From Nitrospirota bacterium (lineage in GTDB: Bacteria > Nitrospirota > Thermodesulfovibrionia > Thermodesulfovibrionales > UBA6898): DNA of 34,809 bases. Below, piece by piece: positions 1 through 34,809 of the stretch. Under the pieces are notes generated by a model that made no database searches, had not been told where the DNA came from, and was given only the letters and a program-made list of their open reading frames with translations. The first letter of the stretch is position 1. Each line of letters begins with the position of its first letter. The position numbers were made by a program, and so were the translations under genes. The stretch is taken from positions 1 through 34,809 of the forward strand of contig QKDO01000038.1 of the NCBI GenBank assembly GCA_003252075.1, in the 5' to 3' direction.

Positions 1-663
1 ATCCTACCACAAAATTCTGTTCTTGCAAGGGATGTGCGAGATGGAAAGGATGTGCGAGATGGAAAGGATGTGAGATGTACAAGAGAAGCCTTTCGTAATG
101 TCTGTTTGAGCTTATTTGTTACCTGTCCATAGTGTCTATGGATTAATTTACTCATGCGGTCACGGGCAAGGCCACCTGATGATATAACGCATTCATTCCG
201 GCGCCTGTCCAGGCTTGATCCGGGATCGATCCGGAATCTTTCTTTGTATTCCAGAAGGATTCCCGAGGCGCTCCGCTCGCTTAAGGCGCCTACTTCTGGT
301 GCGGGAATTGCACGATGTGAGGTCTTACGTATGACCTCCTTCGGGAGATATTCCCTTAATGGTTCCTTGCTCCTTCGGTAATTTCTTTTGTAAATATCGT
401 AGGGCTCATTGTAATTGTTGCAATGATTGTTCCTGTATTTGCGCGTTTGAAACACGATGCCTAGGCTGAATGTCTCATCCCGAGTGTGCTCATATCTCGA
501 CTCACGAGTCTTTCGCGTCTACGTAATAGAGAATGAACGGCCGACGCTCGCCTTCCGAAAGCGTTGAGTAGAAGCGGAAAACAACAGGTTCAGACAACAG
601 AAATTGGTGCGGTGTTCAGGAAGGCGGTACCATTGCGTCTTTGTAATGGAAGGGCACTTTTTT
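1..663. other. Gene-poor left flank
   Basis: I see no convincing gene here. Short open frames exist, for example a 75-codon frame at 154-381, but its Arg/Ser/Pro-rich translation resembles no family and it has no ribosome binding site. The region starts with a short tandem repeat (30-77). A small hairpin lies near 406-426 (TCATTG / CAATGA). The stretch at about 210-260 repeats GATCCGG twice and looks like intergenic repeat debris. The 3' end of the NosL-like gene begins at 664. Confidence 0.5.
30..77. repeat. 18-bp tandem repeat, about 2.6 copies
   Basis: The unit GGATGTGCGAGATGGAAA occurs at 30-47 and 48-65 without a mismatch. A third, partial copy at 66-77 has lost a GC dinucleotide. The unit length is a multiple of three, but no open frame with a start or a recognisable product covers it. 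It may be a slippage product or the tail of a longer array cut by the window edge. Confidence 0.85.
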
Positions 664-1158
664 CTATTGTCCGTTATTCTTCATGCTGTCCCAGAACAGC
701 TTCAGGTCGGTATAGAGGTCTGTAAACGCCGCCTTCAGTGCGTCCTGGAACGTACCGGATTTCCCTTTGTTCGTTGCCATGAATTTCTCAGCAGCGGCCT
801 TGTCCCGGAATGCCCATTTACCCCGTGCGGACATGACACCTTCCTTTCTGCCGCCGATCACCCAGGAGGCCTTTTCCGCGTCAATGAGATGCCCGTCGGT
901 AACGTTGCCCACCTGAATGGACTTCGGCACCCTTCCCATATTCAGTGACATATCCAGGGCAGCGCAACGGATGCTGCAGGTCCCGGCAATATGTTCGGGA
1001 TCATATTCAATAAGCATCCGCGACTGGGCGAAGGTCTCTCTGCTCATGCCGCAGATCTTGCAGCTCTTGTGGATACGGATGTCTTCATCGATCTCTGCAG
1101 TCGCTGTGGTAAAAAGAAAACAGATTAGCAGTCCCGCCAGGATAATGTATGTTTTCAT
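664..1158 (-). CDS. NosL-like exported metal-binding protein
   Basis: This 164-residue protein has an N-terminal hydrophobic signal segment (about residues 1-21). It is followed by a CxxCGM motif (C33, C36, G37, M38) and a second cysteine pair (C61, C65). A CxxCGM motif followed by an Arg/Phe-containing stretch is the hallmark of NosL-family copper-binding periplasmic lipoproteins and their relatives. NosL acts as a Cu(I) chaperone in nitrous oxide reductase maturation, but NosL-like proteins also occur without nos genes, and none are seen here. There is no classical lipobox at the signal-peptide end (ATA-EI), so it is more likely soluble and periplasmic than a lipoprotein. The start is supported by a GGAGG ten bases upstream on the minus strand. 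The gene stands alone. Confidence 0.65.
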   Translation of the reverse strand: MKTYIILAGLLICFLFTTATAEIDEDIRIHKSCKICGMSRETFAQSRMLIEYDPEHIAGTCSIRCAALDMSLNMGRVPKSIQVGNVTDGHLIDAEKASWVIGGRKEGVMSARGKWAFRDKAAAEKFMATNKGKSGTFQDALKAAFTDLYTDLKLFWDSMKNNGQ

Positions 1159-1367
1159 TATTGACTATCCTCCAAAGCAGCTTGATATGTGCAACACGAA
1201 TCCCTTCGCTGTTTGTTCGCGCACCGCCAATAGATACTTATGACAGAGCCCAGCATATCGTCCTCCTTCGGACTGCGAGCTCTACGGACATACTTAGGGA
1301 CTGGAAGACCAGCCCCCTGTCCGTTGCGGTAACCAATATACGACAATCTGTTCAGCAGACGCGATAG

Positions 1368-1384
1368 AGGGGAGACAATCCCCT
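1368..1384 (-). terminator. Hairpin just after the secreted-protein gene
   Basis: AGGGGA (1368-1373) and TCCCCT (1379-1384) form a perfect six-base stem with a five-base loop, directly downstream of the minus-strand stop codon at 1394. No T run follows on the minus strand. It may therefore be an mRNA 3'-stabilising hairpin or a weak terminator rather than a classical intrinsic one. Confidence 0.35.
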
Positions 1385-1393
1385 GCTCTGCCC

Positions 1394-2236
1394 TTAAGGC
1401 AACGTTTCTATCTTGATATCGTCGAAAAAGGCATCCATGTATGACATGGGTCGTGGACTGGTCGCACAGTTGGGAATCAGATGATTGATTTCTATGCGCT
1501 TATTCCCGCCACGGGGTGTCCCTGGAGGGCCTCCGACAGGTGCTATATTGTTCCATATCTGGGTAGTCCTACCCTTCTGAAAGAGAAACTGGTTATTAGA
1601 AGGGTCCCAGGATACGCCCACCTTGACCTTCTTCTTATTCACCGTGCCCATGTCCTCCTTGTGGATTTGGGTGGTAACACTACAGTTAGCATTGTTACAG
1701 AGCGAAACGATGCCGTAGACATTGAGTACATTAGCCGGCTCAGAAGAGTCAGTGGGCCGTCCTATTGCAATAAAGGCGAATATGTCGTTCGTGTTGTCCT
1801 CCGGGATGGCGGTGCCAATATTGAAAAACATTCCCCCGATACGCGCTCGCGGTTCAGTGGCACCTGGGTTTGTAGAGCATGTCGTTGCCTGAAATTTATT
1901 CACGACGACTTTCGCTTGAATAGTCATGATATGACTTCCATCGGTAAACAGGACTCTATCGTAGGAACCTAACCGCCCGGTATCAGACTCAGTGTTAGCA
2001 TAACTCCGGTTGAGGATTTCAAGGCCCTTGAATCCGTAAACGAGTTCGGTGTTGATCATTCTTGCAGATTCAAGAATATCTATGCCATCAGCTGAGGATT
2101 CACTCGCTGTCCACTTGCTAGGATCAAGAACCTTGGCCTCAAAATTATCGTACAGTACAAGCTGCGCTGAGACCGGTCCGGGGACCAGTGCGCATACCGC
2201 AACCACTGCCAAGAATAATACCAATGCCGCTTTCAT
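1394..2236 (-). CDS. Secreted protein of unknown function, possibly lectin/glucanase-like fold
   Basis: The 280-residue product begins with a clear signal peptide (hydrophobic residues 4-22, cleavage likely after VSA at 22-24). The mature start (YDNFEAKVLDPSKW) and the end (AFFDDIKIETLP) resemble the opening and closing strands of concanavalin-A-like beta-sandwich domains found in secreted carbohydrate-binding proteins. That is a pattern impression, not a proven homology. Several cysteines in the mature part (TTC, LCNNANC, NC) could form disulfides. The start is set by a strong AGGAGGG on the minus strand about nine bases upstream. It has no operon partners. I do not recognise a specific family. 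Confidence 0.8.
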   Translation of the reverse strand: MKAALVLFLAVVAVCALVPGPVSAQLVLYDNFEAKVLDPSKWTASESSADGIDILESARMINTELVYGFKGLEILNRSYANTESDTGRLGSYDRVLFTDGSHIMTIQAKVVVNKFQATTCSTNPGATEPRARIGGMFFNIGTAIPEDNTNDIFAFIAIGRPTDSSEPANVLNVYGIVSLCNNANCSVTTQIHKEDMGTVNKKKVKVGVSWDPSNNQFLFQKGRTTQIWNNIAPVGGPPGTPRGGNKRIEINHLIPNCATSPRPMSYMDAFFDDIKIETLP

Positions 2237-2683
2237 GACGTTTCCCTCCTTTTACGATCATTACCAATGCTGTCTATGGCCTTCGTGACGCATCAGCCGA
2301 ATCAGAAGACCGCACTGAGAACTGGCAAAGCAGATTAAAGCCGGTCTTTCACCCCCCCTTCACCCATCGCATAATAAAAAAGCCGAACTATCCGAAATAA
2401 GATTCTTCGGCAGTTCGGCCATCATGATAGTAATATTCCCCTTCTTCCGCCCCTTTTCAGGGAGGGTTTGGCTTTGTCGATATTCGTTCTTGCTTATCTC
2501 CTATCACGGAGCAATATTGTTGTCAAGCTTTAGCTTTAGGGTATTTGCCTGCGGGAAGTACGTTCAGGGAAAAGCTGTTTATTCTTCCGATTATTTTTTA
2601 CAGGTTTGGTTCTGACAAGAGGGCCACGGCCGGCCCGGCAGAGAGAACGCGCTGAAGAGCCTTCGATGGTTTTGCGGCTTTAT
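2237..2683. other. Intergenic stretch between secreted-protein gene and nifA
   Basis: It holds the ribosome binding site and presumably the promoter of the secreted-protein gene at its left end, and the minus-strand terminator at 2370-2419. About 260 bp between that terminator and the nifA stop show no coding character on either strand. I cannot identify an RNA gene there. Confidence 0.5.
2370..2419 (-). terminator. Strong intrinsic terminator, downstream of nifA
   Basis: Read on the minus strand, GCCGAACT pairs with AGTTCGGC (plus-strand 2412-2419 and 2382-2389). An inner CCGAA/TTCGG pairing continues the stem, and the 3' side runs into six T residues (plus-strand A run at 2376-2381). This is a textbook Rho-independent terminator. 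It lies about 260 bp past the nifA stop, so the nifA transcript would carry a long 3' untranslated tail, and it insulates the next minus-strand gene. Confidence 0.85.
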
Positions 2684-4213
2684 TCAGGGCTGCTTGAGGT
2701 CGTACTTTTTGATCTTGTAGCCGATCTGGCGGGGCGTGATGCCGAGGATACGGGCTGCCTTTGCCTGGTTCCAGCCGGTGCGTGTCAGGGCCTCGATGAG
2801 CTTAGTCTTCTCAATGTCCTCAATGGTGGAGGGAAGGGCGTCCTTCAGCTGGGCGGCGAACTTTGCCTTGAATGAATGATCACGTATATTGATCGGAAGG
2901 TCCGTTCTGGTTGCGGTCTTGCCATGGCACATGACCACAACACGCTCGACCGTGTTCTCCAGTTCACGCACGTTGCCCGGCCAGTCATAGTTCATGAAGA
3001 CGTTCAGCACGTCAGGGGCGATATGGACAGACTTGCCGTTTTCCTTGTTGTATTTATTGAGAAAGAATTCCTGGAGCACGGGTATGTCCTCCCTTCGATC
3101 GCGGAGCGGCGGCAGGTAGATCGGCACGACATTCAGGCGGTAGTAGAGGTCTTCCCTGAATCTGCCATCCTTTACCAGATCCTCAAGGTTTCTGCTCGTA
3201 GCCGCGACGAGCCGGGCATCCACCTTGATCGTTTTTTCGCCGCCGACACGCTCGAACTCCTTTTCCTGGAGCACCCGCAATATCTTGGGCTGAAGTGCTA
3301 TCGGCAGGTCTCCGATCTCGTCCAGGAAAATCGTTCCGCCGTGGGCGAGCTCGAATCTGCCTTTGCGCATCGCCATGGCACCCGTGAAGGACCCCTTCTC
3401 ATGGCCGAACAGCTCTGACTCCAGGAGGCCTTCAGGAATGGACGCACAGTTGAATTTGATGAACGGACCCTTTGCCCGTGGGCTCATGAAATGGATCGCC
3501 TTGGCAACGAGTTCCTTTCCCGTACCGCTTTCACCGCGCAGCAGTACGTTCGCCTTCGAGGGTGCCACCCGGTGGATGGCCCCGAAGACTTCCTGCATGC
3601 TGTCGGACTGCCCGATGATATTTTCGACCTTATATTTGCTTTTAAGCTGCTGGCGGAGCCGCTCTTTCTCCTCCTGCATTGCCTCACGCTCTTTTTCCAC
3701 TTCGAGGTGAAGCTTCACAGACTGGGCTATGAGCGAGGAGATGATCTTGAGCAGCCTCAGGTCTTCCTCGAACGAAATGTTTTTCGCACCGAACAGACGG
3801 TCGACGCTCAGGACTCCGAGCACCTCGTTCTTGAACTTGATGGGAACGCAGAGGAATGCAATGTTCTCTTTCCTGATCATCTCCCGGGCGCCGGTCTTGT
3901 TCAGGAAGAGCGGCTCGTCGCCGATGTTCGGTATGACGATCGGGGTGCCGAGCTTGGCAACGCGTCCGATGATGCCCTCGCCGAGCCGGTATCTGCCGCG
4001 TTTAATCTCCTCTTCGGACATGCCGTGCGCGGCCAGTATCGATACCTCGTTATTGCTCCGGAGAGATACGGTTCCGCGGTTCATGTCGAGATATTCCGCA
4101 AGCACACGCATGACTCCTCTCAGGTTCTGACGGAGATTCAGCGAAGATCCGAGAAGCTTGCTGATCTCGTATAATGCGGTCAGCTCGATGGTCCTGTTGT
4201 AGTTCTTCTGCAT
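2684..4213 (-). CDS. nifA: NifA-type sigma-54-dependent transcriptional activator
   Basis: This 509-residue enhancer-binding protein has the NifA domain order. An N-terminal GAF domain (about 15-170) is followed by a coiled linker (about 168-193, rich in E/K/R) and a AAA+ domain (about 197-430). The C-terminal Fis-type helix-turn-helix (about 468-509) carries the [18 protein letters not shown] signature characteristic of NifA/AnfA. Within the AAA+ domain are Walker A GESGTGKE (227-234), the sigma-54 contact loop as GSFTGA (274-279) and Walker B FLDEIGD (296-302). The interdomain cysteine cluster of oxygen-sensing alphaproteobacterial NifA is absent; only one Cys lies near that linker. Oxygen or nitrogen sensing must therefore work differently, perhaps through GAF and PII. 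It lies divergent to the amidotransferase-glnB-glnA genes. It probably activates nif genes elsewhere and perhaps the sigma-54 promoters next to it. A general GAF-sigma54 regulator is the alternative. Confidence 0.88.
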
Positions 4214-4223
4214 TAATGACTCT

Positions 4224-4252
4224 ATAGTACACTTTTGTCATGACTATTTCAA
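4224..4252 (-). promoter_or_regulatory. Sigma-70 promoter of nifA
   Basis: On the minus strand, TTGAAA (plus 4247-4252) and TACTAT (plus 4224-4229) are separated by exactly 17 bases. The predicted start of transcription falls about five bases before the nifA ATG (4211-4213), and no Shine-Dalgarno is visible. This implies an extremely short leader. Confidence 0.65.
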
Positions 4253-4383
4253 AATGATCATAAGGAGTGCGATGCGCATGCGGCTGCTGAACCGGACGGC
4301 CAGACGGAGTGCCGCAGCGGAATGACCGGTGCTGCTGCCCAAGAAACAGACAGGGCTGCCTAATAATGAGGCAGAATATTCCT

Positions 4384-4400
4384 GTGCCTGAGAGGCAACG
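4384..4400. promoter_or_regulatory. Possible enhancer-binding site upstream of the sigma-54 promoter
   Basis: A small dyad, TGCCT-gag-AGGCA, sits about 30 bp before the sigma-54 -24 element. The surrounding bases read TGT-N10-CAA, one shift short of the NifA site TGT-N10-ACA, and also loosely resemble NtrC half-sites. It is unusually close to the promoter, so this is only a suggestion. Confidence 0.25.
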
Positions 4401-4425
4401 TGCTGATTTGAAGTGATTTTCAATG

Positions 4426-4441
4426 TGGCAGCGCTATTGCT
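4426..4441 (+). promoter_or_regulatory. Sigma-54 promoter overlapping the amidotransferase start
   Basis: TGGCAG-CGCTA-TTGCT matches the sigma-54 consensus TGGCAC-N5-TTGCA at nearly every conserved position, including the GG and GC dinucleotides with correct spacing. The expected transcription start is about 4451, only a few bases before the ATG at 4455. The sequence lies beside nifA, which supports function. Confidence 0.6.
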
Positions 4442-4454
4442 TATCATGTTCTAC

Positions 4455-5153
4455 ATGGCAGTTCTGATTCTTAAGAACATCGGCAGCGAGGGACCGGGGA
4501 CAATTGAGGATTTTCTCGTCCGGAGCGGACTTCCCCATACGATTGCAGACCTGACGAGCGGCGAATTCCCCGACGCTTCAGCATATGATACGCTGATTAT
4601 GATGGGAGGTCCGATGAGCGTTAATGAATCGGACCGCTATCCCTATATCGAACGGGAGGCCGAACTTGCACGGACGTTCATGGCGCAGGGCAAGAAGGTC
4701 CTCGGTGTCTGCCTGGGAGCACAGATCATGGCCAAGGCGCTGGGCGCGCGGGTATACCCGGGAGCAGAAAAAGAGATCGGGTGGTATAACATCGAACTGG
4801 TGGACGGCGGGACGGACGATCAACGCATGAAGCTGCTTACGGGCGACGGGAAGGGAACTGCCGGGAAGACGTTCAGGGTATTTCACTGGCATGGCGAAAC
4901 CTTCGACATACCGCAGGGAGCTGTGCGGCTGGCCCAGTCGCCGCTGTACCCCAACCAGGCGTTTCGCGTTGACAGAAACGCTTATGCGTTCCAGTTCCAT
5001 ATAGAGGTGACTGAGCGCATGATCTTTGAGTGGCTCAGGAATGAGGCGGTGGACCTGGACCGTATCGTTCGTGACACCGAGGTGTTCTATGCGGATTATG
5101 CCCGGCGGGCGAAGGATTTCTATAGGGCGTTCTTTATGGCAGACGGGATATAG
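4455..5153 (+). CDS. Class I glutamine amidotransferase (GMP synthase-like)
   Basis: With the start at ATG 4455 the protein has 232 residues and opens with the AVLILKNIGSEGPG pattern usual for this family. The catalytic cysteine is C86 in GVCLGAQ, and the His/Glu partners are H182 and E184 in FQFHIE. It is a stand-alone GATase1 domain of the type annotated as GMP synthase glutamine-hydrolysing-like. Such enzymes hydrolyse glutamine or act on gamma-glutamyl compounds, and the real substrate is unknown. An in-frame ATG exists at 4413, but it lies upstream of the sigma-54 promoter and would add a hydrophobic stretch not typical of the family. The chosen start lacks a Shine-Dalgarno. Its position between nifA and glnB-glnA suggests a role in nitrogen metabolism under sigma-54 control. 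Confidence 0.85.
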   Translation: MAVLILKNIGSEGPGTIEDFLVRSGLPHTIADLTSGEFPDASAYDTLIMMGGPMSVNESDRYPYIEREAELARTFMAQGKKVLGVCLGAQIMAKALGARVYPGAEKEIGWYNIELVDGGTDDQRMKLLTGDGKGTAGKTFRVFHWHGETFDIPQGAVRLAQSPLYPNQAFRVDRNAYAFQFHIEVTERMIFEWLRNEAVDLDRIVRDTEVFYADYARRAKDFYRAFFMADGI

Positions 5154-5158
5154 CTGCG

Positions 5159-5173
5159 TGGCATCTGCTATGC
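5159..5173 (+). promoter_or_regulatory. Sigma-54 promoter of glnB-glnA
   Basis: TGGCAT-CTGCT-ATGC keeps the invariant GG-N10-GC spacing (GG at 5160-5161, GC at 5172-5173) and most of the consensus. It starts six bases after the amidotransferase stop and about 65 bp before the glnB ribosome binding site. Sigma-54 control of PII and glutamine synthetase genes is well established in other bacteria. Confidence 0.55.
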
Positions 5174-5234
5174 CGAAACATGTGGGTAATTCTTGCGTAT
5201 CCGCATTCGCACGATACTGAGGAACAGGAGGTGA

Positions 5235-5576
<342 letters not shown>

Positions 5577-5641
5577 GGAACGATAACGCCCATGCAGGCT
5601 TGAACACATTATTATATCAACTCATTATAAGGAGGAAGTAC

Positions 5642-7054
5642 ATGACAGCAAAAGACGTAATCAAGATGGCTCAGGAAAACAAGGCCGTAATGGCGAACTT
5701 CAAGTTCCTTGATTTTCCCGGGATCTGGCAGCATTTCGCCGTGCCTATTGCAGAGCTGAAGGAAGAGGTGTTTGAAGAGGGCCTTGGGTTTGACGGTTCA
5801 TCCATACGGGGTTGGCAGGCGATCAACACCTCGGACATGCTTATTATGCCCGATGCCGAGACCGCTTTCATGGACCCGTTCATGGAATACCCGACCATCA
5901 GCCTTGTCTGTAATATCGTCGACCCGATAACCAAGGAGTACTACTCCCGCGACCCGCGCTACATCGCCCAGAAGGCAGAGGCGTACCTGAAGTCCACCGG
6001 CATCGGCGATACGGCATACTTCGGTCCCGAGGCGGAGTTCTTCATCTTCGACGGTATCCGCTTCGATCAGAACTCGCACAGCGGGTACTATTACATCGAG
6101 TCGACCGAGGGCATCTGGAATTCCGGCCGCGAAGAGAACCCGAACCTCGGTTACAAGCCGCGCCACAAGGAAGGCTATTTCCCGGTTCCGCCGACCGACA
6201 GCCAGGTAAACCTGAGGACCGAGATGGTGATGGAGATGCAGAAATGCGGCATCTACGTCGAACGCGAGCATCATGAAGTCGCGACGGCGGGACAGGCAGA
6301 GATCGATATGCGGTTCGATTCGCTCGTGAAGATGGCTGACAAGAACATGCTCTTCAAGTACATCATCAAGAACGTCGCACGAAGGCACGGCAAGACTGTC
6401 ACCTTTATGCCAAAGCCGCTCTTCGGCGACAACGGCTCGGGTATGCACTGCCACCAGTCGATCTGGAAGAAGGGTAAGCCCCTCTTCGCCGGCAACGGCT
6501 ACGCAGGCCTGAGCGAGCTGGCACTCTACTACATCGGCGGCGTTCTGAAGCATGCGCATGCGCTCGCCGCATTCACCAACCCGACCACGAATTCTTACAA
6601 GAGGCTTACCCCGGGCTTTGAAGCGCCGGTCAACCTCGCGTATTCGGCCCGGAACCGCTCGGCATCGATCAGGATCCCGACCTACTCGGCAAGCCCGAAG
6701 GCTAAAAGGGTGGAAGTCAGGTTCCCTGATCCGTCCTGCAACACCTATCTGGCGTTCTCCGCTATGCTTTTGGCGGGTCTTGACGGCATCGAGAACAAGA
6801 TCCATCCGGGCGAGCCGCTCGACAAGGACATCTATGATCTCGGACCAGAAGAGCTTGCATCCGTACCGACCATGCCGGGCAGTCTGGATGAGGCGCTCGA
6901 TGCGCTTGAGGCAGACCATGAGTTCCTGCTCAAGGGCAATGTCTTCACCGACGACGCTATCGAGACATGGATCAGATACAAGAGGAAAAACGAGGTGGAT
7001 GCCCTGCGGCTGAGACCCCATCCCTATGAGTTCTTTCTCTACTACGATATCTAA
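5642..7054 (+). CDS. glnA: Glutamine synthetase type I
   Basis: With the ATG at 5642 behind AAGGAGGAAG the enzyme has 470 residues, the normal GSI length. An in-frame start at 5600 would add 14 unusual residues and is rejected. Visible signatures are the beta-grasp segment ([10 protein letters not shown]), metal-ligand motifs ([11 protein letters not shown]), the ATP loop ([16 protein letters not shown]) and the glutamate-binding NRSASIRIP. The adenylylation tyrosine is Y398 in [11 protein letters not shown], so it belongs to the adenylylated GSI-beta class. It makes glutamine from glutamate, ammonia and ATP in the cytoplasm as a dodecamer. It is cotranscribed with glnB, probably from the sigma-54 promoter at 5159, and is followed by a strong terminator. 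Confidence 0.97.
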
Positions 7055-7380
7055 GCCGAAATCGCAATATTGCGGTAAAAAAGGGAAGGCTGTATCGCCT
7101 TCCCTTTTTCATTAAACCGCTGTCTTTTGTTTCCGTTCTTCCGAACATGTCTCTAGGGCTTGCTCGATGGATGAAGAAAATCCGGCGGTCCTGCTCAGAT
7201 GACCTTCAAGAGAAACTTATTTTCTTTTCGGGAAGATAGCCGTTCACACTTCTAAAGTTTTCCTTGACGATGCCCTTTTGAGCCTCTATTAATGACGAAA
7301 AAAATACATGCGACATGAAAATAATATTCGGCGGGAACGATGAGACCGTCTCCGCCGCATTGGGCCGCATAAAGATATAA
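7055..7380. other. Intergenic region after glnA
   Basis: Apart from the terminator at 7079-7110, I find no coding frame with a ribosome binding site or known motif. A minus-strand frame running through 7252-7497 overlaps the next gene and looks like a shadow. Confidence 0.45.
7079..7110 (+). terminator. Intrinsic terminator of glnB-glnA
   Basis: AAGGGAAGGC (7081-7090) pairs perfectly with GCCTTCCCTT (7097-7106) around a six-base loop. A-rich sequence precedes it and T residues follow. It lies 27 bp after the glnA stop. Confidence 0.92.
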
Positions 7381-7878
7381 ATGAATAGAAAACAACGTAC
7401 AGACGATACCCTGCGCGAAGCCTCCGATCATTTGTATTATGAAGTATGGATGCTCACTTCTCTTGCGAACGGCATCGGTTCTGGAATTGCGGGGCAAGGC
7501 CCTATCGCAAATGCATTATTAGAGTCATTCGTAATCCATGTGCGTGGGATAATGGATTTTTTATATAGCGACAATCCAAAACCAGACGACGTAATTGCAG
7601 AAGATTATTTTGAATCATCTGATAAATGGCTACTCATACGTCCCAAACTAACTGCACTATTGAAAACAGCAAAGAAGAGGGCAGGAAAAGAAGTGGCTCA
7701 TCTGACTTATGCTCGTCTGGAAGTCACTCTTGAGACCAAACCATGGCCTTTTATTCAAATAGCTACCGAAATATCCAGCGTCATGAGCATTTTTTTGGAA
7801 AAAGTACCGCAATCAAAGTTAGGCAAACAATGGGAAGTGAGCAGGAAGGCCCAAAAAAATCGAGGCGACCGGGCATAG
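7381..7878 (+). CDS. Hypothetical, mostly helical cytoplasmic protein
   Basis: The 165-residue protein has no signal peptide or membrane segment. Predicted helices dominate: LREASDHLYYEVWMLT, NALLESFVIHVRGIMDFLY and an Arg/Lys-rich AKKRAGKEVAHLTYARL stretch. A long helical bundle with conserved-looking H and R residues, as in VIHVRG and KEVAHLTYAR, recalls HEPN-like domains, but the canonical RxxxxH motif is not evident. I therefore do not assign it. No Shine-Dalgarno precedes the ATG. Codon usage and base composition are more AT-rich than the glnA region, hinting at recent acquisition. No partner gene lies beside it on the same strand, apart from the broken PPOX-like gene downstream. Confidence 0.7.
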   Translation: MNRKQRTDDTLREASDHLYYEVWMLTSLANGIGSGIAGQGPIANALLESFVIHVRGIMDFLYSDNPKPDDVIAEDYFESSDKWLLIRPKLTALLKTAKKRAGKEVAHLTYARLEVTLETKPWPFIQIATEISSVMSIFLEKVPQSKLGKQWEVSRKAQKNRGDRA

Positions 7879-7966
7879 GCTTGCGGATTTTTCAAAGCCG
7901 GTCGGCCCGGCGCCTCATTTAAATCATTAGGCAAAACAACAATCTAAACAATAGGAGGTAGTCACG

Positions 7967-8340
7967 ATGATCCCGGAAAAACTATTGGAGATTATGAAGC
8001 AGGATGGGGTTGTGGCCATCGCGACCTTGGGAAAGGATGGGCCTCATATGGTCAACACCTGGAATAGCTATATCAGAATATCGTCAGACGGACGACTGTT
8101 CATTCCTGCTGGGTACATGCATAAAACAGAGGCTAATATTGCCTATAACCCCAATGTGTTGATTACTTTGGGAAGCAGCAAGGTTAAGGGTTTGCATGGG
8201 GCTGGTGCCGGTTTCCTGATCAAGGGAAAGGCGGCCTCTATAAAACATCCGGACCTGATTTTGACTTCATGAAGGCAAAGTTCAGCTGGCTGCGAGCCAC
8301 CTTGGCTGTTACCATCGATTCTGCTACTCAAACATGGTGA
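7967..8340 (+). pseudogene. PPOX-like flavin-binding protein, frameshifted
   Basis: A strong AGGAGGT precedes the ATG. The first ~93 residues (PEKLLEIMKQDGVVAIATLG, then MVNTWNSYIRIS and PAGYMHKTEAN) are typical of the ~120-residue pyridoxamine-5'-phosphate-oxidase-like FMN-binding family. The frame then runs into a stop at 8272. Starting at GGA 8251 in the next frame, the expected C-terminus continues (GPDFDFMKAKFSWLRATLAVTIDS) to a TGA at 8338-8340. One extra A in the AAAA run at 8242-8245 would restore a protein of about 124 residues. The gene is either inactivated by a one-base deletion, subject to slippage, or miscalled in sequencing. Members of this split-barrel fold bind FMN or other cofactors, and the substrate is unknown. 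Confidence 0.8.
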
Positions 8341-8580
8341 AGGTGATGGTCATTCAGTATGTTGAAACTTGGTGGCTTTGGCCGGCATGCAACACCTGGC
8401 GATTATTGCTAAACTGCCTAACACCTATAAGGCCCAAGGAGCCGGAGCTGGTCGGAAGTCCGGCTGCATGACGTCATCCGCGGCCTCCCGCCAGGGCTCA
8501 GCGCCGCCTTGGTAAAGAATTTTAAATTTCTTGTATCTCATGTTCCCGAAGAGCAGCTGAAGGCGGAGCTCACTTTCTGC

Positions 8581-8620
8581 CCGCTCCTTCTGATCAGATA
8601 ACCCTCCTGCTGATCAGCGG
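8581..8620 (-). terminator. Palindromic repeat overlapping the diadenylate cyclase 3' end
   Basis: The self-complementary CTGATCAG occurs at 8590-8597 and 8610-8617 and can pair into an eight-base stem. CCGCT/AGCGG at the outer ends (8581-8585, 8616-8620) lies alongside. No clear T tail follows on the minus strand, so a terminator role is uncertain. Confidence 0.3.
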
Positions 8621-9487
8621 TTCCAGGGTGGCGGCTACGGCTCCTTTTTCGAAGATCGTTACCGTGCCCGTACTTTCCGATACGAGAACAGCCACGGCTG
8701 CAGTCCTGCGGGTAATGCCCGCTGCCGACCGGTGACGTGATCCCAAGCCCCGCAGCTTCTTTGCGCTCACACGTTCGGCATCAAGGTGCCTGCCGGCTGC
8801 CTCCACGGTCCCGTCTGAGGCAATAATGATAGCGCCGTCAAGCTGGCACAGTTCCTTGATGCTCTCGACGACCTCGGGACGGGTGATGTTGCGCTCCCGT
8901 TTGGGATAGCCCTTGAAAGGGTTGAAGACAAGCTGATGGGATGTTTCAAGGACATTTTTTTCATCGCCGATCACAAATGCCGTGCCGATGGATTTTCCCT
9001 CCCTCCCGAGCGCGCCGATATCAAGGGCAATATCGATAGTGGCCATGATGACCGGAAAGGCCGGGTTCTTGATGAGGGAATGTGCATCAAAGGGAAAGTC
9101 CTCGCTCCAGGAATGCGTAAGGTCGTGGATCGTTATGGTGTCCAGATGACGTTTCCCCGACGGGCCGAGAACACAGACAACCTTGCAGTCAATGCTGATG
9201 ACGTTCTGCAGGACGCCGTGGAGGAAGGCATATTTGATCCGCGAGAAGCGCGTTTGGTTCCCCGACCAGTTGCGAATCACGGGGACCCGGGCCTGTTTCA
9301 CTTCAGCGGTGCTGATATCGAGATGCCTCGGGATCACCAGCACGATGGGGACGTGATGCAGTTGCCGTGTTTTCAGAAACCACAGAACATGGGACCGGGA
9401 GCTGAGAAAGAGGAACAGCTTCTGGCTTGCCGTTGCGTCAGCAAGCTGCAGCGCATTTTCGATGATTGTAAGGCTTTGGTCCTGCAT
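8594..9487 (-). CDS. Diadenylate cyclase of the CdaZ/DacZ type (c-di-AMP synthase)
   Basis: The 297-residue protein has a C-terminal DAC domain (about 145-280). Its motifs are GREGKSIGTAFVIGD (161-175), the catalytic LDGA (216-219) followed by ASDGT, and RHRSAAG (251-257), the ATP-binding counterpart of the RHRA motif in DisA and CdaA. This fold condenses two ATP into cyclic di-AMP. The N-terminal ~140 residues are soluble and resemble the pyruvate-kinase-like domain that precedes DAC in CdaZ/DacZ proteins. CdaA-type transmembrane helices and the DisA DNA-binding helix-hairpin-helix are both absent. The start follows an AGGAAAC on the minus strand. It lies divergent from hldA, so a link between c-di-AMP and envelope or osmotic homeostasis is plausible but inferred. 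The S in RHRSAAG deviates slightly from RHRAA. Confidence 0.85.
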   Translation of the reverse strand: MQDQSLTIIENALQLADATASQKLFLFLSSRSHVLWFLKTRQLHHVPIVLVIPRHLDISTAEVKQARVPVIRNWSGNQTRFSRIKYAFLHGVLQNVISIDCKVVCVLGPSGKRHLDTITIHDLTHSWSEDFPFDAHSLIKNPAFPVIMATIDIALDIGALGREGKSIGTAFVIGDEKNVLETSHQLVFNPFKGYPKRERNITRPEVVESIKELCQLDGAIIIASDGTVEAAGRHLDAERVSAKKLRGLGSRHRSAAGITRRTAAVAVLVSESTGTVTIFEKGAVAATLEPLISRRVI

Positions 9488-9728
9488 GAGTTTCCTGCAG
9501 GTATACTACCATAAAGGCCGGGGGACGCAAGCAGATGCACTATATGCCAAAACGGCCATCGGCCTGCTGGGCGCGCGGAATATCTGATGCCGAAACGGAA
9601 GCGCTTTTTACCAGACAGTGAAAAAAGAAGAGTTTCCCCGGTTCGAGCTTCCGGCAACACTTCTTGCAAAGCTGAAGAACTGATATCAGCCAAAAGCCGG
9701 CAGGTTCATTTTTTCGGCGGCCGTAGGG

Positions 9729-9734
9729 TATGAT
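9729..9734 (+). promoter_or_regulatory. -10 element of hldA
   Basis: TATGAT lies seven bases before the hldA ATG, with no good -35 and no Shine-Dalgarno. If used, transcription would start at or next to the start codon, giving a leaderless mRNA. Confidence 0.45.
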
Positions 9735-9740
9735 AAATTC

Positions 9741-10700
9741 ATGGATTTTGAGAAGATCATACGGGCCTTCCGGAAAAGAAAGATCCTGGTAATTGGCGAT
9801 GTCATCCTTGACCATTACATTTGGGGAAAAGTAAACAGGATCTCCCCTGAAGCGCCGGTCCCCGTTGTAGAGGTTACGCGGGAGAGCTTTCTCCTTGGCG
9901 GTGCCGCCAACGTTGCCCATAACGTCGTCTCCCTCGGTGCTCATGCTGCGCTGATCGGCATCATCGGCGAAGATGTCGCCGGCGAGGCAGTGCGGGGCAT
10001 TCTCGGACAGAAAGGTGTCGACTGCAGCGGCCTGTTCACCGAGAATCGGCCGACCACGGTCAAGACGCGGGTCATTGCGCATAACCAGCAGGTTGTGCGG
10101 TTCGACCGCGAGGACAGCAAGTATGTTGACGGAAGGATACTGAAGGGCATCCTTTCCCATATCCGGTCGGTTCTCAAAGGATATGATGCGGTGATCATCT
10201 CCGACTACCGGAAGGGAATGGTGAGCGGAGGGCTTGTCAAGGGTATCCTGCAGAAGGCGCGACCCGAACATGTTTTTGTGGCCCTTGACCCGAAGGTGGG
10301 ACACTTTGATTTTTATAAAGGGGTCTCCCTCATCACGCCGAACCTTACGGAGGCGTCTCTGGGGTCAGGCATAGAGATACGGGATGATGCCTCGCTGGAA
10401 AAAGCAGGGCGTGCGCTCATGAAGAAGCTTTTCCTTGCGGCAGTGCTCATCACCCGGGGAGAGCAGGGCATGAGCCTTTTCGAGAAGCACCGGATCACAC
10501 ATATCCCAACGGTCGCACGCAAAGTCTATGATGTCACCGGAGCAGGAGATACGGTCATCTCGGCCTTAACCCTTGCGTATGCATCCGGCGCAAGCCTGGA
10601 AAATGCTGCGGTAATAGCCAACCATGCTGCCGGTATTGTTGTGGCAGAGGTGGGCACTGCCGTAGCAACGCCTGAACAGTTGAATGAATCATTTGCCTGA
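9741..10700 (+). CDS. hldA: D-glycero-beta-D-manno-heptose-7-phosphate kinase
   Basis: This PfkB/ribokinase-fold sugar kinase has 319 residues. It carries the first family signature GGAANVAHNVVSLGA (53-67). The second signature is DVTGAGDTV (264-272), with D270 as the likely catalytic base in the anion hole. The N-terminal VIGDVILDHYIWGKVNRISPEAP pattern is characteristic of the RfaE/HldE kinase domain. It phosphorylates heptose-7-phosphate to the 1,7-bisphosphate in ADP-heptose synthesis for the LPS inner core. The C-terminal nucleotidyltransferase domain of bifunctional HldE is missing, so this is the split HldA form and HldC must be elsewhere. It lies at the head of an envelope-related region. 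The start is supported by conserved N-terminal length. Confidence 0.93.
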   Translation: MDFEKIIRAFRKRKILVIGDVILDHYIWGKVNRISPEAPVPVVEVTRESFLLGGAANVAHNVVSLGAHAALIGIIGEDVAGEAVRGILGQKGVDCSGLFTENRPTTVKTRVIAHNQQVVRFDREDSKYVDGRILKGILSHIRSVLKGYDAVIISDYRKGMVSGGLVKGILQKARPEHVFVALDPKVGHFDFYKGVSLITPNLTEASLGSGIEIRDDASLEKAGRALMKKLFLAAVLITRGEQGMSLFEKHRITHIPTVARKVYDVTGAGDTVISALTLAYASGASLENAAVIANHAAGIVVAEVGTAVATPEQLNESFA

Positions 10701-10805
10701 CACGTCGCGCGTGAGAAGCAAGGCCTGCGGTGCGAACAGCGTAACACAGAACGAGCATGGGCGGGTTACTCCTGAAGACTCAGGCCTGACGATATACGGA
10801 GAGAT

Positions 10806-11840
10806 ATGACAAAGGCAATTGCACTCTACTCAGGCGGACTTGACAGCACACTGGCGATCCTTGCGGTCATGAAGCAGGGGATCGAAGTGAAGGCGGTCAC
10901 ATTCCTGAACCATTTCGGTTGTGACATTTCGGACAAGTCGTCCTGCTCAAAAGACCCCTTTTCCGCTGCGGCGAAGTTCGGCTTCGAGGTGAAGCTCAGC
11001 CACCTTTCCGAGAAGTTCATCACTATCGTTAAAAGCCCCAAGTTCGGCCATGGCAAGAACATGAACCCCTGTATGGACTGCCGGATCCTCATGATCAGGG
11101 AGGCGAGGGAGTTTATGGAGATGACCGGTGCCGACTTTATTGTCACCGGAGAGGTTATCGGCCAGAGGCCGATGAGCCAGCGCAGGGATGCCCTTGATAT
11201 TATTGACCGGGAGACGGGGCTGCGGGGATATGTCCTCAGGCCGTTGAGTGCAAAACTGCTGAAACCGACGATCCCGGAAATGAAGGGGCTGGTGAACCGG
11301 GATCTGCTCTACGGTTTCGGCGGCCGTACGCGGAAGCCGCAGATGGCGCTTGCTGCGGAGTTCGGTCTGATTGATTATCCTGCGCCGGCCAGCGGATGCC
11401 TTCTGACCGAGCCGAACTATTCCTACCGCCTGAGGGAACTGCTCTCGTGTGAAAGAGACCCTTCTCTGGAAGACCTGAATCTGCTGCGTCTGGGCAGGCA
11501 TTTCCGGCTTACTGAAAGCTGTAAAGTCATTGTCGGAAGAGATGAACGGGAAAACAATGCGATAGAGGCTTCCCTTGGAACACTGGGGTTCTTCCTGCGT
11601 GTAGAGAGCCATGCGGGTCCGATCACGGTGATACGGGGTGATGTTGATGACCGGGCGATCGGGACTGCGGCAGCTTTGTGTGCACGGTATTCGGATGCAA
11701 AACTTCTCTCTGAAGTAACCGTAAGGGTCTGGAACGGTGATCAGGTTTCAATGCGGACGGTTACACCTGCTGACAGGACCCTTATCGAAAAGCACAAGAT
11801 TGAACGGAAAGACAAGGGAAGGGTACTGCTGAAGGTGTAA
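10806..11840 (+). CDS. PP-loop tRNA thiolation enzyme-like protein (ThiI/MnmA-related) with NFACT-R-like tail
   Basis: The 344-residue protein begins with a PP-loop ATP pyrophosphatase motif, SGGLDST (9-15). It has a CxxC pair (C89, C92 in NPCMDCR) and a third cysteine C198 in ASGCLLT. Two Cys in a CxxC plus a distant third Cys is the arrangement that binds a [4Fe-4S] cluster in Fe-S-dependent tRNA thiolases. The region after ~200 (YRLRELLSC, then RLGRHFRL and VGRDERENN) resembles the NFACT RNA-binding-like domain found fused to such enzymes in anaerobes. Likely activity is ATP-dependent sulfur insertion into a tRNA uridine, but the position modified is unknown. The THUMP domain of classical ThiI is absent. 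A GGAGAG precedes the ATG. It converges on hisF with only ten bases between the stops. Confidence 0.8.
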   Translation: MTKAIALYSGGLDSTLAILAVMKQGIEVKAVTFLNHFGCDISDKSSCSKDPFSAAAKFGFEVKLSHLSEKFITIVKSPKFGHGKNMNPCMDCRILMIREAREFMEMTGADFIVTGEVIGQRPMSQRRDALDIIDRETGLRGYVLRPLSAKLLKPTIPEMKGLVNRDLLYGFGGRTRKPQMALAAEFGLIDYPAPASGCLLTEPNYSYRLRELLSCERDPSLEDLNLLRLGRHFRLTESCKVIVGRDERENNAIEASLGTLGFFLRVESHAGPITVIRGDVDDRAIGTAAALCARYSDAKLLSEVTVRVWNGDQVSMRTVTPADRTLIEKHKIERKDKGRVLLKV

Positions 11841-11850
11841 CGTTCGGGAC

Positions 11851-12690
11851 TCAGAGCCTTACCGGTACACCCCGCTCTTTCAGGAATTCCTTTGCTTCCC
11901 GCACCGTATACTCCCTGAAGTGAAAGATCGAAGCAGCGAGTGCTGCATCCGCCTTGCCGGCAACCAGCCCGTCATAGAGATGCTCAAGGGTTCCGGCACC
12001 ACCGGATGCGATGACCGGTATCGATACGGTTTCGGAGATCGTGCGGGTGAGCTCAATATCATAGCCGTCTTTTGTGCCGTCCTTGTCCATGGAGGTGAGC
12101 ATGATCTCACCGGCGCCAAGTTCCTCCATCTTCTTCGCCCATGACACTGCATTGATCAACTTCATCTGACGGCCGCCGTGTGTTGAAATGGCCCAGGTGA
12201 GCCCATCGGCAGGCAGTTCGAGGACGACATCACTGAGCGATGTGTCACCGAACCAGGCTTCCCCTGTGGCGCTCGCCATGTTGTCGGCAACCCTCTTTGC
12301 GTCGACAGCAACAACAATGCACTGGCTTCCGAATTTCTCTGCTGCCCGGCTGATGAAGAACGGGTCATTAACTGCAGTGGTGTTGATCGAGACCTTGTCG
12401 CACCCGGAATTGAGGAGGGCACGGATGTCGTCGATAGTCTTTATGCCTCCGCCTACGGTCAGAGGCATAAAGACATCCGTCGCTGTCCTTTCGACAACAT
12501 CGAGGATGATCTTCCGCTTTTCATGGGAAGCAGTGATATCGAGGAAGATCAGCTCGTCCGCTCCCTGTTCATCATAGAACCGGGCGTTTTCGACCGGATC
12601 CCCGGCATCACGGAGGTTGACAAAGCTGACACCTTTGACAACGCGGCCGTCCTTTACATCAAGGCAGGGTATTATACGTTTCGCAAGCAT
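11851..12690 (-). CDS. hisF: Imidazole glycerol phosphate synthase, cyclase subunit
   Basis: This (beta/alpha)8 barrel carries the two catalytic aspartates D11 ([12 protein letters not shown]) and D130 (VAVDAKR). The phosphate-binding motifs TVGGGI (78-83) and VIASGGAGT are present. With HisH it converts PRFAR to IGP and AICAR in histidine synthesis. At 279 residues it is about 25 longer than the usual ~253. The excess maps to a single insertion at about 136-163, between DAKR and the THGGR motif, where most HisF proteins have a short loop. The flanking motifs are intact, so it is probably functional. hisA lies 112 bp upstream on the same strand. No strong Shine-Dalgarno is visible. Confidence 0.95.
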
Positions 12691-12802
12691 CTCAGCACAG
12701 GTACGGAACGAGGTGCCGGCAGGCCTTTGGTGCAGGGAATAAGCGCCCGGGGGAGAAAACGTGTATCTGCAATGCCCGGGATGGCTCGTTATGTCTCATC
12801 CA

Positions 12803-13528
12803 TCACTCCGTGCCCGCGGTCAGCTTCAATGCATCCTTGAGGTCAAGAGACCCTGAATAGATAGCCTTGCCCGTTATAGCACCCCAGAGGTTCTTTATCT
12901 CCATGAGGTTTTTTACGTCGTCAATCGTGGCTATGCCGCCTGATGCAATGACCGGGATCTTCATGGTCCTGACCATATCTTCCAGTGCAGGTATGTTCGG
13001 TCCCGTAAGCATGCCGTCCCGCGCAATATCCGTATAGATAATGCCTGATATGCCGACGGTCTCGACCCGTTTTGCGAGCTCTTTGGCATCGATGGCGCTC
13101 ACTTCTTCCCATCCTTTTACGGCGACCTTGCCGTCCTTGGCATCGATGCCGATGAATATCCTGCCCGGGAATGTATTGCAGGCCTCCATGACAAAAGACG
13201 GGTCCTCAATGGCGGCGGTGCCGATAATGACATGATCAATACCTGCAGAGATGAGCCGGTCAATGTCTGTTATGCTTCTGATGCCGCCTCCTACCTCCAT
13301 GGTCATCCTGACGCTCTTCCGGATCTCGACGATCCTGTTGAGGTTCTGCTGACTGCCGGTAAATGCCCCGTCGAGGTCGACGACATGGAGGACTTTTGCC
13401 CCCATACTCTCCCATTTTTTTGCGGTCCCCGCAGGATCGCGGGAATAGACGGTCACGGCATCCTTTTTGCCCTGCTGAAGCCTGACGCAGACGCCGTCCT
13501 TTAAATCTATTGCAGGAATGACAAGCAT
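12803..13528 (-). CDS. hisA: Phosphoribosyl-formimino-AICAR-phosphate isomerase
   Basis: The 241-residue barrel enzyme has the catalytic D8 (PAIDLKDG) and the phosphate-site VGGGIR and ASGGI motifs. It also has the second catalytic Asp near IYTDIARDGMLTGPN. It isomerises ProFAR to PRFAR, the substrate of HisF, whose gene follows on the same strand. Length is normal. A TATAGT sits five bases upstream of the ATG on the minus strand and there is no Shine-Dalgarno within range, suggesting leaderless transcription. The gene is divergent from the DUF3108 gene. Confidence 0.96.
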   Translation of the reverse strand: MLVIPAIDLKDGVCVRLQQGKKDAVTVYSRDPAGTAKKWESMGAKVLHVVDLDGAFTGSQQNLNRIVEIRKSVRMTMEVGGGIRSITDIDRLISAGIDHVIIGTAAIEDPSFVMEACNTFPGRIFIGIDAKDGKVAVKGWEEVSAIDAKELAKRVETVGISGIIYTDIARDGMLTGPNIPALEDMVRTMKIPVIASGGIATIDDVKNLMEIKNLWGAITGKAIYSGSLDLKDALKLTAGTE

Positions 13529-13533
13529 GTATT

Positions 13534-13539
13534 ACTATA
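13534..13539 (-). promoter_or_regulatory. -10 element of hisA
   Basis: Read on the minus strand, TATAGT (plus 13534-13539) ends five bases before the hisA ATG. This places the predicted transcription start on the start codon. No clear -35 is seen. Confidence 0.5.
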
Positions 13540-13551
13540 CCAAAAACCTTT

Positions 13552-13557
13552 TATAAT
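13552..13557 (+). promoter_or_regulatory. -10 element of the DUF3108 gene
   Basis: A perfect TATAAT lies five bases before an in-frame GTG (13563) and 26 bases before the ATG at 13584. Together with the hisA -10 on the opposite strand it forms a compact divergent promoter in 55 bp. Confidence 0.55.
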
Positions 13558-13583
13558 TTATAGTGGATACATGGCAAGGAATC

Positions 13584-14387
13584 ATGGAAAAATGCCGTAA
13601 AAACAGGGTGGGAAAGGGCAGGTCGCGGGGAAAAACGGCTTTTACAGCATGGCTGGTATTTCTCCCGGCGATCTGCTTCTCGCTCTGGTGGGGGATATTT
13701 TCTGCAGACGCTGCAGGGGCGTTTTCGATCCCGGAACGGCTCGTATATGACCTGACCTGGACCGGAATCAAGGCGGGCACCGCAACGCTTGAAGTGGTGG
13801 ACGACGGGGATTCGATGCGGGTGATATCCACTGCAAATTCGGCGAACTGGATATCGGTCTTTTATACGGTGGAAGACCGGGTCGAGACGGTGCTTGCCAG
13901 AGGCAAGTCAGCCATCTTCATGGCGCAGCCGAAAAATTACCGGATTCGCATCAGGGAAGGAAGGCACCGGCGCGACAAGGAGATCATCTTCGATCATCAG
14001 GGGAAAAAAGCGGTCTTTATCAATCATCTCGACACTGAGAAGAAGGAATTTACGATCCATGAAAATGTCTTTGACCCGCTTTCGGTCCTCTACTACGTGA
14101 GGACCATGAAGCTGGAGGTCGGCAAGCCGGTCTTTGTGGATATTTTTGACAGCAAAAAGCTCTGGAATGTTGAGATCCAGGTGCTGAGGAAAGAACGGAT
14201 CAGCTCGATCATGGGCGATGTGAACACTATCGTCATAAAGCCGCTCATGAAGTCCGAGGGCATCTTCAACCGGAAAGGCGATCTCCATATCTGGCTGACG
14301 GATGATGAAAAACGGATCCCGGTGCGAATGCAGACGAAGGTTGCTGTCGGCTCCATTACCGCCACGCTTGTCAGCGGCGCCTATTAA
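13584..14387 (+). CDS. DUF3108 family exported protein
   Basis: The product has about 267 residues from ATG 13584, which has an AAGGA just upstream; a GTG at 13563 is an alternative. A basic N-terminus and a hydrophobic segment (AWLVFLPAICFSLWWGIF) form a signal sequence or anchor, with ADAAGA a possible cleavage region. The mature part starts with ERLVYDLTWTGIKAGTATLEV and contains FDPLSVLYYVRT and a C-terminal IWLTDDEKRIPVRMQTKVAVGSITATL. All of these are typical of the periplasmic beta-rich DUF3108 family. The family's biochemical role is unknown, but it often occurs near envelope biogenesis genes, and msbA is next here. Confidence 0.85.
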   Translation: MEKCRKNRVGKGRSRGKTAFTAWLVFLPAICFSLWWGIFSADAAGAFSIPERLVYDLTWTGIKAGTATLEVVDDGDSMRVISTANSANWISVFYTVEDRVETVLARGKSAIFMAQPKNYRIRIREGRHRRDKEIIFDHQGKKAVFINHLDTEKKEFTIHENVFDPLSVLYYVRTMKLEVGKPVFVDIFDSKKLWNVEIQVLRKERISSIMGDVNTIVIKPLMKSEGIFNRKGDLHIWLTDDEKRIPVRMQTKVAVGSITATLVSGAY

Positions 14388-14565
14388 TTGCAGGAAGAGC
14401 TCTGCTCCGTCCACCTGAACCCGTCGGCTCTTTTGGTTTTTCTTTTGTGGTTTCCCCTTGCATCCTTTCCCCTGCACTGCTGACCCTGTTGCGCAATGAG
14501 GCTTCAGAACCCGCTGAAAGCCTTGCGCTGCGGGCTTGCCACGGGTAATTAATAACCGAATGGTT

Positions 14566-14571
14566 TATACT
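14566..14571 (+). promoter_or_regulatory. -10 element of msbA
   Basis: TATACT lies eight bases before the msbA ATG (14580). No Shine-Dalgarno and no well-spaced -35 are visible. Transcription would start within about two bases of the ATG. Confidence 0.45.
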
Positions 14572-14579
14572 ACGCAATT

Positions 14580-16298
14580 ATGCAGATAATAAAGAAAATC
14601 ATTGCACTTACCCGACCGTATTGGGCCCGGGTCTTTGCGGGGATCGTGCTCAGCGCCATGCTGTCAGGCATTACAGGCGCGATCGCATGGGTGGTGAAGC
14701 CGGCAGTTGATGAGATACTGGGGAACAAACGGTACGAGCTTATCAAGTTCGTAGCAATCGGCATCATTCTCCTTTTCGTGGTGAAAGGGCTGATCAGCTT
14801 CGGCCAGACCTATCTTATGAAGTCTGCGGGCATGAAACTCGTGAGAGATATGAGAAACAGGCTCTATCGCCACATCCTTGACCTTCCCATAAGCTATTTT
14901 GCCAAAGAATCATCCGGTATAACGGTTTCACGGGTAATGTTTGATGTGGATTCCCTCAACTCTCTTATATCTAATGTCATCAGGAATTTTGTCGTTGAGG
15001 TCCCGACGATGTTCGTGCTGATCGGCGTTGCGCTCTACCGGAAGTGGGACCTTACGCTTATCACCCTGGTTCTTCTGCCCTTTATCGCATTGAGTACGAG
15101 AAAATTCGGCAAGAAGATAAAAAACAAGAGAAAAGAGGCGCAGCGGAAGCTCTCGCACATCACCCAGAATATCGGAGAAACCATTGTCGGCATCCGCATC
15201 ATCAAGGTTTTCAATCGGGCATCATCGATGGGAGACAAGTTTGAAACAGAGAGCCAGCGATACTACCGGGAGGGGCTCAGGGTGGTACGGGCAAAGGAGT
15301 TCACCAATCTGAGCATCGATGCCATTACGGGCATGGGATTTGCCCTTATCCTGCTGTATGGCGGGCTTATGGTGGAAAAGGCGGTGATGACACCGGGAGA
15401 CTTCTTTTCCGTACTTACTGCCATTTATCTGATCTTCGGGCCCGTTAAAAAGGTGGGGGATGCATACACAACCCTGCAGGAGACGCGCGCGTCGATGGAG
15501 CGCATAGATACCCTCCTTGAATCGAAGCACGAGGAACGGGGGAGCGGGGTCGTTGATGGATTCAGGGAGTCACTTGCCTTTGAGCAGGTTTCTTTTTCCT
15601 ACCCCGGCAACCCCCATCCGGTGCTCAACAACATAACCTTGAAGGTCGAACCCGGCGAGGTGATAGCGATCGTAGGCAGGAGCGGGGTCGGCAAGTCAAC
15701 CCTTGTTGATCTTATCCCGAGGTTTTACCGGGTCACCGGAGGGAAGATACTGCTCGACGGTATTGATCTGAACGATGTGGACATCTTTTCCCTCCGGAAG
15801 CTTATCGGCATTGTCAGCCAGGATATCATCCTGTTCAATGACACGGTGAAGGAGAACATAGCCTTCGGCAGGCAGAACGCCTCCGAGGACGAGATTGTCC
15901 ATGCCGCTCAGCTTGCCTTTGCCGATGACTTCATACGGGAACTCACTGACGGATATGAGACGATGATCGGTGAACGCGGACTGAAGCTCTCCGGCGGCCA
16001 GCGGCAGCGCATCGCCATCGCACGGGCCATCCTGAAAAACCCGCCGATCCTTATTCTTGATGAGGCAACGTCATCGCTCGATTCCGTGTCAGAGGCGCTG
16101 GTACAGAAGGCCCTTGAGACGCTGATGAAGGAGCGGACCACCATTGTTATTGCGCACCGTCTTTCGACGATCAGGAATGCCGATCGCATCGTAGTTCTCG
16201 AGCGGGGAACTATCGCCGACATTGGGAAACATGAAGAACTCATGGCAAGGAGCGATACCTATATGCGCCTTTACAACGCCTTTGCTTCAGGAGAATAG
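14580..16298 (+). CDS. msbA: MsbA-type lipid A / LPS core ABC exporter
   Basis: This 572-residue half-transporter has six membrane helices in the first ~300 residues and an ATPase domain from ~335. Motifs are Walker A GRSGVGKST (366-374), signature LSGGQRQRIAIARA (470-483), Walker B ILILDEATSSLD (490-501) and a later IAHRLST switch histidine. Length and order are those of MsbA, which flips lipid A-core across the inner membrane as a homodimer. Placement directly before LPS/glycan genes supports this over a multidrug exporter of the same family. The deacetylase gene starts nine bases after its stop, indicating cotranscription. Confidence 0.9.
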   Translation: MQIIKKIIALTRPYWARVFAGIVLSAMLSGITGAIAWVVKPAVDEILGNKRYELIKFVAIGIILLFVVKGLISFGQTYLMKSAGMKLVRDMRNRLYRHILDLPISYFAKESSGITVSRVMFDVDSLNSLISNVIRNFVVEVPTMFVLIGVALYRKWDLTLITLVLLPFIALSTRKFGKKIKNKRKEAQRKLSHITQNIGETIVGIRIIKVFNRASSMGDKFETESQRYYREGLRVVRAKEFTNLSIDAITGMGFALILLYGGLMVEKAVMTPGDFFSVLTAIYLIFGPVKKVGDAYTTLQETRASMERIDTLLESKHEERGSGVVDGFRESLAFEQVSFSYPGNPHPVLNNITLKVEPGEVIAIVGRSGVGKSTLVDLIPRFYRVTGGKILLDGIDLNDVDIFSLRKLIGIVSQDIILFNDTVKENIAFGRQNASEDEIVHAAQLAFADDFIRELTDGYETMIGERGLKLSGGQRQRIAIARAILKNPPILILDEATSSLDSVSEALVQKALETLMKERTTIVIAHRLSTIRNADRIVVLERGTIADIGKHEELMARSDTYMRLYNAFASGE

Positions 16299-16306
16299 CT
16301 GTCTGC

Positions 16307-17125
16307 ATGAGCACGCTACACCCCGCCATTCCGGTTCTCATGTATCATCACGTGAACCCTGAGGGAAAGTTCATCAATGTCAGCCCGGAAACATTTGAAC
16401 GGCAGATGCGGTATCTGAAAGATACGGGGTTTACCGCGGTCTGTACGGAAGATTTTGCCGGCATCCTCTCCGGGAAAATCGCTGCGCCGCGAAAGCCGGT
16501 CATGATCACCTTTGATGACGGCTGGCTCGACAATTGGGTCTTTGCCTTTCCGGTTCTGAAACGGTATGGCATGAAGGCCGTCATCTTTCTCGTAACTTCA
16601 CGGGTCGCGCGACAGGGGATACGGCCGCGGTCGGACCAGGGCTATACCGACGCTCTTCCCACGCACCGGGAATCGAAGGCCCTTATCGAAGACGGCCGTG
16701 CTGATACGGTAATGCTCTCCTGGGATGAGGTGGCGGAAATGCAGGAGTCCGGAATGGTCGAGTTCCATTCCCATACGCATACGCACCAGCGATGGGATAA
16801 GCTGATCCCTGACCGGAGCGGCCGGAACGAAGCCCTCAGGAATGACCTTCAGACGGCAAAGGAACTCCTTGAAGAAAAAGGACTGGGAGGCAACTGTCTC
16901 TGCTGGCCGCAGGGGTTCTATGATGACGATTATCTCTCCCTCGCTGCTTCCCTGGGATACAGGATGATGTTTACCACAGAAGCGGGGACCAATGACTCCG
17001 TGGAGAGATTGCAGCGGATAAAACGCATTGTCATCGGCAATATCGGCACACTGTCTTTTGCGAAAAAACTCTTCATCTACGCGCGGCCGCGACTGAGCAG
17101 AGTGTACCTCACGTATTTCAAATAG
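16307..17125 (+). CDS. Polysaccharide deacetylase family protein
   Basis: The 272-residue NodB-fold protein has the opening VLMYHHV (10-16), the metal/catalytic TFDDGWLDNW (68-77) and HSHTHTH (154-160), which supplies the zinc-binding histidines. It lacks a signal peptide, so it acts in the cytoplasm or at its membrane face, perhaps removing N-acetyl groups from a lipid-linked sugar. It is followed one base later by a GT4 gene and forms part of the glycan operon. The actual substrate is not predictable from the sequence. Confidence 0.88.
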   Translation: MSTLHPAIPVLMYHHVNPEGKFINVSPETFERQMRYLKDTGFTAVCTEDFAGILSGKIAAPRKPVMITFDDGWLDNWVFAFPVLKRYGMKAVIFLVTSRVARQGIRPRSDQGYTDALPTHRESKALIEDGRADTVMLSWDEVAEMQESGMVEFHSHTHTHQRWDKLIPDRSGRNEALRNDLQTAKELLEEKGLGGNCLCWPQGFYDDDYLSLAASLGYRMMFTTEAGTNDSVERLQRIKRIVIGNIGTLSFAKKLFIYARPRLSRVYLTYFK

Positions 17126-17126
17126 C

Positions 17127-18221
17127 ATGAGGATACTTCATACAGAGTGGTCTGACGGTCTTGGAGGACAGGAAAAGCGGGTCCTTGCCGAACTTTCCGG
17201 TATGGCCGGCCGAGGGCACGACCTTTTTCTGGTCTGCAGGACTGAGGCAAGGATCAGGGCAGAGGCAGAGCAAATGGGGATCAGGGTTTTTCCGCTGCCC
17301 CTGAAAAGCTCCTTTGATCTGTCGAGCATCCTGAAGCTCGGAAGACTCCTGAAGGAATACCGTATCGAGGTTGTCAACACGCACAGCGGCGTTGACTCAT
17401 GGATCGGTGCTCTTGCCGCAAAATTTGCAAATGTGCCCCTGCTGGTGAGGACGCGTCATCTGAACATCCCGCTCAGGAGGAACATCCTGAATTTTGTCCA
17501 CTATCTTCCCGACCTCTATATAACCTGCGGAGAGAATATGCGGCATACCCTTGTGGATACCTGCGGATTTCCCGCTGACAGGGTGGTCAGCATTCCCACG
17601 GGCGTGGACGAACGGTTTTTCGATGTGCAGCGAAACCCGGGAGAAAGAGCGCGTTACGGCCTATATGACCAAGTGCCTGTAGTCGTGAATGTGGGTATCC
17701 TCCGGCGCGTCAAGGGCCATGAAGTGACGTTGAAGGCGGCGAAGGCAGTGCTGCAATCAATCCCTGATGCGCGCTTCCTCATTGTTGGTGATGGACCTCT
17801 CCTGCAGTCGCTCGAAAAGATGACAGAAGATCTGGGGATAGATGAGGCGGTCATCTTTACCGGATTTGTCGATGATGTTGCGGGCATTTATGCATCTGCC
17901 GACGTGGCAGTGCTCAGCTCATGGTCTGAAGGCCTTCCGCAAAGCATGCTCCAGGCAATGGCAGCGGGCGTTCCCGTCGTTGCGACAAGAGTTGGTGGTG
18001 TGCCGGAGGTAATCGCGGACGGTCGGAACGGGATTCTGGTCGGAGCAGGCGAAGATAAGGCAATGGCCGAAGGTATTGTGAAGCTCCTCAGGGAAAAGAA
18101 TTTTGCCCATGGCCTGGCATTGAAGGCCCGGGAGACTGTCCGGGAAAAACATGCTATGGGGCAGACGATTCTGAAGACCGAACGTCTCTATCAGGACTTC
18201 CTTCGGCGAAAGAAGTCGTGA
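17127..18221 (+). CDS. Glycosyltransferase family 4 (GT-B)
   Basis: The 364-residue protein starts with RILHTEWSDGLGGQEKRV, the N-terminal acceptor-side GT-B motif. It has the GT4 nucleotide-sugar region VLSSWSEGLPQSMLQAMAAGVPVVATRVGGVPEVI near 265-300. The central VVNVGILRRVKGHEVTLKA and FLIVGDGPLLQSLE are typical hinge and donor-domain strands. It is cytoplasmic and transfers an unknown sugar during LPS core or O-antigen synthesis. It is closely similar in design to the gene at 19618 (shared RILHTE-GGQ-RV start, NTHSGVDSW versus ATHSSVDSW), suggesting an ancient duplication. A gap of about 240 bp follows, unusual in this operon. Confidence 0.9.
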   Translation: MRILHTEWSDGLGGQEKRVLAELSGMAGRGHDLFLVCRTEARIRAEAEQMGIRVFPLPLKSSFDLSSILKLGRLLKEYRIEVVNTHSGVDSWIGALAAKFANVPLLVRTRHLNIPLRRNILNFVHYLPDLYITCGENMRHTLVDTCGFPADRVVSIPTGVDERFFDVQRNPGERARYGLYDQVPVVVNVGILRRVKGHEVTLKAAKAVLQSIPDARFLIVGDGPLLQSLEKMTEDLGIDEAVIFTGFVDDVAGIYASADVAVLSSWSEGLPQSMLQAMAAGVPVVATRVGGVPEVIADGRNGILVGAGEDKAMAEGIVKLLREKNFAHGLALKARETVREKHAMGQTILKTERLYQDFLRRKKS

Positions 18222-18463
18222 TCACCAGGGTGCGTTTTCCTTTTATGAGAAACGCCGGATGCAGGACAGGATGCATGGGCGCGCCGCTGGTCTGGAGATA
18301 CCGAAAAAGCCCTTGTGGTGATGCAAATTGTATTGTTAACATATTCCGGCAGGGATCCGGATCAAGCACAGGAAAAAGCCTTCAGATCCGCAGGGTTGCG
18401 CCGGGTCTCCAGAGGCTTTTCCGCGGACCGCTGCGGCAACGAAGACAAACGACAAGGGAGTGC
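18222..18463 (+). other. Gap inside the glycan operon
   Basis: The frame of the next gene stays open back to 18218, but the extra ~82 residues (rich in Arg, Gly, Cys) do not look like a glycosyltransferase N-terminus. The real start has a ribosome binding site at 18464. The stretch includes an AT-rich patch (about 18327-18345) that could hold an internal promoter. Otherwise I see no gene. Confidence 0.4.
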
Positions 18464-19621
18464 ATGGCGAAAAATAGCCCCCCGGAAAAGATAACCGTGC
18501 TCCATCTCATGCATACGTATCTGCCGGAGGTAAACGGCGTTGCGCTGAACACCTATGCAATCCTGAAGGAGCTTTCCAAGACTGATGATATCGAGTCGAT
18601 TGTATTTGCTCCCTTTTCGAAACGGTCAGGCGACATCCCGCACTACGCTATCCCGCATAAGGTGATACGGTATTTCGCCCCGCCGTTCAAGAGGTTTTCT
18701 GTGGCTTTTGTTGTTCTGACCCAGCTTCTGAGGACGTACCTTGGCGAGAAGTTTGATGTTCTGCAGTGTCACGGCCCAGACCAGATTTACATCGGCGGCC
18801 TGTTCAAAAGGATTGTCCCGTCGGTTATGACCGTGGGAATGTTTCGCAATGACAGGATGTTCAGGGGGAGTTCCACAAAAATACGGAGATTGCGGTCAGG
18901 GCTGAAAAGAATGGACCGGATTGTCTCTATCAGCCCTGTCATTACGGGATTGCTGTCGGCATACGATACAGGACTGGGGGACAGGATCGTCGACCTGCCG
19001 CTCGGTATCGATCTCGACCATTATCGGAACGTTCCGGCCGGACCGATGGCGGGATATCCTTATATTCTCTACCTCGGGAGACTTACCGGCAGCAAGAGGG
19101 TGGATGTCCTCCTGAAGGCATTTTCGCGGGTCAAGGAGGCCATGCCGGAACTTTATCTGCACATACTTGGCGACGGTCCGCAGAGAGAAGAACTGACGGC
19201 ACTGTCAGGGCAGCTGGGGATAGCGAAGAATGTCCGGTTTTTCGGGGTTATCACGGGTGATGAAAAAATTGCCATGATGAAAGGGGCGGAACTCGTGGGC
19301 TTCCCGTCAGGAAGCGGCGAAGGGTTCCCCGGCGTGCTCCTGGAAGCCCTTGCATGCAACAAGATTGTCGTAGCCAATGATTATGCGACCGCCAAGGTCG
19401 TGATACGGGATGGCGAGACAGGTTTTATGTATGAGCGGGACAATGCCGGAGACATGGCCCGGCTGATCATGCATGTCCTGCAGAACAGGGAAATGATAGA
19501 GAAAAAGATGCTCCCTGCAATAATAGAGGAGGTTGAACGATACGACATTAAGAAAATTGCTGAGCAGTATCGCATCCTCTATAAAGATCTCGTATGGCCG
19601 CGGCAGGTAACAGGCCAGTGA
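18464..19621 (+). CDS. Glycosyltransferase family 4
   Basis: From ATG 18464, preceded by AAGGGAG, the protein has 385 residues. It has a GT4 N-terminal motif LHLMHTYLPEVNGVALNTYAILKEL. The donor-domain pattern is LYLGRLTGSKRVDVLLKAF, then LHILGDGPQREEL, then FPSGSGEGFPGVLLEALACNKIVVA. The E-x7-E retaining motif is present in EGFPGVLLE. The ORF is open to 18218, but that extension is judged non-coding. It overlaps the next gene's GTG by the sequence GTGA, a sign of translational coupling. The sugar specificity is unknown. Confidence 0.88.
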   Translation: MAKNSPPEKITVLHLMHTYLPEVNGVALNTYAILKELSKTDDIESIVFAPFSKRSGDIPHYAIPHKVIRYFAPPFKRFSVAFVVLTQLLRTYLGEKFDVLQCHGPDQIYIGGLFKRIVPSVMTVGMFRNDRMFRGSSTKIRRLRSGLKRMDRIVSISPVITGLLSAYDTGLGDRIVDLPLGIDLDHYRNVPAGPMAGYPYILYLGRLTGSKRVDVLLKAFSRVKEAMPELYLHILGDGPQREELTALSGQLGIAKNVRFFGVITGDEKIAMMKGAELVGFPSGSGEGFPGVLLEALACNKIVVANDYATAKVVIRDGETGFMYERDNAGDMARLIMHVLQNREMIEKKMLPAIIEEVERYDIKKIAEQYRILYKDLVWPRQVTGQ

Positions 19622-20694
19622 GGATCCTTCATACCGAGACCCTCAGGCGATGGGGCGGGCAGCAGAACCGTGTTCTTGTAGAGTCACAGGGGCTCAGTCA
19701 GAGAGGTCATACGGTGAGTATTGCCTGCAACAGGGGAAGTATTCTTGCAGGCAAGGCAAGGGATGCCGGTATCACGGTGTATGAACTCAACCTGGTAAAG
19801 CAGACGCACCCTTCGAACATCCTGAAATTAGTCCGGATAATCAGGGAGGAAGGCGTGGAGATTGTTGCGACGCACAGCTCGGTGGACAGCTGGGCAGGCG
19901 GCATTGCAGCAAAGCTCAGCGGACGAAAGCTCGTGAGATTCAGGCATAACCTCTATCCCGTCGGCACGGATCCGCTTACCCGGATGATCTATGCGGTGCC
20001 TGACTGCATTGTAGCGATAAGCAATGCGGTCAGAGATGTGCTTGTAACCCGTGGCATACGGAATGACAGGATAACGGTCATACATTCGTCTGTGGACGTC
20101 GACCGGTTTGGCGTTGGAGTTCAGGACATACGCGACGAACTGCGGCTTCCCCCGGAGACGGTCGTGATCGGCAACACCTCAACGTTCAAATCAGTGAAAG
20201 GGCTCACGTATCTTTTTTCCGCATTCAATGCCATATGCCGGAAGGTTCCCAGTGTACTGCTCCTTGCCGGCAGAATTGATGAGTCGGCAACGCATGTGTT
20301 CCTGCGTGATGTTGATGAGGATCTGCGCGACAGGGTCATCTTCCTGGGTCATCGTGAGGACATCCCGAGGGTGCTGAGAACCATAGATGTGTATGTCTAT
20401 CCGTCACTGCTGGAAGGGCTCGGCACCGCGCTCATCGAGGCCATGGCAGCAGAAAAGCCCGTGGTGGTGTCCGACATCCCGACCTTCCGATATTTTATCA
20501 GGGAGCGGGAAAACGGTCTGTTTTTCAATCCCCGGGACCCCGGGGGCATAGTCGAGAAAGTGCTGTGGCTTTTGCGCAACAGGGACGAGGCGGTCCGGAT
20601 CGGCAGGAATGCCAGAAAAACCGCGATAGATCAGTTCAGTCTCACGGCCATGATTGACCTGACAGAGTCCCTGTACGCGAAGATGCTTACGTGA
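19618..20694 (+). CDS. Glycosyltransferase family 4, paralogue of the gene at 17127
   Basis: The GTG at 19618 overlaps the upstream stop as GTGA and gives a protein starting RILHTETLRRWGGQQNRVL, matching its paralogue. An ATG at 19594 would add eight residues and has no better ribosome binding site. The protein is about 358 residues. The donor site is VYVYPSLLEGLGTALIEAMAAEKPVVVSDIPTFR, split here as VYVYPSLLEGLGTAL and IEAMAAEKPVVVSD. Conserved THSSVDSWAGGIAAK matches THSGVDSWIGALAAK of the gene at 17127. It is a retaining GT-B enzyme of LPS or O-antigen synthesis with unknown donor. Confidence 0.88.
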   Translation: MRILHTETLRRWGGQQNRVLVESQGLSQRGHTVSIACNRGSILAGKARDAGITVYELNLVKQTHPSNILKLVRIIREEGVEIVATHSSVDSWAGGIAAKLSGRKLVRFRHNLYPVGTDPLTRMIYAVPDCIVAISNAVRDVLVTRGIRNDRITVIHSSVDVDRFGVGVQDIRDELRLPPETVVIGNTSTFKSVKGLTYLFSAFNAICRKVPSVLLLAGRIDESATHVFLRDVDEDLRDRVIFLGHREDIPRVLRTIDVYVYPSLLEGLGTALIEAMAAEKPVVVSDIPTFRYFIRERENGLFFNPRDPGGIVEKVLWLLRNRDEAVRIGRNARKTAIDQFSLTAMIDLTESLYAKMLT

Positions 20695-20823
20695 GGGGCT
20701 GTTATCATTAAGGTAGAACATAACGCAGTCTCCTGTCATCTCGATGAGGAGATTTCCCGATCCTTTGAGAGGCTCTGCGGACTTCTTTCCCGTCAGCCGG
20801 ATCTGCTCAGACCGGAAAAAGGC

Positions 20824-21483
20824 ATGGAGGGCGACAGGCAGGAACAGCTGCAGAAATACGGCTTCAAACTCTATTCGACGGTAAGAAATACCACCTTGTT
20901 CTACGACGCCGCTGATGACTGCTTTTATAAAATCCTCCATCCGCTGACCATGAAACGCAGGACAGTTGCGCTATTTACCGACCGCACGGAAAAGATCTAC
21001 CGGACATGGCGTATTCTCGTTGCGCAGGGCATCAAAATGCCGGAGATACTCTGCTACGGAACGATCAGGCAGGGCAGGTTGCCTTTTTTTGCTGTGAGGC
21101 GGGTGCAAGGCAGATCGCTGTACGATCTGCTGGTCAGGGAGCAGGAAAAGCTTCGTTCGGCGATATATTACCAGGCAATCGACGAGATCGCGAAAGTTCA
21201 TGCTGCCGGATACTGGCTGGGGGATGCCCATCTCTCCCATATCTTTGTTGATGGTGAAGAAATCACCGGGTTTATTGACATAGACAGTTTCCGGCGGAAC
21301 AGGGTATTTCGCCACCGGCATTTTGCCAAGGACCTTGCCGGCATGAATCATCCGCGGCTTCCGATGGAAGACGCGGAAAAGCGCCTTCTCCTTGACTACT
21401 ACATGGACAAAACCGGGATCATAAAACCGGCAGCGTTTTGCGATCTCGTATGTCACTATACCAGGCGGCGATGGACAGCGTAA
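20824..21483 (+). CDS. LPS-kinase-like (Kdo/WaaP, InaA-like) protein
   Basis: From ATG 20824 this is a 219-residue protein with a small protein-kinase-like fold. A candidate ATP lysine is K36 (FYKIL), a hinge lies near residue 92 (RRVQGRSLYDLL), the catalytic-loop GDAHLSH is at 133-139, and FIDIDSF (150-156) is DFG-like. These fit enzymes that phosphorylate core sugars of LPS. The ATG has no ribosome binding site, whereas the frame stays open back to 20695 with a protein-like sequence (KVEHNAVSCHLDEEISRSFE). A GAGGGG lies before ATC/ATT codons at 20704/20707. The true start may therefore be non-AUG, giving about 258 residues. It overlaps the next gene slightly. Confidence 0.75.
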   Translation: MEGDRQEQLQKYGFKLYSTVRNTTLFYDAADDCFYKILHPLTMKRRTVALFTDRTEKIYRTWRILVAQGIKMPEILCYGTIRQGRLPFFAVRRVQGRSLYDLLVREQEKLRSAIYYQAIDEIAKVHAAGYWLGDAHLSHIFVDGEEITGFIDIDSFRRNRVFRHRHFAKDLAGMNHPRLPMEDAEKRLLLDYYMDKTGIIKPAAFCDLVCHYTRRRWTA

Positions 21484-22238
21484 GCGTTATCATACCGGTG
21501 CATAACAAGCTTGACGTTACCCTGAGGTGCATCGGGCATATTCGGGATCAGAACAGCGGGGGGGCTTACGAGATCATCGTAGTGGACAACGGATCGACTG
21601 ATGCGACCGAAGGGACCTTGTCGCGTAGCGGAGATATCATGTATATCAGGAACAGGAAAAACCTGGGGCTGTCAAAGGCCTACAATCTTGCTGCAGACAT
21701 TGCCCGGCATGAGACCCTCTGCTTTATGCATAATGATGTCGTTGTCTTCGGGAAGGACTGGTTGAAGAAGCTAGAGGATTTTATGCAGCAGGATGCCCGC
21801 AGCGGAATCGTCGGCCTGTACGGGGCACGGACAATTCGGCGTGACGGGAGTTTCAGGGGCAGGACCATTCTGCATGCAGAATGGGGAGCTTCTTCCCTGC
21901 GCAAGGAATGGGAGAAGGTGGCGGTTGTCGATGGACTGCTGCTAGCCGTGAGGAAACCGGTACTCAAGGAGATAGGGGGCTTTGACGAAGGGTATACGCT
22001 GCACTACTATGACAAGGACATTTCAATGAGAGCCCTTACGCGGCATATGAGCAATTATGTCCTGAATATCCCTTTCGAGCATCAGTCCGGCACCAGCAGG
22101 AAGGCGATCAGGAAAGACGACCAGATCAGGGAAGAAGGCCGTCTGAGGTTCATCAATGTCTGGAAGAGGTATCTTCCGGCTGATGTCAGTACATGGAGAG
22201 AAAAACTGGGGTATCTCTTTAGAACCGGCAAAGGGTAG
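21471..22238 (+). CDS. Glycosyltransferase family 2
   Basis: With the ATG at 21471 the product has 255 residues and starts directly with VSVIIPVHNKLDVTLRC, the GT-A opening. Nucleotide-binding VDNGSTDAT and the DXD-like region HNDVVVFG follow. GGFDEGYTLHYYDKDISMRA supplies the catalytic Asp region. Upstream in-frame starts (21438, 21450) lie deeper inside the kinase gene and are less likely. It is an inverting transferase using a nucleotide sugar, probably attaching rhamnose-like or other O-antigen residues; the specificity is unknown. It overlaps the kinase gene by 13 bp. Confidence 0.88.
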   Translation: MDSVSVIIPVHNKLDVTLRCIGHIRDQNSGGAYEIIVVDNGSTDATEGTLSRSGDIMYIRNRKNLGLSKAYNLAADIARHETLCFMHNDVVVFGKDWLKKLEDFMQQDARSGIVGLYGARTIRRDGSFRGRTILHAEWGASSLRKEWEKVAVVDGLLLAVRKPVLKEIGGFDEGYTLHYYDKDISMRALTRHMSNYVLNIPFEHQSGTSRKAIRKDDQIREEGRLRFINVWKRYLPADVSTWREKLGYLFRTGKG

Positions 22239-22254
22239 GTGCGCAATCTTTTCT

Positions 22255-23376
22255 ATGGAAAAACGGGTGTTCAATATCCTCCATGTAATAAGCAGACTGC
22301 CGGTCGGCGGCGTGGAGCACATGGTTCTGAAGATAGTGCAGGGTTATGACGCTGCGCGTTTCCGTGTAATCGTCTGCTGCATCCGAGAAGGCGGAGAGAT
22401 CGCGGATGAACTGCAGCGGCGGGGGTTCACAGTCTTCGTACTCGGGCGGATGCAGGGCAGGGGCTTCGACGGGGGTGCGGTGAGGGATATTTACCGTCTC
22501 ATAAAAAAAGAGCGGATAGACATACTCAGAACGCATCAGTATCACGCGAATCTCTACGGGCGTATCGCGGGAGCCCTCGCGCGCGTGCCGGTCATCATCC
22601 CTTCTTTTCATAACCTTTACCGTTCTCCCGAAAAACCGAAGATGCACCGGAGAGTCTTCAATTATCTTCTCAGTTACCTGTCCGACCGTCTGGTTGCGGT
22701 CTCGCAGGCCGTTGCCGACGACGTGACACGGTATGACCGGGCAATCCCTGAAAAAATGACGGTGATCCATAACGGGGTTGTGCCGGAAAAGTTCAATATT
22801 GATGTCAGCAAAGAAGACGCCCGGAAGGGGCTTGGTCTTCCGGCAGGGGGATTTTTCATCGGCAATGCCGGCCGGCTCGCTGAGCAGAAAGGGCAGGAAT
22901 ACCTCATCAGGGCAGCGGCGGGGCTTGGCGCGCAGGTTGTGATCGCGGGGGACGGCCCGCTGCGGGCAGAGCTTGCGGCAGTTGCTGAAGAGAACCATGT
23001 CGCCTGCACCTTCCTCGGCATGCTGAGCCACGAATCCATGCCTCTGTTCATGCGGTCTCTTGACATCTTCTGTTTCCCCTCGATCTGGGAGGGTATGCCC
23101 TCGGCCCTTGCCGAAGCGCTCACTGCCGGTCTTCCGGTGGTCGCATCCGATATCTCTCCGAACAGGGAAGTGGTGGGAGATGCGGGCATGCTGTTCCCAC
23201 CCTGCGATGCGACGAGGCTCAGGGAGGTGCTGGCTGCGCTTATGGGCAGCCCCGGGCAGTTGCACGCCTTGCGCCGAAAGGCTGCAGCGCGGGCAGGGCT
23301 TTTTTCGATAGGAAGAACGGTCAGGGCATATGAAGAGTTGTTCGAAGAAGTGCTGCGCAGTAAGGGCCTCGTATGA
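22255..23376 (+). CDS. Glycosyltransferase family 4
   Basis: Starting at ATG 22255 the protein has 373 residues and opens with FNILHVISRLPVGGVEHMVLK. An in-frame start at 22156 lies inside the upstream gene and is unlikely. The GT4 donor site is FPSIWEGMPSALAEALTAGL followed by PVVASDISPNREVV. FIGNAGRLAEQKGQEYLI is the hinge strand. Similar enzymes act in capsule and exopolysaccharide synthesis. The stop overlaps the next ATG as ATGA, showing tight coupling. Confidence 0.88.
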   Translation: MEKRVFNILHVISRLPVGGVEHMVLKIVQGYDAARFRVIVCCIREGGEIADELQRRGFTVFVLGRMQGRGFDGGAVRDIYRLIKKERIDILRTHQYHANLYGRIAGALARVPVIIPSFHNLYRSPEKPKMHRRVFNYLLSYLSDRLVAVSQAVADDVTRYDRAIPEKMTVIHNGVVPEKFNIDVSKEDARKGLGLPAGGFFIGNAGRLAEQKGQEYLIRAAAGLGAQVVIAGDGPLRAELAAVAEENHVACTFLGMLSHESMPLFMRSLDIFCFPSIWEGMPSALAEALTAGLPVVASDISPNREVVGDAGMLFPPCDATRLREVLAALMGSPGQLHALRRKAAARAGLFSIGRTVRAYEELFEEVLRSKGLV

Positions 23377-24356
23377 AACCATACCGGATCCTTCTGATCG
23401 CTGCCTTCGGTGATCCCTGGAATGACAGCTGGTTCTACAAAGCCGGATTTGAGCAGAACGGCCACACGGTCGTTGCGTATGATCCGAAGGGCAAGGCGGA
23501 CGCGATCGCCGAAATCCTCGCGCTGGTCCGCGATTTCCGCCCGGATATCGCCCTCCACACCAAGGACGAACTCCCTGCCGCGGATTTTCAGATGTTGCAG
23601 CAGCGGGTGAAGATCATACAGTGGTATCCTGATCCCGTGATTCCCGACTGGCTGCCTGATTACGTTAGGGCCTGTGACATTTTCTTTACCATGTCCGCGG
23701 GGCTGGTTGATGATTTCCGGAGGCTGAATGAGCGAAGCTACTGGCTTACTCAGGCATTCGAGCCGTCTGTATTCACGGTGCATACGATCAGCGAGGCAGA
23801 CCGGAGAGCGTTTTCCGCGGACATCACCTTTGTCGGCAACCTCGGATCGAAAGTGCAATATGCACCGCGCAGAAGTTTCCTTGCACGGATCGTGAGGGAA
23901 GGGATGGCACTGAAGTGGTGGGGACCGAGGCTCCCGTGGAAGCTTTCCAATCTGCCGCTGTTGTACGGCAGGGTCGGCAGGGCCTATGGCGGGAGTTTTG
24001 TCTGGGGTGAAGAGCATGCCAAGATCGCACGTCTCTCAAAAATCTACCTTGGTTTTGATTCCCAGCCGCATATCAGGAAATCCATGAGCGAACGGATGTA
24101 TATCGCGGTGGGATGCGGCGCGTTTTATCTTTGCCGGCATGTCCCCGGCATTGAGGAGGTGCTTGTCCCTGACCGGGAGATTGTCACCTTCCATACCGAA
24201 GACGAGATGATCGACAAGATCCGGTTCTATCTGCCGAAAGATGATCTGCGGAAAAAGATCGCGGATGCCGGGCGGGAAAGGGTATTGAGGGACCATGTCT
24301 ACGAGGTTAGAATACGCGAGATGTGCCGCATGATCGAAGAGGCGGGGATATTGTGA
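23373..24356 (+). CDS. CgeB-like glycosyltransferase family 1 protein
   Basis: The 327-residue protein has a Rossmann-like N-terminus (YRILLIAAFGDPWNDSWFYKAGFEQNGH). A mid-region QWYPDPVIPDWL and a C-terminal GT-B-like part follow (FVGNLGSK near 153, then GFDSQPHIRKSMSERMYIAVGCGAFYL). This is the pattern of the CgeB/DUF3880 group, named after a Bacillus spore-crust protein but widespread in glycan clusters. It starts with the ATGA overlap and is followed one base later by another transferase. The donor and acceptor are unknown. Confidence 0.82.
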   Translation: MKPYRILLIAAFGDPWNDSWFYKAGFEQNGHTVVAYDPKGKADAIAEILALVRDFRPDIALHTKDELPAADFQMLQQRVKIIQWYPDPVIPDWLPDYVRACDIFFTMSAGLVDDFRRLNERSYWLTQAFEPSVFTVHTISEADRRAFSADITFVGNLGSKVQYAPRRSFLARIVREGMALKWWGPRLPWKLSNLPLLYGRVGRAYGGSFVWGEEHAKIARLSKIYLGFDSQPHIRKSMSERMYIAVGCGAFYLCRHVPGIEEVLVPDREIVTFHTEDEMIDKIRFYLPKDDLRKKIADAGRERVLRDHVYEVRIREMCRMIEEAGIL

Positions 24357-24357
24357 G

Positions 24358-25404
24358 ATGCTGAAGATCGGGCTTGCCACAACCATGGAGGACAATGCGC
24401 CGTCCTATCATCTCCGGTTCAGGAGCGTGCTCAATGCACTGCAGCGTGAAGCAAAGGTGCAATGCCATGATATTATCCAAAAGGCTTTCCTCGGCCAGCG
24501 CAGGCGATGCTCGTTCAGGGACGATCAGGATATTATTCTCATTGCACGTGTCCGCAACCTTGAGCACCTTAAGCGCATTTTCGGCTTCGCTGAATCACGG
24601 GGGCTCCCTGTTGTCTATGAGACAGACGACTTGCTCCTCTGTGACCGCAGGAGCAATGCCCCTGCTGAGCGGGCCGGCGAGCTGGCCGATTATTTGAGGC
24701 TTTCTGCCGGTATCGTCACCTCAACACCCTATCTTGCGGACCAGCTGAGAATACATAACGGGCAGACCGTCGTGTTTCCGAACCTGCTCGACCCTGCGAT
24801 CTGGGATATCCGCGTGCCGGTAAGGGCTGGGGAGACAAAACCGCTGAAGATCTGCTGCATCGGCACGGGTCTCATGCATGAAAATCTTTCGCTCATCGTC
24901 CCTGCAATGGAGCATTGTGCGGAGCGGTACCGCGAAGACGTCATCTTCTGTCTCTGGGGCAATGCGAAATATCTTGATGAACGGGTTAAAAAGATGAAAA
25001 ATGTTACAATTTTCGATAAAAAGATGCCCTACAAAGCCTTTTCCCGAAAACTTCAGCATGCATCGTATGACCTTGGCGTCGTGCCCCTCAGCGACCTGCA
25101 GTTCAACCGCGCCAAGAGCAACATAAAATACCTCGAGTATGCCGTTTCCGGAATCCCAGCGATCTTATCCCGGGTAGAGGCATATGCCGGGCTTTCTCAC
25201 GGCGAAACCTGCCTGCTTGTCGAGAATGACCCCGATGCGTGGATGCAGGAGATCTGCAGAATGGTGGAAGACCGCGGACTGAGAACGGGGTGTGCGGAAA
25301 GGGCCTACGACGATGTCAGCAGCAGGTTCGTCCTGAATGATGCATGGGCGCAGAAATATTTCTCTATCTTGGAGAAGGTGGTTGGCAGAACAGAAGCCCT
25401 ATAG
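24358..25404 (+). CDS. Glycosyltransferase family 1/4-like protein
   Basis: This 348-residue GT-B-type protein has a short N-terminal domain with YETDDLLL (about 84-91) and a donor-domain strand ICCIGTGLMHENLS. The VVPLSDLQFNRAKSNIKYLEYAVSGIPAIL stretch is typical of transferases that follow CgeB-like genes. YETDD is a recurrent motif in such proteins. It starts one base after the preceding stop. It probably works with the CgeB-like protein on a branched sugar, which is inference from adjacency. Confidence 0.8.
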   Translation: MLKIGLATTMEDNAPSYHLRFRSVLNALQREAKVQCHDIIQKAFLGQRRRCSFRDDQDIILIARVRNLEHLKRIFGFAESRGLPVVYETDDLLLCDRRSNAPAERAGELADYLRLSAGIVTSTPYLADQLRIHNGQTVVFPNLLDPAIWDIRVPVRAGETKPLKICCIGTGLMHENLSLIVPAMEHCAERYREDVIFCLWGNAKYLDERVKKMKNVTIFDKKMPYKAFSRKLQHASYDLGVVPLSDLQFNRAKSNIKYLEYAVSGIPAILSRVEAYAGLSHGETCLLVENDPDAWMQEICRMVEDRGLRTGCAERAYDDVSSRFVLNDAWAQKYFSILEKVVGRTEAL

Positions 25405-26665
25405 CAGGAGGATCGTGCAGTTTGCCGAGACAGGGTTGAAATATGCCACCTATCTCTTCCTTCTCTATGTGCTTACCGGCATAAAGAAGGGCGGCGATAT
25501 GCGGCTCTTCATTCCCTATATCACGGCACTGTTTCTGATAGCGCACCTTACGGTCAGCAGGAAATTTTCCGTCCTGCATGCGGCGCCCTTTTATGCTCTT
25601 GCAGGCTATATCGGCATCAGCTATGTTCTCGTGCTATTTTCCTTTGCGCCAAAGATTTCACTGGCAGGGCTCAGCAGGGAAGTGCTTCCCGGCATGTTCC
25701 TTTATGCAGCAGTGCATTTCCAGTCAGATGCAGAAGAAAAAGTGAAGGGCCTTTTGCTTCTTTTCGTGGTGGCACTTCTCCTTGTGGTCGGCGGCGGATA
25801 TTTTACCTACGGCATGCGCTATATGACACAGGGACTTGGCGAATACCTCCATCCTGACGTTCCTTTCCTCAAGTTCTACCTGTATTTTAACGTCTTTGCC
25901 ATGAAGGTGAATTTTTTGCTGCCCTTTGCTGTTGCCTGCAGCACCATTGTCAGGACAAAGGCTGCACGGTTCGTGATCTGGGTGGTGATTGCGGTCTCTG
26001 CCGGAGCCATAGTGCTGAGCCTTTCCCGCGGAGGGTGGGTAAGCCTGCTTGCCATATTCTTTTTCTTTTCGGTTTATCTGAGCAGGGGGCGCCTGAAATG
26101 GTCACAGGCAATTGCCATGATCAGCCTGTCCCTGTTCGTATCCTTCATTCTTGTCTGGATGGCCTTCCCCACAGTGCGGCAACGGGTCATGAACACTGCG
26201 GAAGAAGCGGGCACAGTTCACGGCAGAACCGAGATTTGGCAGCATTATATCAGTGCTGTCAAGGAAAAGCCGCTTACAGGATGGGGATATGGCGACCGTA
26301 TCGGGTGGAATGGCGCTCCGCTGATACTGGACAGAAGTTCTGAGGATACCGTGCCCGAGCAGTTCCGGATAGGGACGCATAATACCATCCTCTTTGTGCT
26401 GTACCATCAGGGCATCATCGGTCTGGCCTTTTACGCCATCTTCATGATCGTGGGTTTTGTCCAGTTGGTGAAGGTCCTGCTTCAGAACAAGGGAAGTGCC
26501 GATTCGCTCCTCGCCTTCACGCTGCTCACAGGATTTCTCGGTGTTTATGTCCTGCACTCTGCTATTGAGACGCTGCCCTTTACCTTTCCCTGCATACTTT
26601 TCGGCATTCTCAGCGGTATGCAGCAGAGAACGATGAGGGGGCGGGTGGCAGTATGCCAACGGTAA
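25337..26665 (+). CDS. O-antigen ligase / polymerase family membrane protein
   Basis: The protein has up to 442 residues and about ten to twelve hydrophobic helices. Motifs of the Wzy_C/WaaL family are visible. SLSRGGWVSLL lies around 230, and the periplasmic loop carries RTEIWQHYISAVKEKPLTGWGYG and GTHNTILFVLYHQGIIGL, with the His implicated in catalysis. It joins O-antigen units or ligates them to lipid A-core at the periplasmic face. The start is uncertain. ATG 25337 overlaps the upstream gene by 68 bp. A TTG at 25382 with GGAGAAGG just before it would give about 427 residues and a smaller overlap. Confidence 0.85.
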   Translation: MMHGRRNISLSWRRWLAEQKPYSRRIVQFAETGLKYATYLFLLYVLTGIKKGGDMRLFIPYITALFLIAHLTVSRKFSVLHAAPFYALAGYIGISYVLVLFSFAPKISLAGLSREVLPGMFLYAAVHFQSDAEEKVKGLLLLFVVALLLVVGGGYFTYGMRYMTQGLGEYLHPDVPFLKFYLYFNVFAMKVNFLLPFAVACSTIVRTKAARFVIWVVIAVSAGAIVLSLSRGGWVSLLAIFFFFSVYLSRGRLKWSQAIAMISLSLFVSFILVWMAFPTVRQRVMNTAEEAGTVHGRTEIWQHYISAVKEKPLTGWGYGDRIGWNGAPLILDRSSEDTVPEQFRIGTHNTILFVLYHQGIIGLAFYAIFMIVGFVQLVKVLLQNKGSADSLLAFTLLTGFLGVYVLHSAIETLPFTFPCILFGILSGMQQRTMRGRVAVCQR

Positions 26666-27495
26666 GCGTTGTCCTGCCTACCTATAACCGATCCCGGACA
26701 CTGGAGCGGGCGGTACAGAGCGTTCTTGCCCAGGATTTTTCTGACCTGGAACTGATCGTGGTGGATGACGGCTCCACAGACAATACGCATGAGCTGATGA
26801 CGGAGATTGCGAGCAGCGACAGACGGGTGCGCGCTATCAAACATCCTGCTAATCTCGGACAGTCGAAGGCACGCAACACCGGGATCAGCAGTGCTGCAGG
26901 TAAATTTATCGCATTCCAGGACTCTGACGACGAATGGCTTCCAGCAAAGCTCAGCAGGCAGGTGGAGGCCATGGAGGGACTTCCCGGGGATGTCGGCATG
27001 GTCTACTGCTTTGTCTATTATGTGAGCGCAGAGGGAATGAGCGTGCTCTATAAGAGACGCATCATGCCTGATGAGCCTGAACTTTACAAAAAGGGGCTTC
27101 AGTACCAATTCAGGGGCATAGGGATCCAGGCCTGCCTGTTCCGGCGGGAAGTTTTCGGTGTATGCGGGGGGTTTGACGAGAACATGAGAGGAGCGCTGGA
27201 TGACACGGAGCTTCTGATCCGCGTTTCCCGGAGTTTCAAATTCTCCTGTGTTGATGAGCCGCTGGTGAAATACTATAAGACTCCGGGCGGCCTGACAGCG
27301 CATTATGAAAAGATCCTTGATTCTGCACTGTATATATTCGATAAATATGCCACGGATATCAGGAGGGACAGAAGTATACTCGCCGCCCAATATTATCGGA
27401 TAAGCAAGCAGATGAAAAAGGCGGGCAGGCGGGCAGAGGCCCGGAAATACAAGGTGCTTGGATGGATCTCCGACATGCTGAGCAGATTCAGGTAA
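26653..27495 (+). CDS. Glycosyltransferase family 2
   Basis: This 280-residue GT-A protein has the canonical VSVVLPTYNRSRTLERAV opening and VVDDGSTDNT nucleotide binding. The DXD motif lies within FQDSDDEWLP (about 95-104). ALDDTELLIRVSR carries the likely catalytic acid region. It is an inverting transferase of the glycan operon, overlapping the ligase gene by 13 bp. Acceptor and donor are unknown. Confidence 0.92.
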   Translation: MPTVSVVLPTYNRSRTLERAVQSVLAQDFSDLELIVVDDGSTDNTHELMTEIASSDRRVRAIKHPANLGQSKARNTGISSAAGKFIAFQDSDDEWLPAKLSRQVEAMEGLPGDVGMVYCFVYYVSAEGMSVLYKRRIMPDEPELYKKGLQYQFRGIGIQACLFRREVFGVCGGFDENMRGALDDTELLIRVSRSFKFSCVDEPLVKYYKTPGGLTAHYEKILDSALYIFDKYATDIRRDRSILAAQYYRISKQMKKAGRRAEARKYKVLGWISDMLSRFR

Positions 27496-27781
27496 CATTG
27501 GTGCAGAGAGTTTTCTTCCACCATTACTGGGAAAAAGCAGATGCTCAGGCGGGGACAAAGGTAGCCGGCATGGGTAACGATCCCGACTCTGCCCATGGGC
27601 CGTCCCAGTCTGTCCGGTCTTTTTTTCAGGAAAGCAGCAGGGGTGAACGTGCTTGTTTAGATGGCGTTATCCCTCCCCGCTGTCAGCGGAATTCAGGTTC
27701 CGGACAACAGGTCATTCCACCCCTGCCTGTGGTTATCCGTGACGCACGGGAGATTGTGACGGAATCAGGTAAGCAGGACAG
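27496..27781 (+). other. Second gap inside the glycan operon
   Basis: A 107-codon frame (27462-27785) spans this gap and ends in an ATGA overlap with the next gene. Its translation shows no motif and it begins inside the preceding gene, so I do not call it. The gap may hold an eroded gene or an internal promoter. I see no clear promoter pair. Confidence 0.35.
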
Positions 27782-28930
27782 ATGAAGATCGCCCTGATCC
27801 GCAAGAAATACACCTATCACGGCGGGTCTGAGAGTTTTTCGCAGGGCCTCATTGATCAGCTTGGCCTTCAGGGGCATGAGGTCCATATCCATGCGATTTC
27901 GTGGGAAGGCATATCGCCTTCACAGGGGATTTTCTTTCACCGGGTTCCCGCAGTGACATGCAATTCGTTCCTCCGGGACCTCACCTTTGCACTTTCTTCC
28001 CGGAGTCAGGTCTCGTCGGGAAACTATGATATCATCCAGAGCCATGACAAAACGCTATATCAGGATATTTACCGGGCTGGTGACGGCTGTCATATCGAGT
28101 GGCTCAGGCAGCGCTGGGGGCGGACCGGGATCTCCGGCAAACTGTCCATGCTGTGCAATCCCTATCACTGGCTTATCCTCGGCCTGGAGCGCAGCATATT
28201 CAGGAAGCGACGTTACCGGAAGATCATAGCTATCTCTGAACTGGTAAAAAGGAACATCATCGAACACTATCACGTCCCTGCAGATGATATCGTCGTCATC
28301 TATAACGGAGTTGACCTTAAGCGGTTTCATCCGGGAAACAGGGAGCTCTTCAGGGAGGAAGTACGCAGGCAGTATCAGATTCCCGAGAATGCCCGGGCGT
28401 TCCTTTTTGTCGGTTCCGGCTTTGAGCGGAAGGGGGTCAGATATCTCATTGAAGCAGCAGAGATGCTTGATTCTCCCCTTACCCTGCTGATTGTCGGCAA
28501 GGGGTCTGGTGAGAAATTCCGGGATTTCATCAAAAAGCAGCGGGTCATCTTCTGCGGCCCGCAGAAAAACATAGAGCGGTATTATGCTGCTGCCGACGCC
28601 TTTGTCTTCCCCACGGTTTACGAACCTTTCGGCAATGTCCATCTGGAGGCCCTGGCAAGCGGGCTCCCGGTCATTACCACGCGAAACAGCGGCGCGTCCG
28701 AGATCATAGAAGAAGGGAAAAGCGGTTTTGTGGTGCAGGAACCGGAAGACTCGGCGGCCATTTCTGGCAGAATGAAAAGACTTCTTGATGCTGACCTGCT
28801 TCATGCGATGGGGAATGAAGCGCGGAAGGCAGCTGAGAAATTCACGATGGAACGTTTTATCCGTGAGATGACGCGGCTATATTCGGATATAATGGAAGAG
28901 AAAACAGCCCGTAAGAGGAGCAGCAGGTGA
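27782..28930 (+). CDS. Glycosyltransferase family 4, WaaG-like
   Basis: The 382-residue GT-B enzyme begins IALIRKKYTYHGGSESFSQGL, the GGxE acceptor-loop pattern of WaaG-like LPS core glucosyltransferases. It has ISELVKRNIIEHYHVP and IYNGVDLKRFHPGN in the middle. The donor site FPTVYEPFGNVHLEALASGLPVITT includes the E-x7-E pair. It probably adds a hexose to the heptose region of the core. The WaaG assignment rests on sequence style only. The stop overlaps the next GTG as GTGA. Confidence 0.87.
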   Translation: MKIALIRKKYTYHGGSESFSQGLIDQLGLQGHEVHIHAISWEGISPSQGIFFHRVPAVTCNSFLRDLTFALSSRSQVSSGNYDIIQSHDKTLYQDIYRAGDGCHIEWLRQRWGRTGISGKLSMLCNPYHWLILGLERSIFRKRRYRKIIAISELVKRNIIEHYHVPADDIVVIYNGVDLKRFHPGNRELFREEVRRQYQIPENARAFLFVGSGFERKGVRYLIEAAEMLDSPLTLLIVGKGSGEKFRDFIKKQRVIFCGPQKNIERYYAAADAFVFPTVYEPFGNVHLEALASGLPVITTRNSGASEIIEEGKSGFVVQEPEDSAAISGRMKRLLDADLLHAMGNEARKAAEKFTMERFIREMTRLYSDIMEEKTARKRSSR

Positions 28931-29667
28931 TTCCGGTTTCTGTTGTTATAGTCACGAAGGACGAGGAAAGGAATATCGAAGATGCGCTCAGGAGCGCGGC
29001 AGGAGCTCAGGAGATCGTTGTGGTGGATTCTTTCAGTACCGACAGGACGGTCGAGATCTGTAGAGGATATACTGACCGTGTTCTCCAGCACGCATGGCTG
29101 GGGTATGCACGCCAGAAACAGCTGGCAGTCGACCATGCGCGGGGCCCCTGGGTACTCATCCTGGATGCTGATGAACGCATAACCCCTGAGCTGCGGGACG
29201 AGATTGCAGGAGCGATATTGAACACTGACTGTGACGGATTTTCCCTGCCCAGGCGGAACTATTTCCTCGGCAGATGGATAAAGCACAGCGGGTGGTGGCC
29301 TGACAGCACGCTCAGGCTTTTCCTGAAGGATCGGGGCGGGCTGGAAGACCGCGAAGTCCACGAGAAGGTCGTTGTCCGCGGCAGGGTCGGGCAGCTGCAT
29401 GCGCCGCTGGAACATCATACCTACCGGTCCATAGCAGATTATGTCCACAAGGCAGAGCTCTACTCGTCACTTGCTGCGAAAGAAATACGGAAGAGGGGGC
29501 GGCCCGGGATCTTTTCCTTGATAGCCAAGCCATTTTTTACCTTCGTCAAGATGTATGTTCTCCGGAGAGGCTTTCTTGACGGGATGCATGGCCTGGTCCT
29601 TGCCGTGCTGTACGGGTACTACACGTTTCTCAAATATGCCAGGGCATGGGAAGAGAACCAAGAATAG
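28927..29667 (+). CDS. Glycosyltransferase family 2, WaaE/KdtX-like
   Basis: A GTG start at 28927 overlaps the upstream stop. The 246-residue product has VSVVIVTKDEERNIEDAL, VVDSFSTDRTVEI and the DXD motif in LDADERITPEL. The RDGLEDREVHEKVVV-type segment appears here as GGLEDREVHEKVVV. A hydrophobic C-terminal part (FFTFVKMYVLRRGFLDGMHGL) follows. These features match the WaaE/KdtX group that transfers glucose to the first heptose of the LPS inner core. Together with the WaaG-like gene it suggests core extension. No separate ribosome binding site is clear, consistent with coupling. Confidence 0.88.
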   Translation: MIPVSVVIVTKDEERNIEDALRSAAGAQEIVVVDSFSTDRTVEICRGYTDRVLQHAWLGYARQKQLAVDHARGPWVLILDADERITPELRDEIAGAILNTDCDGFSLPRRNYFLGRWIKHSGWWPDSTLRLFLKDRGGLEDREVHEKVVVRGRVGQLHAPLEHHTYRSIADYVHKAELYSSLAAKEIRKRGRPGIFSLIAKPFFTFVKMYVLRRGFLDGMHGLVLAVLYGYYTFLKYARAWEENQE

Positions 29668-29676
29668 GGAATCAGG

Positions 29677-29682
29677 TATAAT
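29677..29682 (+). promoter_or_regulatory. Possible internal promoter (-10) before ugd
   Basis: TATAAT lies about 40 bp upstream of ugd, after a 53-bp gap in the operon and before a strong GGAGG. No matching -35 is evident, so it is a weak candidate. Confidence 0.35.
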
Positions 29683-29720
29683 ATCAGCCACTGAACACAG
29701 TACATTTTTTCGGAGGGTAT

Positions 29721-31025
29721 ATGCATATAGGAGTTATCGGCACCGGCTACGTCGGCCTCGTTACGGGTGCATGTTTTGCGGAGTTCGGTGTGGCAGTCAC
29801 CTGCATCGACAAGGACGAAAAGAAGATAAAAGCCCTGAAGAAGGGAGATATCCCTTTTTACGAACCCGGTCTTGAGGACCTGGTAAAAAAGAATGTCAAG
29901 AACGGCAGGCTCAGATTTTCGACGCGGATACAGGATGCCGTGGACTCGAGCCTGATCATCTTTATCGCCGTCGGGACGCCGCCGCGCGGCGACGGCTCAG
30001 CGGACATGCGGTATGTTGAAGCTGTTGCCGAAGAGATTGCGCAGAACATCAGGGGGTACAAGGTGATCGTGACCAAGAGCACGGTCCCGGTGGGGACTGG
30101 TGCCCGGCTGCGGAAGATTATTTCCCGGAAGCTCAAGGAGCAGATGGACTTTGATATCGTCTCCAATCCGGAATTCCTCAGAGAAGGCTCAGCTATTGAG
30201 GATTTCATGCGGCCGAACCGGGTCATTATCGGGGCGTCGAGTCAGCAGGCCATTGCGATCATGAAGGACCTTTACGGGCCCCTTTACCTCATCGAGACGC
30301 CCTTCGTGATCACGAACATAGAGACCGCGGAGCTGATCAAGTATGCAGCGAACTCTTTCCTCGCCGTGAAGATATCCTTTATCAATGAAATGGCGAACCT
30401 TTGTGACCGCGTGGGTGCCGACGTGCATATGGTCGCAAAAGGCATGGGGCTTGACCACCGTATCGGCTCCAAGTTCCTCCATCCGGGCCCCGGGTACGGT
30501 GGATCATGCTTTCCCAAGGACACGCGGGCGCTTCTGACGATAGCGGAGAAGCATAACGCCGATGTCGGCGTTGTCAGGGCGGCAGTAGCGGCGAATGAAC
30601 AGCAGAAACATATTGCCGTTGAGAAGATACGGAGTGGTATGGGCGATCTGAAGGCGAAGACCTTCGCGATCCTCGGGCTGTCGTTCAAGCCCAACACGAA
30701 CGATATGCGTGAGGCCCCTTCGATTTATATCATCGAGCATCTGCTCAGGGAGAAGGCGAAGGTGAAGGCCTTTGATCCCATTGCCATGGAGGATGCAAAG
30801 GCTATTTTCGGAAATACCATCGGCTATGCGAAGACGCCCTATGACTGCATGAAGGGTGCTGACGCAGTCGTGATCGTGACGGAATGGAACGAATTCCGGA
30901 ACCTTGAGCTCATGAAGATCAAGGCCCTTCTGAAAACACCCTATTTCTTTGACCTTAGGAATATCTATGAGCCGGGCAAGATGAAAAAGCTCGGGTTCAA
31001 GTATTTTTGCGTCGGCAGGAACTGA
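29721..31025 (+). CDS. ugd: UDP-glucose 6-dehydrogenase
   Basis: The 434-residue enzyme has the NAD-binding GTGYVG (7-12) and the substrate segment NPEFLREGSAIEDF. The catalytic cysteine C263 lies in GYGGSCFPKD, and LGLSFKPNTNDMREAPS is in the C-terminal domain. It oxidises UDP-glucose to UDP-glucuronate with two NAD+, feeding uronic-acid-containing core, O-antigen or capsule. The start follows GGAGGGTAT. It is the last gene of the glycan cluster. Confidence 0.96.
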   Translation: MHIGVIGTGYVGLVTGACFAEFGVAVTCIDKDEKKIKALKKGDIPFYEPGLEDLVKKNVKNGRLRFSTRIQDAVDSSLIIFIAVGTPPRGDGSADMRYVEAVAEEIAQNIRGYKVIVTKSTVPVGTGARLRKIISRKLKEQMDFDIVSNPEFLREGSAIEDFMRPNRVIIGASSQQAIAIMKDLYGPLYLIETPFVITNIETAELIKYAANSFLAVKISFINEMANLCDRVGADVHMVAKGMGLDHRIGSKFLHPGPGYGGSCFPKDTRALLTIAEKHNADVGVVRAAVAANEQQKHIAVEKIRSGMGDLKAKTFAILGLSFKPNTNDMREAPSIYIIEHLLREKAKVKAFDPIAMEDAKAIFGNTIGYAKTPYDCMKGADAVVIVTEWNEFRNLELMKIKALLKTPYFFDLRNIYEPGKMKKLGFKYFCVGRN

Positions 31026-31028
31026 TGT

Positions 31029-31057
31029 TTGCTTTTGTTTTTTCTTTTTGGTATGTT
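31029..31057 (+). promoter_or_regulatory. Promoter of tRNA-Val
   Basis: TTGCTT (31029-31034) and TATGTT (31052-31057) are separated by 17 bases. The pair sits about 40 bp before the tRNA, just after the ugd stop. Confidence 0.45.
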
Positions 31058-31096
31058 CTAATCACTGATCACGCTTTTCTTGTTACTGTCGAAGCG

Positions 31097-31170
31097 GGCG
31101 ATTAGCTCAGCGGGAGAGCACTCCCTTCACACGGGAGGGGTCACTGGTTCAATCCCAGTATCGCCCACCA
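31097..31170 (+). tRNA. tRNA-Val (anticodon CAC)
   Basis: A complete cloverleaf is visible. The acceptor stem GGGCGAT pairs with ATCGCCC. The D stem is GCTC/GAGC and the anticodon stem CTCCC/GGGAG. The loop TTCACAC gives anticodon CAC, for GUG codons. The T arm is ACTGG-TTCAATC-CCAGT. The discriminator A and an encoded CCA complete the 74-nt gene. An integrase gene follows closely, so its 3' half is the likely attachment site. Confidence 0.96.
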
Positions 31171-31181
31171 TAACAGGCTGG

Positions 31182-31211
31182 AAGAAACTCCTTGAAATAC
31201 AAGGATTTCTT
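31182..31211 (+). terminator. Terminator-like hairpin after tRNA-Val
   Basis: AAGAAA-c-TCCTTG (31182-31194) pairs with CAAGGA-TTTCTT (31200-31211) around a five-base loop, giving a 12-bp stem with one bulged C. T-rich sequence follows (CTTTTCTTTT). It could end tRNA transcription. Confidence 0.6.
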
Positions 31212-31253
31212 TCGGCTTTTCTTTTGTCCTTACCCATTCTTACCATCTCGTTA

Positions 31254-32315
31254 TTATCCCAACTGTGCTAATTTTGTGCTAATTATTTTTGTTCCGTTCA
31301 AAGTCTTGTCCAAAACATTGACTGCATTGTTTAAATGTCCCGGCGATAAGTGACTATAGCGCAGAGTCATGTTTAAGGACTTATGGCCCAGGAGCCTTGA
31401 TACCGTTGTCAGATCAATCCCGGACATGACAAGGTGACTTGCAAAGGTATGTCTGAGATCGTGGAAATGAAAATCCCTAATCCCGGCCCTCCTGAGCGCT
31501 GTATTGAATGAACGCTTAATGTCCTTAAAGGGCTTTCCTGTCGCCTGATCGTAAAAGACATAGGGAATATCAAGTCTTCTGGCTAATCCCTGCAATACGC
31601 CTCTCAAAGTTTCATCAATTGGGATTTCTCTGCGTTCCCCGTTCTTAGTCCTGTCTAAGAGAACATAGCCGTGCTTGAGATCAATATTCATCTCCCATTG
31701 CAGGCTTAAGATCTCGCCTCTTCTCATGCCTGTGTGTATTGCCGTAATGACGATAGGCCGCAGGTGAGCATCACACTTGCTGATAAGCGTCTGTACCTCT
31801 TCAATAGTCAGATAGCGTAATCTTTTGCCGTTATCCTTGAGAGGCTTTATTTTACGGATACGCTTCAGTATGTCCTCTGTCACCATCTCCCATTCCACGG
31901 CTTTATTGAACATGTGTTTCAGCAGATTGGTTACCTTATTGTTGCTTGCAGGCTTATAGCCCTTGTTTATGAGGTCAGTCTGTAACTGATCAACAATGGC
32001 AGTGTTGAAACGCTTTAGTTGCATGTCGCCGTAGACTGACAGCAATTGCCCTATCGTATAGATTTTGATCTTTGCTGAGTTCTGCCGTCCTGTCACCCAT
32101 GAGATATACTTCTCTGATAGTTCCCGGAAACTATAGTTCTGAATCCGCTTTATTTCGGGTTCTTCCCCTTTGTCAATTGTCTGTCTTCTGTCAGCAAGCA
32201 TGGATTCAGCTTTCTTGAATTTGTTGCTGAACGTGGATTCTCTTTTTTGCTTTCCGTCAAGGCACGTATAACGAATCCAATATACAGAACCGCGCTTATA
32301 AATACCACGAGCCAT
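31254..32315 (-). CDS. Tyrosine recombinase / phage-type integrase
   Basis: The 353-residue protein has an N-terminal arm-type region (GIYKRGSVYWIRYTC) and a SAM-like core-binding domain (about 60-155). The catalytic domain carries R198 (HTGMRRGE), H285 and R288 (HDLRH), H311 (LLGHKS) and the nucleophile Y320 (RYSHLS). All key residues are intact, so it should be active. It catalyses site-specific integration and excision, presumably at the adjacent tRNA-Val. It is transcribed toward the tRNA, three bases after the XRE gene, so the two are likely cotranscribed. Confidence 0.95.
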   Translation of the reverse strand: MARGIYKRGSVYWIRYTCLDGKQKRESTFSNKFKKAESMLADRRQTIDKGEEPEIKRIQNYSFRELSEKYISWVTGRQNSAKIKIYTIGQLLSVYGDMQLKRFNTAIVDQLQTDLINKGYKPASNNKVTNLLKHMFNKAVEWEMVTEDILKRIRKIKPLKDNGKRLRYLTIEEVQTLISKCDAHLRPIVITAIHTGMRRGEILSLQWEMNIDLKHGYVLLDRTKNGERREIPIDETLRGVLQGLARRLDIPYVFYDQATGKPFKDIKRSFNTALRRAGIRDFHFHDLRHTFASHLVMSGIDLTTVSRLLGHKSLNMTLRYSHLSPGHLNNAVNVLDKTLNGTKIISTKLAQLG

Positions 32316-32318
32316 ACC

Positions 32319-32525
32319 TCACACTCCTTTCAGTTTTCTTCTTTTTTTGTGTTTCTCTTCAACACAGACCAGCAAAAGCTTTAAAGTCTGACTCGATTCT
32401 CTCATCCCCCTTTCAAGATAATAGACATGCTGTTCCGTCACGCCAAGAAATTCTGAGAAAGCCCTTTGAGAGAGGCCCATGTCATTTCTCAATTCTCTAA
32501 TTTCTTCTGGCGTCCACTTCCTCAT
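32319..32525 (-). CDS. Small XRE-family helix-turn-helix regulator
   Basis: From the ATG at 32523-32525 the protein has 68 residues. It has a helix-turn-helix of the lambda-repressor/XRE type (EEIRELRNDMGLSQRAFSEFLGV, with recognition helix TEQHVYYLERG) and a basic tail (KHKKRRKLKG). The frame is open back to 32675, but the upstream 50 residues look non-coding and the chosen start begins with the typical RKWTPEEIRELR. It probably represses or tunes the integrase gene three bases downstream. It resembles the small regulators paired with integrases in mobile elements. Confidence 0.78.
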   Translation of the reverse strand: MRKWTPEEIRELRNDMGLSQRAFSEFLGVTEQHVYYLERGMRESSQTLKLLLVCVEEKHKKRRKLKGV

Positions 32526-32953
32526 GCTTAAATAATACCTAACTAAGTTATGCTTGTCAAGAATTGTGTGTGGTGGACGAAAATCCGCTATGAGGTCAAT
32601 GAATCGATACTGAATATTCTTCCTCCTACCAGTTGCAATCCCCGATAACTGTAGACTACATGTCGTCATCCGCATACCTATGATTTCATGCAGGCCCGTC
32701 TAAGTACTTACTGTAAATCGCAATAGTTTCGGATACTATCAACTATCGTCCACTCTCGGTATTCGGGAGAGGATGCCACAGAGCAACTCGTGAAAGTTCC
32801 CATTAATTATCAATAGACCTGATTCGGTAATATCTGAAGACAGCAAACCCGATGTGACACCATACATGCGCTTTGATCAACGCAGATCATCATTGGGTTA
32901 TTTAATTTTGACAACCAGGACATATTGTGTTAATAGTTAAGTAAGCAGCGAAA
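32526..32953. other. AT-rich intergenic region right of the integrase module
   Basis: I see no gene on either strand. The left part must hold the XRE-integrase promoter, and the right end holds the promoter at 32908-32936. A small dyad, CTCTCGGTATTCGGGAGAG, lies near 32752-32770. Confidence 0.45.
32908..32936 (+). promoter_or_regulatory. Sigma-70 promoter before the structured leader
   Basis: A perfect TTGACA (32908-32913) is followed 17 bases later by TAATAG (32931-32936), in an AT-rich setting. Predicted transcription starts near 32943, ten bases before the first stem of the leader RNA. Confidence 0.55.
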
Positions 32954-33040
32954 TTCCTAACAAAGCCAACCCACTCGTGAGGTTGGGGCGAAAGGCGGCG
33001 GGTCTTTTGCATATTAAGATGGCTGAGTGGTCGAAGGAAG
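32954..33040 (+). ncRNA. Structured leader, candidate c-di-GMP-I (GEMM)-like riboswitch
   Basis: TTCCT (32954-32958) pairs with AGGAA (33035-33039) to close an element containing CCAACC...GGTTGG, GGGGCGAAAGGC, CGGGTCT and a TCTT/AAGA stem (33003-33006 / 33016-33019), then GATGGCTG. The order and several strings (AAAG, CGGGTCT, GATGGC, CGAAGG) match GEMM RNAs, which bind cyclic di-GMP and often control exported or pilus proteins. The highly conserved GCAAAGCC core is altered here, so it may be a variant, a decayed copy or a different RNA. The string GGCTGAGTGGTCGAAGG also matches the D-arm of bacterial tRNA-Ser, an alternative explanation for part of it. It lies about 150 bp before an exported-protein gene. 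Confidence 0.45.
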
Positions 33041-33193
33041 TCATGTCGGCATGCGCGGCTTATTTACGGATATGATCTTGCTTACACAGAGGGCGGGAAG
33101 GAGTGGAAGAAGATTAAGGATAGAGACCCTGAACCCTAAGATCATACAGTATTTCTCTAAGGGGAGCACCGAACGCATTAAGGAGGGAACAAC

Positions 33194-33718
33194 ATGAAAA
33201 AGTCTATGCTTGTCATTCTGACCATGATCCTGTCAGTTAGCACGTTTCTCTTTGCCGGGTCGATATCGAAGGCTCACGCCGACGGATCGAAGGTCCTCGA
33301 ATTCAATACCATGATCGGAGTGCCAAGACCCTTTACCGGTGTAGATAACGCGATCCGCGGCGTACCGGGCGGCGGTTTGCCCTGGGTCATCGAGTTTGGC
33401 AAAGGGAAGCTCAGCCCGGATGGCGATGTAAATGTACTGGTGAGAGGATTAGTGTTCGATCCCAGTGATCCGGAGGTGATCGCTCGCGGCCTCGCTGGCA
33501 TCAATACCGTACCGAACTTCAAGGTCGTGGTGAGCTGCCTGAGCAAGAATACTGCTGGCGCGGCAATCATTGTAAACGTTTCGACCGGTCTCTTCCCGGC
33601 TGATATAGGAGGGAATGCGCATATCAAGGATTCCGTTGCCTTGCCCTTCCCGTGCATTGCGCCAATTCTTTTCGTGACAAGCCCGGGCGGGGCCTGGTTC
33701 GCTGCAACAGGATTCTAA
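33194..33718 (+). CDS. Small exported protein of unknown function
   Basis: The 174-residue product has a clear signal peptide (KKSMLVILTMILSVSTFLFAG, cleavage probably after AHA at about 29). The mature part is Gly/Val/Pro-rich and beta-like, with two cysteines (SCL, PC) that could pair. I recognise no domain. AAGGAGG precedes the ATG. The gene is alone, behind a promoter and structured leader, and is followed by a perfect 12-bp hairpin. Expression may be controlled by the leader. Confidence 0.82.
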   Translation: MKKSMLVILTMILSVSTFLFAGSISKAHADGSKVLEFNTMIGVPRPFTGVDNAIRGVPGGGLPWVIEFGKGKLSPDGDVNVLVRGLVFDPSDPEVIARGLAGINTVPNFKVVVSCLSKNTAGAAIIVNVSTGLFPADIGGNAHIKDSVALPFPCIAPILFVTSPGGAWFAATGF

Positions 33719-33742
33719 ATGTACCTTACTGCTTGCTGATGT

Positions 33743-33770
33743 GGACGGGTGGAAGTTTTTCCACTCGTCC
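33743..33770 (+). terminator. Perfect 12-bp hairpin after the exported-protein gene
   Basis: GGACGGGTGGAA (33743-33754) pairs along its full length, with one G-T wobble, with TTCCACTCGTCC (33759-33770) around a four-base loop. No T run follows, so it may terminate poorly or act as a 3' stabiliser. Confidence 0.5.
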
Positions 33771-34154
33771 TGTTCGAGAGTACATAGCCCATCCTGTTCC
33801 ATTGCTCTGCCTCAAATTTGATGTCCCTGCGTCGCAAAAAACCCTCGCAGCCTTCTCCTCTGTGCTTACTGATGTAGGTACCGTCCGCCACCCTCTGTAT
33901 GCTGCTCTCCCTGTCAGCCTGCCTGCCGCAGCAGGAAACTTAGCAGAGCACATATTAGTAGAATGTACAAGTTGCCTCGAGAGAGTAGTAAGCCACAATA
34001 GTTTCTGATTTTAATACCTGTGTTTTTTCGGTGTCCCTGAGAAAATCACTATGCAGACTTCGGGACGAATGTTACAATGGTGAGCATGAAGGGAAAGACT
34101 TCTCATATCCTTCCTAAAGACAGCACCTTCTGAGCGTGATATAACTATTTGGCT

Positions 34155-34179
34155 TATAACCGATCATTGACATATGTCA
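34155..34179 (+). promoter_or_regulatory. Promoter/operator candidate of the flavin-reductase-like gene
   Basis: TATAAC (34155-34160) is a plausible -10, with its -35 poorly conserved. The perfect 12-bp palindrome TGACATATGTCA (34168-34179) lies at the predicted transcription start and touches the AGGAGG ribosome binding site. It could bind a dimeric repressor or fold over the ribosome binding site. Confidence 0.4.
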
Positions 34180-34189
34180 GGAGGACTGC

Positions 34190-34765
34190 ATGGCTAAAAT
34201 AACAGTAGACAAAAGTCTATTCTGTCTCCCTTGGACTCAGACCCTGCTGGGAACCCACTTGAATGGAAAGGCCAACTTCATGGCACTAGACTGGACTACA
34301 CGGGTCAATTACCAGCCCGCCCTGCTTGGCATCTGCGTAAACCGTAGCCACGCCTCGAACGAGGCAATCCGAGAGAATGGACAGTTCAGCGTGAACATCC
34401 CGACCGTGGACATGGTGGCTGTGACGGACTACTGTGGCATTGTCTCAGGTAGCACGGTGGACAAGTCGGGGCTCTTCGATGTCTTTTATGGGCAGTTGAA
34501 GGCGGCTCCATTGATCACGGCTTGTCCCCTGAACATCGAATGCCAGCTTTTTCAGACGGTAGATCTGCCCACGAACACCCTGTTCATTGGGGAGATCGTG
34601 AACATCTACTCCGAGGAGCGGTACCTCCATAACGGCAAGCCGGATGTGAAGAAAGTCCGGCCATTCCTCCTGACCATGCCGGACAATCGATTCTGGGCTG
34701 TGGGTGAGCAGGTGGGAAATGCATGGAGGGATGGAGTAGCATATCAGAAGAAAATGAATCAATGA
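34190..34765 (+). CDS. Flavin reductase-like (flavoredoxin-type) protein
   Basis: The 191-residue protein has the split-barrel FMN-binding pattern of the flavin reductase-like family. This includes NFMALDWTTRVNYQPALLGICVNRSHASNEAIRENGQFSVNIP, seen in parts as NFMALDWTTRVNYQP and NGQFSVNIP, and a later FIGEIVNIYSEERY. The PLNIECQL strand is typical. Such proteins bind FMN and reduce flavins, or carry electrons like flavoredoxin; the partner is unknown. A strong AGGAGG sets the start. It is solitary and followed by a small hairpin. Confidence 0.88.
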   Translation: MAKITVDKSLFCLPWTQTLLGTHLNGKANFMALDWTTRVNYQPALLGICVNRSHASNEAIRENGQFSVNIPTVDMVAVTDYCGIVSGSTVDKSGLFDVFYGQLKAAPLITACPLNIECQLFQTVDLPTNTLFIGEIVNIYSEERYLHNGKPDVKKVRPFLLTMPDNRFWAVGEQVGNAWRDGVAYQKKMNQ

Positions 34766-34770
34766 TCGGA

Positions 34771-34797
34771 TGCCCCGCTAGAGGAAATCGGGGGGCA
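34771..34797 (+). terminator. GC-rich hairpin near the window end
   Basis: TGCCCC (34771-34776) pairs with GGGGCA (34792-34797) just after the flavin-reductase-like stop. Only a few non-T bases follow before the window ends, so a terminator role is uncertain. Confidence 0.4.
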
Positions 34798-34809
34798 ATA
34801 CTACTTCCT

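Follow-up and report, generated by a model that had tools for sequence, protein, structure and literature searches.

A gene for an exported protein in a Nitrospirota bacterium is preceded by a leader whose motifs recall c-di-GMP-I (GEMM-I) riboswitches but whose core is changed. Does this leader represent a variant class with altered ligand specificity, or something else? Comparison of the window (the whole stretch of DNA analysed, 34,809 nucleotides) with related genomes suggests that the leader is most probably a decaying (pseudo-)riboswitch, the vestige of a common bacterial RNA sensor and not a new class.

Homology to c-di-GMP-I riboswitches

The motifs named in the initial annotation are all present in the leader, in the order of GEMM. 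The following are seen as motifs in the sequence, along with the promoter-like site:

32908-32913 (+): TTGACA, the -35 element of the promoter-like site
32908-32937 (+): promoter-like site (TTGACA; 18-nt spacer; weak -10, AATAGT; 10/12 matches)
32954-32958 with 33035-33039 (+): TTCCT/AGGAA closing stem
32966-32971 and 32981-32986 (+): CCAACC and GGTTGG
32988-32996 (+): core, GCGAAAGGC
about 32999-33005 (+): CGGGTCT
about 33018-33023 (+): GATGGC

In the promoter proposed earlier, TTGACA is good, the -10 is poor, and the whole is only a weak match (10/12, spacer 18), of a quality expected by chance (3 sites found versus 1.6 in shuffles). The TTGACAACCAGGACAT of this site is kept in the orthologous leader of a relative in the same genus (G007); the -10 is less so.

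At Rfam gathering thresholds, a tRNA is the sole match in the window. In a relaxed scan (cmscan, 401 bases), the best Rfam family for positions 32956-33036 (+) is RF03167 (c-di-GMP-I-GGC), with 31.6 bits and E=1e-5 against a gathering score of 59. RF01051, the model suggested for checking the leader, gives a relaxed-threshold match of 29.6 bits, below its cut-off of 35. (Matches to L13-Bacteroidia and SNORD15 in the same scan are at chance level and were rejected.)

A more specific covariance model, R1, was built from 29 sibling aptamers of the C21-G46 subtype (see below) from the same bacterial family, with the window copy and its G007 orthologue left out. Covariation supports R1 well: 97.2% of cells are paired, 10 pairs are changed on both sides, and no shuffle scores as high. 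It matches the window copy at 32955-33035 (+) with 52.0 bits (E=1.7e-15), versus 85-94 bits for four intact C21-G46 siblings in the same search. A further sibling, in G007:C72, shares 77% DNA identity with the window promoter and aptamer over 130 bases. Because of the R1 score, homology of the leader at 32955-33035 (+) to c-di-GMP-I riboswitches can be regarded as secure, and similarity to siblings at the DNA level agrees. Covariance models, and the numerous siblings found both in this genome and across the family, support the proposal of a GEMM-I-derived leader upstream of the exported-protein gene.

Subtypes and pocket types in the family

All 147 RF01051 matches at E<=0.01 from 27 genomes of the same bacterial family were aligned as a background set; Vc2 numbering was mapped through the RF03167 consensus and literature descriptions of G14-C93, G20, A47, and C92. 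In the window's own genome, nine RF01051 copies score above the cut-off; below it, not counting the leader, are two more (E<0.01). The naming of the GGC and UAU variants of GEMM follows general usage and the RF03167 consensus.

Two subtypes share the family almost equally: the 21-46 pair is C-G in 71 of the 147 copies and G-C in 70. The neighbouring 22-45 pair is C-G, U-A, or U-G. The C21-G46 kind reads AAAGCCAAACC...GGCGGAAAGCGGCGGGTCTT...AAGATGGCCGAGCTGCCGAAGG, and this exact pattern occurs in at least 117 stretches in a contig scan of GTDB genomes; among the matches listed are Geobacteraceae, Desulfobacterota(-type) genomes, Methylomonas, Campylobacterota/Sulfurovum, Nitrosospira, a Vibrio, Nitrospirae, and others. 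With so many groups represented, and with intact copies scoring over the Rfam cut-off, the swap was rejected as a novelty: the subtype appears widespread in bacteria, and exchange of the 21-46 pair is apparently ordinary. C21-G46 is evidently also the parent type of the window copy.

The pocket positions 20/47/92 are GAC in 101 of the family copies, GAU in 21, and AAC in 19. The GAU copies (for example G015:C37:5751-5827, G019:C10:2577-2653, and L104) include high-scoring ones; 16 of the 21 fall in the canonical (G21-C46) group, where exported proteins are often encoded downstream. The A20/A47/C92 combination is the GEMM-Ib (cGAMP) signature, found for instance at L005:73-149 (-), and several of these copies sit before genes for exported CxxCH (cytochrome-like) or PilZ-like proteins. 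The leader shares its fold family with the GEMM-Ib cGAMP riboswitches of Geobacter (PMC6456294), and an A20-type copy lies elsewhere in the window genome (L005). The leader itself has G20, not A20, and so falls outside that subclass.

Lesions in the aptamer

In c-di-GMP-I aptamers, the pocket is lined by G21, C46, and A47-A49 (PMC7288161). The A-minor interaction between A49 and C22-G45 is highly conserved, and G14-C93 forms a stack with the ligand (PMC3764141). Ligand specificity is defined by two bases, of which C92 is one (PMC9049102, PMC7288161). Alignment places the corresponding elements of the window copy as follows:

32955-33035 (+): aptamer of c-di-GMP-I type, C21-G46 subtype, probably decayed (RF03167 and RF01051 below cut-off; R1, 52.0 bits; lesions)
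32965-32967 (+): G20, C21, and C22 (Vc2 numbering), pocket strand
32971-32986 (+): P2 hairpin, CCACTC-GUGA-GGTTGG, with GNRA loop GUGA and a C.U mismatch
32990-32994 (+): G45, A46 (mismatched with C21), A47, A48, and G49 (conserved A changed)
33031 (+): U92, a ligand-contacting position (C in most copies; U also in the G007 orthologue)

In the 43 columns where intact siblings show 90% conservation or more, the window copy is changed at 8; of the 21 consensus pairs it keeps 16 (sibling median, 19). Five pairs, in P1, P2, P3, and the pocket, are broken: C21/A46; C.U in P2; G.G at the P3 base; A.C at the P1 apex; and G.A in P3, the last of which is also in the C21-G46 consensus. Further changes are A49 to G and C92 to U; G20, A47, the GNRA loop, and most of P3 are kept. 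The C21/A46 combination is absent from all other copies among the 147.

The window copy shares with RF01051 the order and position of helices, G20, A47, C44, the GNRA loop, the P3 sequence CGGGTCTT...AAGATGGC, a leader position before an exported-protein gene, and a remnant of the overlapping terminator; it differs in its score, in C/A at 21-46, in G49 and U92, in mismatches in P1, P2, and P3, and in the degraded terminator. RF03167 is its best-scoring Rfam family, as it is for intact siblings in the family, but the consensus there is G47/C92 and the window has A47/U92, so that on sequence as on score it lies outside the family. Set against the C21-G46 subtype, it retains C21, C22, GGCG.., AAGATGGC, and the GUGA loop, and departs through G46 to A, A49 to G, C92 to U, CTGCC to TGGTC, and terminator damage.

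The CCAACC/GGTTGG stem of the initial annotation is not the homologous one: by alignment, P2 is CCACTC(GUGA)GGUUGG with its C.U mismatch. In the minimum-energy fold of the leader, the 6-bp CCAACC/GGUUGG pairing does form, and it would tie up C21 and C22 of the core. Relative to this minimum the native fold costs 22.6 kcal/mol, the second largest gap among 72 siblings (median 8.9). As evidence for decay the gap is only supportive: siblings too have a gap, 8.9 kcal/mol at the median, and thermodynamic folding is an unreliable guide to RNAs of this class.

A damaged expression platform

Downstream of the aptamer, intact copies carry an intrinsic terminator, for example CCGAGCTGCCGAAGGA..CCTTTGGTATGCTCGGTTTTTTTT, and the 3' side of P3/P1 doubles as its 5' arm. 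Because terminator and P3/P1 overlap, these copies are probably ON switches. At this site the window reads GAGTGGTCGAAGGAAGTCATGTCGGCATGCGCGGCTTATTTACGG, recognisable and damaged:

33018-33065 (+): remnant of the overlapping intrinsic terminator, by homology to intact copies (5' arm inside P3/P1; 3' arm GTCGGCATGCGCGGC; interrupted U-tract TTATTT)

The remnant is homologous to CCGAGCUGCCGAAGG...CCUUUGGUAUGCUCGG-U(n) of intact copies. Its energy is -12.6 kcal/mol, with -10.7 in G007 and a median of -25.6 for 71 siblings. The U-tract is interrupted in the window, and G007 has no real U-tract. The lineage's expression platform, an overlapping terminator with U-tract, is therefore not intact in the window copy.

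Loss of constraint between orthologues

Among 60 relatives, gene and leader together were found in G007 only. The coding sequences share 93.5% identity; of 34 changes, 25 fall at third positions, which differ by 14%, and the exported protein is evidently under purifying selection. For a 1.3-kb gene nearby (29721-31025), identity between the same genomes is 88%.

Intact riboswitches provide controls. In three intact pairs from these two genomes (C141/C54, C81/C15, and C74/C106), the aptamers are 86-94% identical and the downstream DNA 74-82%. The window pair is reversed: the aptamers are about 80-81% identical, versus 90.5% for downstream DNA. By columns, the window pair differs at 11 of 43 conserved and 11 of 37 other positions (Fisher P=0.80), whereas two intact C21-G46 pairs differ at 0/43 versus 12/37 (P=3e-5) and 0/43 versus 8/37 (P=0.001). 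Conserved columns of the window pair against those of the intact controls give 11/43 versus 0/86 (P=2e-6). These P values are indicative, as pairing columns are not independent. With only two orthologues known, the comparison covers a single pair, which tempers the case for decay.

Both orthologues have A25C, U92, a weakened P3 pair (C to U), and a P2 mismatch. Otherwise the lesions of the G007 copy mostly differ from those of the window; its core is GCGGAAAAA, and GCGAAAGGC is private to the window. The shared changes suggest that decay began in a common ancestor, each copy then acquiring lesions of its own.

Downstream of the aptamer, 37 bases (33071-33107) are identical in the orthologue, amid about 15% divergence, and have no stable fold. 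Together with the conserved TTGACA, they hint that something in the leader may still matter. An inverted repeat in 33060-33165, TATGATCTT/AAGATCATA, pairs in both orthologues, but was rejected as a new structure because the region folds no better than shuffles. By a by-eye reading of the alignment, the small ORF in this interval loses its frame in the orthologue.

A model of decay, and its alternatives

These observations comprise homology, lesions, loss of constraint, and terminator weakening. They fit a model in which the ancestor had a normal C21-G46 c-di-GMP-I aptamer overlapped by an intrinsic terminator and probably worked as an ON switch: ligand binding would have held P1/P3 and prevented the terminator. 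In the window genome and one congener, lesions would then have gathered without constraint in both aptamer and terminator. Since these elements lose conserved parts while the protein stays under purifying selection, the regulatory RNA presumably is no longer under selection. Ligand binding most likely has been lost and expression become constitutive; the likeliest present state would be read-through that starts at the upstream promoter, needs no ligand, and leaves the exported-protein gene transcribed largely free of control. Other decaying aptamer copies in the genus count towards this reading.

The window itself contains another C21-G46 aptamer that has decayed, at 2406-2482 (-) (R1, 38.5 bits), in the leader of an exported-protein ORF (1394-2236, -). 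The orthologous leaders in G005 and G007 have degraded aptamers too (26.2 and 15.3 bits), and all three keep a terminator hairpin with U-tract and a TTGACA promoter. This riboswitch seems to have turned into a fixed attenuator or to have gained another trigger. Another decaying pair, L008 (G000:C79) and L157 (G005:C93), differs at 13 of 43 conserved columns, with downstream DNA 94% identical.

Could the leader be a weakened c-di-GMP-I switch that still functions, the bound RNA blocking a weak terminator to give shallow regulation of the exported-protein gene? Retention of G20, A47, and the GNRA loop would allow this, as would the remaining terminator stem of -12.6 kcal/mol; U92 is no obstacle in itself, being present in 21 of 147 family copies, high-scoring ones included. 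Against it are the C21/A46 mismatch adjoining the pocket, A49G, the P1 apex mismatch, the absence of constraint between orthologues, and the state of the U-tract, interrupted in one genome and absent in the other. A weakened switch is accordingly unlikely.

The proposal of altered specificity can be given a concrete form, in which G20 and U92 would pair with one G and one A of 3',3'-cGAMP, the reverse of GEMM-Ib (A20/C92). Positions 20 and 92 are known to set specificity: G20A binds cGAMP and G20A/C92U binds c-di-AMP (PMC7288161), and G20 is a selectivity factor (PMC9262584). U92, moreover, is common to both orthologues, so that a shift in specificity may, with low probability, have preceded decay. 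Yet the same pocket occurs in 21 family copies and is not special to this leader, GCGAAAGGC is replaced by GCGGAAAAA in the orthologue, and conserved columns diverge freely. An altered-specificity aptamer here is thus very improbable. Even less credence is given to the extended version, a functional switch on the swapped 21-46 background whose mixed-dinucleotide pocket (3',3'-cGAMP; U92 pairing with A, G20 reading G) would be common to the window copy, its orthologue, and the other G20/A47/U92 copies of the family.

Nor is there support for a class defined by the core itself, which the initial annotation had raised as a possibility. The changed core amounts to the widespread 21-46 swap plus private lesions that are absent from the only orthologue, and a distinct class based on GCGAAAGGC was rejected because no other of the 147 copies has C21/A46. 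The two signs of a riboswitch named there have parted company: a covariance model matches at relaxed thresholds, but the homologous leader does not preserve the structure. Finally, chance likeness of an unrelated leader to GEMM, to which Rfam scores below gathering cut-offs might point, is virtually eliminated by E=1.7e-15 with a model that excludes the window copy and by the DNA homology to siblings, as in G007:C72.

The exported-protein gene and its surroundings

If the leader is indeed a relic, what has it left behind?

33194-33718 (+): ORF for an exported 174-aa protein with an N-terminal signal peptide (..AHA/DG), of no named family

The protein has no Pfam match and no NCBIfam match above cut-off; its predicted structure (pLDDT 37) was set aside. 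The G007 orthologue is 95% identical, and distant homologues occur in three more genomes from the phylum sample (G212, G169, and G240). No c-di-GMP riboswitch lies near any of these three, so a link between riboswitch and protein family was rejected: the gene family is not tied to c-di-GMP control.

Upstream are a tRNA gene (31096-31167, +), immediately after it a tyrosine-recombinase-like ORF (31254-32315, -), and, beside the leader, a small HTH-like ORF (32319-32675, -). This neighbourhood (31096-32675), with the gene's presence in one congener only at 93.5% identity, suggests a mobile segment; a search for plasmid matches gave none.

Seventeen GGDEF-domain matches are found in the window genome. 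Because so many are encoded, c-di-GMP synthesis probably has not been lost, and loss would be local.

Implications

A riboswitch match that falls below threshold and has an odd core can easily pass for a new specificity class. In this case, comparing orthologues alongside intact sibling controls tells decay from specialisation. For this leader the consequence is modest: the exported protein probably has been freed from c-di-GMP control. More broadly, c-di-GMP riboswitches abound in this genus and are being lost one piece at a time, a setting useful for learning how regulons lose members.
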